Assembly: GCA_038040445.1 (NCBI GenBank)
Contig: JBBPIG010000008.1
Span: forward strand, 1-64,000
Source: Acidobacteriota bacterium
GTDB lineage: Bacteria; Acidobacteriota; Blastocatellia; UBA7656
DNA: 64,000 nucleotides
Direction of reading: 5' to 3'
Made by a program: the position numbers and the translations under genes. The notes under the pieces were generated by a model. It was not told the DNA's origin and made no database searches. It saw only the letters and a list, made by a program, of their open reading frames with translations. Positions 1-64,000 of the stretch are shown one piece after another. Every line of letters begins with the position of its first letter. Within the stretch, counting starts at the first letter, position 1.

Positions 1-174
1 ACGCAAAAATGAATGGGTTCGTTCATCTTGACGTCAAGTATGGCGATGGAAGTCTTGACAAGCACCGAGCCATAAACCTACCGTTCAATAAGGCGTTCAC
101 CGTGGCGCTTGCTGAAATAGGATCCAACTGGCGCAAAAGCATCGTACTTGGTATCTGGAAGGGAGAAGAAAACG

Positions 175-522
175 ATGAAGTGGTGGCGCAGATTTCTCTT
201 TACCAAACATTCGCCACGAAACGAAGCGGAGTTCGTAAGCCTAAACTCTACGCTTGCCGCTCAATTCAATGGCTTCGTCGCGACTCATCTGGGGTGGGCG
301 GCTGACGTTATTCCTGACAATGCGGCGATCCTGATCGAAGTGGAGGGAGATCAGGAATTCAATGAATGGTCACGCAAGCTAGTGCATGCGTCCGTTGAAC
401 CGGGGCAGTCAATATTCCCCGTACTCTTCCAGCGCCTTTCGGCCGATGGCGCGAAGATGGAAATTCACCCGGCTATCCTGAAGCGACATCCCGAACGAAT
501 CACTGCCGATCTAGCCTTCTAG
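175..522 (+). CDS. Hypothetical protein, about 115 residues
   Basis: The family is not recognised. The ATG at 175 is preceded by GGAGAAG at a good distance, which favours it over an upstream TTG in the same frame at 148. The product is soluble, with no signal peptide or membrane segment. It starts with a basic, aromatic stretch (MKWWRRFLF) and continues as a mixed alpha/beta-looking sequence. It overlaps the end of another open frame that enters from the left edge, and only one of the two is likely to be real. It converges on serC, with about 60 bp between the stops. Confidence 0.4.
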   Translation: MKWWRRFLFTKHSPRNEAEFVSLNSTLAAQFNGFVATHLGWAADVIPDNAAILIEVEGDQEFNEWSRKLVHASVEPGQSIFPVLFQRLSADGAKMEIHPAILKRHPERITADLAF

Positions 523-585
523 TCTACTGCCCTTGGATAGCCGCTTTGTGTCCGTGTCATCGTGTCTTTGTGTTTAGCCTCTCGC

Positions 586-1671
586 CTAGCCGTGCGTTCG
601 CTCGAAGTCTTTCATGAACGCGACCAGTGCCTCGACGCCTTCCTTCGGGAACGCGTTGTAGATCGAAGCGCGAATGCCGCCAATCGAGCGATGACCCTTG
701 AGTCCGTCAAGTCCTGCCTTCGTCGCTTCGCCGACGAATTGTTTTTCGAGATCTTCGCTCGGCAGCCGGAACGTCACGTTCATCAGCGAGCGGCAGTCAG
801 CGTGCGCGTGGCCGCGATAGAAGCTGCTCGCGTCAATCGCATCGTAAACCAGTTTGGCCTTCTCTTCGTTACGACGTTCGGCTGCTTCTAGCCCACCTTG
901 CTCGATTAGCCATTTCATCACCAGCCGCATGACGTAGATCGTGAATACCGGCGGCGTGTTATAAAGCGACTTGTTCTTCACGTGCGTGTTGTAGTCCAGC
1001 ATCGTGTGCATGCCTTGCGGGCTTCGGGCGAGCATGTCGTCGCGAATGAAAACAAGCGTGACTCCTGCGGGCGCCAGGTTCTTTTGCGCGCCGGCGTAGA
1101 TCAGCGCGTACTTGTTGACGTCGATCGGACGCCCGAATATGTCCGACGAAGCATCGGCCACCAGAGGCACGGCGCCGACCTCAGGGTCGTACTTCCACTC
1201 GACTCCGTGAATCGTCTCGTTGGTGGTGAGGTGAACGTACGCAGCTTCCGGGTCGAGTTTGAGTTCATCTTGTTTGGGAACGCGCGTGAAGTTCTCCGCT
1301 TCCGTAGAGGCGGCCACATTCACCTGACCGACTCTTTGCGCTTCCTTGATTGCTTTCTTCGACCACGAGCCGGTGCTGACGTAGTCGGCTTTTCCGCCGG
1401 CGGGCAGGAGATTCATCGGCACCATCGAGAACTGGAGCGACGCGCCGCCTTGCAGGAACAGCACGTGGTAGTTGTCGGGGATGCCGGCGAGCTTGCGAAT
1501 GTCGGCTTCGCAACCCTGGATGATCTCGTCGAATGCTTTCGAGCGATGGCTTATCTCGAGCACCGACATCCCGACGCCAGGGAGCGCGACCAGATCACGC
1601 TGCGCTTCTTCGAGCACCTCGAGCGGCAGCACCGCCGGTCCGGCTGAAAAGTTGTAGATTCGTTGTGTCAT
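586..1671 (-). CDS. serC: Phosphoserine aminotransferase
   Basis: PLP-dependent class V aminotransferase that converts 3-phosphohydroxypyruvate and glutamate to O-phosphoserine in serine biosynthesis. The same enzyme type can serve pyridoxal phosphate synthesis. The 361 residues match the usual family length. The N-terminal YNFSAGPAVLP, the FLQGGASLQF phosphate-binding region (about 72-82) and AGAQKNLAPAG around the Schiff-base lysine K197 are all present. It starts at ATG with the conserved MTQRIYNFSAGP. The gene stands alone: the upstream gap holds a G-rich palindrome and a decayed antitoxin gene, so serA is not adjacent. Confidence 0.96.
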   Translation of the reverse strand: MTQRIYNFSAGPAVLPLEVLEEAQRDLVALPGVGMSVLEISHRSKAFDEIIQGCEADIRKLAGIPDNYHVLFLQGGASLQFSMVPMNLLPAGGKADYVSTGSWSKKAIKEAQRVGQVNVAASTEAENFTRVPKQDELKLDPEAAYVHLTTNETIHGVEWKYDPEVGAVPLVADASSDIFGRPIDVNKYALIYAGAQKNLAPAGVTLVFIRDDMLARSPQGMHTMLDYNTHVKNKSLYNTPPVFTIYVMRLVMKWLIEQGGLEAAERRNEEKAKLVYDAIDASSFYRGHAHADCRSLMNVTFRLPSEDLEKQFVGEATKAGLDGLKGHRSIGGIRASIYNAFPKEGVEALVAFMKDFERTHG

Positions 1672-1679
1672 GATTCCCC

Positions 1680-1752
1680 CGAAATGGGGGATAGGGGGTG
1701 GGGCTTAGGGGTTGGAACTGGCCAGCCCCTAACCCCCAGCCCCCAACCCCTC
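1680..1752. repeat. G-rich imperfect palindrome upstream of serC
   Basis: The left arm is built from repeated GGGG-containing words (GGGGGTGGGGCTTAGGGG) and the right arm from their complement (CCCCTAACCCCCAGCCCCC), separated by a short non-palindromic centre. It resembles other word-repeat palindromes in this window, at about 18.1, 20.0, 37.3, 55.2 and 59.1 kb. It lies in the serC 5' region, so it could fold in the mRNA or form a G-rich structure. Function is unknown. Confidence 0.55.
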
Positions 1753-1864
1753 TGGATAGAAAATATACTGATGGGGCTGAATGCGGCCACTTCTGATATT
1801 CCTGTTCTCAGCTACGGGTCGAAAGAATCTGTGCTCTTGTGGTTTCAGTTTGAAATACTCATTT

Positions 1865-2061
1865 TCAGAAATGATAAATACTTCTCTCAATCCGGCTCGT
1901 ATGCCCTGCCGTATATGAAAAAGATCGGGAACGTAACTCGTTGACGACCGATTCTAACCATTCGGCCAGCACGTCTTCGATTCGGCGCTGCGTCTGGGAT
2001 GCACCGTAGCCGCGTGACGCACCACTTGGTCGGACACCTGAATTGTTATCTGTTCGCTCAT
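1865..2061 (-). pseudogene. Frameshifted relic of a small antitoxin-like gene
   Basis: Reading from ATG at 2061 gives MSEQITIQVSDQVVRHAATV and then derails. One base further on, the frame continues as SQTQRRIEDVLAEWLESVV before ending in unrelated residues and a stop at 1865. The two parts join as one conserved-looking small protein (ITIQV..., then RRIEDVLAEWL). This style is typical of short antitoxin-like proteins that are often paired with a nuclease. A single missing base near 2005 (GTGGCA read as GTGCA) explains the break. The normal C-terminus is also lost, so this is probably a true relic and not only a sequencing error. Confidence 0.6.
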
Positions 2062-2139
2062 ACGTTCACCCTTAAGCTCAGTGCCTCATCAGCATATATC
2101 GAGCCGTGTCCCAAGGTCTACCGCCCGCTGCATATCGGA

Positions 2140-2649
2140 TCATACTTTCCCAAACTCTGGATGGTACTTCACCAATCCATGCCGACCCCCGAGCGCATCC
2201 GGTTTCAGCTCTGCCACCATGAACACTTCATCACGAACATCATATTCGGATCGAAGCCCTTTCAAGCTGGCGCGAACAAAGCCAAAGCGCGGATAGTACT
2301 CCGGATGCCCGAGCACGACGACGATGTCGTGGCCGAGGCCGCTGCACTCTTTCAGCCCTTCTCTCACCAGTTGTGTTCCGATTCCTTGATTCTGATATTC
2401 GGGCAAGACCGACATCGGCGCGAGACCCATCGCCGCAAAAGCATGCTCTTCTGATTCAACGGACACCGGGCTAAAGAAGATGTGCCCGACTACCTGATCA
2501 TCAAGTGTCGCAACCAACGAGATGTATGGCCGCGCTTTCTCGCGAAGCGCGTCTACCAAATCAGCTTCGTTCGGCTGGGCGAAGGCCAGTTGGTTAACGC
2601 GGTAGACTGCCGCGTGATCTTCTGTTGTTTCAGGTCTGATGCTTATCAA
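2140..2649 (-). CDS. GNAT-family N-acetyltransferase
   Basis: Predicted acetyl-CoA-dependent N-acetyltransferase, YhbS-like, about 170 residues. The acetyl-CoA pyrophosphate loop is visible as PEYQNQGIGTQLV, followed by VVVLGHPEYYPRFGF, the usual GNAT motif B region. Longer in-frame starts exist at 2748 and 2688, but they run into the 56-bp tandem repeat. The TTG at 2649 has AGAGAGGG just upstream and gives the family-like N-terminus ISIRPET. The substrate cannot be told from sequence. Confidence 0.8.
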   Translation of the reverse strand: MISIRPETTEDHAAVYRVNQLAFAQPNEADLVDALREKARPYISLVATLDDQVVGHIFFSPVSVESEEHAFAAMGLAPMSVLPEYQNQGIGTQLVREGLKECSGLGHDIVVVLGHPEYYPRFGFVRASLKGLRSEYDVRDEVFMVAELKPDALGGRHGLVKYHPEFGKV

Positions 2650-2665
2650 CCGATGCCCTCTCTGA

Positions 2666-2780
2666 ACCTTCCCGAGCTGTGATCTCATTCTATGTGCAGT
2701 CGGCCCAGCCGGGGCAAGCCCACCTTCCCGACCTGTGATCTGATTCAATGTGCAGGCGGCCCGGGCGGGTGCAAGCCCAC
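2666..2780. repeat. 56-bp imperfect tandem duplication
   Basis: Two copies, starting at 2666 and 2722, share ACCTTCCCGA.CTGTGATCT and the tail GGGC.AGCCCACC with scattered substitutions. They sit directly upstream of the GNAT gene at 2649, so they may carry a duplicated promoter or operator. They may also be a simple replication-slippage product. Confidence 0.6.
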
Positions 2781-2861
2781 CTACCTACGCCGCTTGATGC
2801 CGGAACAAGCATACGCGCCCATTGCGTCGTTTGAGTAGTGGACACAATAGTCAGGCCATGG

Positions 2862-2899
2862 AAAAAGGCGGAGCGATACGAATCGCTTCCGCCATTTTT
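2862..2899. terminator. Bidirectional rho-independent terminator
   Basis: The stem GGCGGAGCGAT / ATCGCTTCCGCC has one bulged base and the loop ACGA. It is flanked by A5 on the left and T5 on the right, so it can act in both directions. It lies 24 bp after the stop of the leftward gene 2923-3960. Confidence 0.75.
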
Positions 2900-2922
2900 C
2901 TAATTGAGAGCTCAAGGCTATT

Positions 2923-3960
2923 CTACTGATCTTTTTTCTCGGTTCCCGGCCTTCGGAGCTCGCTCTCTATCTTGAACCGCATAGGGGACGGCATCCCTTC
3001 TTTGATCGTGTAGTCGGACGGCACTTCGAATAGAGAGTGTGCCGGCTCGCTGCGATTGATGCTTGTCAGACGATAGGTGGTTTCGCCCATCCGCGGGTCG
3101 CTGTTCTTGCTCATGATCAAGGTTTGCAGCTCGGGTGAGTACCAGCGCTCGGAGATGATATAGATAGGCGCCTCGTTTCCGACTTCGCCGGCAGCAATGG
3201 TAGTCGTGAACCTGGTGCCTTCGGCTTCAACGCCCTCGACGGTTTGTTTTCCAAGCGATTCCTTCTTGGTGTTCTTGGGATCTACCCTGGTCTTCATGAC
3301 TCCAGGGCCGGGTCCCCCCGGTCCAGGTCCGAACCCACCGGGTCTCCCCATCTCGACTCTGATCTCCGTCGTGGCTTTTTGATGCAGTTCGGAGGTCACG
3401 CCTCCGTCTTCGCGAGCGCTGACTCTCGCCGATTCGGTCATAAATTTCTTGCCCATGCCGGGGAGGGCGATCTTGCGAGCGATTTTGTTCTTCGCCTCGA
3501 GAACATAGTTGACCTCGGCAACCGGATCGTTGATGAAGATCGTCTGCTGCGGTTCGCCTGCCGCGGCATATGCCCCAAGCGCGCCGATCGTCTGCTCGCG
3601 GCGCGTGCGGCCTTCGCCATCGCGGTAGACCGCTGCAGTGGTTCGCCGCACTATGCGATTGCCATCGGCTAGCGTTTGCACTGTCTCGGTGACAGCCTGT
3701 GCCGAATAGGGCGCGCCCTTTACCAACTTGCCGTCGATACTCATCTCCGAGGAAACGAATACAAACGTGTTGTCACCCTGGCGGGCAAAGGAGGCCTGTC
3801 CCGGCTCGGCGATCACGACGCCGCCCTGGGCGACAACGACCTCGCGCGAGGTGGGCGGCGTTCTCTCCTGAACTGCTTGCGCTCCGACGCCGGCGACGCT
3901 TGCCAGCACAGCAACAGCGCAAATGATCGTAACAAGCATGCTTCTTCTTTGAGTCGTCAT
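2923..3960 (-). CDS. Secreted hypothetical protein (acidobacterial type)
   Basis: 345 residues with an N-terminal signal peptide (MTTQRRSMLVTIICAVAVLA, cleavage near VGAQA). The remainder looks like a periplasmic beta-rich protein. The C-terminal part includes ISERWYSPELQTLIMS and DPRMGETTYRLTSINR, a motif set I associate with uncharacterised acidobacterial secreted proteins. There is a Gly/Pro-rich stretch (GRPGGFGPGPGGPGPG) in the middle. The start has a good GAGAGGAC ribosome site. It lies downstream of the ECF sigma/anti-sigma pair on the same strand, so it may be a target of that system. Molecular function is unknown. Confidence 0.8.
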   Translation of the reverse strand: MTTQRRSMLVTIICAVAVLASVAGVGAQAVQERTPPTSREVVVAQGGVVIAEPGQASFARQGDNTFVFVSSEMSIDGKLVKGAPYSAQAVTETVQTLADGNRIVRRTTAAVYRDGEGRTRREQTIGALGAYAAAGEPQQTIFINDPVAEVNYVLEAKNKIARKIALPGMGKKFMTESARVSAREDGGVTSELHQKATTEIRVEMGRPGGFGPGPGGPGPGVMKTRVDPKNTKKESLGKQTVEGVEAEGTRFTTTIAAGEVGNEAPIYIISERWYSPELQTLIMSKNSDPRMGETTYRLTSINRSEPAHSLFEVPSDYTIKEGMPSPMRFKIESELRRPGTEKKDQ

Positions 3961-4048
3961 AATGTCCTCTCTTTCAGCGTTATTTTTTCATAAGTCAAAA
4001 ACAGGCAGTCTGTTAAGGGTGACCAACCGTGGGCGCCCTTACTGGTCT

Positions 4049-4837
4049 TCAGTGAACAAAGCGAATCGCGCGCGCCAGTCCGTCGTTGCCGACTACGACA
4101 TCGGCCTTAATGCGCTCGTTGGCTCGCTCCATGTTCATTGGCAACCCGAACGATATGAGCGCGGATCGCGGCAGCTCGACGCGCATGACTTGCCCGCTAT
4201 CCAATTGAGCAAGGCTATCGCGGTTCATCAGCGGGATGAAGTCCGTTGCTATCTCGAGGTCGCCACTTGACTCGTTGAGACTATCCTCTGCGCGTTGTGA
4301 TCGACCGTCGTTCTTGATCGCGCCAGGCGTCCCCCTGACGCGGTTCGGCGCGCGATCAACCGCAAATCTCGGTCCGGCAATCGCCGGCGAAGGTAACGGC
4401 TTTGGCGCAGCCAGGCGATCATTCGGTGAAGCAGGAGCCGCGGTGCCGTCGGCCTTTTGTGGGACAGGTTGTTGTAGGTCTCGAGATCGCGACGCGCTCA
4501 GCCAGAGCGCCATAACGATGGCGGCCGCCGCCGCCACGCCCGCCGCCAGGTACACCCATCTGCGCACTGTTGATCGGGCGCTTGCGAACGGCACAGTCAT
4601 AGTCGAGTGTTGCTCACGGAAGGCCGCAAGCAGCGCGGTTTCAACGCCCCTCGGAGCTTCTTCAACCGCTTCGGCTACCCGTCGCAGCCCGGTTGTGAGC
4701 GCCCGCTCATCAGCGAGCCGCGTCGCACAACCCGCGCACGACGCCGCGTGCGAGAGCGCCTTCTCGCGCAGAGAAGCATCCATCATTTGATCTCTTGCCA
4801 GATCGTTGACCACACTGTTTAGCTCGTGACAGTTCAT
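4049..4837 (-). CDS. Membrane-anchored zinc-finger anti-sigma factor
   Basis: About 262 residues from ATG 4837, which overlaps the sigma-factor stop as ATGA and indicates translational coupling. The N-terminus MNCHELNSVVNDL and the HAASCAGC sequence form the H-x3-C-x2-C zinc anti-sigma (ZAS) signature, which in this family binds the cognate ECF sigma factor. A single membrane helix follows (WVYLAAGVAAAAAIVMALWL). The C-terminal part is periplasmic and probably senses the envelope signal. Longer upstream starts run inside the sigma gene and are not favoured. Confidence 0.87.
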   Translation of the reverse strand: MNCHELNSVVNDLARDQMMDASLREKALSHAASCAGCATRLADERALTTGLRRVAEAVEEAPRGVETALLAAFREQHSTMTVPFASARSTVRRWVYLAAGVAAAAAIVMALWLSASRSRDLQQPVPQKADGTAAPASPNDRLAAPKPLPSPAIAGPRFAVDRAPNRVRGTPGAIKNDGRSQRAEDSLNESSGDLEIATDFIPLMNRDSLAQLDSGQVMRVELPRSALISFGLPMNMERANERIKADVVVGNDGLARAIRFVH

Positions 4838-5454
4838 GCGAAACACCTCGCCGGTTTGACTTCCTCTGAAGCCGAGCTGCGAGCACGCGTAGCACGAAGC
4901 CGCTCCAGGAGAAGCGCCCGCGCTCGGTGAAGCCGCGACCGCACCGTGCCTACTGCGCAGCCAATCACACCGGCCGCTTCGACGTAGCTCATCTCGTGCA
5001 GCTCGCACAACACAATTGCCTCTCGATAGTGCGCTGGCAAAACAAGAATCGAATCACGCAGCTCCTTGATCGTCTCGTTTCGCGTCAGGTCCCCGAGCGG
5101 ATCACCTTCGGCGATCAAAGCATCGTGAGTGATCGCACCATCCACCTGGGGGTCCGCCAACTGAACAAACAAACGGTCCCGTTCAAGCCTTCGCAAAACA
5201 TGATTGCGTGCGATCCCGTACAAGTACGCAGCCAACGAGCCTCTGTTCGGATCAAACCTCGCGGCTTCACGCATCAGAACCATGAACACTTCTTGAGTCA
5301 CGTCCTCGGCCACCGTTTGAGACCCGCTCATCTGAAGCGCGAACCTGTAGACGCCGCCTTGCCGCCGCCGATAAAGCATCGTGAACGCGTCTTCATCTCC
5401 GGCCATCATGAGCCGCAGCAGGTCCGGATCGCTGGGAGTCGTTTGCAGAGTCAT
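4834..5454 (-). CDS. ECF-type RNA polymerase sigma factor
   Basis: Region 2 (ALYRRRQGGVYRFAL-like, then TVAEDVTQEVFMVLMREA) and region 4 (LPAHYREAIVLCELHEMSY, then GCAVGTVRSRLHRAR) are clear, with no region 3, as expected for an ECF factor. The start is uncertain. ATG 5454 gives MTLQTTPSDPDLLRL, the normal family N-terminus, and leaves room for the GGAAC promoter just upstream. ATG 5490 or longer starts are possible. It is co-transcribed with its anti-sigma factor through an ATGA overlap. Confidence 0.88.
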   Translation of the reverse strand: MTLQTTPSDPDLLRLMMAGDEDAFTMLYRRRQGGVYRFALQMSGSQTVAEDVTQEVFMVLMREAARFDPNRGSLAAYLYGIARNHVLRRLERDRLFVQLADPQVDGAITHDALIAEGDPLGDLTRNETIKELRDSILVLPAHYREAIVLCELHEMSYVEAAGVIGCAVGTVRSRLHRARALLLERLRATRARSSASEEVKPARCFA

Positions 5455-5493
5455 CTTTTGTCTGTGAACGGCCAGCCCGCCTGCTGACATTAT

Positions 5494-5522
5494 TGATTCA
5501 CGCCGGCAGGTTGGAAAGTTCC
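5494..5522 (-). promoter_or_regulatory. Possible autoregulated ECF promoter
   Basis: On the minus strand GGAACTTT is followed, 16 bases after GGAAC, by GTGAATCA. GGAAC is the usual -35 element of ECF-dependent promoters, and ECF genes commonly autoregulate. Its position about 40 bp before ATG 5454 fits. The -10 element is weak. Confidence 0.4.
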
Positions 5523-5676
5523 AAAAGGTGGGAGAGACCGGATGTTTCAACCCGATGCGCACGCGGGCATCACGCAGGCGAAGTGCGACGCAAAGCGAGC
5601 CGGTGGCGATCGAGCGCATCGCCACCGGACCCATACATGAACAAACATATCTTCACAGCGCGGGAAACGAGCTCAT

Positions 5677-6564
5677 CTATTCTTTCTCGGCAGGCTTCTC
5701 GCCCTCGGCGGGCTTCTTTGCGACAGACTTCGGCGCCGGCGGAGGCTTGGGTGTCCAGTATTCACCTCCCGTCTTTGCCCACTCTTTCGACACGTAGCTC
5801 ATCTTCGGGCTGAATGAGTAGATGGACGTCTCGGTGCTGATAACCGAATCCGCCAGCAGCTTCTGCCGCTTTCTGGCGTTCTCTTCGCCCATGGCTTCCT
5901 GGACCGCTCTGCCAACCGCCGGATTCGGGTCCATCTCGGCTAGCGATTTCCGGGGTGTAAAGATCAGATAGGTTCCGTTCGGCATGCCCGCCCTCACCGC
6001 GTAGAATACACTGTGGGACTTGGGGTCCGCTTTCTTCACCGCCTCCGCAAGTATCTTTCTTGCTTCCTGGTATTCCTGATCGTGGCCCGGCCTTACCCGC
6101 ACAGTATTAACCGCGAAGTACCGCATTTGTGAAACGTCGAAGCCGCCTCCAATGGTCAACTCTTCATTCAGAACACAGAGGATGGTTCGCTGGCCGCTCC
6201 GGAACTCGGCATCCATCGCGTCCAACCGATCGAAGTCGGCGCTCACTTGCGAGTTCTTCGCGAAATTCTCGCGGTCCTTTTGAAGCGCCGCAAACGAGTC
6301 ATAGGCACTTACGAACCACGCGTCGGTACCGCCATACGCCGCGGTCATCGCCAAAGAATAGACTGGCCACTTGGCTTTTTGAAACGCGCGAACGTAGCCG
6401 GTTTCGAGCTTCTCGTGGGCAGCGCCTCTCCCGGCCTTGATCTCTTCGCGAAAGATCGAAAGCACTTTAGGCGGCCCCGTCGGCGCTGCCTGCTGCGCCG
6501 CCGCCTCAAGCGCGGTTGAAACAAACATGCATAAGGCGAACACAAACAACAGACTCTTTTTCAT
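5677..6564 (-). CDS. Secreted protein, tandem paralogue A
   Basis: 295 residues. The start at 6564 is chosen because GGAGGAG lies just before it, and the upstream in-frame ATG falls inside that ribosome site. There is a signal peptide (MKKSLLFVFALCMFVSTAL). The mature part looks like two similar halves, each with an alpha/beta ferredoxin-like feel (VLSIFREEIKAGRGAAHE and TVRVRPGHDQEYQEARKI). NIPSNAP or ABM-type dimeric barrels have such motifs, but this is only a structural guess. The tail is Lys/Pro/Glu-rich. It is paralogous to the gene at 6678-7568. Confidence 0.75.
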   Translation of the reverse strand: MKKSLLFVFALCMFVSTALEAAAQQAAPTGPPKVLSIFREEIKAGRGAAHEKLETGYVRAFQKAKWPVYSLAMTAAYGGTDAWFVSAYDSFAALQKDRENFAKNSQVSADFDRLDAMDAEFRSGQRTILCVLNEELTIGGGFDVSQMRYFAVNTVRVRPGHDQEYQEARKILAEAVKKADPKSHSVFYAVRAGMPNGTYLIFTPRKSLAEMDPNPAVGRAVQEAMGEENARKRQKLLADSVISTETSIYSFSPKMSYVSKEWAKTGGEYWTPKPPPAPKSVAKKPAEGEKPAEKE

Positions 6565-6677
6565 AAGATTCTCCTCCAAACTTTTTCTTCAAGGTTAAGC
6601 TGCCTAGTCCTAAGAGGGTGCTTTACGGCCCTCTTTTGCGACGGTCTTCTTCGCAGATGCGCCCTCACGAAGAGTTC

Positions 6678-7568
6678 CTATCTCTTTTCATCGGTGTTGG
6701 CTGGCGCTTTCTTCCTGGCCGGCGCGGGCCCCGGGCTCGACATCGGTTTCAGCGTCCAGTAACCAGGATCGGCGTCCACCCATTCCTTTAACACGTAGCT
6801 CAGTTGTGGACTGAAGGCGTAGATGTTGACGTCGTTGAACACGATCGAGTCGCTCGAAAGGCTGGCGATTTTCTTCGTGCCGCTCTCGCCCAACGCGTCC
6901 TGATAAGCCTTTCCATGCGGCTGCGGCGCCACTCCGTCTGCCTCCGCGAGAGATTTCCAGGGGATCGCCACAATGTAAGTCCCCACCTGTGCGCCTCCCG
7001 TCACCTGATAGACCGCCATGTTCTCATCCACCTTTGCCTTCTCATGCGCGGCTTTGATGATCTTGCGCGCTTCTTCGAATTCGCTCACGTGACCGGGTCT
7101 CACACGAATGGTCTCGACTCTCATAAAACGCGAGCGCACTATGTCAACTGGCCCGTTGTAGCTGAGGTCCGGGCGCAGCCGCGCAAGCATATCTCGCTGG
7201 GCTGAGTGATAGTCTTCGCCGGCGTGGCGCGTTCGATCGAAGTCGGCTTTGTAGGTCTCGCCGATTTTGTCGAGGTCTTGCTGGGCTTTGCCAAACGCCG
7301 CGAATGAATCGAAGGGCCAGAAGTACATCACTTCGTTTTCGTTTCCAGCTACCGGGACCAGCGCCAGGCGGTGATGCGGCGACTTCGCCTTGGCCCAGAT
7401 TCGGACGGTAGCGTTTGCTTCCATCGAGTGCGCTTCCATCATTCCGGTCTTGATGTCCTCGCGCACTATCTGAAGCACCGGGGGCGGTCCGGGCGGGCCC
7501 GTCTGAGCAGCCGCCTGAAGGCCGAACAAGCAAACCACGCACATCGAAAACAAGAATCTCTTTTTCAT
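6678..7568 (-). CDS. Secreted protein, tandem paralogue B
   Basis: 296 residues from ATG 7568, which has GGAGGGTGACG in front. There is a signal peptide (MKKRFLFSMCVVCLFGL). It aligns with paralogue A throughout: PPPVLQIVREDIKTG against PPKVLSIFREEIKAG, TIRVRPGHVSEFEEARKII against TVRVRPGHDQEYQEARKIL, and the shared ending LSYVLKEW. This is a tandem gene duplication. Both genes probably share the promoter at 7790-7817. Function is unknown, and the location is probably periplasm or cell surface. Confidence 0.75.
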   Translation of the reverse strand: MKKRFLFSMCVVCLFGLQAAAQTGPPGPPPVLQIVREDIKTGMMEAHSMEANATVRIWAKAKSPHHRLALVPVAGNENEVMYFWPFDSFAAFGKAQQDLDKIGETYKADFDRTRHAGEDYHSAQRDMLARLRPDLSYNGPVDIVRSRFMRVETIRVRPGHVSEFEEARKIIKAAHEKAKVDENMAVYQVTGGAQVGTYIVAIPWKSLAEADGVAPQPHGKAYQDALGESGTKKIASLSSDSIVFNDVNIYAFSPQLSYVLKEWVDADPGYWTLKPMSSPGPAPARKKAPANTDEKR

Positions 7569-7789
7569 CGTCACCCTCCTTCGGGTTGTTTGGAATAAAG
7601 TTGAAGGGAAAACACAGAATCGCATCCGAAGCGCAGCGTTTCCAGCTTCCACGGTTATGTGCAGAGTCCTCGATGCCGCCCGGTTAATCCTTGACCCCGA
7701 CGGATCGAGAAATGATTAGCGTGTCTGCTGTGCGAACACCCAGGAGCCGGGCTTCAGCGGGAATGACTAGTGGGTCTACAGCGGGTAGG

Positions 7790-7817
7790 ATTATATCACC
7801 AGGTCTGCTTGTCGCAA
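7790..7817 (-). promoter_or_regulatory. Sigma-70 type promoter for the tandem secreted genes
   Basis: On the minus strand TTGCGA and TATAAT are separated by 16 bp, about 220 bp upstream of the start at 7568. This is the only recognisable element in the 435-bp gap 7569-8003. The long leader contains no gene or riboswitch that I recognise. Confidence 0.45.
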
Positions 7818-8003
7818 CTTAGCTTCTTCGTTATTCGAAAGTCCCCTTTCTACAGAACAAGGTCGAACCCGCTGTGCGCGGTTTGCTCTGGAACGGTGAA
7901 AGATCTAATCACCAGCAAGTGTCCGGCGCTCGCCATTTCAGCGCAAGTGAACGGGCGACGACGGGCTTCAGACGAATGTTCCCACCGTCAACCAGAGCGT
8001 GAG

Positions 8004-8555
8004 TCAGGCCTCGAATACGTGTGTGCTAAGCGCCTTGTCGTGCAGACCCTGTTTCTGGTCGTCAAAGAGTGGCCAAAGATAAAGAAGGAAGCACAGACTC
8101 CCTAACACTTGCTTAACAAGCTCGCGCAGGAATGCCTTGCCGAATCCGAGCGGCTGGCCGTTTAAGTCAAGGCACTTGATCTTCATCCATCGCTTTCCGA
8201 GCGTCGCCCCGTCTCGGCCGAGCAGATACACGTTGTACAGCCACACGATCAATGTGCCCACAAATATCAGCGCATAGCCAAGAAAGAACATGCCTAAAAA
8301 AGCACCCGCAGCGTCGTCGCTTATCCGGCCGCTTGCATCCGCCGAGGACGCCGCGCCAACCATCGCGATCGCAAACAGAATCCAGCCGGGAACAGTCCCA
8401 ACGAATACGACCAGCCCGTCGAGCAACGCCGCCACGAACCTTTTACCCATGCTTGCGTAGGCGAACTGAGGCGGCGCACCATAAGCTCCCGGCTGCGCGC
8501 CGTATCCAGGTGGCGGCGCACCATAACCTCCCGGTTGTTGATATCCGTAAGACAT
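8004..8555 (-). CDS. RDD-family membrane protein
   Basis: 183 residues from ATG 8555, with GGGAGGAATTGATC upstream. A Tyr/Gly/Pro-rich cytosolic N-terminus (GYQQPGGYGAPPPGYGAQPG) precedes an RDD domain. The signature residues appear as KRFVAALLDGLVV, with R and D at the start of the first helix, and DGATLGKRWMKIK later. Three or four membrane helices are visible. RDD proteins are integral membrane proteins, mostly of unknown role, with some linked to transport. It is monocistronic by position. Confidence 0.85.
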   Translation of the reverse strand: MSYGYQQPGGYGAPPPGYGAQPGAYGAPPQFAYASMGKRFVAALLDGLVVFVGTVPGWILFAIAMVGAASSADASGRISDDAAGAFLGMFFLGYALIFVGTLIVWLYNVYLLGRDGATLGKRWMKIKCLDLNGQPLGFGKAFLRELVKQVLGSLCFLLYLWPLFDDQKQGLHDKALSTHVFEA

Positions 8556-8661
8556 GATCAATTCCTCCCTTTGCTGGATTGCAGTTCGAGTCGCCGGAGG
8601 CCCAAGCCTGAGCGCGTCTCATAAACTTTTCATTATCGGGGTAGGGCCTTGCAGCCGCGCG

Positions 8662-8690
8662 ATTATATATAGCGAAACTGCACGCCGCAA
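8662..8690 (-). promoter_or_regulatory. Sigma-70 type promoter of the RDD gene
   Basis: TTGCGG and TATAAT on the minus strand have a 17-bp spacer and lie about 110 bp upstream of the RDD start codon. Confidence 0.5.
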
Positions 8691-8718
8691 ACTGTTTTTG
8701 AGCTCGACAAACCCGAGT

Positions 8719-9996
8719 CTATGAGAATGCGTTGCGTGTATCGTTGCGCCTATCCACCACGACGCTGCCCGACTTGATCACAACCGCCGCGTGATTCACC
8801 CCGAAAAAGTAAGGTATCTGCCGGTAGTCGGGGCACTCGAACACAACCAGATCGGCTTGCTTGCCTGCCTCTAAGGATCCGAGCCGGCCTCCGCAGTCAA
8901 GAGTGTAAGCGGCGTTGATCGTAGCAGCAGTGATCGCTTCCGCTGGAGTCATTCGCATTTGGGTGCAGGCTATCGAGAGGACCATCTGCATCGACGGCGT
9001 CGGCGAGCTGCCCGGATTGAAATCAGTGGCAAGCGCTACGGCGATACCTGCTTCGATCATCGCCCGCGCGCGCGCATAGCGAGTGAGCCCAAGATTGAAT
9101 ACCGCTCCTGGAACCAGCACTGCGATGACTCCGGCTCGCGCAAGCGCGGCAATTCCAGCGTCATCGATCCACTCGAGGTGATCGGCGGTCGCAGCCCCAA
9201 GCTCCGCCGCGAGACGGGCGCCTCCGCTTAGACTCAGTTGCTCTGCGTGTAGACGAACGCCCAGTCCGAGCTCTTTCGCGCGGACGAGCACCCGGCGCGA
9301 TTCATCGACGTTGAATACATGCGATTCGCAAAAGACGTCCGCGTAGCGAGCGAGACCTTCGGCGGCGACTCGTGGAAGCATTTCGTCAATCACCAGCCGT
9401 ATGTAGTCCTCGCGCGCGCTGCGATACTCGTCCGGGATTTCGTGCGCGCCGAGGAATGTGGGAATCAGTTCAAGCGGCGTCTCGGCGTTCAGCCTTTGAA
9501 TCACCCGCAGGATCTTCATCTCATCTTCGACGGTGAGGCCGTAGCCGCTCTTGGCTTCGACGGTCGTTGTTCCGTGCTCGAGCAGCCAGTGCATGCGCGG
9601 CAAAGCCATCTCGAACAGTTCGTCTTGTGAAGCAGCGCGAGTCTTTCGCACCGTCGAGCGGATGCCTCCGCCTTGCGAGGCGATCTGCTGATAGGTGAAC
9701 CCCGCCGCGCGCATCTCGAATTCGTCCTCTCGGGTGCCGGCGAAAACCGGGTGTGTGTGGGCATCAACGAAGCCGGGCATAACAACTGAGTTGCGCGCGT
9801 CAATACGCAGAGCGTCCGGGCGGGCTTGCGGCTTGACCTGGGAAGCGGCTCCCGTGGCCACTATCACGCCATCACGCGCGAGCAGCGCGCCGCCTCTGAC
9901 AATGGCAAGCTCGCGCATCTCGGCGCCCGTGCGCGGACGCGCTGGACCCGCGAGCGTGACAAGCTGGGAAACATTCTCGATGAGGAGTTCCGCCAT
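8719..9996 (-). CDS. hutI: Imidazolonepropionase
   Basis: Cytosolic metal-dependent amidohydrolase that opens 4-imidazolone-5-propanoate to N-formimidoyl-glutamate in histidine degradation. The 425 residues are family-typical. The metal-binding VDAHTHPVFAG (H80, H82), the catalytic-region AKSGYGLT, HAEQLS and ATDFNPGSSP are all present in order. No hutU, hutH or hutG is adjacent, so the pathway is split or partly elsewhere. It starts at ATG 9996. Confidence 0.95.
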   Translation of the reverse strand: MAELLIENVSQLVTLAGPARPRTGAEMRELAIVRGGALLARDGVIVATGAASQVKPQARPDALRIDARNSVVMPGFVDAHTHPVFAGTREDEFEMRAAGFTYQQIASQGGGIRSTVRKTRAASQDELFEMALPRMHWLLEHGTTTVEAKSGYGLTVEDEMKILRVIQRLNAETPLELIPTFLGAHEIPDEYRSAREDYIRLVIDEMLPRVAAEGLARYADVFCESHVFNVDESRRVLVRAKELGLGVRLHAEQLSLSGGARLAAELGAATADHLEWIDDAGIAALARAGVIAVLVPGAVFNLGLTRYARARAMIEAGIAVALATDFNPGSSPTPSMQMVLSIACTQMRMTPAEAITAATINAAYTLDCGGRLGSLEAGKQADLVVFECPDYRQIPYFFGVNHAAVVIKSGSVVVDRRNDTRNAFS

Positions 9997-10152
9997 CTCT
10001 GATTAACCTAACGCAGTAGCCCAGTCCGTGGCCACCGCAGCAGCTTAATATGACTCGGTTTCCCATAGCCTAGGCGTTCACGAGACTGTGTCAAACTCCG
10101 GGAATACCACCCCACGGCAGTGGGTGGGATTCCCGGCCTCTTCACAATCCCG

Positions 10153-10677
10153 CTAGCCGGAGGACGAGAGCTGCACATCCTCACCGTACTTCTTGCCCAG
10201 CGCCTTCAAATAGGTTTCGATCGAAGCCGTCGGACTGAAAAACACGCGCGACATGAACCGAAAGATCGGATTGTAGACTTCTCCGTTTTCGGTGATGGTG
10301 ACGCGGCTTCCGCTGCCGCTCGCTTGCAGATCATAGGTCCAGGTCCCGCCAAACGGCCGGTCGGGATCGGCGATTCGCAACACCAATCGCGACGGCGGGT
10401 TCGCCTCGACCGTTTCGAGCGTCATCTTCCCGTTCTTTCCATCTTCTCGCCAGACTCTATGACCGTCGCGATCGGAGATCACTTCAACGCTCTTGACGTC
10501 GGCTCGCCACTGTGGAAACGCGGCGCAGTCGGTCATAGCTTGCCACAGAACTTCGGGCGGTTTGTTGATGACGGTTGTCCTCGATGCCGAGTGACCTTTT
10601 GGCATGAGAGAACCGATGATAGCCACCACCGCGATGAGCGCCGCGATGACCCCAACCACAATCAGAAACCATTTCAT
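10153..10677 (-). CDS. Membrane-anchored SRPBCC (START-like) protein
   Basis: 174 residues. One N-terminal membrane helix (MKWFLIVVGVIAALIAVVAII) is followed by a helix-grip lipid-binding fold of the polyketide-cyclase/Bet v1 type (TTVINKPPEVLWQAMTDCAAFPQW, SGSRVTITENGEVYNPIFRF). The start has GGAAGGAGAAAGAA upstream. The ligand is unknown. It is transcribed away from the HD-domain gene, with a REP-like palindrome between them. Confidence 0.82.
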   Translation of the reverse strand: MKWFLIVVGVIAALIAVVAIIGSLMPKGHSASRTTVINKPPEVLWQAMTDCAAFPQWRADVKSVEVISDRDGHRVWREDGKNGKMTLETVEANPPSRLVLRIADPDRPFGGTWTYDLQASGSGSRVTITENGEVYNPIFRFMSRVFFSPTASIETYLKALGKKYGEDVQLSSSG

Positions 10678-10701
10678 TTCTTTCTCCTTCCATGGGCGTC
10701 C

Positions 10702-10804
10702 CTGGGAGCGCAGGCATCCTTGCCTGCTCGTAGCCTGCTCTTACAGCAACCGGGATTTCCTTGCTTGAGCAGAAGCGGGCAGGCAGGGATGCCTGCGCTC
10801 CCAG
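10702..10804. repeat. REP-like palindrome with 26-bp arms
   Basis: Arms at 10702-10727 and 10779-10804 are inverted copies matching at 25 of 26 bases. Each contains GGGAGCGCAGGC and a GC-rich follow-up. The arms enclose 51 bp with further GCCTGCT / AGCGGGC self-complementarity. A degenerate single arm recurs at 23955-23979. It lies between two divergent genes. It looks like a dispersed palindromic repeat. Confidence 0.75.
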
Positions 10805-10872
10805 GCCATTGTGTCCTCCCCCGCTTCTGTGATTATATTGTTCGCCAACAGACAATCAATGGAGGCGCTTGA

Positions 10873-11430
10873 ATGAGCTTTACAAGAATGGACCAGGGCA
10901 AGATCGAAGACTGGATGGCAATCGGTCAGGCGGTCACCCAGCGGCAGGCGTCGATGCCCCGCATCATCAAGGCGATGCTGCTTCAACTCGAAGAGCAAGT
11001 TGACGGCTTTGCGGTAAACCAGCTCGATCACAGCTTGCAGACGGCTACCCGCGCGCTTCGCGACGGAGCGTCGGAAGAGATGGCCGTCGCGGCGTTGTGT
11101 CACGACATCGGCAAGGTGATTTCAGTTGAGAACCACCCGGCAATTGCCGCGGAAATTCTGAGGCCTTACGTCTCGCGCGAGACCTACGAGGTCATTCGCA
11201 CGCACCAGGATTTTCAGGGGCGGCACTACTACGCACTGATGGGCAAGGACCCCGACGCGCGACGGCAGTATGCGAACGAGCCGTGGTACGAGATGGCTTG
11301 CGTGTTCACCGACGGATGGGACCAGTCATCATTCGATCCTGAATACGACACGCTTCCGCTGTCGCACTTCGAGCCGATGATCGATCGCGTCTTCGCAAGT
11401 CCAAAAAGAGAGCTGGCCCAAAGCGCATAG
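10873..11430 (+). CDS. HD-domain metal-dependent hydrolase or oxygenase
   Basis: 185 residues. The metal-ligand pattern is LDHSLQTATRALRDG, then ALCHDIGK and HQDF, as in the HD superfamily. Compact HD proteins of this kind include phosphohydrolases and the mixed-valent diiron oxygenases (PhnZ/TmpB-like). The extra histidine and tyrosine context (RTHQDFQGRHYY) makes the second possibility worth considering, but neither is proven. GGAGG precedes ATG 10873. Confidence 0.8.
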   Translation: MSFTRMDQGKIEDWMAIGQAVTQRQASMPRIIKAMLLQLEEQVDGFAVNQLDHSLQTATRALRDGASEEMAVAALCHDIGKVISVENHPAIAAEILRPYVSRETYEVIRTHQDFQGRHYYALMGKDPDARRQYANEPWYEMACVFTDGWDQSSFDPEYDTLPLSHFEPMIDRVFASPKRELAQSA

Positions 11431-11479
11431 ACTCGTTGGTTCTTTTGAGCCCGAGCTAACAACTACCGAGAGGTTTCCA

Positions 11480-12088
11480 ATGTTGAGCTTCACCGTCAGA
11501 ACGAGCATTACGCTGCTTGCCGGCGCTTTGTCCCTGGCGTGCGGGACTCCGCCAACTGTAGTTTCAACGAACGCGCCGCAGGCTGCCGCACCGCAGGCTG
11601 CCGCGTCAAGTTCGCAGGGTGAGCTTCGATTAAAGGCCCCTGATGGCTGGGTGAGCGAGCGGCCTTCATCGAGCATGCGCGTGTCGCAATATCAGCTTCC
11701 AGCCGCAGAGGGCGACGCAGAAGCAGCGTCGCTCGTCGTGTACTACTTTGGAGCGGGCCAGGGCGGCTCGGTGAACGCCAACCTCGAGCGTTGGATCGGT
11801 CAGATGCAGCCACCCGATGGCCGTCCGTCACAGGATAAAGCTAAGACAGAAACGACAAGCGTCAACGGCATGAAAGTCACGCTGTTGGATGTCGCCGGCA
11901 CCTACGCCGGAGGCGATATGGGCGGAGGCGGAACCGCTCAAAGCAAGCCGAACTTTCGCATGCGCGCGGCGGTCATCGAGACTCCAAAGGGAGCGTATTT
12001 CATCAAGCTGGTCGGGCCGGAGAAGACCGTGGCCCGGTGGGATCAAGCCTTCCACGAGTTCGTCAGGTCCGCAGAGTTCAAAGGATGA
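11480..12088 (+). CDS. Predicted lipoprotein
   Basis: 202 residues with a lipoprotein signal peptide. The hydrophobic stretch TLLAGALSLAC ends in a lipobox with the acylated Cys near residue 21. It is followed by an Ala/Pro/Gln linker and a globular domain (LKAPDGWVSERPSSSMRVSQY, ending KTVARWDQAFHEFVRSAEF). It probably sits in a membrane facing the periplasm. Its stop overlaps the start of the glycosyltransferase gene (ATGA), so the two are coupled. Confidence 0.78.
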   Translation: MLSFTVRTSITLLAGALSLACGTPPTVVSTNAPQAAAPQAAASSSQGELRLKAPDGWVSERPSSSMRVSQYQLPAAEGDAEAASLVVYYFGAGQGGSVNANLERWIGQMQPPDGRPSQDKAKTETTSVNGMKVTLLDVAGTYAGGDMGGGGTAQSKPNFRMRAAVIETPKGAYFIKLVGPEKTVARWDQAFHEFVRSAEFKG

Positions 12089-13593
12089 GCCTTATCAAAT
12101 GGCGGCTTCTCTTGAGAAGATTTCGCCGTTGGATAGTCGTCGCGCTGGCCACACGACAGACTACACGCGCGAGAACCAAGTTGATTCTCGCCCTGTTGAT
12201 TTTCGCCCTCGCCTTCGCAGTCCGCTCTCTCCACGCAGTTGATCTTGCTGCCTTGATGTACACGACCGAGCAGCCCTTCAACGGGCTGACTGAGGGCTAT
12301 GACCTCAGGGCCGTCTCCATTCTAAGAGGCGAAGGTGTACTGGGCCCTTACAACATCGATACCTCAGATACGAAATGGCTGACGCAAGCGCCCGGATATT
12401 CCATTTTCCTCGGCGGCGTCTATGCAATACTTGGACGAGATTTCTTCAAACCCCAGCTTGTTCAAAACGCCGTCAACTCGCTCTCGGCAGTGTTGATTTT
12501 TCTGATCGCCGGTTCGCTCATAAGCTGGCGCGTGGGCGCCGTCGCGGGCGTGCTTGCGGCGCTGTCTCATCACCTTGCTCACATATCGAATTTCATCCTC
12601 CCCGATGCGATGCACGCGCTTCCGGTGCTTGCGGCCATCTATCTTCTGGTGATAGCCCGCCGCGCGCATCACTCGTACTGGCTTTACGCGGCGGCCGGAT
12701 TGATGATCGGGCTTGGGTCGTGGCTCAGAGCGCAAACGATTCTGCTGGGATTATTCCTGGTCGTGATGCTTGCGATGATCAACACGCGGCGATGGCTTGT
12801 GGTGAAGCGCGTTGCGGTGACGGCGATAATTTCGCTTGTTGCGATAGCTCCTATCACGATTCGGAACTATGTGGTATACGGCGAGTTCATCCCCATACAG
12901 GTTGGGCTGGGGATTCTTCTCTGGGAGGGCATAGGTGACGCGAGCGGCGATAGATTCGGGGCCGTGAAGCAGGACACGGAAGTAGCGACGCAAGAAGCTG
13001 AGTTGTATGGCGACCCACGCTACGCGGGATCGTGGACCACGCCAGACGGCATAAAGCGCGACCGCGATAGAACGAAGCGAAGTCTCGGCATCGCCGTGCG
13101 CTATCCGATCTGGTACGCGGGAGTGATGATGCATCGATGCGGCGAGATGCTGAAGTATTCCGCGCACGCGCCGCTGGTGCTTACGGTCTCGCAAGCGAGG
13201 TCCGAACAACGCTCGGCTCCGATCAAGCGAGTCTGGAGCGAAATAACACCGGACGACTCCAGCCTGGCCGTTGGCGAAAGCATCTTCTGGATGCGGCCGG
13301 TCGTGAGAGGACTTCAGCGAATCGCGAAAGAGACCATGCTGGGCTTCATCATCATCGGCGCGATTATTCTGTTTGCGGCAAGCTGGCGCAGGGCAATGTT
13401 CATTTCGATTGTGCCGCTCTATTACTTCTTGTTTCAGTCGGCTATGCACACCGAGTTTCGCTACACGCTGCCAATGCAGTATTTCGTATTCGTGTTTGCC
13501 GCGACGGTATGGGTGCTGATTTGCGTCGGCGTGCCGAATGTCATTAAGTCATTCTTCGATAGAAAAGTGAACCGCGCGCCGGCTATCCATTGA
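12085..13593 (+). CDS. GT-C fold glycosyltransferase, GT39/ArnT-like
   Basis: 502 residues with about 10-12 membrane helices. It resembles the dolichyl-phosphate-mannose-protein mannosyltransferase type that uses polyprenyl-phosphate sugars at the membrane. Visible features are the TQAPGYSIFLGGVYA loop, HHLAHISNFILPDAMHALP, GSWLRAQT and the TEFRYTLPMQYFVFVFAA end. Start 12085 overlaps the lipoprotein stop. It is a clear paralogue of the convergent gene at 13629-15626: both share an (I)xPITIRN motif followed by a (L)LxEGIG motif and a WxxPDGI motif. Acceptor and sugar are unknown. Confidence 0.8.
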   Translation: MSLIKWRLLLRRFRRWIVVALATRQTTRARTKLILALLIFALAFAVRSLHAVDLAALMYTTEQPFNGLTEGYDLRAVSILRGEGVLGPYNIDTSDTKWLTQAPGYSIFLGGVYAILGRDFFKPQLVQNAVNSLSAVLIFLIAGSLISWRVGAVAGVLAALSHHLAHISNFILPDAMHALPVLAAIYLLVIARRAHHSYWLYAAAGLMIGLGSWLRAQTILLGLFLVVMLAMINTRRWLVVKRVAVTAIISLVAIAPITIRNYVVYGEFIPIQVGLGILLWEGIGDASGDRFGAVKQDTEVATQEAELYGDPRYAGSWTTPDGIKRDRDRTKRSLGIAVRYPIWYAGVMMHRCGEMLKYSAHAPLVLTVSQARSEQRSAPIKRVWSEITPDDSSLAVGESIFWMRPVVRGLQRIAKETMLGFIIIGAIILFAASWRRAMFISIVPLYYFLFQSAMHTEFRYTLPMQYFVFVFAATVWVLICVGVPNVIKSFFDRKVNRAPAIH

Positions 13594-13628
13594 ACCCCAC
13601 GGGAGCGGAATAGTAATGGACTGCCTCC

Positions 13629-15626
13629 TCATATATTGGTGACCGTCCGTTTCAAATACTTCGTGAGTCGAGCCCCCGACATGCCGGTGCAGTAGAGCGC
13701 AGCCGCCGCGCATATAAACAAGAAATAATGCATTGGCAGAGTATACCGGTAGTCTATACCGAAGGGCGCATGACTTAATAAATAGTAAACCGGGACCGCG
13801 AGCACTATCAGGAGCGTCCGCCACTGGCCAGCCAGTGCCAGAAGCATTATGCCCGTGACGATTAGCAATCTCATATAGGAGGTCTTGAAGAGGTTCTGCT
13901 GCAGCGCCCTGATAACTGCGCGCGGCGGACGAGTCCACTGGTAAGGAGTAGGCCCAAGTTCGAACAACTCGGTCCGGCCTAACTTGATAGAGGTTTTGCT
14001 CGCTTGTCTCGCATGGTAGCTGATCGCAACCCCGGTGGCGGTTTGATGGCCGCTCGCAAAAGGAATCTCAACAACCGGGATCGCATGCCCGGGTGTCGGA
14101 GGGGGTTCGCTTTGTCTCTCGATAGAGCCTGGCTCTTTACTGTTGATAGCGCTTGGTTCCGGCGCCTTCAACAGTACTTCTCGTCCTAACGTAACTCGTT
14201 GGTCAGTACTCTTGGCCTCGATAGCCGCTTCTCCTTCCTCAAGTTCGGCTGAGATCTTAAGTATGTAATCAGTGTGCTTCTTCAAAGAACTAGGCGTGCT
14301 GAGAAGCAAAGTCTCGTCCGCCCGCCCCGACCCTGAAAGAACAACCTCCTGCCCGTCGTTGGCAAGCGAACCTGCTGCTTTTTGTGAGATTGGGCTGCTC
14401 ATCCAGTCTTCTGCTGTGATGGACGATATTGGCTGAATCCCGGATGGGACTTCGGTGTTATGTCCAAATGATGGGGTCCAGGAAACGCTAGGAGCTCTGC
14501 TGGTGCGAGATGTCAAAGCGGTCGTACGAAAGTCATTGTATCTCACCATGAAAGCCATGCGCTGAATCATGACGCTGACCGCCCATGTGGGATTGGCGCG
14601 GAGAACCGCAAGCGCTCTAGCAACGCGCGAATAGTCTCGGTCTATTCCATCTGGGACCCAAAGGCTTTTTCTATAGTCGCGCCTCCCGTGCCATTCCGCA
14701 TCCTTGATACACACGCCCTGGTCGTAAGCGGCCATCCCGAGTCTGCCTTCAGCATCGTACTCGCCGATGCCTTCGACAAGTAGCACCCCGCTTGCTAGCG
14801 TCACCGGCACGAAGCGGTGAAATACAACCCAGTTGCGAATCGTTATAGGTGAAATGACAATCGCCATCGCACAAACAAGCGCTGCTGAGTAGCTCAATCG
14901 CTTGCCGCGCTCGAATAACACCGCGATCACCAGAACGAGAAAGGGCGCGAGCAGCAGCGCATTAGACCTCAGCCAACAAGACAGGCCGAGCATAGCGCCA
15001 GCGGAAACTACAGTCACCAGACGCGGTCGTTTGTATGCCCTGATGAACAGATAGATTGCAGCTAAAATCGGTAAGATATAGAGAGTGTCAGGGGAGAGCC
15101 ATAAGGAGTGGTAAGCAAGGTGTGGTGAAATAGCTGCGATTACGCCGGCGATAAACGCTATGGCAAGCGGAAACAACTGGGCGGCGATCAAAAGGATGAA
15201 CACGTCAGCCAGAGCGGCAAAGAGAATTTGCAGGAGCCTGAGAGCGGCGTAATATCTGTCTGGCGTATCATTACCGTAAATTGCCACAAGCAAGATGGAG
15301 TACCCGGGAGGATGAAATAGCATTCGCGCGTCGCTAGGATCGACCGGCTTGCTGGGGAACAGTAGACCTCCGTCATTGAACATCCTCTGCTTCTCTTCTT
15401 CGTAGTTGTAGACAAGATTGGTGGCAAGCGATTGCTCGTGAAGAACCTCGCCGCGCATATCTTGAAAGTACAGAAGCCTGACCGCCACAGAAAGAAGAAG
15501 CACCGCTGCGCACATAAGGCCTAGCCACCGCCGGTGGCGTCTTTTCCTGAGGCTGCCCTCTGACTCAGATTTCGCAAGCTGCTCAGACAACCAGACTCTT
15601 ACACTGTTAATTCGTCGCGCGGACAT
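13629..15626 (-). CDS. GT-C fold glycosyltransferase with extra periplasmic domain
   Basis: 665 residues, the same family as the preceding convergent gene. Shared landmarks are FHPPGYSILLVAIYG, LSPDTLYILPILAAIYL, LSCWLRSNALLLAPF, ISPITIRNWVVF, LLVEGIGEYD and DYRYTLPMHYFLF. It differs by an insertion of about 190 residues (roughly 370-560) before the last helices. The insertion is Ser/Thr/Pro-rich and beta-sandwich-like, presumably in the periplasm. The stops of the two paralogues lie only 35 bp apart. Confidence 0.8.
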   Translation of the reverse strand: MSARRINSVRVWLSEQLAKSESEGSLRKRRHRRWLGLMCAAVLLLSVAVRLLYFQDMRGEVLHEQSLATNLVYNYEEEKQRMFNDGGLLFPSKPVDPSDARMLFHPPGYSILLVAIYGNDTPDRYYAALRLLQILFAALADVFILLIAAQLFPLAIAFIAGVIAAISPHLAYHSLWLSPDTLYILPILAAIYLFIRAYKRPRLVTVVSAGAMLGLSCWLRSNALLLAPFLVLVIAVLFERGKRLSYSAALVCAMAIVISPITIRNWVVFHRFVPVTLASGVLLVEGIGEYDAEGRLGMAAYDQGVCIKDAEWHGRRDYRKSLWVPDGIDRDYSRVARALAVLRANPTWAVSVMIQRMAFMVRYNDFRTTALTSRTSRAPSVSWTPSFGHNTEVPSGIQPISSITAEDWMSSPISQKAAGSLANDGQEVVLSGSGRADETLLLSTPSSLKKHTDYILKISAELEEGEAAIEAKSTDQRVTLGREVLLKAPEPSAINSKEPGSIERQSEPPPTPGHAIPVVEIPFASGHQTATGVAISYHARQASKTSIKLGRTELFELGPTPYQWTRPPRAVIRALQQNLFKTSYMRLLIVTGIMLLALAGQWRTLLIVLAVPVYYLLSHAPFGIDYRYTLPMHYFLFICAAAALYCTGMSGARLTKYLKRTVTNI

Positions 15627-15792
15627 ATCTTTAGATTGTATAACGAACTTTGCTCAAACATCCCGCTGACCCGGTTTTGGATTCGAGACAATTGTCGGCA
15701 ACCTCGCGCTCAGGCGTTTTTCCCGTTCAGCGGGAAATGTTTTACTTGCGGAGCTATGATAGGCAGCTCACTGACCGAAGTGGATATTAAGT

Positions 15793-15926
15793 TCAGATCA
15801 ATATGCCACCCGTATCAAGCATCCTCCTTGCTTCATCGCGATAGGGATGAGCCAGAGACTGAATCGTGGAGTCTCCGCGCGCGATTTCGGCTGACGCATC
15901 CTGCCAATACAGGAGCCTGACGGCTA
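15793..15926 (-). pseudogene. Remnant of a third GT-C glycosyltransferase paralogue
   Basis: The minus strand reads [19 protein letters not shown] and on to DEARRMLDTGG, then a stop. This aligns with VAVRLLYFQDMRGEVLHEQ and EEEKQRMFNDGG near the N-terminus of the intact gene just to the left. Nothing of the family continues after GG. It begins exactly at the stop of the TPR gene (15924-15926), as if a deletion had joined the two. Confidence 0.7.
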
Positions 15927-16766
15927 AGGCATCCGCGTCAGGTCCGTCTCAGCAGCGATGAATCCGAAGGCGGGCCAGTACTTGCCCGAGGTGATCTTTT
16001 GAAATAGCTCTTTCGCCTTAGCCTTGTCGCCGTTGTAAAGATGCCAGTTGGCGAGGCCGTACCCGACAGTCGCAATCTCCAGATCGGTCATCTTGTCGTT
16101 GATCAGCTCGGCTTCCTTCTTCAGCCCCTTGTAGAACAACAGCCGGTCAAAGTAGGACCTGTTCTCTTCGACCTTGAGATCGGCCGTGATGCGATCGAGC
16201 ACCTTCGCGGCGTCTGCGTCTTTCTTTTGCCGGCGATAGCTCATGTAGAGCCAATCGGAAACGGCGATCAGCGAATCGTCTTTATCGACCACCGCCCGGC
16301 ACCTTTCGTAAGCCGCCGCCGCCTTGTCGAATTTGCCTTTCAGATAGTAAGCGAGCCCCAGGTGATACCAGATGTCATAGTTCTTATCGTTGAGGCGGGC
16401 GGCTCGCTCCATATCGGCGACAGCCTTATCGAACTGCCGAGTGGTGATGTAGCGGTGCCCGCGGTGGCGGTATAGCATCGCGTTATTCGGATCCAACTCG
16501 AGTCCTCGCGTGTACGTGGCTATCGCATCACGATAGCGCCATACGGTAGATTGCGCGCGGCCGAGAGCAATCAACAACTCGATGTTCTTTGGATCAGCCG
16601 CGAGCTTCTTCTCGGCTTCGGCCACTACACCTTTCTCATCAGGCTGCGAATAGAATTTCGCGCCTCGGGGCGAAACAGCTTCGGGTTGGCCCTGCGTCTG
16701 GGCCTCGCACACAAGCACAAGCCAAAACATCATCGTCATTGTTGCACGCGTTAATCGAAGGGTCAT
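15924..16766 (-). CDS. Secreted TPR-repeat protein
   Basis: 280 residues from ATG 16766, which has GAGGTG five bases before it. The short hydrophobic N-terminus ([15 protein letters not shown]) looks like a signal peptide. It is followed by at least four TPR units ([58 protein letters not shown] and a later one). It is probably periplasmic and a protein-protein scaffold. It is unrelated to the glycosyltransferase remnant that abuts its 3' end. Confidence 0.85.
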
Positions 16767-16889
16767 CTGGCACCTCATAGCCTCAGTCAGGTTAGCCTCG
16801 TCTGGGCGAACCACCAAGCCCACCTGCCGCTGTGGCCGGTGAGTTGAACCCTGAAAAGCCGTCATGCCGCCGCGGTCAGCAGCGGATTG

Positions 16890-17099
16890 TTAGGCACTCG
16901 GCGGGCCAGAACCCTCACCGGACTTCCGCCCGCCAGCAACGCCAAGGACGAGGGAGAAGACGAGGAAGACGAGGGAGAGGACGAGGGAGGCGACATTGAG
17001 CGGCTCCCCTTTTATGACGGATTTCACCGTTGGAACGAGAAACAGCACGCCGGCGAGTGCGAACAGAATGGTGACGAGCTTATTCTTCCAGACCTTCAT
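16890..17099 (-). CDS. Small two-helix membrane protein
   Basis: 69 residues: LVTILFALAGVLFLVPTV and ASLVLSLVFLVFSLVLGVAGG are two membrane helices. The short N-terminus is basic and the tail is Ser/Gly-rich. A strong AGGAGG precedes ATG 17099. The family is not recognised. Confidence 0.7.
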   Translation of the reverse strand: MKVWKNKLVTILFALAGVLFLVPTVKSVIKGEPLNVASLVLSLVFLVFSLVLGVAGGRKSGEGSGPPSA

Positions 17100-17260
17100 G
17101 CATTGGCCTCCTGATCACGAACACTCCTGGGGTTGATTCCTGACCCAACCCGCGAGACTGGCCGCAAGGATGGTTGACGTGGTCATTCTTGTCTCCGTAG
17201 TTCTCATTGTACCGCGCGCCGCCTAACTCTTTTTTTGCACGGAACCGCTTAACGCGGATA

Positions 17261-18121
17261 TTAAGTCTGGATGGTCAACTCGTAGCTGCAGACCGCGATC
17301 CTATCTCCTGGCTTTACAGTCGCGCTCTCGCCAGCGGATATTTCACGGCCATCGTTAATCACGATCGGATTGGCTCCTTTGCAAGTGACGGCGTACTCGT
17401 CGCCCTGCTTCGATAACGTCGCGTGCTGGCGGCTCACTTCGAGGTCGCCTTCCAATCTCAGATCGACAGCGACATGCCGCGAGCCTCGCCCGATGGTTAT
17501 CTCGTCTTTGAAGAACGGCCGCACATCGGGCAGAGCAGCTTCGGCGCCCGGCACTTTGCGGTTGACCCGTACTGAGAAGCTCGCAACGGCAGGTTCGGCA
17601 GACTCAGCAGGTTTGCGGGCGCGCACGATGGTAGCCTCATCGTCGACCTTCTCAGTCACCGTGACCAACTCCGCAGGCGCGGGCGCAGCTCGCTTGCGTG
17701 GCTTCACCATCGTCTTCTGTGCTTCGGTGTCCCAGACGTGCTGCACGCGGAAGCGGCCCGCTTCCAATCCCGGATCGACGCGAAGCTCAACGGTCAACGT
17801 GCGAGTTTGAAAATCGTTGTCGCCGGCAAGCTCTTTTGCGCGTTCGGAGAGCACGTGATGAAGCCCGCGTTCGAGACCTTCGCGCTTTTCGCCCTGCCAC
17901 TCCCCATCGTCCGCCGGGCTCATGAAGACAATGTATTCGCGGGGCACATAAGTCGGTCCGCCCGGCGGGGTAAACATCTCGCGCTGCATGGAAGCTTCTA
18001 TCTCGCGCGCCACAGCGACCAGAAAGTCGTCCCATTTGGACCTCGGCTTCGGCTCTCCTTGCTCGTCGAGGTCTTCCTCGCCGTCGATCCATTTCCTGAG
18101 GTTCTCTATCCAAGCTCGCAT
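17261..18121 (-). CDS. FhaA-like FHA-domain protein
   Basis: 286 residues. The N-terminal half (about 1-130) resembles the DUF3662/FhaA N-terminal domain (EIEASMQREMFTPPGGPTYVPREYIVFMSP). A linker follows, and then an FHA domain (about 206-286) with GRG at 211-213 and SRQH at 230-233, the phosphothreonine-reading residues. The linker contains VDDEATIVRAR, with T164 as a likely phosphosite. The identical 11 residues occur in the kinase encoded just upstream. It is the last gene of the phosphatase-kinase-FHA operon and probably a substrate or reader for that kinase. Confidence 0.87.
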   Translation of the reverse strand: MRAWIENLRKWIDGEEDLDEQGEPKPRSKWDDFLVAVAREIEASMQREMFTPPGGPTYVPREYIVFMSPADDGEWQGEKREGLERGLHHVLSERAKELAGDNDFQTRTLTVELRVDPGLEAGRFRVQHVWDTEAQKTMVKPRKRAAPAPAELVTVTEKVDDEATIVRARKPAESAEPAVASFSVRVNRKVPGAEAALPDVRPFFKDEITIGRGSRHVAVDLRLEGDLEVSRQHATLSKQGDEYAVTCKGANPIVINDGREISAGESATVKPGDRIAVCSYELTIQT

Positions 18122-18132
18122 GACTGTCCTCC

Positions 18133-18293
18133 GAGGGTTTCGGGTTCAGGGTTCCGGGTTTCAGAGTTAAGGGGTGGAGTTCACGGTTCGGGGTTCAGAG
18201 TTAAAGTCGGTGGGCTTCCTCAGCGAACCTTGAACCTGAACCTTGAACCTTGAACCTTGAACCCTGAACCCGGAACCCGGAACCCTGAACCGT
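18133..18293. repeat. Word-repeat palindrome (GGTTCAG-type)
   Basis: The left half repeats words such as GGGTTCAGGGTTCCGGG. The right half repeats AACCTTGAACC and ends CCCGGAACCCTGAACC, the complement. The whole gap between the kinase stop and the FHA start is this element. As RNA it would form a long imperfect hairpin between two genes of one operon, and could uncouple their expression or stabilise a transcript end. Confidence 0.7.
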
Positions 18294-19955
18294 CTAGTCC
18301 AACTTCACGTACTGGCCATCTACCCAACCGCTGTCTGGAGCGTTGTCGGGAGGGCTACCGGCCCACTCCAAGACTTTGACTCGCCGCCATCCTCCACGCT
18401 CTTCAACGATCCGAACTCGCGTTCCGGCTGGAAGAGAAACGAGCACCGCGCCCGCCGGATCGCTTCGCAGGTTGACGTTTTGCGCGCCGCCAATTCGCCC
18501 GTCCTTCGCCTGCGAACCCGAGAACGGGATCCAGGGCTTCTTCTGATCGGCAAAGTGATAGTAGGTAGACGCGGCAAGTCCGATCAGCGCTGCCGCTAAA
18601 AAAATGATGAACACTCGCCGCAACCACTCCGAGCTGATTACAACTCGCAGCTTGCTCAACAAGCCTTGTTCGGCGCGGAGTGTCTGTGCGCTCGTCTGCC
18701 TCGCGCGCAGAGTCTTGACGGCGTGACCCTCTCCGGATGATGCAACCGCTACTACTGCATTGCCGTCGCGCGTCTGAATGCGGGGACCGGTCGAAGGTTC
18801 GGCGGCGTTCCGAGACCCAAAAGTTTGAGTCGCAAATGAACCGGCATCAGAATCAACGTGTTCCCCCGCTCCCCGGCTCCCCGGCTCCGCGGCTCCCTCA
18901 TTCGCCAGGCGATGGTAACCGGCGTGACCTGGCAACTCGACAACTATTCTCGCCTTCTGTGGGCGAATGATTTCGCGAGGCACATTCGCCAGCGTTTGGA
19001 AGTTGGGAAGCGGGGCAGCCTGCTCAACCATGCTCGTGGCGCTCAAGCGCGCCCGTACTATCGTGGCCTCGTCGTCAACCTCCTCGCCGATGTCTCCAGC
19101 CAATCGGACCTTCGCCAGGTTTTCCCAGAACTCCTCCATTGATTGATAGCGGTCGGCGACTCGCGTCGCGGTTGCCTTGGCCAGCACCGCCAGCAGGCGC
19201 CCGGACCACGGTTCAGACGCAAGCCCCACGGGAAGCTCGCCGATCGGTTGTCGCGAAAACTGGCGCGGCGCCCGCCCGGTCATCGCGGTGTAGATCGTCT
19301 TTGCAAGCGAATAGACATCGGCCGACGGGGTGAGCTTTTCGTTCGCGTCATCAGCCCTGACATCGGGATGATGCTCGGGGGGAGCGTAGACGTTTGTGCC
19401 GACACGGGTGATCTCGCTGGCGTCATCGTGAGTCATCTTGGCGACGCCGAAGTCGGCGATTTTCAACACACGGCGGTCCGCGGACAGCAGCAGGTTGTTC
19501 GGCTTGATGTCGCGATGAATGACTCGCTCGCTGTGCGCATAGGCGAGCGCCTCGGCCACTTGCTGAAAATAAAACAGCGCGTCGTCTAGACCGACCGGCC
19601 GGCTGCGGCACAGTGACCACAAATCTCCCCCGGGCATGTACTCGAGCACGATGTAATGAAAAGGCACGCCTTCAAGATCGGCGGCGGTGCCATGGCCGAG
19701 CCTGAGAATTATGTTCGGGTGCCGCACGCGGTCCAGCGCGATGGCTTCGTTCTGAAAGTTCTCAACCAGCGTCTGTTCCAGCTCCGGGTCGGGCGTTCCC
19801 TGAAGCGAGGTGTTTAGCGACTTGATGATCACCGGCTCACCGTCGCCCAGTTGATCGTACGCAAGAAAGATCTCAGCATAGCTTCCGCGTCCCAGGCACC
19901 GCTCCACTAGGTAACGATCGTCAACCACGCTGTTGTCTAGTCTAAGTTCAGGCAC
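18294..19955 (-). CDS. Transmembrane Ser/Thr protein kinase with SH3-like C-terminus
   Basis: 553 residues. The Hanks-type kinase domain has the glycine loop GRGSYAEIF, K45, catalytic HRD (147-149), DFG (168-170) and the APPE motif. A juxtamembrane linker contains VDDEATIVRAR with T298. A low-complexity Gly/Ala/Pro stretch near 355-365 is encoded by a CCCCGGCT word repeat. One membrane helix lies at about 448-467. The periplasmic SH3-type domain (about 490-553, NVNLRSDPAGAVLVSLPAG) typically binds cell-wall material. It sits between PP2C and FHA genes, so the three form a phosphorylation switch. Confidence 0.93.
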   Translation of the reverse strand: MPELRLDNSVVDDRYLVERCLGRGSYAEIFLAYDQLGDGEPVIIKSLNTSLQGTPDPELEQTLVENFQNEAIALDRVRHPNIILRLGHGTAADLEGVPFHYIVLEYMPGGDLWSLCRSRPVGLDDALFYFQQVAEALAYAHSERVIHRDIKPNNLLLSADRRVLKIADFGVAKMTHDDASEITRVGTNVYAPPEHHPDVRADDANEKLTPSADVYSLAKTIYTAMTGRAPRQFSRQPIGELPVGLASEPWSGRLLAVLAKATATRVADRYQSMEEFWENLAKVRLAGDIGEEVDDEATIVRARLSATSMVEQAAPLPNFQTLANVPREIIRPQKARIVVELPGHAGYHRLANEGAAEPGSRGAGEHVDSDAGSFATQTFGSRNAAEPSTGPRIQTRDGNAVVAVASSGEGHAVKTLRARQTSAQTLRAEQGLLSKLRVVISSEWLRRVFIIFLAAALIGLAASTYYHFADQKKPWIPFSGSQAKDGRIGGAQNVNLRSDPAGAVLVSLPAGTRVRIVEERGGWRRVKVLEWAGSPPDNAPDSGWVDGQYVKLD

Positions 19956-19957
19956 GG

Positions 19958-20040
19958 ATCGGTGTCGAAGATGAGGATCGAGGATAGATGATCGCGTGCG
20001 ATCTTCGATCTTCGTCCTCTATTCTCTATCTTCGATCCTC
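19958..20040. repeat. Word-repeat palindrome (GATCGAGGA-type)
   Basis: The left arm, with GAAGATGAGGATCGAGGATAG, is answered by ATCTTCGATCTTCGTCCTC and CTATCTTCGATCCTCC. It fills the gap between the phosphatase stop and the kinase start. Same class as 18133-18293. Confidence 0.65.
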
Positions 20041-20041
20041 C

Positions 20042-21448
20042 TTATCGTCCGTCATTCATCGTTCCGCGTTCATTCTTGCGTCGTTCTTCGGCGTAGCGCG
20101 ACAGCGCTGAAGCGGCTTTGGACTTCTCGCCCATCGCTTCATACGCCGCGGCCTGCTGCACGTAAGCATCGTACAACGACGGCTGCCGCGCAGCCGCTTC
20201 CTCGAAGCTCTTTGCGGCACTCGCGTAGTTGCGTTCTTCAAGCAGAGCGCGTCCAAGCCAATATAACGCCCGGGCGTTTGAAGGATCGCGCTTGGCTAGC
20301 GATTCGAATTCGGCCGCTGCAAATCTATAATCGCCTTTCTCGAATGCCTCTCGTCCGATCAGCAAGGGATCGGCCGCGGCGTTCGTATTCGAATCAGCTT
20401 TACGATCCTTGATGAAGTCTGGCGCCCGGAGGCCGGCATAGAATGCTCCGGCGATCAGCACCAGTACAAGCAACGAGTACATCAAGAATCGCGAGCCCGG
20501 CCTGCTGCTTTTTGCTTCATAGCGTCCGCTAAGACTGTTGCGGTCGAGCGGGCGGGGCGCTTCGTCCGGATCGGGCCGCGCGCGGTTGAATTCGACCTGA
20601 ATACGGCCGCCGCGCTCCGGAATTCGCGAAGCCGCCGCAGCTCCGGCGCTCACCGTGCGTTTATCATTCCGCTCGGGGCGCTCGGGCATTCCATCATCAA
20701 TCGCGATGATCGGGGTCTGGCGTGCGCGGCCCATTTGCACGACGACGGCGGTTAGATTGTCGTCGGCGCCGCGCTGGTGAACTATTCGCTTCAACTCGTC
20801 AGCCGCGCGCTGCGGGTCCTTGTGCTCAGCCAGCACCCGCGCGATCTCTTCGTCGGACAAATGACGGTAGATGCCGTCGCTGCATAAGAGGAACCGCGCG
20901 CCGTCTCGAGCATCGATCGATTTGATCTCGACTTCTACCATGCTTTCGACTCCAAGCGCGCGATTGATGATGTTGGTGGCAAGCTCGGCTGCCTGTTCGC
21001 CAATCATTCGACCGGCTCTGATGTCGTCGTTCAAATCAGTATGATCGACCGTCTCGCGGTGGAAGCGCCCGTTTTCCAAACGGTAAACCCGGCTGTCGCC
21101 GACGTGAGCTACAGTGACTCGGCCGCCGTCGATGTGTATCAGCGCGACGGTCGTCGCCATTGTTTTATACGCCGGATCGCTCTCAGCCAGCTCGAACACA
21201 TCGCGGTTGGCAAAGTCGATCGCGCGGCGTATGAGTTCGGCCGAGGGATCTTTTTTGGAGTTGTGGCTGATGGCTTCTTCGATTGTATCGGCGGCAGTCT
21301 GGCTGGCGATTTCGCCTGCGCGCTGACCGCCCACCCCGTCGAACACGGCGAAAAGGCCTCGCTCGGGAATCGCCAGAAAGCGGTCCTGATTGACCGGGCG
21401 TTTGGGGTTCAACCCGCGGTCACAGATGTAGCCGACTTTGAGGTCCAT
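20042..21448 (-). CDS. PP2C-type protein phosphatase with TM helix and TPR tail
   Basis: 468 residues. The PPM/PP2C domain has NQDR (20-23), DGVGG (37-41), HVGDSR (115-120), CSDG (189-192) and DDN (229-231), the metal-binding set of an active enzyme. A Pro/Arg-rich linker and one membrane helix (about 321-340) follow. Then come TPR repeats (about 355-455, FEKGDYRFAAAEFESLAKRDPSNARALYWLGRAL), presumably periplasmic. It is the first gene of the operon with the kinase and FHA genes and probably reverses the kinase. Confidence 0.92.
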   Translation of the reverse strand: MDLKVGYICDRGLNPKRPVNQDRFLAIPERGLFAVFDGVGGQRAGEIASQTAADTIEEAISHNSKKDPSAELIRRAIDFANRDVFELAESDPAYKTMATTVALIHIDGGRVTVAHVGDSRVYRLENGRFHRETVDHTDLNDDIRAGRMIGEQAAELATNIINRALGVESMVEVEIKSIDARDGARFLLCSDGIYRHLSDEEIARVLAEHKDPQRAADELKRIVHQRGADDNLTAVVVQMGRARQTPIIAIDDGMPERPERNDKRTVSAGAAAASRIPERGGRIQVEFNRARPDPDEAPRPLDRNSLSGRYEAKSSRPGSRFLMYSLLVLVLIAGAFYAGLRAPDFIKDRKADSNTNAAADPLLIGREAFEKGDYRFAAAEFESLAKRDPSNARALYWLGRALLEERNYASAAKSFEEAAARQPSLYDAYVQQAAAYEAMGEKSKAASALSRYAEERRKNERGTMNDGR

Positions 21449-21590
21449 AGGTCTCTTAGATGCCGCGAGAATAGATACGCTGGCCGTCAGCCGCTCGTTC
21501 GTCGCGTCGAAGCATTTGATTACTCCCCTAGCATCTTAGCACTCCGCAACTGACCGCGTGAACGACGATCAAATGGTGGTGCAAGAGACG

Positions 21591-21626
21591 ATCTTCATTG
21601 TCCTATGCCCGGTGTATAATGCCGAG
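21591..21626 (+). promoter_or_regulatory. Promoter with perfect -10 for a leaderless gene
   Basis: TATAAT at 21615-21620 is six bases before GTG 21627, so the predicted transcript would start at or next to the start codon. The -35 is poor (TCTTCA region). Confidence 0.5.
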
Positions 21627-21989
21627 GTGACCGAAGACCCCCACAGCGAAATTGTTATCATCAGCGAGCCTATTAGCACACAGCGCGTAGCCGAGATGGC
21701 GGCCGAACGGTTCGGCGATATGGTTAAGGCAGTCGTGGACACCAACCGGCGACTGCTTGCGCTAGGCGGGGAACTGCACTCCGATGAGGAGGCCGCGCTA
21801 TTGGAGCTGGGTTCAACACAAGCAGACCTGTGGGGTATAAACATCTATCCGGACCAGCAAAGATCAGAATGGATCGAGTTTGACTCCCTCATCAACATCA
21901 GGCCAAGACTCGGTAATCGCTCCCGCGGTGTAGAAGACGCCGGCACGCGACAACTGATCTGCGAGATCGTCGATTCCCTCATACGATGA
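21627..21989 (+). CDS. DUF5674 family protein
   Basis: 120 residues from GTG 21627. The family pattern is visible: IVIISEPISTQRVAEM, VVDTNRRLLALGGELHSDEEA, then DLWGINIYPDQQ and SLINIRPRLGNRS. An upstream start is possible but would include the TATAAT promoter in the coding region. The stop overlaps the next gene (ATGA), so the two are coupled. Function is unknown. From memory, DUF5674 genes often travel with a small helical protein such as the next gene. Confidence 0.75.
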   Translation: MTEDPHSEIVIISEPISTQRVAEMAAERFGDMVKAVVDTNRRLLALGGELHSDEEAALLELGSTQADLWGINIYPDQQRSEWIEFDSLINIRPRLGNRSRGVEDAGTRQLICEIVDSLIR

Positions 21990-22327
21990 AACCACTAATC
22001 CATAGAGAGCTTGCCGATGGACGGTGGTTTACGTTCTCGATATCTGAACAACTGGGCAATGTCGGAAGCGAGTTCGAGCGTGCAGCAAACGCGTTTGAGC
22101 GAGGAAACCACGAGCGCTTCGAAAAGGCGTTTGAGCGAATGCTCGAGCTGCTGGACCTCACGGTGGAAGACCCGAAATGGCGAACAGCCTGCCGCCTGCG
22201 CGAACTGCTCCGATTGCGCGAGGAGGTGTGCGATGTCTTCCACGGCAATGAAATCTATGGTACGTCAATCGAGACCTTGAAGAAGTACTTCCTGTACTTC
22301 GGCATCGCCGCCAGAGCTGATCGATGA
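21986..22327 (+). CDS. Small helical partner of the DUF5674 protein
   Basis: 113 residues, nearly all helical: ISEQLGNVGSEFERAANAFERG, FEKAFERMLELLDLTVEDPKW, LRELLRLREEVCDVF and IETLKKYFLYFGIAAR. I recognise this as a conserved uncharacterised protein usually adjacent to DUF5674. The overlapped start codons argue for a complex. It could be a toxin-antitoxin-like or nucleotide-binding module, but nothing in the sequence proves either. Confidence 0.7.
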   Translation: MKPLIHRELADGRWFTFSISEQLGNVGSEFERAANAFERGNHERFEKAFERMLELLDLTVEDPKWRTACRLRELLRLREEVCDVFHGNEIYGTSIETLKKYFLYFGIAARADR

Positions 22328-22456
22328 CAGCCCCGATGTTTCGGTGGTGCTCTTCCTCGCGCAGTTAAGTCGCGCGCGGCCGACAACGCTGTCGTATGAC
22401 AATTGAGGCTGATAAGGCCGTGTGCTACGATGGCGGCACATCAAGGAAACAAAACC

Positions 22457-23068
22457 ATGTCTACCGCCGAACTAGTCGATTCACAGGTAGCGTTCTCGCC
22501 GTTGCTGCGTCACTACACGCTCGGCGAGTTTTGGGAGTTGCCCGAACCGCCGGACCGTTGGCACTACGATCTGATCGGAGGAGTTCTCTATATGGTCCCA
22601 CCGCCCGATCCTCCGCGCGGCGATCTCGTCTCTAGAATGAATCAATCGCTCGTCGTATTCCTTGACGCGAATGGGAACCTGGGCAGTGTCTACCATCCGC
22701 GTGAAGCGATCTACATCGACAGCACCAACGTCGAGCCGGACATGATGTACGTCTCTAGCGAGCTCGCTTCTCGAATGGGGCGGCGGCGAACGTCAGCCGA
22801 CATCGTGTTCGAATACCTGTCCAAGAGCACGGCGGTTTATGATCGCACCACCAAGGCGGATACCTACCTCGCGCTAGGCGTTCGGGAACTCTGGCTGATC
22901 GATCCGACTACACGAACGATCGAAGTGCGGCATTGGACCGCGCCCGTTAGAGATGGTGGTCTGCCTAGATGGGAGGTAGTAGTGTACAGCGAGGGTGAAT
23001 CAGCGGAGTCGCGGGTCCTATCAGGCTGGCGCGTATCGGTGAACCGGCTGTTCGACGACCTTGTCTAA
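22457..23068 (+). CDS. Uma2-family (DUF820) putative endonuclease
   Basis: 203 residues from ATG 22457 (AAGGAA upstream). The PD-(D/E)xK-like core of Uma2 proteins is visible: YDLIGGVLYMVPPPDPP, VEPDMMYVS, IVFEYLSKSTAVYDRTTKADTYLALGVRELWLIDP, with acidic residues and a conserved Lys. Uma2 genes are abundant in some phyla and their biological role is unsettled. A second member lies at 55870. Confidence 0.85.
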   Translation: MSTAELVDSQVAFSPLLRHYTLGEFWELPEPPDRWHYDLIGGVLYMVPPPDPPRGDLVSRMNQSLVVFLDANGNLGSVYHPREAIYIDSTNVEPDMMYVSSELASRMGRRRTSADIVFEYLSKSTAVYDRTTKADTYLALGVRELWLIDPTTRTIEVRHWTAPVRDGGLPRWEVVVYSEGESAESRVLSGWRVSVNRLFDDLV

Positions 23069-23074
23069 AGACAC

Positions 23075-23923
23075 TCAATCAAGCCACGTCAGAATTGGCG
23101 CCACCGCTCTGTAGCCCTCGCGGTCGGCGATCTCCTCGAGCCGGTCGACCTCGATCTCCCATCGCTCAGCCTCCGACTTCAGCGCGGCTCGCTCGCGGTC
23201 ACTCACGCCGCCGATCTTCTCGCGTCGCCACAACTCGTGCCGCGCTGCGGTCGAGTACAGCCGGGCGCGCATCAGATCGGGCTCCTCGACGAAACCAAAT
23301 CGTTGATGCCAGTTCATGCTGGCCTCGTTCGCCGCGTGATAAGCGCTTTTCAAGATCGCCTCGCCGACACTATCAAGCTCATTCATCGCGTCCGACAGCA
23401 GAGCCGTCGCGATTCCATGCCGCTGCCAGGCAGGTCGAACGAACAGGAGGTCGAGGATCGAATAGCGCGGCGCGTGCGTGAGCAGCGCGGCGCCCACGAT
23501 TGAGTCGCAGCCTCGCTCGCGATCGAACCCCATCGCCACCCGAGACGCCAAATGTGGCTTTCCTCGCTCGCCGGCGAAATGACTCCGGATAGCCTTGTCC
23601 GCCGCTTCGCAAATCTTCTGTGTCTCCCAGTCACAGTACTCCGTCGAATCGATGAACGCCTCAAGAAATGCCGTCGTCAACTCGGCTGCGTCAGCGCCTG
23701 TCGCTCTTCTGAGAACGAGGCTTGTGTTTACGGGTCTCGGCGTAACGGGCATCGCGACGATCACGCCGTGCTCACGCGGCGTGATATGAGCGCGGCCGTC
23801 CCAGTACTCGTGCTTCCAGCCGGGCCGCATCGCGAGCAACTCGAACTCTTCAATGCTCATCTGCGGGTGCTCGCTCTTCACAGGCGAATCTTGAATCAAA
23901 CCGGGCAGGCCACACAACCTCAT
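23075..23923 (-). CDS. GNAT acetyltransferase with short Uma2-like N-terminus
   Basis: 282 residues from ATG 23923. The first about 60 residues (MSIEEFELLAMRPGWKHEYWDGRAHITP) resemble the start of Uma2/DUF820 proteins. A GNAT domain follows (LLFVRPAWQRHGIATALLSDAM, NEASMNWHQRFGFVEE). A C-terminal helical segment (RERAALKSEAERWEIEVDRLEEI) ends it. The stop is 6 bp from that of the Uma2 gene on the other strand. The substrate is unknown. Confidence 0.78.
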   Translation of the reverse strand: MRLCGLPGLIQDSPVKSEHPQMSIEEFELLAMRPGWKHEYWDGRAHITPREHGVIVAMPVTPRPVNTSLVLRRATGADAAELTTAFLEAFIDSTEYCDWETQKICEAADKAIRSHFAGERGKPHLASRVAMGFDRERGCDSIVGAALLTHAPRYSILDLLFVRPAWQRHGIATALLSDAMNELDSVGEAILKSAYHAANEASMNWHQRFGFVEEPDLMRARLYSTAARHELWRREKIGGVSDRERAALKSEAERWEIEVDRLEEIADREGYRAVAPILTWLD

Positions 23924-23954
23924 ATCAACGTGTTCGTAGTTCGGCCAACATCCG

Positions 23955-23979
23955 GGGAGCGCAGACAGGGATGCCTGCA
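23955..23979. repeat. Degenerate single arm of the 10.7-kb REP-like repeat
   Basis: GGGAGCGCAGACAGGGATGC is related to the arm words at 10702-10804 (GGGAGCGCAGGC, AGGGATGCCTGC). It shows the element is dispersed. It lies between divergent genes. Confidence 0.45.
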
Positions 23980-24041
23980 CTGGGTAGACCTCCACTTTTG
24001 ATGAATGGTATTGTCATAATCTCTCAAAGCAGGAGGTAGCC

Positions 24042-25820
<1,779 letters not shown>

Positions 25821-25932
25821 TTATCGAAGCGGCTCTCGGAGCGCCGCTGCGACGTGCAGCGCAGCAGCAGGCGGCCTGCGCCGGCTTCGGTCGTGATATA
25901 TTGAACTTAAATTGAACTTGGGAGTAACCCTA

Positions 25933-26118
25933 ATGAAAACGTTGCAAGAGATCGAGGACGCGATTGAAACTCTGCCGCTGCCGGACCGGTTTCGACTCTA
26001 CAGCGACTTGCCGCAACTGATCGGTCGTGGCGTTGAGGACCTCGATTGGCAGCGATTGGCAATCGAACACTTCTTCGAAGACGACTCAGCCGACGATGAG
26101 GCTTATGATCAAATTTGA
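25933..26118 (+). CDS. Antitoxin-like addiction-module protein
   Basis: 61 residues, acidic and helical (MKTLQEIEDAIETLPLPDRF, ending EDDSADDEAYDQI). GGGAG precedes ATG 25933. Its last 14 bp overlap the toxin gene. The size, acidity and overlap fit an antitoxin whose C-terminal tail wraps a MazF-type toxin. Confidence 0.75.
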   Translation: MKTLQEIEDAIETLPLPDRFRLYSDLPQLIGRGVEDLDWQRLAIEHFFEDDSADDEAYDQI

Positions 26119-26449
26119 CGCCGGCGACATCGTTCTCCTGGAGTTTCCATTTTCACACTTGCAGGGACGCAAACGCCGACCCGGATTGGTGCTCGTTAGC
26201 GAGGACGCAGATGTATTGCTGGCACGCATCACAACTCAAGCAGCACGGCATTCGTCGGATATCGCATTAGTTCATTGGGCAGCGGTTGGCTTACCGAAAG
26301 CTTCGACTGTCCGCCTGACTAAGCTTGCCGCGATTGATCGCCGTTTGGTTCATCGCAGAATCGGCCGGCTGCACCCTGAAGACGCTCGCGCAGTGGCTGA
26401 GGCATTGACACAACTCTGTGCGGTCATAGCAGCGGGGCTAAAAACGTAG
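26105..26449 (+). CDS. MazF/PemK-type toxin
   Basis: 114 residues from ATG 26105, overlapping the antitoxin end (ATG 26096 is an alternative). The SH3-like PemK barrel is recognisable: GDIVLLEFPFSHLQGRKRRPGLVLV, then ARITTQAARHSSDIAL, SVRLTKL-like STVRLTKLAAIDRRLVHRRIGRL. MazF-family toxins are ribonucleases. The GDIV..PF.....KRRPGLV segment is the usual active-site/nucleotide-binding face. Together with the preceding gene it forms a type II toxin-antitoxin pair. Confidence 0.85.
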   Translation: MIKFDAGDIVLLEFPFSHLQGRKRRPGLVLVSEDADVLLARITTQAARHSSDIALVHWAAVGLPKASTVRLTKLAAIDRRLVHRRIGRLHPEDARAVAEALTQLCAVIAAGLKT

Positions 26450-26490
26450 CTGTGAAACTCGAATCTTGGCGCTTGGAGTTACAAGAGAAG

Positions 26491-26580
26491 ATGAACTACG
26501 AACTGTTCACTCGAGTCGCGCTGAATACCGATCTGGCGCAATACCTTGCCAAGATCAAGTTCATGCTGGAAGAGCGATGA
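26491..26580 (+). pseudogene. Short fragment resembling a DUF4926 N-terminus
   Basis: 29 residues, MNYELFTRVALNTDLAQY then unrelated residues and a stop. The first 18 resemble the start of DUF4926 antitoxin-like proteins. A usable AGAGAAG site precedes it. It is too short to be the whole domain and is probably debris in this toxin-antitoxin cluster. Confidence 0.3.
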
Positions 26581-26678
26581 TGCCAATTACGGAGTGGTGG
26601 TCAAAGTACGAACAGCCAGCGTTTTCTTGCGACGCTCCGCTTGACCGCATAGCCGGTTGCCTTTAGGCTTTGACTGTC

Positions 26679-26897
26679 ATGAGCGACACGTTTACGGTGA
26701 GTTTGCCGCCTTCAATTCGCAAAGAGCTTGATGCTCTCGCTAAGCGCACAGGCAAGAGCCGAAACCAGGTAGTGCGCGAGGCGGTTCGCCGACAAATCGC
26801 CTTGGAGAGGTTCCGCGCGCTACGCGAGCAGCTTGTTCCCAAGGCTCGGGCACGGGGCATCTATACCGACGAAGACGTCTTCAATCTCGTCTCGTGA
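26679..26897 (+). CDS. Ribbon-helix-helix (CopG-type) antitoxin
   Basis: 72 residues. FTVSLPPSIRKELDALAKRTGKSRNQVVREAVRRQI is a textbook RHH strand-helix-helix, used for DNA binding and autorepression. The C-terminal part (RARGIYTDEDVFNLVS) should contact a PIN toxin. The stop overlaps a GTG start of the PIN gene (GTGA), but that partner is truncated, so this antitoxin may be orphaned. Confidence 0.85.
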   Translation: MSDTFTVSLPPSIRKELDALAKRTGKSRNQVVREAVRRQIALERFRALREQLVPKARARGIYTDEDVFNLVS

Positions 26898-26962
26898 GAG
26901 TCCTCCTCGATACCAACGTCTTGTTCGCCGCCTTTGTCACGCACGGCATGTGTGCGGGCTTG
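26894..26962 (+). pseudogene. Truncated PIN-domain toxin, fused in frame to DUF488
   Basis: From GTG 26894 the frame gives MRVLLDTNVLFAAFVTHGMC, the first strand and helix of a PIN nuclease with its first catalytic Asp. It then stops resembling PIN and runs on without a stop into the DUF488 gene. The later catalytic acids of PIN are absent, so it cannot be an active nuclease. Confidence 0.75.
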
Positions 26963-27004
26963 TACAACAAGGATCGAACTACGAAGTCGGCCAGGGTGCT
27001 TGGC

Positions 27005-27403
27005 ATGAGTGCGACACATCTCGGGACGTTTCAAGTCGGTTCGCCTCGGAAACGGGGCGAGGGCTTGCGAGTCGGCACAGTGCGCTTTCTGCCGCGCGGG
27101 GTGAAGAAAGAAGACTACGCGCGATTGGACTACTTCGACGTCTGGTTTCCGTTGCTTGCCCCAAGCTCAGAGTTGCTCAAGTGGCTGAAGACCCGCGACT
27201 GGCCGAGCGAGCAAGCCAGATGGTCGAAGTTCAGAGAGCGCTACGTTGCCGAGATGAACAAGACCGACGCGCGCCAGGCCATCAAGCTTCTTGCAGAGTT
27301 AGCCAGAGCTACTCCGTTGAGCATAGGGTGTTACTGCGAGAACGAGTCCGCCTGTCATCGGTCGATACTGCATGAGTTGATCGAACGCGCATCGGACGCT
27401 TAG
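27005..27403 (+). CDS. DUF488 family protein
   Basis: About 132 residues if translation starts at ATG 27005. The same frame is open back to the PIN stub at 26894, so a 169-residue fusion is possible. DUF488 features are GEGLRVGTVRFLPRGVKKEDY, FPLLAPSSELLKWLK, ARWSKFRERYVAEM and the conserved IGCYCENESACHRSILHELI with two Cys and a His. The domain is widespread but poorly characterised. A decayed second copy lies at 28820-29121. Confidence 0.85.
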   Translation: MSATHLGTFQVGSPRKRGEGLRVGTVRFLPRGVKKEDYARLDYFDVWFPLLAPSSELLKWLKTRDWPSEQARWSKFRERYVAEMNKTDARQAIKLLAELARATPLSIGCYCENESACHRSILHELIERASDA

Positions 27404-27447
27404 AAGCTCGGCCGGCTTGCTGGCCCTACGAAGTGCGCTGCGTGCGG

Positions 27448-27594
27448 TCAGCATGTGGATAAACCGCGGATTATGTCATCGAGACTGCTCCGTTTGAAGT
27501 CGACCGCTTCTGCAATTGCGTGAAACCGCGCGAGCGACTCGTGCTGAGGGGCACGAAGCGACGTCCAACGTCCTATCTGTTCGGCAAGGTTCAC
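27448..27594 (-). pseudogene. N-terminal stub of a helicase/restriction (Res-type) gene
   Basis: 48 residues from GTG 27594, which overlaps the HEPN stop as GTGA. The sequence includes AEQIGRWTSLRAPQHESLARF and AEAVDFKRSSLDDI. This resembles the region just before Walker A in type III-like Res/DEAD helicases found beside DNA methylases. The frame ends at 27448 before any helicase motif. The coupling to HEPN shows that the original operon continued into a restriction gene, now deleted. Confidence 0.6.
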
Positions 27595-27989
27595 GGGCGA
27601 GCCTCCGGCGGAAGTAGGTCCAGAACTGCATCACGAAGCTCTTCGGAGGTGGAGAGGGCATTGGAGACTTCTTCGGAATCGGGATCGAGTGCGTCGTCGT
27701 AGCGCATCTCGACTGCGTAAGCGTTTAGTGGAAGCAGCCGTTCGCGGAATCTCTCCAGTTCGGGCGCCTCTTTTGTCGCCAGATTGATCAGCGCGCGCAG
27801 GTCATGCGTCCGCGGGTAGTCGACGCCTCGCGACGCCAGCAGTGCCTTCAGCATCTTCGCCGCCGTTTGCTGGGCATGGAAGGCAACCATGTCGAGAGGG
27901 GCATCGTGCTCGAATGCGATGCGAGCAATCTTGAGATCGTTTTCGGCCTTTCGGGCAAGGGCTTTCGCCAGGTCAAGATCGCTTTTCAT
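27591..27989 (-). CDS. HEPN-domain protein
   Basis: 132 residues, all helical: ARKAENDLKIARIAFEHDAPLDMVAFHAQQTAAKMLKALL, then RTHDLRALI and AYAVEMRYDD. HEPN domains are often RNases with an R-x4-6-H motif, and here RTHDL may play this part. It overlaps the MNT gene by 17 bp. HEPN/MNT pairs act as toxin-antitoxin systems in which MNT modifies and silences HEPN. Confidence 0.88.
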   Translation of the reverse strand: MKSDLDLAKALARKAENDLKIARIAFEHDAPLDMVAFHAQQTAAKMLKALLASRGVDYPRTHDLRALINLATKEAPELERFRERLLPLNAYAVEMRYDDALDPDSEEVSNALSTSEELRDAVLDLLPPEARP

Positions 27990-28305
27990 AGAGTACCCTA
28001 CCCTCCCGAATTGCCCTGGTAGTCACATAGTTCCGGACCCCGGCCCACTCTTCGACCTCCTCAGGCGTTCGCCAGAGAATGTCTATCGGCGTGGAGAGGC
28101 CGCCCAGCGCCCGGTAAGCCGAAATGCTCCGTTTGTGGGGGGGCTCCGACGAGTCCTTGATCACGAGGAGATCGACGTCGCTGTCGGGCTTGGCATCCCC
28201 GCGAGCTCTACTGCCGAAGAGGATAATGCGGTCAGGATCGATGGCCTCGACCAGCCTGCGGACCATTTCCTGAAGAACGGATTCATCTGCGATGACTTGT
28301 ACCAC
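27973..28305 (-). CDS. MNT-type nucleotidyltransferase
   Basis: 110 residues from GTG 28305 (VVQVIADESVLQEMVRRLVE). A GGAGG lies about 12 bases upstream, inside the end of the preceding frame. The minimal nucleotidyltransferase signature GSRARGDAKPDSDVDLLV has both metal-binding Asp residues. In HEPN/MNT modules this enzyme AMPylates the HEPN toxin. It overlaps the HEPN gene and appears intact. Confidence 0.9.
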   Translation of the reverse strand: MVQVIADESVLQEMVRRLVEAIDPDRIILFGSRARGDAKPDSDVDLLVIKDSSEPPHKRSISAYRALGGLSTPIDILWRTPEEVEEWAGVRNYVTTRAIREGRVLYEKRS

Positions 28306-28309
28306 GGTC

Positions 28310-28430
28310 TTATTTTCCCTCCTCGAAGGCGCACTTGGCCAGCAGGTCTCGGGGAATCTTCTTGACCTCAATGTTGTCGGGAATTTTCAGCCCTCTGACG
28401 CGGCGACTGCAGTAGATCAACATCGTGTCT
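28310..28430 (-). pseudogene. C-terminal fragment of a DNA methylase-like gene
   Basis: The last about 39 residues of the open frame (TMLIYCSRRVRGLKIPDNI, then EVKKIPRDLLAKCAFEEGK) resemble the tail of adenine-specific methylases that accompany Res-type helicases. This attribution is from memory and moderate. Its position directly before MNT-HEPN-Res fits an original order of methylase, MNT, HEPN, Res. Confidence 0.4.
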
Positions 28431-28622
28431 TCATGCAGAAAGTTCGTCAGCCATGTTGTTGCTGAGCCACGGACCGTACGCTCGATCTCTGCGAAAACCC
28501 GGGCCCGGTGTATAGAGAAAATCAATATCGCTGTCGGGTCAGAAGTCATCGCGAAGTGCCGAGCCAAAGAGATCGAGTCTGACAATGCCCCAACGCCGGC
28601 AAAAATCAGACTGTCTCTTTTT
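28431..28622 (-). pseudogene. Second MNT nucleotidyltransferase, decayed
   Basis: In a frame different from the surrounding open frame the minus strand reads FCRRWGIVRLDLFGSALRDD, then F, a stop, and PDSDIDFLYTPGPGFRRDRA, ending in MADELSA and a stop at 28431. This is the classic GS-x10-D-x-D nucleotidyltransferase core with an internal TGA at 28539-28541. The C-terminal half is lost. Confidence 0.8.
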
Positions 28623-28816
28623 GTGGTAGCTCGATGGTCATTTCTCGCTGTTTTCAGCGACTCGCGAATAGTATGCTTTGCGTTCCACGGATCGTCAATT
28701 TCAATGGAGTCCCATCGCTCGAACTCGCGATGATTGTTGACCGCTGGAACCCACAGACTTTTCGCGGTGCTGACCTCTGCCGTCTTGTCTTTCTTCAGCT
28801 CACCCGATACTTCCAC
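28623..28816 (-). pseudogene. C-terminal fragment of a Res-type restriction helicase
   Basis: About 64 residues, including SLWVPAVNNHREFERWDSIE and IDDPWNAKHTIRESL, match the conserved C-terminus of Res-type restriction subunits (LWVPAVNNHGGFGRW...DPWDA style). It has no start of its own family and runs on, in frame by chance, through the decayed MNT segment to the methylase tail. Confidence 0.65.
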
Positions 28817-28819
28817 AAT

Positions 28820-29121
28820 CTGATGAAAGAAGACTATGCGTAATTGAACTACTTCGACGTCTGGTTTCCGTTGCTAGCCCCGAGTTCCGCGTTGCTCAAG
28901 TGGCTGAAGAGCCGTGAGTGCCGAGCGAGCAAGCGAGATGGTCGAAGTTTAGAGAGCGCTACATTGCCGAGATGAAGAAGACCGACGCGCAACAGGCGAT
29001 CAAGCTCTTGGCCGAGTTAGCCAGAGCTACTCCGTTGAGCATAGGGTGTTACTGCGAGAACGAGTTAGCCTGCCATCGCTCGATACTGCATGAATTGATC
29101 GAATGCGCAGTGGACGTTTAG
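28820..29121 (+). pseudogene. Decayed second copy of DUF488
   Basis: This is a direct repeat of the 3' part of the gene at 27005-27403: the same DYFDVWFPLL, RERYIAEM and SIGCYCENELACHRS sequences at high nucleotide identity. It carries an in-frame stop (GCG TAA) near 28842 and a frameshift near 28917. The 5' third is barely recognisable. The two copies bracket the MNT-HEPN remnants. Confidence 0.85.
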
Positions 29122-29292
29122 AGACGCAGCACGCTTGCCTGCATCAGTCTGCGTATGCTTCGGGACGGAAGCATTGTATGACCAACTATGCGACTAACGA
29201 GACAACCGTCGTGACGCTGTTGGATAGCAGATGTTTCCAATCCAAGCGATCCTACAGTACAATGCGGCTTCCAATCATTGGGAGCGAATACT

Positions 29293-30567
29293 GTGCACAA
29301 GGCTTACCGGTTCGTACTGGGATTTGACGACGACCTTGTCGCTAGCACACTTGAGCGCCTTGGCGCCTCGAAGAGACATTCTGTCCTAGATCCTTTTTCC
29401 GGGACCGGCACGACACTAGTCGAGTGCAAGAAGAGAGGTATCGACTCAATCGGGTTCGACGCGAATCCGGTCTGTGTTTTGATCTCCAAAGCCAAGCTGG
29501 ATTGGGGCATAGGGGCCCGCCGAATCGAAGAGTCGGTCAAGGACATCGTCAAAGCATTTGATCGCAGGTATGCAGCTTATCTCCGGGCTTATAGACTACG
29601 AAAGAGAACAAACCAGTACTACTCACCACTTGAGCATCCGTTGTTCGAGCGAACGACCGCTGGAAGATTTCTTATTGAGTCGGGTATTCTGAAGCGCGGC
29701 TGGATGAGCCCTCGCCCTGCGCTCAAAACCCTGCTGCTTACGACTGTGATCAATGAACGCGTCGGAGATACTCGAACTCAGCGGTTCCTGCTGACGTCTC
29801 TTCTTGATTTGTTAGTGCCCGAGATTAGCAATATGCGGTACGGACCTGAGATTTACAGGGCAGTAAGAAGGCGAGATGTCGACGTGATAGGTCTATTCAA
29901 AGAAAGAGTGCAAGCGAATCTTTCGGTTCTGAATGAACTGCGCCAGGGGTGCCGCGCGTTTCCTTCATCTAGCGTCTCTCTGGGGGATTCAGTAAACGGC
30001 GGCCTAAATACCATACGAGATAGCTCGTTAGATTTCGTGGTCACCTCACCTCCCTACCCTTCAGAACATGATTACACTCGCCTAACAAGGCTTGAGTTGA
30101 TCTTCAGTGGCTTTGTTTCTGAGAAAGCGGACATTCGAACTATTAAGCAGAGATTGCTGCGTTGCTGCACGCGCAACATATATTCGGGAGACAATAAGTA
30201 CAAAGACATCTCACGATTCCGCAGTGTTCGGGGTCTTGTAGACAGAATTAGCGAAGAGGCCCAGAACCATTCCCATGGCTTTGCCAAGCTATACAGCCGC
30301 GTAGTAGAAGAATACTTTGGGGGAATGTTTTGGCACTTCCAGCACATTGCTCGCGTCTTGCGCTTAGGTGGCAGGTGCGCCTACATTGTCGGAGACCAGG
30401 CCTCCTTCTTTTCGATTCAGATCAAGACAGCTGAGCTACTCTCACGAATAGCAACATCCAAGGGTGTCGGGCTCCGCGAGATAGAGGCGGTTAGGCTCAG
30501 GCCGCTCAGGGGAACAACGGGACGGCAGAACTCCAACTATGAATGGCTTCTCATCCTTGAAAAGTGA
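29293..30567 (+). CDS. Site-specific DNA methyltransferase
   Basis: 424 residues from GTG 29293, with GGGAG eight bases before it. The AdoMet-binding motif I is DPFSGTGTTLVECKKRGI (about 33-50). The catalytic motif IV TSPPYPSEHDY (about 251-261) identifies an amino-methyltransferase of N4-cytosine or N6-adenine type. Motif I precedes motif IV, and a helical insert of about 190 residues lies between. The C-terminal GGRCAYIVGD and SNYEWLLIL complete the fold. It is the first of three closely spaced co-directional genes and its base composition looks less GC-rich than neighbouring genes. Target sequence is unknown. Confidence 0.88.
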   Translation: MHKAYRFVLGFDDDLVASTLERLGASKRHSVLDPFSGTGTTLVECKKRGIDSIGFDANPVCVLISKAKLDWGIGARRIEESVKDIVKAFDRRYAAYLRAYRLRKRTNQYYSPLEHPLFERTTAGRFLIESGILKRGWMSPRPALKTLLLTTVINERVGDTRTQRFLLTSLLDLLVPEISNMRYGPEIYRAVRRRDVDVIGLFKERVQANLSVLNELRQGCRAFPSSSVSLGDSVNGGLNTIRDSSLDFVVTSPPYPSEHDYTRLTRLELIFSGFVSEKADIRTIKQRLLRCCTRNIYSGDNKYKDISRFRSVRGLVDRISEEAQNHSHGFAKLYSRVVEEYFGGMFWHFQHIARVLRLGGRCAYIVGDQASFFSIQIKTAELLSRIATSKGVGLREIEAVRLRPLRGTTGRQNSNYEWLLILEK

Positions 30568-30651
30568 AGATTCCTTCGCGTGTCGGGAGCGCACAAAAAG
30601 AAACCGTGCCGACGGGATCACTGCTGGCTAGCGCAGAGGGGGGAGAACACT

Positions 30652-32249
30652 ATGGCTAAGATCAAAGTACACGAGAAAGCACTCGCACACCTTAGTCGAG
30701 GTCTTTACAGAAGCCCAGCCAGTGCCCTTCGCGAGCTGGTGAGCAACGCTTGGGACGCAGGTGCTACCGTTGTTCGCATCAATACAAACTACCCCTTATT
30801 TTACCAACTGTCCGTAGAGGACAACGGAGCAGGATTCACTAGAGAGGATTTCGAGAACCTAATGGAAGGAGGCGTCGGGAACAGCGAGAAAAGAACAGCA
30901 GCCGAACCCGAGCCTCTTCCATTTGACCGCCCCCTTATTGGCAGGTTGGGAATCGGGTTGTTGGGTATAGCTCAAATCTGCGGTGCGTTTACCATTGTTT
31001 CCAAGCCTAGTCACGGAAACGGGTTCAGAGCGAGCGTACGCCTCTACGATTTGCTAAAGGAGCGCCTCGACAGAAAGGATAGCGAGCTTGTTAAGGAGGT
31101 CGAGGTCAAGGAGGCGCAGTCAGAGACTGCACCTAAGCCCGACGAGAGCGGGCAGCAAACGATAACAGAAGTTGATATCGGAGAGTACTCGTTCGAAGAC
31201 TACGACGAAGCTGCCTATAAGAGAGGAACGCGAATAACGGCCGACGACGTTCACCCTACTTTTGTGGATACATTTCAGAAGTCGCTGAAGTTTGAGAAAT
31301 TCAAACCGCCGCCGCTCGACTGGTCCAAGGCTCTAAAAATTGCTTCGTCCGTCCATTCATTACAGGAGCTCGGAGACTATTGGAAACTACTATGGGAGTT
31401 ATCGGCGTCATGCCCGCTCACCTTGGCGAGCAAGCACTGCCGCGCAAGCTCGTTGCGGATGAGCAAGTCAAGCTTGAAGGCTACAGGTTTAGAGTGTTTG
31501 TGGATGGGAGACAGTTGTTCAAACCAGTCAGGCTTCGCGGCAACCCTGGGGGATATACGATAAAGGCGATAGAATCGCAGCACGTCAAAATCTATGGCAA
31601 GAACCTTACGTTCCACGGGTACATCCTTGTTCATGAGGGATTGAGCATCAAACCCGACGAACTCCGTGGCATATTAATCAGGATCAAGAACGTCAGCATC
31701 GGGTACTACGATCCCTCAATGTTGGACTATAGATTCAACGAAGGTCCGAGAAGCCGCTGGCTCACTGGTGAGATCTTCGTAGATGAAGGCTTAGAGGATG
31801 CTCTGAACATCGACCGAGATAGCTTCAACCGCTTTCATCCTCAGTTTCGGGCTATTCAAAACTATGTCCACAAGGTGCTTCGAGAAGAAGTGTTTCCTGA
31901 AGTCTATAGGAAGATTGAGGACCGATCCTTAGATCGAGAGATTACAAGAGAACAAGCCCGTGAAGAACGGCTGGCCGCGACGATTGCTAACGTTGTGAAT
32001 TCACCCGTCAAGGTACGTGAGCGGGCGAAAGCTCAACCAGATGAGTTGCCAACAGTCGAGATAGTAGACAAACCTAACGCGATGGAAGTTGTCTTGCCGC
32101 GTGTCGATGAGTTAGAGACAAAGCGTCCCAACCGGCAGCTTGCTGCCGCGATGCTAACTATTTACGAGGTCGCTCTGCGGGAGAGAACTCGCGACAAGCA
32201 ACGTTCTGCATTTACGAGACTCCTGCTCGATTTACTCTCTAAGTGGTAA
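30652..32249 (+). CDS. GHKL (HSP90/MutL-like) ATPase, frameshifted
   Basis: From ATG 30652 (GGGGGAG upstream) the Bergerat ATP-binding fold is clear: N-box ELVSNAWDAG (28-37), DNGAGF (57-62) and GRLGIGLLGIAQ (97-108). The frame breaks near 31420, and the protein continues one base back as GEQALPRKLVADEQVKLEGY through DIDRDSFNRF-like NIDRDSFNRFHPQFRAI to LLDLLSKW. Joined, it is about 532 residues. One missing base explains the break and I see no slippery site. It is either a sequencing error or a recently inactivated gene. Related GHKL ATPases act in DNA repair, chaperoning and some phage-defence modules. Confidence 0.8.
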
Positions 32250-32265
32250 CGGGATAACTACCGGA

Positions 32266-33417
32266 ATGTTCAAGTACGAAGATGATCTCCTAAAGCACTA
32301 TGTCAGGCTGGAGGGGTGGCTGCCAGCGTGCAAGAGGCGCCAAAGATTTGTTCGTTCGGCGGCGAGTAAGCCAAAATCCCTTAGGCGTCTGCGATATTTT
32401 ACGTTTTGCGCGGTGGGGGCGGTGGACGTGTTGATGCTCGACGTTGAAAAGGTAATCAGGGTGTCCAGCGACGGTAGGTTCGACACCGTCGCATTCTTTG
32501 ACAAGGACCCTGAATCTGTTGCCGAGACTCTTAAGAGAATCCCTGGGGCTAATGGGTTCCCCGGGGACTTCACTACCATAGTTCTTATGGAAGACCCAGA
32601 CGAGGAAACAGTGCTAGCAGATTCTCAGGTTTTAGAAGCACGCCGCGAAGAGTTAGATGAGTATCTCACCCGCCGCCGCCAACTACGGCTCGGGCAGCGC
32701 CGTGATTTCATCAGACTTTTCCCTTTCGATGTAATCAACCTCGACTTGGAGGAATTCCTGTTTAAGCCTAACGACCCCTTACCAGGTAGAGTTATCAACT
32801 CGCTTCGCAAGGTCTTCGAATGGCAGCGACGTCCCGTGTCTACAGTTCCGCGGCAATCTACGCAGAGTCTTAGTGGATTCAGCCTGATGTTTACGACTCA
32901 AATCGGGCCACCCAATATCGGTGAGGACTACTTGCGAGAGTTGCAGGAGTGTCTTGAAAGTAATCTCGCCGATGATACAACACTCGGCGAGGCACTGGCT
33001 GCTCGCACTGGTTACGGTGACGTGGCGGCGCTCCAGCAGGGAAACTTCGACAGTTTCTTTGAGCTGTCCGTGCCTAAGACGATTGCCGCAGTTTTAGAAG
33101 AGGAGGACTGGCACGTTGACCCAGAGCGCGGCATAACCATCTTTGAATTCGAGCGTCCTTGGAAGCAAGGCACCTACAAGATGTTACACTTGGTTATGGA
33201 CGTCACGCGAAACAGTCCACCAAGAGAAAAGAGAGCTCCAGGAAGGCGGTGTAGACAGGCGCGACTGGCCTATCGATCTGTCGTACGCCAGCTATTCTCT
33301 GATCAGGTGGATTTGGTGACACCTGAGGCTTTAGATGAGAACTTCTTGCGCGCTAGCCTGGAGCTAATCAAAGCGCGAAGAAGAGAATATTATTCAGAGG
33401 AAGAAGACAACGCCTAA
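32266..33417 (+). CDS. Uncharacterised methyltransferase-like protein
   Basis: 383 residues, starting 16 bp after the GHKL gene. No close family is recognised. The first 180 residues look like a Rossmann methyltransferase fold: RYFTFCAVGAVDVLMLD (motif I region), TVAFFDKDPES (acidic second strand) and FPFDVINLDLEEFLFK (motif IV-like Asp). The style resembles TcmP-like three-Cys-motif partner proteins. The C-terminal half (EWQRRP onward, LMFTTQIGPPNIGEDYL, EEEDWHV) is unassigned. Tight spacing with the ATPase suggests one functional unit. Confidence 0.6.
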   Translation: MFKYEDDLLKHYVRLEGWLPACKRRQRFVRSAASKPKSLRRLRYFTFCAVGAVDVLMLDVEKVIRVSSDGRFDTVAFFDKDPESVAETLKRIPGANGFPGDFTTIVLMEDPDEETVLADSQVLEARREELDEYLTRRRQLRLGQRRDFIRLFPFDVINLDLEEFLFKPNDPLPGRVINSLRKVFEWQRRPVSTVPRQSTQSLSGFSLMFTTQIGPPNIGEDYLRELQECLESNLADDTTLGEALAARTGYGDVAALQQGNFDSFFELSVPKTIAAVLEEEDWHVDPERGITIFEFERPWKQGTYKMLHLVMDVTRNSPPREKRAPGRRCRQARLAYRSVVRQLFSDQVDLVTPEALDENFLRASLELIKARRREYYSEEEDNA

Positions 33418-33488
33418 GCTTTCCTTCCGCGAGAACTGCCCCTTCTCGCCGCCGAGCCCTCGCTGGCTACTGGTTTGGCGCGGGGCCG

Positions 33489-33590
33489 TTAACAAAGATT
33501 AGGAATGCTCGCGAGATGTGCAGCGGTGAGTGGCTTCACTTTCATTGCTTGCTGAGAGAAGCCAGGCGGTTTTGTCGCTTCAGATGGAGA
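33489..33590 (-). pseudogene. Duplicated 3' end of the 34349 hydrolase gene
   Basis: The minus strand reads NRLASLSKQ, then one frame over MKVKPLTAAHLASIPNL and a stop. The intact hydrolase ends DRLAFLSEQLNVKPLTAAQLASILDLY. About 100 bp of the hydrolase 3' end is therefore repeated here, directly after the three-gene cassette. It occupies part of the 241-bp gap 33418-33658. Confidence 0.7.
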
Positions 33591-33658
33591 GCATCCATTG
33601 ATTGGATTGAGGAAAGCGTGGCCGCTGAAGCAGTCTTAGCAAACACTTGTGACACATA

Positions 33659-33994
33659 TTAATTCAGAACCCAGACGCCGCTCTCATGAATTGCGTCGTA
33701 CATCGCGTCCGGCGCGAGATCAGCGCCGCCGGGCCACTGGACCGCGCCCATGACGACTCGCGCGCCAGCGAACACGGCGGGGTGGCGTAGCGGCTCGAAG
33801 ACTGTGCCGTCGACCTTACTACTACTGAGAAACTCCCGCATATCTACCTTCCCCGACGTGCCATCGACGAACGTCACTTGCAATTGCTCGTTCGGTAACA
33901 CGGTCACCGAAGTCACTCGCCAGGGGACGGTGTGACTGATCTCGGGCGCTACTTCAAAGGCTCGATCGGTCTCGGGGTTTGCAGTTGACTGCAT
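33659..33994 (-). CDS. DUF2442 domain protein
   Basis: 111 residues from ATG 33994, with GGAGG ten bases before it. VTSVTVLPNEQLQVTFVDGTSGKVDMREFL and LAPDAMYDAI are DUF2442 hallmarks. These proteins commonly pair with DUF4160 as a presumed toxin-antitoxin-like module. The DUF4160 partner is present here only as a truncated remnant overlapping this start. Confidence 0.85.
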   Translation of the reverse strand: MQSTANPETDRAFEVAPEISHTVPWRVTSVTVLPNEQLQVTFVDGTSGKVDMREFLSSSKVDGTVFEPLRHPAVFAGARVVMGAVQWPGGADLAPDAMYDAIHESGVWVLN

Positions 33995-34112
33995 AGGTTC
34001 CAATCCTCCATCAGTTCTTCACGATGCTCGGCCGCCCACTCAAGTACCAAAGCCATCGCGCGGCGCGGCAACGTACCCCGCAGCACGCTAAGGTCGCTAA
34101 ACAGTATCACGC
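33949..34112 (-). pseudogene. Truncated DUF4160 gene
   Basis: The frame gives DLSVLRGTLPRRAMALVLEW and AAEHREELMEDW, the C-terminal half of DUF4160, ending at a stop 33949-33951 inside DUF2442. The N-terminal half is missing and replaced by sequence leading into the 171-bp palindrome. Confidence 0.75.
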
Positions 34113-34125
34113 AAATACCGCCGGA

Positions 34126-34296
34126 CGGCAGTCGGGGGATTGTTCATCCACAGCCTACACCAGCGGCGCACAAGAGGCTTTCGGAGTTCCTCTCGCGCGC
34201 GCCCCTCGCGCCGCGAGGGGCGCGCGGGAGAGAAACCAAAGGAGAGGAACTCCGCTCTTTCCTGTAGGCTGTGCATGAACGATTCCCCAACTGCCG
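34126..34296. repeat. 171-bp nested palindrome
   Basis: Three nested inverted segments: an outer arm CGGCAGT...TCATCCACAGCCTACAC paired with GTAGGCTGTGCATGA...ACTGCCG, a middle GGAGTTCCTCTC paired with GAGAGGAACTCC, and an inner GCGCGCCCCTCGC paired with GCGAGGGGCGCGC. The whole element could fold into one long stem. It contains no coding frame. It lies at the edge of the accessory island. It may be a non-autonomous mobile element or a recombination scar. Confidence 0.75.
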
Positions 34297-34348
34297 TTGG
34301 GGGGATTTAACACAATCTCTGCTGTTGGGGGTATTGGACGTGCTGGCC

Positions 34349-35311
34349 CTACTGTTTCGGTTCGGGCGGCTGATACAGATCGAGGATGCTCGCGAGTTGT
34401 GCAGCAGTCAGTGGCTTCACGTTGAGTTGTTCACTCAAAAACGCCAAGCGGTCGCGGCGGGCTTCGGCGTTCAACGCATGTGGCGCGTCGTACAGCTTGA
34501 ACCGCTTGGGCTCGCTCACGATTGCCGCGTACTGCCGTGCTCCATCCGGCGTCAGATACTTTTCCTCGGTCGCGTACTGCATGAAGACCACCGCTGGCGC
34601 TGCGTGAGACACGAACTTGCCGGGATCAAGCCAGGTGTACTTGGCTATAAAAGCGTCGAACCGTTCCGGGCCTATCTTCTGGCGATACTCCTCGTAGTTC
34701 TTCGCTTTCATGTCCACTTCATCTGAGAGGCCGCCGGCCATCAGCACAAACGCTGCAAAGCGCCTATCGATGCCGCTGAGGAAGCCACCTACCGTCGCGT
34801 TGTAGCTGTGCCCGACGTATGCGATGCGCTTCGGGTCGACGTCTTTGCGGGCAATTAACAAGTCGACGCCGCGCCGCATGTCTACGATCTGCTGCACGAG
34901 GTCATCGGCTTGCTGGTCGTTCAGAGGTTCGCGGTTCTCTACGTGACCGGGACGCGCTACAGGTCCGTCTGTGAGCAATGAGACAACACCCGAATGGGCG
35001 AGCGCCACGGCCTCGTCGAGAAACTCTTTGCGATTGCGCATTGGCGAGTTCTCCCAGTACCAGTGTCCCCAGATCACGGCGGCGAACGGGCCTGCGCCTT
35101 TCGGCACGACGAGGTAGGCGGGAACGCGCCCACCTTTTGGACTCGCGTAGGAGATGTCGTGGATGGCGATGTCCCCTCGTCGCTCGACCCCGATTTCTTT
35201 GACGTCGAGTTTCGTGTTCTTATCGTAGTCAAAACGGCGAAGCAAGTCCGCGTCTTGAGCGAACAACGGTGAAACACTAGTCAACAGAATGAGAGTGAGT
35301 GTGAGCCACAT
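34349..35311 (-). CDS. Secreted alpha/beta hydrolase (dienelactone hydrolase-like)
   Basis: 320 residues with a signal peptide (MWLTLTLILLTSVSPLFAQ). The alpha/beta hydrolase core shows the nucleophile elbow GHSYNA (S169) and a C-terminal His in YDAPHALN (H278). AYLVVPKGAGPFAAVIWGHW forms the oxyanion-side strand. The substrate is unknown, perhaps an ester or peptide in the periplasm. AGGAGGTCC precedes ATG 35311. A partial copy of its 3' end lies at 33489-33590. Confidence 0.85.
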   Translation of the reverse strand: MWLTLTLILLTSVSPLFAQDADLLRRFDYDKNTKLDVKEIGVERRGDIAIHDISYASPKGGRVPAYLVVPKGAGPFAAVIWGHWYWENSPMRNRKEFLDEAVALAHSGVVSLLTDGPVARPGHVENREPLNDQQADDLVQQIVDMRRGVDLLIARKDVDPKRIAYVGHSYNATVGGFLSGIDRRFAAFVLMAGGLSDEVDMKAKNYEEYRQKIGPERFDAFIAKYTWLDPGKFVSHAAPAVVFMQYATEEKYLTPDGARQYAAIVSEPKRFKLYDAPHALNAEARRDRLAFLSEQLNVKPLTAAQLASILDLYQPPEPKQ

Positions 35312-35565
35312 CGTCGGACCTCCTTATAGTGATGAGCCAGAGGCGAACGGTCCATGCAGTTGGGGATCATACACGCTTACCTGATGCGCTGACTACAGCC
35401 CTACCGTTGCCCCGCCAACCGAAGGCGCCCGCCGGCTTAGACTGTGAAATTTGTCGTGATAATCGAGGAATCGGATTTCAGAACGGTCGCCGCTCTCGCT
35501 TGACGGTCTTAGACGGCTGTGAAAAAGTGCTCGCGCGCACAAACTACAACGGAAAGGTGACGAAC

Positions 35566-37269
35566 ATGAAAGCCAGTGCTCTCGCCCTAATCGCAGCGCT
35601 GCTCTTGCTTGCATCCGTAAGCGCGAAACCCGAGGCCGCCCCAGAAGCAGCCGATATCGTGTTCAAGAACGGAAACATCTACACCGTCGACGATCGCCGG
35701 CCGCACGCCGAAGCCGTCGCGGTCAAAGCGGGCAAGATCATCTTCGTTGGCTCGAATCCGGACGTGAAGGCTTACGAAGGCAAGGGCACGCGCGTCGTTG
35801 ACCTCAAAGGCAATACGGTTGTGCCTGGCTTGACGGACTCGCATTATCATCTCTCCGGAGTTGGCGCGCGCGAGATGAACCTGAACCTCGAAGGCATCAC
35901 CAGTCTCGAGGCGTTTCTCGCCAAGGTCAAAGAGCGGGTCGATCGAGCGAAGCCAGGTGAGTGGGTTACCGGCCGCGGCTGGATTGAAACTTTTTGGAAG
36001 CCGCCGGTGTTTCCAACCCGCGGGGATCTCGACAAGATTTCGCCGAACAACCCGGTTGCTCTTACTCGCGCCGACGGGCACGCCTCGATAGCAAACAGCG
36101 CAGCACTGAAGGTGGCGGGCATAGATAAGAACACCCCCAATCCGTTCGGCGGAGAGTTCTTGAAAGACTCGAAGACCGGGGAGCCAACCGGAATGTTGAT
36201 CGACAGTGCGCAGGGACGGGTGTCGATGCACGTCCCGCGTAGCGCTAAAGACGAGGATGAGCAAGCTCTGCTTATCGGGATCAAAAGAAGCCTCGAGCTT
36301 GGTTGGTGCGAGGTGCAGATCCCAGGAAACAGCTTTGGTGAAGTCGAGCTGATCAAGAAGCTGTTCGGCGAAGGAAAGATCAAACTGCGCATTTATGACG
36401 CGGTGAGCGGCCCCGGACCGAGCGCGCAAAAGCTTCTCGCCGAAGGGCCAGTCATTGGGGCCTTCGACAATCACTTTACGGTGCGAGGCATCAAGGCGTA
36501 TATGGACGGCGCGCTGGGATCGCGCGGGGCGGCTTTGCTCGAGCCCTACTCGGACGCTCCAAACACTTCGGGGTTTTTTACTACTAAAGAAGATGCCTTA
36601 CTGCCGATGTTCATTGAGGCGCTCCGTCAGGGAATTCAAGTTGAAACTCACGCCATCGGAGATCGAGGCAATCGCACGATTCTTGATCTGTACGAGAAAG
36701 CTTTCAAGGCAGTCCCGCCTGAACAGCGCAAGATTCGCGAGCCGCGCTGGCGAGTCGAGCACGCGCAGATCGTCAGTCCCGTCGATATCCCGCGCTTCGC
36801 AAAGCTCGGTGTGATTCCTTCCATGCAGCCTTCGCACGCGATTGGAGATCTGCACTTCGCGCCTAGCCGGCTGGGAATGAAACGGCCTGAAGGCGCTTAT
36901 GCGTGGCAGAGCTTCATCAAGTCGGGGTCGATTATCCCGGGCGGCTCCGACGCGCCGGTGGAACGCGGGGAGCCGATGATCGAGTTTTATGCCGCCGTCG
37001 CCCGCAAGGACCAAAAAGGCTACTCGGGTGAGGGTTGGCATCCCGAGCAAGCCGTGTCGCGCGAGCAGGCTTTGAAGATGTTCACGATCTGGGCAGCGTA
37101 TGCTGCATTCGAGGAGAAGCTGAAGGGATCGATTGAAGTAGGCAAGCTCGCCGACATGACCGTTCTGTCAGCGGACATCATGAAGATCGCAGAGCCTCAG
37201 ATATTGAAGACGCGGTGCGTGATGACAGTGATCGGCGGCGACGTGGCCTATGAAGCCGGCGCCAATTGA
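35566..37269 (+). CDS. Exported YtcJ-type amidohydrolase
   Basis: 567 residues from ATG 35566 (GGAAAGG upstream). Upstream in-frame starts add a non-conserved leader. There is a signal peptide (MKASALALIAALLLLASVSA). The amidohydrolase-3 metal centre is visible: PGLTDSHYHLSG, RADGHASIANS, ETHAIGDRGNR and PGGSDAPVERGEP. YtcJ-like enzymes hydrolyse cyclic or N-acylated compounds, and the actual substrate is unknown. It probably works in the periplasm. Confidence 0.9.
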   Translation: MKASALALIAALLLLASVSAKPEAAPEAADIVFKNGNIYTVDDRRPHAEAVAVKAGKIIFVGSNPDVKAYEGKGTRVVDLKGNTVVPGLTDSHYHLSGVGAREMNLNLEGITSLEAFLAKVKERVDRAKPGEWVTGRGWIETFWKPPVFPTRGDLDKISPNNPVALTRADGHASIANSAALKVAGIDKNTPNPFGGEFLKDSKTGEPTGMLIDSAQGRVSMHVPRSAKDEDEQALLIGIKRSLELGWCEVQIPGNSFGEVELIKKLFGEGKIKLRIYDAVSGPGPSAQKLLAEGPVIGAFDNHFTVRGIKAYMDGALGSRGAALLEPYSDAPNTSGFFTTKEDALLPMFIEALRQGIQVETHAIGDRGNRTILDLYEKAFKAVPPEQRKIREPRWRVEHAQIVSPVDIPRFAKLGVIPSMQPSHAIGDLHFAPSRLGMKRPEGAYAWQSFIKSGSIIPGGSDAPVERGEPMIEFYAAVARKDQKGYSGEGWHPEQAVSREQALKMFTIWAAYAAFEEKLKGSIEVGKLADMTVLSADIMKIAEPQILKTRCVMTVIGGDVAYEAGAN

Positions 37270-37277
37270 GCCAACCC

Positions 37278-37316
37278 GAGGACTGAGCAAACGACCTGTC
37301 GTCCTGCTCAGTCCTC
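37278..37316. terminator. Hairpin between convergent genes, probable bidirectional terminator
   Basis: GAGGACTGAGCA and TGCTCAGTCCTC form a perfect 12-bp stem. ACGAC/GTCGT extends it inside, and CAGTCCT repeats follow outside. It has no T-tract, so termination is inferred from its place between two convergent stop codons. It belongs to the word-repeat palindrome class. Confidence 0.6.
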
Positions 37317-37334
37317 AGTCCTGACGGCCCATGC

Positions 37335-38177
37335 CTACTTCTTCTTCGCTTCCCACTTGCCGGTCATCTGACCCGCAAAATCGAAATCGCCGACGATTTT
37401 TCCGTCCTTGACGGTCCCGGTCATTCCGATTGCGCCGTTTGGCGTGTCGAGCGAAAAGCTGATCTTGCCCGCGCTGTACGTGCCTTTGCTCAGAGGCGCC
37501 GCGCCCTGCGCAGAATCGGATGTGCCGGTCACCTTGTCGCCTTCGAGCTTGAGCTTGAGGGTGAAGGGGATCGATGTGCCCTGCGCGTCAGCGGTCGCCT
37601 CCCATTCCCCAGTTATGGGATCGCCAGGGACGGCCGCCGGGGCTGCCTCCATCTTAGGAGCAGCAGGAGCAGCAGGAGCAGCTGCTGGAGCAGCAGGAGC
37701 AGCAGGAGCAGCAGGAGCAGCAGGAGCAGCAGGAGCAGCTGCTGGAGCAGCAGGAGCAGCTGGAGTAGCACCCACTGCCGCCCGCTTCAGCTCTAGGGCG
37801 CCGCCCTGGCCGCCGAGCTCCCACTTCCCGCTGATCTTGTCGCCATCAAGCATCGCGGTGACAGTGCCTTCATTTCCGCCGGCATCGAACTTCATCACTA
37901 TCTTGCCGTTGTCGAAGGTACCGCTGGTGATCGCGGCCGGGCCCTGTGGGGTGTCGATCTTGCCCGAGAGCTTGCCGTTGTCATTCTTGATCTCGACGGT
38001 CAGCGGAATGTCGCCCATCTGTTCGCTCTTGGCGACGCCTTCGTACTTGCCCGACAGTGAATCTTTGTTTTGAGCAGGCTGATTAGTTGATTTGTTAGAC
38101 GAAGCCGCTGATGCGACCGCTGAGAGGGTCACCAGCACGGCGATGAGCAGGGGGGTCATAAGCTTTCGTGACTGCAT
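37335..38177 (-). CDS. Secreted two-lobe beta protein with Ala/Pro linker
   Basis: 280 residues from ATG 38177 (AGGAG upstream) with a signal peptide (PLLIAVLVTLSAVASA). Two homologous lobes are joined: SLSGKYEGVAKSEQMGDIPL...GKIDTPQGPAAITSGTFDNG and PITGEWEATADAQGTSIPF...GTSDSAQGAAPLSKGTYSAG. The linker is a run of about 35 residues of Ala and Pro (AAPAAPAAP), encoded by a GGAGCAGCA minisatellite at about 37656-37767. It is probably periplasmic. Function is unknown. Confidence 0.82.
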   Translation of the reverse strand: MQSRKLMTPLLIAVLVTLSAVASAASSNKSTNQPAQNKDSLSGKYEGVAKSEQMGDIPLTVEIKNDNGKLSGKIDTPQGPAAITSGTFDNGKIVMKFDAGGNEGTVTAMLDGDKISGKWELGGQGGALELKRAAVGATPAAPAAPAAAPAAPAAPAAPAAPAAPAAAPAAPAAPKMEAAPAAVPGDPITGEWEATADAQGTSIPFTLKLKLEGDKVTGTSDSAQGAAPLSKGTYSAGKISFSLDTPNGAIGMTGTVKDGKIVGDFDFAGQMTGKWEAKKK

Positions 38178-38495
38178 CTTTAGTTCTCCTGACAAGGGTA
38201 TTCGGCTCTGGAACTCAGGCCAATCTACGGTGGCAGAGTGACCAAAGTTCTGAGGCCAGTATTTATACAGGAAAAACGGCGCGTACGAAAGGTTGAAACC
38301 AAAAAAAGAATGCGGAGTCTGTCGAGCCCGTCATCTCGTCTCTGATCGGCCAGCTTACTGAGTCCGGCCAGCATTGAGGCTCGTGCTTTCTGCTGACCCG
38401 TGATATATACCACCAAACGTCTTCTCAGTCGTCGCTTGTTCGACGTGCTCGTTCATGAGGCCGGACAACGACTTTTGACGCCGAGTTGATCCGGC
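38178..38495. other. 318-bp gap without a recognisable gene
   Basis: Short open frames here have no conserved look. TATAAATA-like AT-rich sequence near 38262 may be promoter sequence for the leftward secreted gene. Otherwise I see nothing. Confidence 0.4.
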
Positions 38496-39377
38496 TCAGC
38501 CTCCCTGAGGGGTCCCTGCGTGCGTCCGGACCAGGGAGTCAAACAATCGCGCGAGGTCGTCATTCGAGGAGAATCTTATTTCTATGATCCCCCCGTTTCT
38601 GGCCAGCTTTATCTTAACCGGCGCGCCGAGTCTCTTGCTCAGTTTCGTTTCAGCCGCGAGGACATTTGCCACCTCGGGATTATTGCTTACAGTAAGTCTT
38701 TTTTGGGTCGAACCGGAAGACACGCCCTGTGCTCTTTTGACAAGCTGCTCCGTTTCCCTAACCGAGAGCGTTTTGGTTACTATCTCTCCGGCAAGTGAGA
38801 CTTGTTGCTCAATTGCGTCAACTGAAAGTAAGGCCCGGGCATGCCCCATTGACAACCTGTTTTCTTCGACCATTTTTTGAACTTCGAGCGGTAGCTTCAA
38901 GAGCCGGAGAGCGTTAGTTATCGAAGACCGGTCTTTGCCTACGCGCTGGGCCAGGTCTTCCTGCGTGAGATCCCTGCTCTCCAATAGCTTCTTATATGCA
39001 TTTGCTTCTTCGATCGGGTTGAGTTCTTCGCGCTGAATGTTCTCGATCAGGGAAAGCTCCCAAACATTTTCTTCCGGGATCTCCTTAACGAGGCAAGGTA
39101 CTCTATGTAGTCCGGCTCGCTGGGCCGCACGCCATCTCCGTTCTCCGGCAATTATTTGAAACCGGTCGCCGAGGGGCCTAACAACAAGAGGCTGGATGAT
39201 CCCATTATGTCGTATCGACTGCGCTAACTCCTCAAGCTTGTTTTCCCTAAAAACACCCCGTGGTTGGGCATCTGCCGGGTCGATCCGGTCTATATCTAAC
39301 TCCATGAAGTCCTGGCCGAGGGGTGAAACCTGCGCGAACAACGCGTTAAGTCCCCGGCCCAGCGCCTTTCTTGACAT
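38496..39377 (-). CDS. parB: Chromosome-partitioning protein ParB
   Basis: 293 residues. The ParB/Srx CTPase fold shows PLVVRPLGDRFQIIAGERRWRAAQ. The ENIQREELNPIEEANAY motif follows, and then the helix-turn-helix (TQEDLAQRVGKDRSSITNALRLL) that reads parS. The C-terminal dimerisation region ends it. It overlaps parA by 32 bp. With ParA and the nearby parS site it segregates the origin region. Confidence 0.96.
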   Translation of the reverse strand: MSRKALGRGLNALFAQVSPLGQDFMELDIDRIDPADAQPRGVFRENKLEELAQSIRHNGIIQPLVVRPLGDRFQIIAGERRWRAAQRAGLHRVPCLVKEIPEENVWELSLIENIQREELNPIEEANAYKKLLESRDLTQEDLAQRVGKDRSSITNALRLLKLPLEVQKMVEENRLSMGHARALLSVDAIEQQVSLAGEIVTKTLSVRETEQLVKRAQGVSSGSTQKRLTVSNNPEVANVLAAETKLSKRLGAPVKIKLARNGGIIEIRFSSNDDLARLFDSLVRTHAGTPQGG

Positions 39378-40128
39378 TGTTTATCACCTCTTTTGCTAGT
39401 CTGACGTAGCTCTCTGCTCCCTTTGACCTGATATCGTAGAGGATGATCGGCTTGCCGTGGCTGGGGGCCTCCGCCAATCTGACGTTTCTGGGAATGATGG
39501 TCGTGAAGACCTGTGATCCAAGAAAATCTCTGAGGTCAGACACCACTTGCGCAGAAAGGTTCGTCCGCTCGTCAAACATCGTCAGCAGAAACCCTTCGAC
39601 GGTCAAGCTGGGGTTTATGGTTCTGCGAACTCTAACCAGAGTATCCCACAACTCGGATACGCCCTCCAAAGCGAAGTACTCGCACTGAATTGGGATCAGC
39701 ACTGAATCTGCAGCGGCTAGGGCATTCAAAGTCAATAGCCCCAGGCTCGGTGGACAGTCGATCAACACGTAGTCGAAGTTCAGAGCGAAAGGAGTGAGCA
39801 GTGCTCTTAGCTTAAATTCGCGATCCGGGAGGTCTACGAGTTCGATCTCGGCCGCAACCAGAGTCTTTTCGGACGGGATAATCTTGAGATTCGGCAACTC
39901 GGTGTCCAGGACTATATCATTGAGCGGTTCGTTCATTATCAGCGAGTGGTAGAGGCTTCTGCGGGATTTCCCCCTGAGGCCTAAACCGCTGGTGCTGTTG
40001 CCCTGAGGGTCAGCATCGATGATCAGCACCTTCATATCGGCGACGGCGAGGGTCGCGCCAAGATTAATGGTAGTCGTGGTTTTCCCGACGCCTCCCTTTT
40101 GGTTCGCAATCGCTATTATGCGCGCCAT
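39346..40128 (-). CDS. parA: Chromosome-partitioning ATPase ParA/Soj
   Basis: 260 residues. The deviant Walker A KGGVGKTTTTINLG is at the N-terminus, with DADPQGNSTSGLG and the DYVLIDCPPSLG Walker B region. This MinD/ParA ATPase binds DNA as an ATP dimer and is driven by ParB. It is the first gene of the parAB operon. Confidence 0.97.
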   Translation of the reverse strand: MARIIAIANQKGGVGKTTTTINLGATLAVADMKVLIIDADPQGNSTSGLGLRGKSRRSLYHSLIMNEPLNDIVLDTELPNLKIIPSEKTLVAAEIELVDLPDREFKLRALLTPFALNFDYVLIDCPPSLGLLTLNALAAADSVLIPIQCEYFALEGVSELWDTLVRVRRTINPSLTVEGFLLTMFDERTNLSAQVVSDLRDFLGSQVFTTIIPRNVRLAEAPSHGKPIILYDIRSKGAESYVRLAKEVINNVKKGAGPGT

Positions 40129-40214
40129 CGAGCGTTACGATATCACAAAACCCCCGTCCTCCAAACGAAAACCTCGAATCTGGTGGTAGATAACGAAGCT
40201 CAGAACTGCTTCAG

Positions 40215-40230
40215 TGTTTCACGTGAAACC
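40215..40230. promoter_or_regulatory. parS centromere site
   Basis: TGTTTCACGTGAAACC matches the bacterial parS consensus TGTTTCACGTGAAACA at 15 of 16 bases. It lies 87 bp upstream of parA, within the 323-bp gap 40129-40451 that also carries the parAB and atpD promoters. ParB should load here. Confidence 0.93.
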
Positions 40231-40436
40231 CTTTCCTATTTAACTTGTGGGTAACTGTTGGTGCTCTAGGAGGCTGGTGGCGTTCCGTTTAGGTGGTTAG
40301 AATGGCAAGGTGAGGGCAAAATCTTAGAAATGAGTGGCAAAGCTCGGTCGGCTGTGCTATTTTAATTCGCTTTTTGGTAATACTTTGCGAGTAGGCGCTC
40401 ATAAGGAAGGATATTTACCGGGTTAAGCCCGGCTAA

Positions 40437-41942
<1,506 letters not shown>

Positions 41943-42003
41943 CGCGAGGATACTGCTTTCGTTTCTTTACCTGGGCTAACAGTAGGCTATCGAGAGAGGG
42001 TGC

Positions 42004-42420
42004 ATGCCGCAAAGAATTCACCTTGAGGTTGTAACTCCAGAGCGCAAGGTTTTCGAGGCTGATGTCGAGCGCGTGGAGGTTCCAGGTCTCGATGGGGAGC
42101 TCGGCATACTCCCCGGACACACCGAACTGGTGTCGCTACTAAAGCCCGCCGGTTTATTGACGTACCACATAGCTGACGAAATCGGCGAGATGGCAATAAG
42201 CGACGGGTTTGTCGAAGTGAGCGCCGACCGCGTAACCGTGCTTGCGAACAAAGCTACTCGCCCCGAAGATATCGATCTTTCTCGGGCACTGATGACCAAG
42301 GAGCAAGCCGAGCAAAAGATGCAACGCGCTTTGGCCGATCCCGGTGCCGACATCGCAGGTGCTGCCGTCGAACTAGAGCGCGCCTCTGTAGAACTGCTAA
42401 TCGCGCAGAGGTCACGATGA
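42004..42420 (+). CDS. atpC: F1 ATP synthase epsilon subunit
   Basis: 138 residues. The beta-sandwich N-terminus IHLEVVTPERKVFEADVERVEVPGLDGELGILPGHTELVSLL is diagnostic. The C-terminal helical hairpin is the regulatory arm that inhibits ATP hydrolysis. It lies 61 bp after atpD as a two-gene operon. Confidence 0.96.
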   Translation: MPQRIHLEVVTPERKVFEADVERVEVPGLDGELGILPGHTELVSLLKPAGLLTYHIADEIGEMAISDGFVEVSADRVTVLANKATRPEDIDLSRALMTKEQAEQKMQRALADPGADIAGAAVELERASVELLIAQRSR

Positions 42421-42665
42421 GAGCGCGTGTGACGCCTTGCACGGTGTGGTTCATTACCAAATTATAGTCGTTGAGTTTTTCGAGCCCGTTGTGTTAATCT
42501 TCGCCGTCCTTGATCCGGCTCTTTCAATCGTCAGAGATCGACTCTTAACAAAAAGGGCTTCCGCTTGCGAGAGCCAATGCTGTCGGTTTGGTGCTGCTGC
42601 GCCACGAGACAGGGTTTCGCGAGCTGTGATATTTGAAACTCGTTCCTGGCAGCGGGTTCCGCGTT

Positions 42666-44084
42666 ATGTCTTCAACTGGCACCTTGCCACCACTGGCCCC
42701 TACAATGCATGCTGACTTGCTTTCATCGATACTCCACGCGATCTCAAAACGGGTGAACCAACAGAGCTTCAATATGTGGTTCAAGCCCGTCTCTTCAGCG
42801 CGGAAGGACGATTCAACAATCTATTTGGGCGTTCCAAACGAAGTCTTCCGAGATTGGATAACCAATAACTACTTTGATGTCATCGAGGAGTCCCTTCATG
42901 AGCTCGATCTCGACGCTTACCAGTTGAGGTTCACGATCGCCGAGACACAGCCGGTGGAGTCTCGTTTGGAGACACTCAGCGATAGTCCATCCAGATCGAA
43001 CTCGTTCCCGGCGAATGACCAGGGTTTCAGCGCGGGAGTCGTTAGGGCTTTAGAGAGCGAGCCCGTAGAACTTCCTCTCAACGCAAAATATACCTTCGAT
43101 ACGTTCGTCGTTGGCTCGTGCAACCAGTTTGCGCACGCTGCATCCCTGGCAGTCGTCGACATGCCATCGAAGACCTACAACCCGCTTTATGTATACGGAG
43201 GTGTCGGCCTTGGTAAGACTCATCTTATGCATGCGATTGGACATGCGATAAAGCAAAGAAACCAGAGCCTGCGCTTGACCTACCTATCGTCTGAACGTTT
43301 CATGAATGAACTGATCAACGCTATCAGATACGACAAGACCATCAAGTTCAGAGACAAGTACCGGAACATCGATGTGCTCCTCATGGATGATATCCAGTTT
43401 TTAGCAGGTAAGGAGCGCACACAGGAGGAGTTTTTTCATACATTCAACGCTCTGTATGATGCCCAGAAACAGATCGTTATTTCGAGCGACTGCCCGCCCA
43501 GGGAGATTCCGACCTTAGAAGAGCGTCTGCATTCCAGATTTGAATGGGGCCTGATAGCCGACATCCAGCCTCCCGATCTCGAGACTAAGGTCGCCATTTT
43601 GAAAAGGAAGGCCGACCTGGACAAGATCAACCTCCCGGATAGCGTAGCTCTATTCATCGCCAGCAAAATCAAATCAAACATAAGGGAACTGGAGGGCTCT
43701 CTAGTCAGACTCACCGCTTATGCGTCACTTAAGGGTTTGCCCATGGACCTCGATCTGGCACATGAGGTCCTTCGCACAATAATCGCAGAGGAATCGAGCG
43801 GCGTTTCGGTTGAACTCATTCAAAAGACCATTGCTGCGCACTATGGGCTCAAGGTGGCGGACCTAAAATCGAAGAACAACTCTAGGAAGATTGCGGTCCC
43901 GCGGCAGGTCGCAATGTACCTGTGCAAGACGCTGACAAAGGCTAGTCTTCCGGAGATCGGACGCGAGTTTGGCGGCAAGCACCATACGACTGTGCTGCAC
44001 AGCGTTAACAAGATAGCGCAGCTTTACGGGAATGATCCGGATTTCCACAAGGCTATTAACAACCTAATCGCGGATTTTAAATGA
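42666..44084 (+). CDS. dnaA: Replication initiator DnaA
   Basis: 472 residues from ATG 42666. Starts at TTG 42633 and ATG 42705 are also possible, and none has a convincing ribosome site. Domain I includes [24 protein letters not shown]. The AAA+ domain III has the Walker [10 protein letters not shown] and [12 protein letters not shown]. Domain IV carries the DnaA-box signature [19 protein letters not shown]. It binds DnaA boxes and opens the origin. The likely oriC follows directly, then dnaN. Confidence 0.97.
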
Positions 44085-44361
44085 GTTATCCATCTTTTTC
44101 CACAGCTTGCCTTATTCAGATAGCTGAGGACGTATCGAAGCAGACGGTGTCGATGTGACCATCAATCGAGCCTCCTTACTCTTGATATCTTTTCCACATG
44201 GCTTTCCACATGTGTGGTGCCTGGGTAGCCCCCTTCATTTCCGGGAGATACATAAGGACATCCACTTTTGCACAGGGTCTATTACTAATACTAAGAATAT
44301 TACTCATGATTTCGTCTTGTAGCAGTACCTGAAGCACCAACACTCACACAAGAGGTGCACC
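44085..44361. other. Probable chromosomal replication origin (oriC)
   Basis: The dnaA-dnaN gap holds several same-orientation DnaA-box-like nonamers: TTATCCATC (44086), TTTTCCACA (44096 and 44190), CTTTCCACA (44202) and TTTTGCACA (44266). A CCACATGTGTGG palindrome lies at 44206-44217. An AT-rich stretch at about 44280-44312 (ATTACTAATACTAAGAATAT) could be the unwinding element. Position next to dnaA and parAB-parS supports it. Confidence 0.75.
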
Positions 44362-45477
44362 ATGCAATTCACCGTTTCAAAGAATGCTCTCTTAAAAGAG
44401 CTAAATCTTCTCCAGGGAATAGTCGAAAAGAAAAGCACTATTCCGATACTGTCAAACGTCCTGATCGAAACCGCGAACGATTCTACGATTTCGCTGGTTG
44501 CCACAGACCTGGACGTGTCTCTTCAGACGGAGTGCGCCGCAGAGTCCGTCCGACCGGGGTCAATCGTTCTGCAGGCGAGAAAGCTGTTTGAAATTGTTAG
44601 AAACCTGCCAGACGCGGAAATAAACTTCGCGAAAGAGGACAACGACTGGGTCAGAATTCTTTGTGCCTCATCCGAATTCAGGATAGTAGGTCAGGCAAAG
44701 GAACATTTCCCGTCGACTCCTCGGGCAGACAAGGCTGGAGTAACAATTCCGGCAGCAGTGATTCATAGCCTGATAAACCGGACTGTTTTTGCGATCACTC
44801 AGGAGGAATCGCGATACGCGCTCAATGGATCCCTTCTGCTTTTCGGTGAAGGGAGGCTGCAGATGGTAGCGACTGATGGTCACCGGCTGGCGTTGGCCGC
44901 TGCCGATGTCGACAAGGCTGAGGACGGCTCTGAACATTTGAAGGTGATAATTCCGAAAAAGGCTCTGATCGAACTTGCCAAGCTGACGGCGGGTGCGGAA
45001 GGAGGGATCGAGCTATCTAGAGACGAAAATCACCTATACTTTGAGATACAGAACCGCTATCTCACATCGAGGATGCTGGCCGGACAGTTTCCAAACTACG
45101 ACCTTGTCTTGCCAAAGAACAATGACAAGTCGATCGCTTTGAATGTAGATCGGGTGAGTCAGGCTATAAGGCGCGTAGCACTCATGGCCGATGAGAGAAG
45201 TCACGGAGTGAAAGTCGATCTTACCAGCGGGAAACTGAGTATAACATCACAAAGCGCTGACGTGGGCGAGGCCAAGGAAGTGATACCTCTGGATTATACC
45301 GGCGACAACCTGAGCATCGGGTTCAACGCTCAATATGTTCTGGATTTCCTCGGCGTCGTTGGCACAGACGAAGTGTTGTTCGAGTTCAAGGACGAACAGA
45401 GCCCCGCCTTGTTGCGGCCATCTGGGGACGGGCAAGCGGATTACAAGTACGTGGTCATGCCAATGCGCCTGCTCTGA
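44362..45477 (+). CDS. dnaN: DNA polymerase III beta sliding clamp
   Basis: 371 residues with three repeated clamp folds. The N-terminus MQFTVSKNALLKELNLLQGI and the C-terminal YKYVVMPMRL are family hallmarks. LTYV-like variation is absent and the length is normal. It follows the origin region, in the usual dnaA-dnaN order. Confidence 0.97.
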   Translation: MQFTVSKNALLKELNLLQGIVEKKSTIPILSNVLIETANDSTISLVATDLDVSLQTECAAESVRPGSIVLQARKLFEIVRNLPDAEINFAKEDNDWVRILCASSEFRIVGQAKEHFPSTPRADKAGVTIPAAVIHSLINRTVFAITQEESRYALNGSLLLFGEGRLQMVATDGHRLALAAADVDKAEDGSEHLKVIIPKKALIELAKLTAGAEGGIELSRDENHLYFEIQNRYLTSRMLAGQFPNYDLVLPKNNDKSIALNVDRVSQAIRRVALMADERSHGVKVDLTSGKLSITSQSADVGEAKEVIPLDYTGDNLSIGFNAQYVLDFLGVVGTDEVLFEFKDEQSPALLRPSGDGQADYKYVVMPMRLL

Positions 45478-45522
45478 TTTGATTTCGTGACGCGGCGCAT
45501 GCAAGCCGCAACTCATGACGGT

Positions 45523-46239
45523 ATGTCCAAAAGCCCGGGCAAAAGAGTTCTCATAGTCGATGATAACAAGTCGATCCGTACGATGGTCGCGGACTATCTC
45601 GGCGCCAGAGGCTATGATGTTATTCAAGCCGTAGACGGGATAAAAGGACTCGATTCCGCGCTCTCTTCAGAAGCCAATGTCATAATCCTTGATGTAGTCA
45701 TGCCGGGCATAGACGGCGTAAGATTATGTCGGCTTCTTAGGGATAAGGGCGTGACGACACCCATAATAATGCTCACCGAAAAGGCCACCATTGGAGACAA
45801 AGAAGCCGGGTACAGTGTGGGCGTCGACGATTATCTCGCGAAGCCTTTCAGTGCTCGTGAACTCGAACTCAGGATCGAGGCGCTGCAAAAGCGAAGCCAA
45901 TCTGCGACTCAACAGCCGGAGCAAAGCATTGTTAAACGCGGTGAGCTTGAGATCGACTTCGGGAAACACAAGGTCAGGGTTGCTGGTAAAGAGGTCGTCC
46001 TAACGCCAATCGAGTTCAACATTCTCAAGCTGCTCGCGTCCGCTCCGGGCAAGGTATACTCGCGGCAAGATCTGCTCAACGCTATCTGGGATACCGCCTA
46101 CGAGGGCTACAAGCGCAATATCGATCCTCACGTCAATCGGCTCAGAACCAAGATTGAAGAGCACCCTAAGAGACCGAAGTATGTTCTAACCGTCTGGGGC
46201 ATTGGCTACAAATTCAACGACGCCCAATCATCAGATTAG
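45523..46239 (+). CDS. OmpR/PhoB-type response regulator
   Basis: 238 residues from ATG 45523. The receiver domain shows LIVDDNKSI, the phospho-acceptor Asp in VIILDVVMPG and LAKPFSARELELRI. A winged-helix effector domain follows (KEVVLTPIEFNILKLLASAPGKVYSRQDLLNAIW...GYKRNIDPHVNRLRTKIE). No histidine kinase is adjacent, so it is an orphan regulator. It is close behind dnaN and may be co-transcribed with it. Confidence 0.92.
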   Translation: MSKSPGKRVLIVDDNKSIRTMVADYLGARGYDVIQAVDGIKGLDSALSSEANVIILDVVMPGIDGVRLCRLLRDKGVTTPIIMLTEKATIGDKEAGYSVGVDDYLAKPFSARELELRIEALQKRSQSATQQPEQSIVKRGELEIDFGKHKVRVAGKEVVLTPIEFNILKLLASAPGKVYSRQDLLNAIWDTAYEGYKRNIDPHVNRLRTKIEEHPKRPKYVLTVWGIGYKFNDAQSSD

Positions 46240-46487
46240 AAGACGCGCTTTCGACGGCTGAGATAGTTCTCGTTGGCGGCCCCCTTCCGGTTCTAAAGAC
46301 GCCGCGAAGCTCGCACAGACGAAAGCTCGTACGAAAGTTGCTGCTCCTAGTCCGATACTGTATCCTTAGCGTAGCTTTTGAGACGCAGGAAGCCCCGGTT
46401 TGCTAGAATCTGTTGGGTAAACACGACTTGTAAGGCGCGATAGACGGTGACCGACACCACGCCGGCTGGTTTTTTGACGAGCGGACG

Positions 46488-48305
46488 ATGTTAGGCAAGA
46501 GCAGTCCTATTCAAGGCAGAGTACCCGACCACGACGCCGCAGACATCGGGGCGACAGATACACCCTCGGGTTCCAGCGCAGGTGATTCAACAGAGGCGGC
46601 CGCGCGCGCGGTCAACGCAAATCACCCTACCTCTGACATTGAGACCGCGTCCGCGGGTATGAACGCGCCAGACGCCTCGACGGGAAATCGATGGTGGGTA
46701 CTGGCGTTGGTTTCTGCGCTTATGCTCACAGCGCTGACTGCGTCTGGTATATATCTCGTCACCAAGAAACCTTCGACCGTTGATCAGGTCGTCATACTTA
46801 CGGTGCCGTCCGGCGCCGAGATCAGACTCGACTCAAAAGACTACGGACATTCTCCGGTCAAGCTCGAACGGTTGGCGATTGGGACATACACATTGACGAT
46901 CGCCAAAGAAGGGTTTGAACCGGTCGTGGAGACGATAACCGTTGCCGAATCCGCGTCGCTCGAATTCAAACTCAAGCCGGTGCCGCCATCGGAAGCAGTT
47001 GGGCTCCCTGCTGAAGAAGCTATCAGACAGTATCAGCAGCAAGCAGAAGAGGCCCTGGCGCGAGGCAACTACGGGGTGCCTTATGATGGCAGCGCGCGCA
47101 AGTACGCCGATCTCATTCTTAATCTCGATCCGAACAATAGTTTTGCTCTGGAAATGCGCGAACGTGTTCGCAAGACGGCGCACCAGTCGGCGGAATCCGC
47201 GCTCTCGCGTGGTGACCATGCTCAGGCCCAGGAGATATACGCCTTCCTGGTCGATTACTACGAGAGCGACGAAGAGGCGCGCGCGGCTGCTGCGAGGCTT
47301 GAAACCCAACTGTTGGCGCGGCGCGGCGAAGTTCGCGAGATGGTGCGCAAGGCCGATGAAGCGCTCCAAGCCGGCCGCCTGACCGATCCCCCTCGCGCAA
47401 GCGCTTACTATTACTCAAAGCAGGCGCTGGCCATCGATCGCCAGAACGACAAGGCGCGCCAGATTCTTAATCAGGTGAAAGAGAAGCTGGCGGCGGCGGG
47501 TGAGCAAGCTTATGCGCGTGGTGATGTCGAGGCCGGAATCAAACAACTCGATCAGGTCGCTCAACTGTTTCGCGAGGATAAACAGATTCGCGCGCGCGTC
47601 CGCGAGCTGCAGAGCACTCGAGCACCTGAAGCTGCGAAGCCTGCCGATGCCAATGCCCGCCGTGTCCGGGGACTTGACCATTACCTCAAAGAAAACTTCA
47701 ACGACGCAATTCTTGACCTCGAGTATGCTGTCTTTAACGGACGAGGGACGCCCGATGTCGTGTTCGCACTAGCGCGTTCCTACATGAGAATCGGCCAACT
47801 AGATCAGGCCGAGTCTTATTTTCTCAAAGTTCCGCATAGCCCGGCCGACCCCTATCATTCCTCCCTAGCGGCACTCGGCGATATTGCGTACCAGCGGGGC
47901 GACTCTGCAACAGCGGTCGAGCGATGGAAGGAAGCCCGCCAGTTGGGAGGCAGCACGCAATACTCAGTAGCGACGCTCGAGGACAAAATAGAGCGAATCG
48001 AAAAGAAGCAGCGCGAAAAGGCCGCTGAACCCACGCCTCTTACGATACCGGCAAAGCATCTGCACGGGTTTCTCGGCGGCTCGTGCAGCGGAACGATAAC
48101 GATCAACTCCACTGGCGTCCGTTATGATGGAGAGCATCCCTATTCATACAGCATTGCAGGCGTCGAGGTGCGCACAACCAAAGATGAGATGACGATTCAG
48201 TTTCAGAAGGGCTCCCAAAGGTTTAAGGTCGCGCGAACCGATGCTGAGCGCTTCCGCGAAACGCTTTCTCGTTATAAGCAGGCATACTCGCCATCCAAGA
48301 ACTGA
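46488..48305 (+). CDS. Membrane PEGA/TPR protein
   Basis: 605 residues. The cytosolic N-terminus is disordered. One membrane helix lies at about 69-91 (WWVLALVSALMLTALTASGIY), a PEGA domain at about 97-165 (VILTVPSGAEIRLDSKDYGHSPVKLERLAIGTYTLTI) and TPR repeats to about 520. A C-terminal beta domain (LHGFLGGSCSGTITINSTGVRY) ends it. It probably scaffolds cell-surface complexes. A GTG at 46447 begins a second plausible N-terminus (VTDTTPAGF) that would join this frame if the T6 run at 46470-46475 had one more T. Confidence 0.85.
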   Translation: MLGKSSPIQGRVPDHDAADIGATDTPSGSSAGDSTEAAARAVNANHPTSDIETASAGMNAPDASTGNRWWVLALVSALMLTALTASGIYLVTKKPSTVDQVVILTVPSGAEIRLDSKDYGHSPVKLERLAIGTYTLTIAKEGFEPVVETITVAESASLEFKLKPVPPSEAVGLPAEEAIRQYQQQAEEALARGNYGVPYDGSARKYADLILNLDPNNSFALEMRERVRKTAHQSAESALSRGDHAQAQEIYAFLVDYYESDEEARAAAARLETQLLARRGEVREMVRKADEALQAGRLTDPPRASAYYYSKQALAIDRQNDKARQILNQVKEKLAAAGEQAYARGDVEAGIKQLDQVAQLFREDKQIRARVRELQSTRAPEAAKPADANARRVRGLDHYLKENFNDAILDLEYAVFNGRGTPDVVFALARSYMRIGQLDQAESYFLKVPHSPADPYHSSLAALGDIAYQRGDSATAVERWKEARQLGGSTQYSVATLEDKIERIEKKQREKAAEPTPLTIPAKHLHGFLGGSCSGTITINSTGVRYDGEHPYSYSIAGVEVRTTKDEMTIQFQKGSQRFKVARTDAERFRETLSRYKQAYSPSKN

Positions 48306-48474
48306 ACATCCATACATCCGGCTGGCCTGGGTGCTACCCGCACAGGGAATTGACCACGCGAAAATCTCGAGTATAGTTGTTCGCGTCACCTTCGAGGTGA
48401 CGAACGAGCGAAATCGAACAGGCGCTCAAGCTTCCATTAATCTAAAAAACGATTCCATTCCAATAAGGAGGTGG

Positions 48475-49773
48475 CTACCCGCCGCCTCGCGCCTCGCTTG
48501 CGTGTGCACTTATGAGAAGCGAGATCTCGTCGGCTACCTCGACCGGGACGCAGACGCGATCAATGCGATAGCCGCGCATGCCTCGAACCACTTCTGAGAC
48601 TTCGCTTATTTCCCGTATGGAGGACTGCGGTCCGGTTTCAACGTAGATCAGGCTTTTTGGGTCAACGCCCACGGTGGAATAGTCACCGTAGTATGGAACG
48701 TCGGTCGCCCGATCGGTTATCAGATAGTACTGCGGATCAAAGCCTGCTCGCCGAACAATCTCACCCGCGCTTATCCAAAAGCTCTCTGGTACGGTGGCCG
48801 CCAGGTCGATCGCTTTGAACAACCTGCGATGTATCAGGCGAGTCGCCAGGTCCGCGAGTATCTCATCGTCATCGCGCGACCACTCTTTGAGCCGAAACAT
48901 CACATCGGTGTCGTCAAGCTGCAGGTATTCGCGAGTGCCGACCTGTTGCCCTGTTAGCATCTTCTCAAACACAGAACCGGGCATACGAAACCCCAGAGTG
49001 CCGCGCTCGATCAGCGTGCGCGCCCGGTTCAGCGCCGAAATCAACACGGCCTCCGCCGATCGCAGCGTCCGATGAAAGTAGACCTGTCGGAACATGTAGT
49101 AACGCGCCTGCAGATACTCCTCTACTGCATACAGACCTTTCGACTCTACGTAGATTTGATCGCGCGATTCATCTATTCTGAGCGCGTGCAGCACCCATTC
49201 CAGGTCATACATTCCGTACTTCGCACCGGTCATCAAGCTGTCGCGCAGAAGGTAATCCATCCGATCGCAATCAAGCTGCGAAGAGACTAGCTGCGAGACA
49301 AACGCCGGCGAATAGCTGTGCTTATACAGCAAAGCTAGTTTTGCCGGAAGCTCCCGATCAAAGCTGCTGAGGATTTGGTTAACTTCGGTTGCCTCATCCA
49401 GAACTATACGCCGCGTCCAGTCTTCGTGATGAAAGTGAAATACCTTCTCTACCACGTGCGAGAGGGGACCGTGCCCGAGGTCGTGAAGCAACGCCCCGGC
49501 CCGGCCGGCGACGCGCGCCTCGTCGCTAATCGGGTGATGCGAGCCCAGCAGCTTCAGCGCGCGAGTCATGACCTGCATCACGCCGATCGAATGAGTGAAG
49601 CGGCTGTGCTCCGCGCCTTGATAAGTGAACATCGCGAGACCTAGCTGCTTGATCCGGCGCAGCCGCTGGAACTCCGCCGAGTCTATCAAGTCGACCATTA
49701 GCCGGTCTTCGGAAGCAGACTCGTCCAACGAAATGATGTTGTGAAGCGGATCGCGATAGTTTCGTTGAGGCAA
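48475..49773 (-). CDS. HD-superfamily phosphohydrolase (dGTPase-like)
   Basis: 432 residues. The HD motif set is complete: [31 protein letters not shown] and [12 protein letters not shown]. The layout matches COG1078-type enzymes, related to SAMHD1 and dGTPases, that cut nucleoside triphosphates. The exact substrate is unknown. It is transcribed toward the PEGA gene. Confidence 0.9.
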
Positions 49774-49918
49774 TGCCGACCTCTGCCACGCTCTGGTTGT
49801 TATCCCTTCGAGATATTACCATAGCGAAACCCATTTGGAGTGCGCCGCCTTCGATCAGCATGTCCGGCGGCATAACCTCGGCGGCGCTTTGGCCTGGCGC
49901 ACCACGACGTGTTCAGCT

Positions 49919-51562
49919 CTAGTCGGCGCTCGTCTCAGTCTCGGTGACCGGCGAACCCGCCGGCGAAACGCCGTGCTTGCTTATCTCGTGTGCGAGGCGG
50001 CGAGCCATAACGCTGTGTCTTCTCCCGTAGCCGAAATATATTGCGAAGCCGATCAACAGCCAGACGAACAATCGCAACCAGTTCTCCGCGGGCAACGAGA
50101 ACATCAGCAGCAGACAGATCGCGATTCCGAGTATCGGTACCAGCGGAACAAGCGGAGCGCGAAATGGGCGCTCGGCGTTCGGGTGCGTGCGGCGCATGAT
50201 AAGCACCGCCGAGCACACAATCACAAACGCCAGCAACGTGCCAATGTTGACCAGGGTCAGCAATACATCGATCGGAAAGAGCGCGGCCGCGGTTCCGACG
50301 AAGATGCCGGTGGCGATCGTCGATTTCCAAGGCGTGTGAAAGCGTTCGTGAACCGCGGCGAAGAACTTTGCCGGCAGTAATCCGTCACGCGCCATCGCCA
50401 GCAGTATCCGGGCTTGACTCAGCATCGTTACCAGCACCACCGAGGTGATTCCGGCAACCGCGCCTAGCGAGATCAGCAATCGCGCCCACGTCAGGCCCTG
50501 CTGTTTGAAAGCGTCGGCAACCGGCGCGTTGATGTCCAGCTTGTTGTAAGGGACCATTCCGGTCAGCACTGCCGTAACGGCGATATACAGGACCGTGCAA
50601 AGCACCAGAGACGTGATGATCCCGATCGGCACGTCGCGTCGAGGATTGCGAGCTTCTTCGGCATGCGTGGACACGGAATCGAAACCGATATACGCGAAGA
50701 ATATCAGCGCACCGCCGGCCAGCATTCCCAGGGGCTGCCCCCCCGCGTCCGTTTGCCCAAGGATAGTCTTGCCAAAGAAGCTGACGCCGGTCAGACCGTA
50801 GGGTGAAAAGGGATGCCAGTTGTTTGGATCAACGTAGAACACGCCAACTCCAATCACCAACTGCACGATCGCCAGTTTCACGACCACCATCGCCGCGTTG
50901 AAGCTGGCACTCTCTTTGATGCCGATGACCAGAATCACGGTGACGATCGCTGTGATGACGATCGCCGGACCGTCAAGCAATGTTCCGGTTGTCACCCACT
51001 TCCCGAGCTCGGCATCGAAATCAACCGGCGCGCGGCTCAGCGCCTCTGGAAGCTTGAGCCCGAATATGCCGATGAGGTCCTGAAAGTAAGCCGACGCGCC
51101 GTGAGTAACAGTCGCCGCGCTGACCGCGTATTCGAGCACCAGGTCCCAGCCGATTATCCACGCGAACAACTCGCCGAGCGTCGTGTACGCATACGTGTAA
51201 GGAGACCCGGCTACCGGGACCATCGCAGCAAACTCCGCGTAGCACAACGCCGCGAATACGCAGGCGCTTCCTGCGACGACGTATGACAGCATCAAGGCAG
51301 GACCGGCGACGTTGTGAGCCGCGGCGCCGGTCGCAACGAAGATACCCGCGCCGATGATCGCGCCAACTCCCAGGCTGGTTAGTTGAATTGGTCCGAGCAC
51401 GCGACGCAAGCGGTGTTCGCCCGCCATCTCGTCGAGCAACAATCTGAGCGGCTTCTTGGCGAACAGTTGGTTCGCAGAAGACGCGGCCCCGCCTTGCGCC
51501 CCGGCGGGTTCGTCTTGCGAGCTTAAAGCTCGGACTTCTGATGCCAACGGTGATTTCCGCAT
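49919..51562 (-). CDS. APC-family amino acid permease
   Basis: 547 residues from ATG 51562, which has GGAGG eight bases before it; a longer frame upstream is not favoured. About 12-13 membrane helices are present. The first helix has the substrate-binding IGAGIFVATGAAAHNVAGPA, and YAEFAAMVPVAGSPYTYAY follows. It resembles the cationic amino acid transporter branch (YfnA/CAT-like). The tail extends past the last helix. Confidence 0.92.
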   Translation of the reverse strand: MRKSPLASEVRALSSQDEPAGAQGGAASSANQLFAKKPLRLLLDEMAGEHRLRRVLGPIQLTSLGVGAIIGAGIFVATGAAAHNVAGPALMLSYVVAGSACVFAALCYAEFAAMVPVAGSPYTYAYTTLGELFAWIIGWDLVLEYAVSAATVTHGASAYFQDLIGIFGLKLPEALSRAPVDFDAELGKWVTTGTLLDGPAIVITAIVTVILVIGIKESASFNAAMVVVKLAIVQLVIGVGVFYVDPNNWHPFSPYGLTGVSFFGKTILGQTDAGGQPLGMLAGGALIFFAYIGFDSVSTHAEEARNPRRDVPIGIITSLVLCTVLYIAVTAVLTGMVPYNKLDINAPVADAFKQQGLTWARLLISLGAVAGITSVVLVTMLSQARILLAMARDGLLPAKFFAAVHERFHTPWKSTIATGIFVGTAAALFPIDVLLTLVNIGTLLAFVIVCSAVLIMRRTHPNAERPFRAPLVPLVPILGIAICLLLMFSLPAENWLRLFVWLLIGFAIYFGYGRRHSVMARRLAHEISKHGVSPAGSPVTETETSAD

Positions 51563-51641
51563 TCCAAATCCTCCACGCGGCCTAAGGTTCAGGCCGATAG
51601 TTCCCGCCAGATTTGAAACGTTCACCGATGGCCGAGCGCTT

Positions 51642-52559
51642 CTAGCGGGGTTTGGAAAAACTCTGATAAACGATGTTGATCCAGGTTTTGGTGTTGATGA
51701 ATCCACCGCCCCAGCTTTTCCACTTTTCGGGTAGCCCTTCTGTCTGAATCTGCTCGAGCGTCTTTCCCGCCTTCATCCGATCACGCACAATGCCGATCGT
51801 TTCGATTAGCATCGCGTGAAACGTCTTGAGGTCGTCGATCGTCGCGAGCGGACCGTGACCCGGGATGATCTTCGCGCCCGCGGGTATCTTCGAGATCGCG
51901 GTTGCCACGTTCTGTTCGTACCCTGCAACGTCTCCGCCGCTGTTGAGGTCGATGAACGGAAACATCCCGTTGAAGAAGTCATCGCCCATGTGAACCACGT
52001 TCGAGCGAGTGAAGAAGATTATGCTGTCGCCGTCGGTGTGCCCGCGCGGGAAGTGGATGACTCGAATCTCCTCGCCGTTGAAATGCACCGAAAGCGACTG
52101 ATCGAAGGTTATGACCGGGAGCGCTTCCTTGGGCGCAGGAACCGCGGTACCGCCCGCCGGCTTCAGCTCACCCGAGAGCCGCTTGCGAACATTGTCGTGA
52201 GCGATGATCGAAGCTTCCACGCCGAACTGCGCATTGGATCCCGTGTGGTCGCCGTGCCAATGCGTATTGAGCACGTACCGCAGCTTGCCCTCGCCCAGCG
52301 CCTTGAGCGCCGCGCGAATCTTGTCCGCAAGCGGCGCGAACTGATCATCGACTATCAGGATTCCATCGGTTCCGACGGACACGCCGATGTTGCCGCCCGA
52401 GCCTTGCAGCATGTAGACGCTGCCGGCGACCGGGCTCGACTTGATCTCAACTTTCGACAGATCGCCTTGCGCTCGCGCGATTGCGACGGGCAAGCACACG
52501 ATGATGGACAGAACCAGCGCGGTGTAACGACTCCTGTGACCAGCGATGTAACGAATCAT
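51642..52559 (-). CDS. Secreted metallo-beta-lactamase-fold hydrolase
   Basis: 305 residues with a signal peptide (ALVLSIIVCLPVAIARA). The zinc-binding THWHGDHTG is present, with a further His in FPRGHTDGDSI and PGHGP. The arrangement resembles quinoprotein-relay or B3-like enzymes rather than a proven beta-lactamase. Substrate is unknown. GGAGG precedes ATG 52559. It may be co-transcribed with the downstream permease. Confidence 0.9.
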   Translation of the reverse strand: MIRYIAGHRSRYTALVLSIIVCLPVAIARAQGDLSKVEIKSSPVAGSVYMLQGSGGNIGVSVGTDGILIVDDQFAPLADKIRAALKALGEGKLRYVLNTHWHGDHTGSNAQFGVEASIIAHDNVRKRLSGELKPAGGTAVPAPKEALPVITFDQSLSVHFNGEEIRVIHFPRGHTDGDSIIFFTRSNVVHMGDDFFNGMFPFIDLNSGGDVAGYEQNVATAISKIPAGAKIIPGHGPLATIDDLKTFHAMLIETIGIVRDRMKAGKTLEQIQTEGLPEKWKSWGGGFINTKTWINIVYQSFSKPR

Positions 52560-52835
52560 GGATTGGCCTCCGTTTTAATCGGGATGGGTGCAGCTCGATG
52601 CTTCGAGGACTATACCCCATCCACGGCGCAGAGTTGAACGACCCTGCGCTTCGGCCACTCCGAGTTCTTGCCCGACATTTATCGTGCGCGGCGACTATAG
52701 GCCGAATCTGGGCGAGAGGCTATTGCATTGTCACGAAGGATTCAAATTGAGGAGCGGAGTGCTCGAGGAAGGAATTAACTGCTATTCATATCTATTCTTG
52801 TGAACGATCGAGACAGAGGATAGTTGGCTAAGGGA

Positions 52836-53246
52836 TCAGTCCCGCGATGCGCCAGTACGGTCTCGCAAGCGGCCCGCTTGTCGAAATCGGCTCTTGATGA
52901 GCCGGCCTCGAACGTCGAAGAGCTCTGGACGTGCGGCGCGCGCGAGAGCCATGGAATTCGACAGCATTGTCTCGTCAACTTCTTCGCCGAGTCTCTGCAG
53001 TTCTGCCCGCTCTGCCTTGGTGAGCTTACCGTCGGTGTTCTTGTCCAGCAGCTTCGCGAGACGAGACTGTTTGCTGAGGGGAAGTCTGCGAAGGTGCACG
53101 GTGACGGTTTTCTGTTCGGGCGCGGTCGAAGCAAGCAGTCGTTCTGCAAGCTCGCGCCGCAGTCTCAACGGCAGACGCTCAGCGGCAGACAGCCAACTCT
53201 CAAAGCTTCGTTTATCTGAGCCACGATGCGACCCTCTCTCGTCCAA
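52836..53246 (-). CDS. Hypothetical protein, about 136 residues
   Basis: Basic, helical protein (WLSAAERLPLRLRRELAERLL, LSKQSRLAKLLDKNTDGKLTKAERAELQRLGEEVDETML). The start is a TTG at 53246 without a clear ribosome site, and the true N-terminus may differ. I associate this style with small proteins often found before HNH nucleases, but no HNH gene is here. The 276-bp gap 52560-52835 downstream shows nothing else. Confidence 0.55.
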   Translation of the reverse strand: MDERGSHRGSDKRSFESWLSAAERLPLRLRRELAERLLASTAPEQKTVTVHLRRLPLSKQSRLAKLLDKNTDGKLTKAERAELQRLGEEVDETMLSNSMALARAARPELFDVRGRLIKSRFRQAGRLRDRTGASRD

Positions 53247-53331
53247 CTTTCGGTTTGTGCGATGGCTCGACGTTACCAGCCCAATCCTCGGCCGGTCAAT
53301 CTTTGTAAGGTTAACGAACTACACGCGCGGG

Positions 53332-54111
53332 TCAAAGCGCGCTACCGAGAAGCTCGCCTAGTTTCTTGCGGCAACTGCGGCTCAACATCAATTCGGTTCC
53401 GTCCTTCAGGATGACGCGATACTCGTTATGAAACCACGGCTGCAGCTCGCGAACGCGCTCGATGTTCACGATCGTCGAGCGATGGATGCGCGGGAACTTC
53501 TTCGGATCGAGCTGGCCTTCCATACTACCGATCGCTTCTCGCAGCAGGTAAGACTCCTTGCCGGCGTGGAGCCGAACGTACTTGCCTTCGGCCTCGATCC
53601 AATCGATCTCTTCGGTCTTCAGGAAGAACGCCCGGCCTCCCGCTTTGATCACCAGCCGCTCGATGTGACTGGGCTTTGCTTTTAGTTCGGCCAGCAGGGC
53701 AAGCGTCTGCCGATTCAGATTGTCTCCGCGCTCGGAAGCAAGGCGGGACTTCGCGCGTTGCAACGCTTTTTCAAATCGCGTGCGGTCGAACGGCTTCACC
53801 AGGTAATCAACGGCTGAGACCTCAAATGCCCGTAGCGCATATTGATCGTAAGCGGTCACAAAAATCACAAGCGGGATTTGCGGCTCCGCTATCGATTCCA
53901 GAACATCGAAGCCGTCAATCTCCGGCATCTGCACATCGAGAAAAACCAGATCGGGGTTCTGAGCGCCGATCGCGGCAATGGCTTCGCGTCCGTTGGCACT
54001 GTCGGCGAGGATCTCAACCTCCGGATCGTGGGCAAGCATCCGCCTGATCTTGCGGCGTGCCAGGGGCTCGTCGTCGACTATCAGTACGCGGATTCTTCTG
54101 CCTGCCGTCAT
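53332..54111 (-). CDS. LytTR-type response regulator
   Basis: 259 residues. The receiver domain has LIVDDEPLARRKIRRML, the phospho-Asp in DLVFLDVQMPEIDGF and VDYLVKPFDRTRF. The LytTR DNA-binding domain follows (IDWIEAEGKYVRLHAGKESYLLRE, FPRIHRSTIVNIERVREL). It overlaps the histidine kinase stop by 4 bp (ATGA), so the pair is coupled. Confidence 0.94.
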   Translation of the reverse strand: MTAGRRIRVLIVDDEPLARRKIRRMLAHDPEVEILADSANGREAIAAIGAQNPDLVFLDVQMPEIDGFDVLESIAEPQIPLVIFVTAYDQYALRAFEVSAVDYLVKPFDRTRFEKALQRAKSRLASERGDNLNRQTLALLAELKAKPSHIERLVIKAGGRAFFLKTEEIDWIEAEGKYVRLHAGKESYLLREAIGSMEGQLDPKKFPRIHRSTIVNIERVRELQPWFHNEYRVILKDGTELMLSRSCRKKLGELLGSAL

Positions 54112-55050
54112 CTTATCGTGACCTCTTCCTGCTCGCGAACGACGCCCGCCGTTACGAACGGGAATTCCAGCATCACTTGCAGTCCGCCTTCCGGAGCGTC
54201 CGACAACTCAAATCGATGAGCCGCTCGATACAACTGTTCGAGCCGGGCACGGGTGTTCGTCAGCCCCAGCCCTTCCTTAATTCGTCCGCTCGAAGCTTCG
54301 CCGCGGTGCAGCCCGCGTCCGTTGTCTTTCACCTCCAATTGAAGCGTGTCCCCGGACCGCTTCGCGTTAATCTCAATCTGTCCCGGAGCGATTCGCGAGA
54401 CGATCCCATGCCTGATTGCATTCTCGACTATCGGCTGCAGGATGAGGTTCGGCACGCGCGCGTCGAGCGTCTCCGGCTCGATATTCATAATCACGGTCAG
54501 GCGATCGTGGAAGCGCACCTGCTCGATCTCGAGGTAGCACCTCAAAAACTCCAGCTCTTCTTGAAGCGTGACCTCTTGCGCGCCCGAGTTCTCGAGCGTC
54601 ATCCGCAGCAAGTCTCCGAGCCGCGCCAGCATTTGATCCGCGGCGTCGACGTCTTCATCGAGCAGCGCGGAGATCGAGTTGAGAGTGTTGAACAAGAAGT
54701 GCGGATGCAACTGCATCTTCAACGCCTGCAACTGAGCCTCGGTCACTTGCAACTGGGCCTCGGCGAGCTCGGCCTTCAGACGTGAGATCTTCACCTCTTC
54801 TTCCTGATGGCGCCGGTAGTAGTCGATCGCGTAGCTGACCAGGAAGATCGTCCCGTAGCTCATGAAGCCGGTCGGAAGATTGAACAGGATGTCGGACCTC
54901 CCACACCAACATCTGGCCAAGCGACGGCGGTTGCTTGAAGATGTCGACGTAATGCTCGGCGAAGAAATAATAGTTCAGGGTGAAGGACAAACCTATGAGC
55001 ATCCACACCGCCAGCACCAGGACCCATAACGTCGAATATCGCCTTAGCAT
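54108..55050 (-). CDS. LytS-type sensor histidine kinase, frameshifted
   Basis: From ATG 55050 the N-terminus is MLRRYSTLWVLVLAVWMLIG with membrane helices. Near 54903, at a GGGAGG run, the frame slips by one base and continues as SDILFNLPTGFMSYGTIFLV. The His_kinase domain follows (QLHPHFLFNTLNSISALLDED) and then the ATPase (VENAIRHGIVSR, DNGRGL). Joined it is about 313 residues. One extra base explains the break. It is the cognate kinase of the LytTR regulator. Confidence 0.8.
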
Positions 55051-55204
55051 CGCTTGCCCCTTCGCGTGGCTCGCACCCGCGTTGAAAATGGTTGTCTATG
55101 ATAGCGCGAAATCGCAAACTCAAGCACGACTTTGTTGAGCGCGTGATTTGCGAGCCAGGCATTGTTTGACCACCGTGCGCCAAGGCGATAAGGTTTGGTG
55201 TTTC

Positions 55205-55338
55205 CGGCTAGCGACGAAGAAAGTTCAGAGTTCAGCCTGCTCAGGTTTCGAGGGCAAGCTGAAGCTTGAACTCTAAGGTTCAGAGTTCAGCCTTCAGGCT
55301 GCTCAGGTTTCGACGGCAAGCTTGAACTCTGAACTTGG
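55205..55338. repeat. Word-repeat element (GTTCAGAGTTC-type)
   Basis: Repeats of GGTTCAGAGTTCAGCC and CTGCTCAGGTTTCGA alternate with complementary CAAGCTTGAACTCT. The unit is about 80 bp and is duplicated in tandem, giving several possible hairpins. It lies before the thioesterase gene, and the frame from TTG 55322 is inside it. Confidence 0.6.
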
Positions 55339-55351
55339 AAAAGCGAACCCG

Positions 55352-55780
55352 ATGCTTAGAATGTCAGCAGAAGAACTCGAGCAATTCCTCTACTCGCATT
55401 TTCCGGACCCTGAGCATCGGGCCTTCACGGTCGAGCGGGTCGATGAGATGTTCGCGCAGATTCGAATGCGCTACGATCGCCGGCACCTGCGGCCGGGCGG
55501 AACGATCTCAGGGCCCTCGCTGATGATGCTATCGGACACAGCGATGTACATGGCGTTGCTTGGAATGATCGGCCCGGTAGCGCTGGCAGTCACTACGAAC
55601 CTGAACATCAACTTCCTGCGCAAACCGGCGCAAACCGATGTCATCGCCGGTTGCAAGCTGCTGAAACTCGGCAAGCGGTTGGCCGTCGGCGAAGTGACTA
55701 TGTTCTCAGAAGGGGACCCCGAGCCGGTGGCTCATGCGACGGTAACGTACTCAATCCCCCCAGAACCAAATCCGACGTAA
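55352..55780 (+). CDS. PaaI-type hotdog-fold thioesterase
   Basis: 142 residues from ATG 55352. The hotdog fold shows LRPGGTISGPSLMMLSDTAMYMALLG, with an Asp in the active-site helix, and TTNLNINFLRKP. Such enzymes cleave acyl-CoA thioesters. A more upstream TTG would start within the repeat element and is rejected. Confidence 0.82.
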   Translation: MLRMSAEELEQFLYSHFPDPEHRAFTVERVDEMFAQIRMRYDRRHLRPGGTISGPSLMMLSDTAMYMALLGMIGPVALAVTTNLNINFLRKPAQTDVIAGCKLLKLGKRLAVGEVTMFSEGDPEPVAHATVTYSIPPEPNPT

Positions 55781-55869
55781 TCGGTGGATTTCTGGAACAC
55801 TTGCATGCGCTGCTCGACTGAATGACAATCTCTCAAGTCGAGCCGATAGAGTTCGCCGGAGGCAGTTCA

Positions 55870-56505
55870 ATGTCAGTCGCGCAATCAGAGGCACGTCATA
55901 CGGTCGAAGAATACTTAGCGTCGGAGCTAGTGTCCGAAGAGCGCCACGAGTATCTTGACGGGCAGATTTATTTGATGGCCGGCGAGAGCCCCGAGCACGC
56001 CGACATTTGCTCTAACCTGGTCTTTAAGCTCGTCGGTCAGTTGAGAGACACGCCTTGCCGGGTGAGGTCGAAAGACACGAAGGTTCGAAGCGGTGCTTCA
56101 TCCATGTCTCGCAAGTCGGCCAAGGGGTTGTTCTCTTACCCTGACTTAGTTGTGATTTGTGGAGAGCCGCAGTATTACGACGAGCATCGCCACGTCGTGA
56201 TCAACCCCAGCGTGATCATCGAAGTGCTATCAGACTCGACCGAAGCCTTTGATCGCGGCGCAAAGTTTCTACGCTACCGGAACTGGAATCCCTCCCTGAC
56301 GGACTACATCCTCGTTTGCCAGTCCGAGGTCATCGTCGAGCACTACGTGCGCCAGCCCGATGACAGCTGGTCAATCTACGTGTACCAGGGTCTCGAGGAC
56401 AGCGTCTTCATCAAATCAATCAACTGCACGTTGCGACTCGCCGAAGTCTACGATCGAGTGGTATTCCCCGCGGAGTTGGAGGACGAGACCGGCGAAGAAC
56501 AGTAG
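55870..56505 (+). CDS. Uma2-family (DUF820) putative endonuclease
   Basis: 211 residues from ATG 55870, with GGAGG nine bases before it. Core features are HTVEEYLASELVSEERHEYLDGQIYLMAG, YPDLVVICG, PSVIIEVLSDSTEAFDRGAKFLRYRN and DYILVCQSEVIVEHY. The acidic residues and the late Lys follow the PD-(D/E)xK plan. It is the second member in this window and closer to the cyanobacterial style than the one at 22457. Confidence 0.87.
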   Translation: MSVAQSEARHTVEEYLASELVSEERHEYLDGQIYLMAGESPEHADICSNLVFKLVGQLRDTPCRVRSKDTKVRSGASSMSRKSAKGLFSYPDLVVICGEPQYYDEHRHVVINPSVIIEVLSDSTEAFDRGAKFLRYRNWNPSLTDYILVCQSEVIVEHYVRQPDDSWSIYVYQGLEDSVFIKSINCTLRLAEVYDRVVFPAELEDETGEEQ

Positions 56506-56608
56506 CTCGGAGAGTTCATGACCTGGCGCGCGTTCTCAGGCTTCCGGAGCCACAAACTCCGAAACAAAGGACTACGCCAGGAAGTGGGGGTTGCGCTAAG
56601 TAAGTTGG

Positions 56609-56971
56609 TCAATTCGCGTTATCTGTCAACCACTCTTGTATTTTCACCGACTCGTCGCCACAGAAGGTCTCCGCGCCTGAGAAGGTGTCGCTGTGCAGCC
56701 AGAAGCCGCAATCATTCAGATCGAGAAAGTAGTAACGGCCGCTGGTCTTCTCGCGCAGTATGTAGCAGCTCCCTGTGTAGATCTCCTTGCGGACGGCGAG
56801 AGCTTCCCCCTCAAAAGTGATCTGGCTCAAGAACCTTTCACGCTTGTCACTGCGTTCAATCCACACGTCGCGCTTGCCCTGCCTGTTGTGTCCAAAGCGA
56901 TAGTCAGCTACACACACTGTAGCGTCCTTTAGAAGATCGAATCTTTCCGTTTCTAAGTGGTTGGGTATCAT
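56609..56971 (-). CDS. Hypothetical protein, about 120 residues
   Basis: No recognised family. The start at ATG 56971 (IPNHLETERFDLLKDATVCV) is preferred, because the longer GTG start at 57025 lies on the edge of a perfect hairpin. The protein is soluble, with beta-rich stretches (YILREKTSGRYYFLDLNDCGFWL). Confidence 0.5.
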   Translation of the reverse strand: MIPNHLETERFDLLKDATVCVADYRFGHNRQGKRDVWIERSDKRERFLSQITFEGEALAVRKEIYTGSCYILREKTSGRYYFLDLNDCGFWLHSDTFSGAETFCGDESVKIQEWLTDNAN

Positions 56972-56987
56972 CTTTAGTTCCAGCTCC

Positions 56988-57023
56988 GTCCGCTCCCCGA
57001 CAAGAACTTGAAGGGGAGCGGAC
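56988..57023. repeat. Perfect 11-bp inverted repeat
   Basis: GTCCGCTCCCC and GGGGAGCGGAC enclose 14 bases, just upstream of the gene at 56971. There is no T-tract on the minus strand. It could be an operator or an RNA hairpin. Confidence 0.5.
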
Positions 57024-57059
57024 ACCGCGGGGGCTAACCGGTTCCGATCAAACGACTGC

Positions 57060-58061
57060 CTATCGGCGAAGTCTCCATTGTTGATTAGCCTGGTTGGCGT
57101 AATCCCATAGCTGGATGTTGGCCCCGTCCTGCCTCCCCTGCTCGGTCACGTCGAGACACTTGCCGTTGTCCACGCTCACGATCCGGTAGTAATCGCCGCC
57201 AATCTGCTCCAAGCGCCAGCGCTGTTGCGGGCTACCCCTCCAACTCTGCTGGATGATGTTGGCGCCGTTGTTGTCCCTGCCGCCCTGGACAGTGAGCGCT
57301 CTTCCGCTTTGCCGACTGATGATGGCGCTTTCGCCGTTGCCAAGGTCTATGACATCCCAGTTTTGATTGGGCTGTTCGGCATAGCTCCATTGCTGGATGT
57401 TGGCCCCATCTTGATTGCTCCGCTCAGTCACGTCCAGGGCTTTATCGCTGTGGCGGTTCATTATTGCACCAGAGTAGCTCACGCGCCCGTTAGGCCGGTT
57501 GCCAGTACCGAAGCCGGCGCGGTTGCTGTCGCGGTCGATGTTGTCGCGGCGGTTGTTGTCGCGGTTGGTGTTGTCGCGGTTGGTGTTGTCGCGGTTGGTG
57601 TTGTCGCGGTTGGTGTTGTCACGGCCATCGCCGAACCAGCCGCTTCTCAAGTCGTACCTGACGCCAGACACACTGCCGTAGCGGCTGCGGTTGTTGACTA
57701 TTGCTTCGTAGGAGAAGTCTCTCGACCTCCCCCCGTTGTTTCGCGAGTCGTCATACCGTTGATCGTTGTCGCGTGAATTGCTGTAACGTGAATCGTTGTT
57801 CCGTGAGAAGCTGCCCGTTCCGCGGACGCGAACTTCCGTTCGCGATTTGAAATCGGTTTCGGCATCGGTGTTAAAAAGCACAGTCAGATTGCGCCCGCCC
57901 TCTTGATTGATAATGCGTTGCCTGACGGCCCGTTGAGCCTGATCAATCGCCCGATCCCCCGTGCCTTGTGCCAGGACCGTGCTCAGACTGCCGCCGGCCA
58001 GGATAACCGCGAGCAACGCGAAGGCCGGCACAACCATATTTCGAACTACAATGTTTTTCAT
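57060..58061 (-). CDS. Secreted ricin-type beta-trefoil lectin protein
   Basis: 333 residues from ATG 58061 (AAAGGGAA upstream) with a signal peptide (VVPAFALLAVILAGGSLSTV). A conserved-looking N-terminal part is followed by an Asn/Asp/Arg-rich low-complexity stretch with DNTNR repeats. A RICIN domain (about 198-333) ends it with three QxW-type repeats: GANIQQWSYAEQPNQNWDV, PQQRWRLEQI and GANIQLWDYANQANQQWRL. It probably binds carbohydrate outside the cytoplasm. The leader has a 9-bp inverted repeat (AAGTTGCAG, 58075 and 58128). Confidence 0.85.
   Translation of the reverse strand: MKNIVVRNMVVPAFALLAVILAGGSLSTVLAQGTGDRAIDQAQRAVRQRIINQEGGRNLTVLFNTDAETDFKSRTEVRVRGTGSFSRNNDSRYSNSRDNDQRYDDSRNNGGRSRDFSYEAIVNNRSRYGSVSGVRYDLRSGWFGDGRDNTNRDNTNRDNTNRDNTNRDNNRRDNIDRDSNRAGFGTGNRPNGRVSYSGAIMNRHSDKALDVTERSNQDGANIQQWSYAEQPNQNWDVIDLGNGESAIISRQSGRALTVQGGRDNNGANIIQQSWRGSPQQRWRLEQIGGDYYRIVSVDNGKCLDVTEQGRQDGANIQLWDYANQANQQWRLRR
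57556..57615. repeat. Four perfect 15-bp tandem repeats inside the lectin gene
   Basis: The unit TTGTCGCGGTTGGTG is repeated four times and encodes the DNTNR pentapeptide. Perfect copies suggest recent expansion, so length may vary between strains. Confidence 0.85.
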
Positions 58062-58212
58062 GATTTTCCCTTTGAAGTTGCAGATCGACTTCGAGCAAAG
58101 CCGTATCGGTATCGTCGAGTTGACAAGCTGCAACTTAAGTCTTGCCCCTCTATGTTTATCCATCCACTCGCGTAGGCTGGTTGCCAGCTCGCCCGTAGAC
58201 ACCAGCTAGTTC

Positions 58213-58764
58213 TCATTTGTCTTTGGGCGCTCTGAGCGCAGAGTCGACCTGTTCTTCGACCGCGGCCTTGGTCTCTCCCATTACTTCTGAGATCTCGCAG
58301 ATCAGCAGCCTTCTCGCCCTTCCGAGCGTCCCGGATTCTCCAAGTGTTAACGCCCTCGTACCGCCTAACTCAGTCAATGATGCGACGACCTCAGCGAGGT
58401 CGTAGGGCGACCCGGAGGTGAACAGTTTCAAATTGTCGGTTGCGCGCTGCTTCCAGTTATCGGCTGTCTTGGCGCTCTTCTTTAGATGAGCCAGGAGCCG
58501 AGGAATCTCAGACTTCTTCATCAGCAACCGGACACCAATGGCTCGAGCCTTTTCCACTGGCACGAACAAGTCGCCGCGATTGTCGTCCAGCACAGTCAAG
58601 TGATAAAACATTATCACCCTGGAATCGACGACTCTCTTGACGACGCAGGTAATACGGCAGGGACCTTGACCCGGATAGATCGCCTTATTTCCAGTTCTCA
58701 GCGGCCCTCGACTTCTACCTCGACGGTCAGGCGCAAGACTTTCGTCGAATCCACGAGCGCTCAT
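58213..58764 (-). CDS. CarD/CdnL-type transcription regulator
   Basis: 183 residues. The N-terminal RNA-polymerase-interacting domain shows GNKAIYPGQGPCRITCV and GDLFVPVEKA. The helical C-terminal domain (LTLGESGTLGRARRLLICEISEVMG) resembles the DNA-backbone-binding part of CarD/CdnL. Such proteins bind the polymerase beta subunit and stabilise open promoter complexes. It overlaps the upstream small gene by 4 bp. The operon is preceded by a TGTCC-N6-GGACA type site. Confidence 0.85.
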   Translation of the reverse strand: MSARGFDESLAPDRRGRSRGPLRTGNKAIYPGQGPCRITCVVKRVVDSRVIMFYHLTVLDDNRGDLFVPVEKARAIGVRLLMKKSEIPRLLAHLKKSAKTADNWKQRATDNLKLFTSGSPYDLAEVVASLTELGGTRALTLGESGTLGRARRLLICEISEVMGETKAAVEEQVDSALRAPKDK

Positions 58765-58994
58765 GGGTAGAGCTCCTTTCTCACCCGTCTTTCAATGCTA
58801 ATGATCTCGGGAATCGTCAGTTCGAACGTGTTCGCATATGGACTCCCGAACTCGTGTTGCCACTCCCGCCGAACCGCCGCCATTTGTCTCCAGTGATAGC
58901 TTTCGCTGGGGTTGCCGGACGTGTCAGTCAGTTTGGTTGATGATGCGGCAGGAATGTCGGCAATGAGTCTGACCTGTCTGTTGCTTCTTATCAT
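58761..58994 (-). CDS. Small hypothetical protein, operon partner of the CarD-like regulator
   Basis: 77 residues (MIRSNRQVRLIADIPAASST, ending IPEIISIERRVRKELYP). Its stop overlaps the CarD-like start (ATGA). No recognised family. It starts 55 bp after the palindromic operator. Confidence 0.65.
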   Translation of the reverse strand: MIRSNRQVRLIADIPAASSTKLTDTSGNPSESYHWRQMAAVRREWQHEFGSPYANTFELTIPEIISIERRVRKELYP

Positions 58995-59048
58995 AGGGTC
59001 TCTCTATTTAAGCCCACCTGAGCATACGCCATTGCCGGAACCACTTCC

Positions 59049-59062
59049 GTCCAATATTGGAC
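59049..59062. promoter_or_regulatory. Palindromic operator, copy 1
   Basis: GTCCAATATTGGAC, extended on the right by ACA, is centred about 61 bp upstream of the 77-residue gene. It is one of four such sites in the window (59.05, 62.07, 62.89, 63.11 kb). Confidence 0.75.
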
Positions 59063-59102
59063 AGTCTTGAAATTAAGCCACTAGAGTCTGCTGAAAAAGG
59101 CT

Positions 59103-59242
59103 GATATTACCGCGAAGGCACCAAGGCACCGGGGCACCAAGTCGAGGCGGATATCACCCACGAATGCACCAAGTCGGGACAACCGGGACTACATGGCGTT
59201 GGTTCTTTGTGAGCCCTGGTGGTTTAGTGTCTTGGCGGTTGA
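59103..59242. repeat. Word-repeat palindrome (AAGGCACC-type)
   Basis: The left arm GAAGGCACCAAGGCACCGG is answered by CCTGGTGGTTTAGTGTCTTGG further right. It is an imperfect palindrome of the class seen at 18.1, 20.0 and 55.2 kb. It lies downstream of the desaturase gene. Confidence 0.55.
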
Positions 59243-59282
59243 TCCTCGGTTTTCAACATCCGCCGTCCTTAAGCTCTGTTTC

Positions 59283-60422
59283 TCACAGGCTCGTGTCTGG
59301 CATTCCCATCCGCCGCAACCAACGGAAATGCGACGCCACACCTGACCAGAAGGACTCGTGTTCACTGTATTTCACCCCGAGCTCGCGGCAGGTCTGCTCT
59401 ACAAGCTTCGAGATAGCCGGGTAATTGACGTGGCAGATTCGAGGAAACAGATGGTGTTCGATCTGAAAGTTCAAGCCGCCCAGGAGCCAGGCTGCTACCC
59501 GGCTGCGCCGAGCAAAGTCCACGGTAGTTTCAACCTGATGTATGGCCCACGAGTTTTCGATTCGCCCAGTGTCCTGTCGCGGCAGCGGAAACTCCGCCTG
59601 CTCCACGCAATGCGCCAATTGAAATACAACGCTCAGCACAAGGCCGAGCACAACCGCCGCTGCGGCGTAGAACAACGCAACGACCAGGACGGGGTGAAAC
59701 AGCAGGGGAATCCCGAATGCTAATGCGAGAAAAATCGCTTTGCCGGCTAGGAAGACAACGAGGTCCCAACCCTTTGGGCGCGGCAATCGGTGCTCTCCAA
59801 TTCGGCCGGGGATCACGTCGCGGAAATCACCTACAAGATGCCAGTTGATGGCCATGAACCCGTAAAGCGGCCAGAGATAATACTGTTGCCACCGGTAAAA
59901 CCAGAACCGTCTGCGATGCGGCGTCAGCCGTCCCAGGCCGCCGAGTTCGATGTCGGTGTCATGCCCCGTGATGTTGACATAGGTGTGATGGAAGACGACG
60001 TGCTTCCAGTGCCAGTGATGGGAACTCCCACCGACTACATCCAGCGTCATCGCCATCATCTTGTTGACCCAATCGTAGTTCGAGTAGGCGTGATGGCTGC
60101 CGTCGTGCTGAACATTGAAACCGATCGCCGCTGTCACTAATCCGAGCACTATCGCCAGCGGTAGTGCCTGCCACCAGGTTTGGGCAACAAACACCAACAA
60201 TGCGTAGGATGCTATGAAGCAGGCGAGAAGGATCGCGGTCTTCACGTACATTTGCGGGCAGTCACGTTGCCGCCGCCCGGTGCTTCGGAAAAACTCATCG
60301 ATCCGCCGCCGAACCTCCACTTGAAATTCGCTATTGCCAGCGAATTTCAAGCTTCTGTCATATCCGGCCGATTCTGCATGCTGGTCGGCGTTGCGCGGCT
60401 GAATCTCTTGTGTGGTTGTCAT
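59283..60422 (-). CDS. Membrane fatty-acid desaturase
   Basis: 379 residues from ATG 60422. The three histidine boxes of diiron desaturases are present: HDGSHH (106-111), HVVFHH (141-146) and QIEHH near 330. The QIEHH form marks the front-end or linoleoyl-CoA delta-6 style, without a fused cytochrome b5. About four membrane helices are seen. It introduces a double bond into membrane or CoA-bound acyl chains, so it may tune membrane fluidity. Confidence 0.93.
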   Translation of the reverse strand: MTTTQEIQPRNADQHAESAGYDRSLKFAGNSEFQVEVRRRIDEFFRSTGRRQRDCPQMYVKTAILLACFIASYALLVFVAQTWWQALPLAIVLGLVTAAIGFNVQHDGSHHAYSNYDWVNKMMAMTLDVVGGSSHHWHWKHVVFHHTYVNITGHDTDIELGGLGRLTPHRRRFWFYRWQQYYLWPLYGFMAINWHLVGDFRDVIPGRIGEHRLPRPKGWDLVVFLAGKAIFLALAFGIPLLFHPVLVVALFYAAAAVVLGLVLSVVFQLAHCVEQAEFPLPRQDTGRIENSWAIHQVETTVDFARRSRVAAWLLGGLNFQIEHHLFPRICHVNYPAISKLVEQTCRELGVKYSEHESFWSGVASHFRWLRRMGMPDTSL

Positions 60423-60679
60423 TAGGTGGCATCCAGTACATTTACACAATTCAGCGCCGTCCGAGCCTGACGGGTTTGATTCGTGGTCCGCGCGCCCGTC
60501 GGTTTTTTGGAGCAACGCGGTGGTCAACAACAAAGCAATCTATGCTTGCAACCGGCGTCTAAGCAGGAGTGGAGCGAGGCGATCAGCTCATCCTCATACG
60601 TTGGCTTGTCCGCAGCCCGAAGAAGCAGCATTAGCTCCTTCTTCGGGGGGAAACCGACGCTCAGGTCCACTCACGTTCT

Positions 60680-61226
60680 TTAGCGAAGCGCCTCCAAGGT
60701 GAGGATTGTACCCAAAATGGCGCCCAGAATGACATACTTGCCATTCGAGCGGCGGCCATTGATAGCGGCTGTTGTAGCCATCTTCGTAGCCGCGACGGAA
60801 GCCCTCGCGGAAGTAATAGTTGTAGTCGTCCCGCTCTACGTAGTAGCCGCTGTAGCCGTAGTTGGTGTCGCGATAGGCGTAAGAGTCTTCATAGTTGGAG
60901 CCCCAGTGATCCTGCCGGTCTGCCTTGTCCGGCGCGGAAGCCCTCCTCATAACCGTAGTTCACAGCCTGCCGTACCAGATTTGCGCCGTACTGATTCGTC
61001 TCGTAGTAGCTGCCGCCACGAGAGTATCGAAAGCTCGGAGGCGTGTAGAAGTACGGATCGCGGCCATAGTTGTAGTTACGCCCGTTTCGCAGACTTAATT
61101 GCTCCTGACGTAGGCGCTGGAGATACTGTTGCTGGAAACGGTACCGCGCCATACGCTTCTGTTGCTGTAGCTGTTGCTGACTGCTGTTGTGCGAGGCGCT
61201 GCTGCTGATCCAGATGTTCACGGTCA
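60680..61226 (-). pseudogene. Gene with three single-base insertions (Tyr/Gln-rich secreted-type protein)
   Basis: The conserved-looking protein appears only by changing frame: LDQQQRLAQQQ, then QQKRMARYRFQQQYLQRLR to AVNYGYEEGFRAG, then DRQDHWGSNYEDSYAYRD to YEDGYNSRYQ, then GRRSNGKYVILGAILGTIL and a stop at 60680. Each switch (near 61180, 60925 and 60759) needs one base removed. No signal peptide or start codon is found in frame, so the 5' end is also lost. It lies 32 bp after the YSC84 gene. Confidence 0.75.
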
Positions 61227-61257
61227 CTGGACTAATCCCGTTCGCTTGGGCTCACAG

Positions 61258-61974
61258 CTATTTCGCTCTCCGCTTGGAGTAGCTCCCGAGCGTAGCGGAA
61301 AACGCCCGCACGTCTGCTGGCGCTTTGACACTGCCCTCCTGCAGCACTGTCTTTGCCCTCGCGCCTTCGCCATAAACCGCCTGCATATCATCATCGTCCA
61401 AAGTGATGACGACGCCCTTCAGCTCTAACCCGGCAAACAGGCCTTTGCTGCGAGAGTATGAGAGAATTTCCGCATCCATTCGGATGTTCGTGGACGCTCC
61501 AGCCTGCCGCCCCACCGGGCCCGCGGCGGCCGAAGCATCCCCGCCAATCTCGAACTTGTCGCCCATCAATCTGTTCAAGCCGTTTTGATTCATGAACAGA
61601 AGCACGAAGTCGGTTGACTGCGCGCCGATCTGTAAACCGACGCTGCCGCCCCTGAGGTTGAAGAACGCAGGCGCGCTCCAGCCACTCTTCGTCCGGCAAC
61701 TGGCGACGCCGCGCCCGCCTCGCGCGCCAACAACGAAACCCGCCTTGAGAACCTGAGGAAACACCGCTACGCACTCGGCGCCATCCAGGATGTCTCGAGG
61801 AACTGACTTGTCCGGCGCGCGCATGATCTCACGGAACACGCGAGCCGCCTTTGCGGATTGAGACACCGCGTCGCGATAGTCCTTGCTCTGCTTCTGCCCT
61901 GCGAAACACACCGTGCTCGCTACGAGACAAGCGAGCACGCTGCATACTGCTGTCGAGATCGTCTTTAGCTTCAT
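61258..61974 (-). CDS. Secreted YSC84/SYLF-domain protein
   Basis: 238 residues from ATG 61974, with GGAGG six bases before it. There is a signal peptide (ISTAVCSVLACLVASTVCFA). The SYLF/YSC84 lipid-binding fold shows GFVVGARGGRGVASCRTKSGWSAPAFFNLRGGSVGLQIGAQSTDFVLLF. In bacteria these are envelope proteins of uncertain role. A perfect 18-bp palindromic operator lies 89 bp upstream. Confidence 0.9.
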   Translation of the reverse strand: MKLKTISTAVCSVLACLVASTVCFAGQKQSKDYRDAVSQSAKAARVFREIMRAPDKSVPRDILDGAECVAVFPQVLKAGFVVGARGGRGVASCRTKSGWSAPAFFNLRGGSVGLQIGAQSTDFVLLFMNQNGLNRLMGDKFEIGGDASAAAGPVGRQAGASTNIRMDAEILSYSRSKGLFAGLELKGVVITLDDDDMQAVYGEGARAKTVLQEGSVKAPADVRAFSATLGSYSKRRAK

Positions 61975-62062
61975 ACTAACCTCCACCTTGTCCGGCTCAC
62001 CGGACCGCTTGAAAGACCGCACGTTATTATTTGAAATGGTAAGCGCACCTCGCGGCGGGTTT

Positions 62063-62080
62063 CTGTCCAATATTGGACAG
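62063..62080. promoter_or_regulatory. Palindromic operator, copy 2 (perfect)
   Basis: CTGTCCAATATTGGACAG is an 18-bp perfect palindrome between the YSC84 gene and the 3' end of the Crp-type gene. Half-sites TGTCC and GGACA are separated by 6 bp, the spacing used by Crp/Fnr dimers. Confidence 0.82.
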
Positions 62081-62121
62081 TTTTCGGAGAATTGTTGGGG
62101 TGAACGGTTGCCTGACCAAGT

Positions 62122-62802
62122 CTAAAGGATCGATGCGAGGTAAGCAGTGAGCTTTTTTTCCTTGATGATCAGATGGTGCTCCGTGTTGTACTCAATGAGG
62201 TCGAGGTTCCGAAATCGCTGCATAAACACGCTGATCCGCGGCCGTGTCGTACCTACCATTGTGCCCAATTCTTCGTGAGAAAGCTTGACCTCGATGCGCA
62301 TGCTCCGAGGGTCTTTCTTGCCGAGCTTTTTGGCGATTTGCAACAACGTCTTCCCAAGGCGCTGCTCGCTATCGACCGTCACCAAGTTCGCGATGACCTG
62401 CTGTTGGTCCGCCACGCGCACGGCAAGATACTTGACGAAGCCTTCAAGCAGTGAGTCTTTAGCCAGGCGCTCGAGAAACATGGCACAGGGCATCTCTTTC
62501 AAGGAAGTATCTTCCATTGCGGTTGCTGTTTCCAGCCGGCTGCCAAGCCCAGACAGGCACAACTCGCCGAAAACATCTCCCGCACCGTGGATGGCTAGCA
62601 TGCATTCTTTACCTTCAGACGAGACCATGACCAGCTTGATCTGCCCTTTTTCTATGAAGTAGACCACCTCGCGTTCGTCCCCAGCCGTGTAGACATGATC
62701 GTGCTTGCCGACCTTGATAGGGCTCGAGTTTTTGAGTTCATTGAGCAATGACCCCTGCATTTGTTCTTTGAATTGATCTGACTGCGAAGTTTGTTGAATC
62801 AT
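62122..62802 (-). CDS. Crp/Fnr-family transcription regulator
   Basis: 226 residues from ATG 62802, with GGGGAAG before it; upstream in-frame starts would run across the operator at 62886 and are rejected. The cyclic-nucleotide-binding-like beta barrel shows HVYTAGDEREVVYFIEKGQIKLVMVSSEGKE and GDVFGELCLSG. The winged HTH has LSHEELGTMVGTTRPRISVFMQRF, with TTRPRISVFMQRF as recognition helix (184-196). No cysteine cluster for an Fnr iron-sulphur centre is seen. It probably controls itself and neighbours through the TGTCC sites. Confidence 0.92.
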   Translation of the reverse strand: MIQQTSQSDQFKEQMQGSLLNELKNSSPIKVGKHDHVYTAGDEREVVYFIEKGQIKLVMVSSEGKECMLAIHGAGDVFGELCLSGLGSRLETATAMEDTSLKEMPCAMFLERLAKDSLLEGFVKYLAVRVADQQQVIANLVTVDSEQRLGKTLLQIAKKLGKKDPRSMRIEVKLSHEELGTMVGTTRPRISVFMQRFRNLDLIEYNTEHHLIIKEKKLTAYLASIL

Positions 62803-62885
62803 CTTCTTCCCCGTCCATTTTCCGCCGATTATCTGGTAGTGCTTAACGAACCGCCCCAGTATACGCCTCATATAAGAGACGCGCC

Positions 62886-62901
62886 GTTCAATATTGGACA
62901 A
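62886..62901. promoter_or_regulatory. Palindromic operator, copy 3
   Basis: GTTCAATATTGGACAA, one mismatch in the left half-site, is 84 bp upstream of the Crp-type start codon. This suggests autoregulation. The surrounding 366-bp gap 62803-63169 holds this site and copy 4 and no gene. Confidence 0.75.
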
Positions 62902-63104
62902 TTGTAACCTTTTCTTTCTTGTGAAACAAACGTTGGGACGCAAGAGGCGGAAGTGGTCGGATGGGTGCTTCTTCCGGCCAGAGTAAGTGTTCTGGTTCTC
63001 GTCGTCTCTGTTGGATTCCCAGTCGACGTCCTTAGCTTTATCTTCATCAAGTGTCTCCGAGCGGTGTTCTAATTTCGGTCTTCTCTCTCAACTATTTTCA
63101 ATTC

Positions 63105-63121
63105 CGTCTAATATTGAACAG
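63105..63121. promoter_or_regulatory. Palindromic operator, copy 4
   Basis: CGTCTAATATTGAACAG lies 49 bp before the 57-residue gene at 63170. Both half-sites carry one pyrimidine/purine change from TGTCC and GGACA, on complementary positions, so the dyad symmetry is kept. Confidence 0.72.
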
Positions 63122-63169
63122 ACTTGTCAGAGCCTGATTCTGTACCATTAAGGGGTTTCAGGTGTGACT

Positions 63170-63343
63170 ATGGAACAGCAGATGCGATGGCGCTTCGAAG
63201 TCAACAATCCACTCATGTCCACTGAGTGGCGACCTCTGTGGGAGGTTGCCGAAGATCAACTCCTAGCGTCTCAAGAGCTGAGAGACGAACTCAATAGAAT
63301 TAACGCCCCGGTTCAACTTCGTATAGTTCGTAGCTCAGACTAG
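63170..63343 (+). CDS. 57-residue protein of unknown function
   Basis: ATG 63170 has AGGTG seven bases before it. The product MEQQMRWRFEVNNPLMSTEW, then RPLWEVAEDQL and so on to RIVRSSD, is amphipathic and helical in its second half. There is no signal peptide. Its operator and ribosome site support a real gene. Confidence 0.6.
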   Translation: MEQQMRWRFEVNNPLMSTEWRPLWEVAEDQLLASQELRDELNRINAPVQLRIVRSSD

Positions 63344-63792
63344 GTTCCGCTTCCCTTGTCATTGCCACTCACCAAGCATAGGTCTCGTTGAGACCAGAGC
63401 TTAGCTTACTCTTTTCTCCAAGGTTCTCTGGAATCTGCCAGACCAAACTGACCTCAGCGGCTCACTGTCTTGCACGCGACAGTTGGTAAAGCGGGCAGGG
63501 GAACTTATCGAGTAAGACTCAGCGGTGCTGTTGACAATGAGAACTAGCCGCGCCTTTGTATGTAGTCTGGGGTCGATCGTAACGCGTCGCGCTTTGTCAT
63601 TCTCCTAAGATCGTCCTCGTTATGTCTTCCCCGGATGGCTCACTCGCTGGAAGTCCAAGCGGGCTCTATTGGCCTTCGTCGATTGGAAGTCACGGACCCA
63701 TAACCGGAGCGTATCGATGATTGGAACCTCGACTGGTAGCTGTTTATGCTTCTCGCCTGGTGACGACATACCAGGCTTGATCAACCGCACGT
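63344..63792. other. 449-bp gap without a recognisable gene
   Basis: No conserved frame, tRNA-like fold or clear repeat was seen. GGTCTCGTTGAGACC at about 63382-63396 is a short perfect palindrome and may be part of a regulatory site for the flanking genes. Confidence 0.4.
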
Positions 63793-64000
63793 TCATGGTT
63801 GCCCCTCTCCGTTATTAGTCACCGCCAAAGCATTCGAATCGACATCGCGGACATTGGCGATAGCCCGAGCGGCCGATTCGGCGTCGGCCTTTTGCGTCGA
63901 AGATTGCACAACGCCGGTCAGTCTTACTTCGCCGTTGTAAACATCGACTTTGATCTGTTGAGTCTTCAGGGTCGGGTTATTCAGGATCGACTGCAACACG
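63793..64000 (-). CDS. BON-domain protein, 5' end outside the window
   Basis: The last 69 codons are visible. IKVDVYNGEVRLTGVVQSSTQKADAESAARAIANVRDVDS is a BON domain, a small alpha/beta fold found in OsmY-like periplasmic or membrane-associated stress proteins. The frame is open at the window edge, so length and signal peptide cannot be judged. Confidence 0.8.
   Translation of the reverse strand, partial: VLQSILNNPTLKTQQIKVDVYNGEVRLTGVVQSSTQKADAESAARAIANVRDVDSNALAVTNNGEGQP

Follow-up and report, generated by a model that had tools for sequence, protein, structure and literature searches.

A REPIN-like palindromic repeat family in Blastocatellia (Acidobacteriota) and its probable mobilisation by a fused IS200/IS605-type TnpA

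Introduction

The REPINs of Bertels and Rainey (2011; PMC3116915) are, in the accessible part of that paper, dispersed elements in which an inverted pair of REP units and the spacer between them fold as one hairpin with compensatory changes, and they are associated with a Y1 transposase gene. REPtrons, as the available parts of PMC6006769 and PMC8266576 describe them, carry a TnpAREP (RAYT) gene between cognate REPs, which occur dispersed through the genome as well. The spread of REP sequences is called poorly understood in the available part of PMC8266576. GTAG-tagged REP units arranged as tail-to-tail pairs, with the GTAG inward and with structured spacers, are reported from other bacteria in the available part of PMC3733652, as are REP dimers inside longer palindromes; no Blastocatellia family was found in that part. 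The TnpA enzymes of the IS200/IS605 group (IS608, ISDra2) share a Y1/HUH domain, a Y...Q signature and hairpin ends with the system described here, and they supply its sequence and fold matches. However, the matched enzymes are single-domain proteins, whereas ours has two domains with complementary catalytic loss and its REPs are also dispersed without the gene.

The element studied here lies in a 64,000-nucleotide stretch of soil-bacterium DNA (the window) and belongs to a known general kind, the REPIN-like mobile repeats. Like REPINs, it has inverted units that form one hairpin, many dispersed copies and a Y1 gene flanked by cognate REPs. It differs from them in its length (about 200 bp), in a conserved inner palindrome and in its transposase, which is of the IS200 type with two fused domains. 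The tail-to-tail pairs with inward GTAG recall the GTAG-tagged dimers, but the tag sits some 14–18 nt from the hairpin foot and not directly at it. Furthermore, the enzyme shares the REPtron layout with TnpAREP but scores below the cut-off of the curated RAYT model and above that of the IS200 model. Thus, we describe the system as one that works like a REPIN or REPtron but is run by an IS200-type enzyme. The enzyme is also its unfamiliar part. No description of a tandem Y1 TnpA was found in the literature searched, which included the available parts of PMC6006769 and PMC8266576 and covered subscription journals thinly, so that this is weak evidence of novelty. The fused transposase is the novel component of the system and possibly of more interest than the palindrome.

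Results

The initial annotation of the window described a 171-bp palindrome (34126–34296) made of three nested complementary segments that form a long hairpin. The palindrome is real and all three segments are present, as outer arms, middle arms and an inner palindrome (Table 1), but its extent was set too short and grows to ~200 bp in the family alignment. Likeness between copies (17–18 compared) stops near AAT.CC / GG.ATT. The minimum free energy of positions 34100–34320 is −130.3 kcal/mol, against −76.5 ± 4.6 in 200 dinucleotide shuffles, none of which folds as low (z −11.7). No 200-nt tile of the window comes near this stability, with −130.2 for the 200-nt element and −92.8 for the best of 319 consecutive tiles.

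Table 1. Coordinates of the palindromic element, its parts and its neighbours in the window.
Feature	Position	Strand	Size and complementarity	Basis
Whole nested palindromic element, REPIN-like	34113–34312 (approximate ends)			Similarity among 17–18 copies and fold
Outer arms	34118–34159/34263–34304		42 nt, 83%	
Left REP unit: hairpin stem and tail GATTGTTCATCCACAGCCTAC, CTAC inward	34118–34158	+		Alignment and pattern match (34131–34158, 3 mismatches)
Middle inverted repeat, left and right halves	34182–34194/34242–34254	+	13 nt, 100%	
Inner palindrome arms	34186–34210/34212–34236		25 nt, 92%	
Inner palindrome, tip CTCGCG(C)CGCGAG	34186–34236	.		Conserved in long form of element
Right REP unit, inverted, GTAG inward	34264–34304	−		Alignment and pattern match (34264–34291, −, 2 mismatches)
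DUF4160 gene fragment, N-terminal half missing	33997–34107	−		Match of 33955–34107 to PF13711 positions 32–65 of 65, E 1.5e-9
DUF2442, intact neighbour	33659–34003	−		PF10387

The DUF4160 gene was reported as truncated at the palindrome, and the fragment is indeed broken within 15 bp of the element. The profile match covers only the second half of the domain, so the N-terminal half is missing; it starts at ~34098, 15 bp from the element, and a DUF4160-like frame can be followed by eye to ~34107. Beyond the DUF2442/DUF4160 fragment, as seen from the hydrolase gene, positions 33462–33570 partly duplicate the 3' end of that gene in direct orientation (34342–34452; 82 of 112 positions, 73%), which suggests duplication or rearrangement of the stretch that holds the cassette. 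Farther away, a DNA methylase (PF01555, a PADLOC type II MTase), a GHKL ATPase, perhaps split over two overlapping frames (30580–31563 and 31380–32249), and an unknown 383-aa protein form a cluster (29278–33417) that looks like a restriction or defence island. The window holds other repeats as well: inverted arrays of degenerate heptamers similar to GGGTTCA / TGAACCC (18133–18294; 65-nt arms, 71% complementary) and a palindrome with the sequence CCTGGGAGCGCAGGCATCC... (10701–10805; 30-nt arms, 93% complementary). A string similar to the latter stands beside a REP cluster in locus L010, and it is possibly another dispersed palindromic repeat.

The element is not confined to the window. A 28-base REP pattern, allowing up to 3 mismatches, matched 75 places in the genome that holds the window (39 + 36), on 19 contigs and in 31 clusters, with none for the reversed-pattern control (0 + 0). 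BLAST searches of this genome with the element returned 44 places at E ≤ 10 and 26 at E ≤ 0.02, and both counts cover the query and its own reverse complement. Full-length nested elements number at least nine, with more in the genus mate G001 and in G006, a member of another genus. Among the 162 genomes of the class Blastocatellia, 13 have the REP pattern: besides the 75 units of our genome, there are 42 in G001, 25 in G002, 333 in G006 (pattern control 0), 20 in G142, 15 in G141, 6 each in G027 and G144, 4 in G157, 3 in G133 and one each in G081, G132 and G138. One genus offers both extremes, with 333 units in G006 and none in G003. Relatives identified through protein searches bear the names Blastocatellia and Pyrinomonadaceae, which makes an origin of the window in the class Blastocatellia very probable. 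The initial annotation would have been undermined by a single, nowhere conserved copy or by arms diverged without compensation; what we found instead is dispersed copies with compensatory changes.

Each REP unit consists of a hairpin (e.g., CCACCAAC GCA GTTGGTGG) and a tail ending in GCCTAC. Units within 1 kb of each other (n = 44 neighbouring pairs in our genome) are arranged +− in 21 cases, ++ in 11, −− in 12 and −+ in none, and the clusters (+−, ++−−, ++−, +−− and others) bring units together tail-to-tail. G006 has a few −+ junctions, so the orientation rule is not absolute. All nine long elements examined in our genome enclose an inner palindrome whose tip resembles CTCGCG-N-CGCGAG, and the exact tip of the window copy recurs in six other long elements of this genome. 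We also considered the inner palindrome as an independent dispersed element: its 13-base tip matched 12 places in our genome and the reversed control 10, a count that is uninformative by itself, and at least 7 of the 12 lie within long elements (C1, C8:34205, C8:190584, C11, C20, C23 and C49).

We aligned 17 long elements, 8 from our genome, 4 from G001 and 5 from G006; the C1 copy (L004) was omitted because its right REP has diverged, and diverged relatives such as L011, L017 and L020 also stand outside the alignment. Both arms and the inner palindrome are kept with compensatory changes across these 17 full elements. Standard pairs fill 94.5% of the 728 pair cells, compared to 36–44% when the partner is slid, and changes on both sides affect 10 of 43 pairs (34 cells versus 12.1 ± 2.9 in shuffles; 0 of 500 as high). 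Much of this covariation comes from the REP subtypes GTTGGTGG, GTGGGTGG and GTTGGGGG; it thus indicates that the arms are kept alike and, alone, is no proof that the long hairpin is used. The motif GTAGG is invariant in 17 of 17 rows.

Seven Y1_Tnp matches were found in our genome. A gene on contig C4 (G000:C4:67855–68691; L028:1353–2192, minus strand) codes for a protein of 279 amino acids with two Y1 domains in one chain, and lies between three + REP units (67701, 67769 and 67833) and five − units (68738–69363). G142 has REP units beside its fused gene in the same +, gene, − layout, and REP-like reading frames stand beside several other homologues. Homologues of the fused gene occur in 9 of the 162 genomes of the class (E ≤ 1e-15), that of G016 being a fragment only; a sample of 396 genomes from the phylum yielded 3 (E ≤ 1e-35), every one of them a member of the class. 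Across the 162 genomes, 6 carry both REPs and the gene, 7 the REPs only, 3 the enzyme only and 146 neither (Fisher p 5.6e-6, a test that ignores kinship). The genomes with REPs in which no fused gene was found at E ≤ 1e-15 are G001 (42 units), G141 (15) and five others, and the REP pattern is absent from G022, G145 and G016, which carry the gene or its fragment. A second fused copy in our genome (L029, G000:C3:210277–211091) is broken by a frame change. The repeats next to it are different ones, which show up in translation as recurring PNRKVG-type strings.

This distribution also bears on the possibility that REP units multiply passively, by slippage, gene conversion or recombination, and that the fused Y1 protein has no part in their spread. 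REPs in genomes without the fused gene would fit such a process, and the ++−− clusters could be tandem duplications; however, the dispersal of the units over 19 contigs, their inverted layout and the embedding of the gene in the same REP units in several genomes make it unlikely.

The fused protein resembles IS200/IS605 transposases. Its PDB matches comprise 8 distinct sequences, all transposases of the IS200/IS605 TnpA kind. It scores 149 bits against the NCBIfam IS200 model NF033573 (cut-off 55) and 49 bits against NF047646, the REP-associated transposase model (cut-off 80). An AlphaFold model built from six sequences has two TnpA-like domains that resemble the ISDra2 and IS608 enzymes; with a pLDDT of 70.6, a pTM of 0.63 and values below 50 in the linker region, it leaves the packing of the domains unsettled.

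For 15 loci, we scored the catalytic residues at positions set by the C4 protein, leaving gaps out; some of these loci are truncated or frame-broken (the C3 copy, L156, L163 and L164). In domain 1, the second HUH histidine is kept in 0 of 13 sequences (R in 10; Q, L and A once each), and Tyr122 (13/13) and Gln126 (14/14) are invariant. Domain 2 keeps the HUH pair His207 and His209 (14/14) and has tyrosine at the catalytic position in only 2 of 12 (F in 8, W in 2), a position that corresponds in the alignment to the mutated residue of the ISDra2 Y132F structure (2xo6). Thus, the HUH motif and the catalytic tyrosine with a glutamine four residues on are complete over both domains together and, as a rule, in neither alone, and this complementary loss holds across enzymes down to about 36% identity. 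The TnpA dimers of IS608 and ISDra2 have their active sites arranged in trans. The complementary loss across such diverged enzymes predicts one composite active site per chain, formed by the tyrosine of domain 1 and the HUH residues of domain 2, like one half of the IS608 or ISDra2 dimer.

Occupancy by the element varies between relatives. At C4:229.7 kb, G001 carries the matching REP pair at the equivalent position but lacks the inner palindrome (84 versus 30 bases between the same two landmarks), a difference consistent with either insertion or deletion of the inner palindrome. The genes on either side of the element at C11:198.3 kb align in G005, a genome without any REP match, and the element is absent there. 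The element on C49 is missing from aligned stretches upstream of the right-hand gene in six relatives, where the left flank is not conserved. The initial annotation had proposed a search for empty sites with target duplications. The element has inverted ends, and none of the sites compared gave a clean empty site or a resolvable target-site duplication: the intergenic stretch of the C11 site is too diverged in G005 for either to be read, the flanks of three G006 elements matched G003, G004, G005 and G002 in a single 50-base stretch with no orthologous site, and a search of 58 genomes with 1653 bp around the window site matched only hydrolase parts (G016, G008 and G040) and repeats, with no orthologous locus for the two flanks together.

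Several copies lie in the middle of a further palindromic repeat (GTGCGCGTCAG...GAAAACTCCGG and its inverse), and this repeat is also found by itself, enclosing a plain hairpin. If these outer palindromes were the terminal inverted repeats of a DDE-type transposon, the element would be a MITE and its REP-like part only the centre. The outer palindrome does recur independently, at 35 places of our genome at E ≤ 0.01 (with a query that also held part of the REP end), sometimes around a simple hairpin without REP tails. Yet no more than a short trace of it is seen at the window copy, and it is lacking from most REP clusters, whereas the REP units are constant, as is their inverted layout, and the Y1 gene lies inside them, which renders a MITE of this kind quite improbable. 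A second palindromic repeat family, with the sequence GTGCGCGTCAGATTTTCGCGCATCACCTCTGACAGAG... (L123–L149; e.g., G000:C21:113139 and C3:338560), occurs either by itself or enclosing REP elements.

If the element were a structured RNA or transcription terminator, retained for a regulatory role and copied by chance or recombination, the strong hairpin with compensatory changes and the intergenic position would be explained. This reading is very improbable: no element was seen at the C11 site in G005 or, in six relatives, upstream of the C49 gene, compensatory changes are also expected from REP subtypes copied as units, and an Rfam scan of the whole window gave 0 matches at the gathering score. 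The last result leaves the RNA gene suggested in the initial annotation without support, and nothing was seen that points to a phage or plasmid recombination site, its other suggestion.

Discussion

The remaining suggestion, a non-autonomous mobile element, is well supported: the copies are dispersed, their palindromic anatomy is conserved and shows compensatory changes, occupancy varies between relatives, and REPs of the family flank a transposase gene. We put at roughly three in four the probability that the palindrome is a non-autonomous REPIN-like element of a Blastocatellia repeat family and is moved in trans by the fused IS200/IS605-type TnpA.

We infer its mobilisation, cleavage and strand preference as follows. 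Two inverted REP units, each a short hairpin whose tail ends in CCTAC, stand tail-to-tail on either side of the inner palindrome of the long form, and in single-stranded DNA the whole element would fold as one long hairpin. The fused TnpA, encoded elsewhere between the same REP units, may then recognise the REP hairpins at both ends of the element on single-stranded DNA, probably that of the lagging strand. Its single composite site, with the catalytic tyrosine from domain 1 and the HUH metal site from domain 2, would act like one trans site of a TnpA dimer. By excising, rejoining and reinserting the unit, the enzyme could move any stretch bounded by tail-to-tail REP units. The window element would thus correspond to a REP-transposase-REP unit with the inner palindrome in place of the gene.

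The ++−− clusters and the outer palindromes hint at a tendency of new copies to insert within existing ones. A broader and more tentative proposal, which we regard as somewhat doubtful, is that a single-chain TnpA pseudo-dimer with one composite site spreads tail-to-tail REPs into existing palindromes. Nesting would then build from the centre, as a REPIN in a REPIN (++−−), an inner palindrome in a REPIN or a REPIN in an outer palindrome.

A natural TnpA with one active site in one chain would provide a REP system beyond the usual RAYT groups, in the Acidobacteriota. It would also make it possible to test directly which cuts and transfers depend on two sites.
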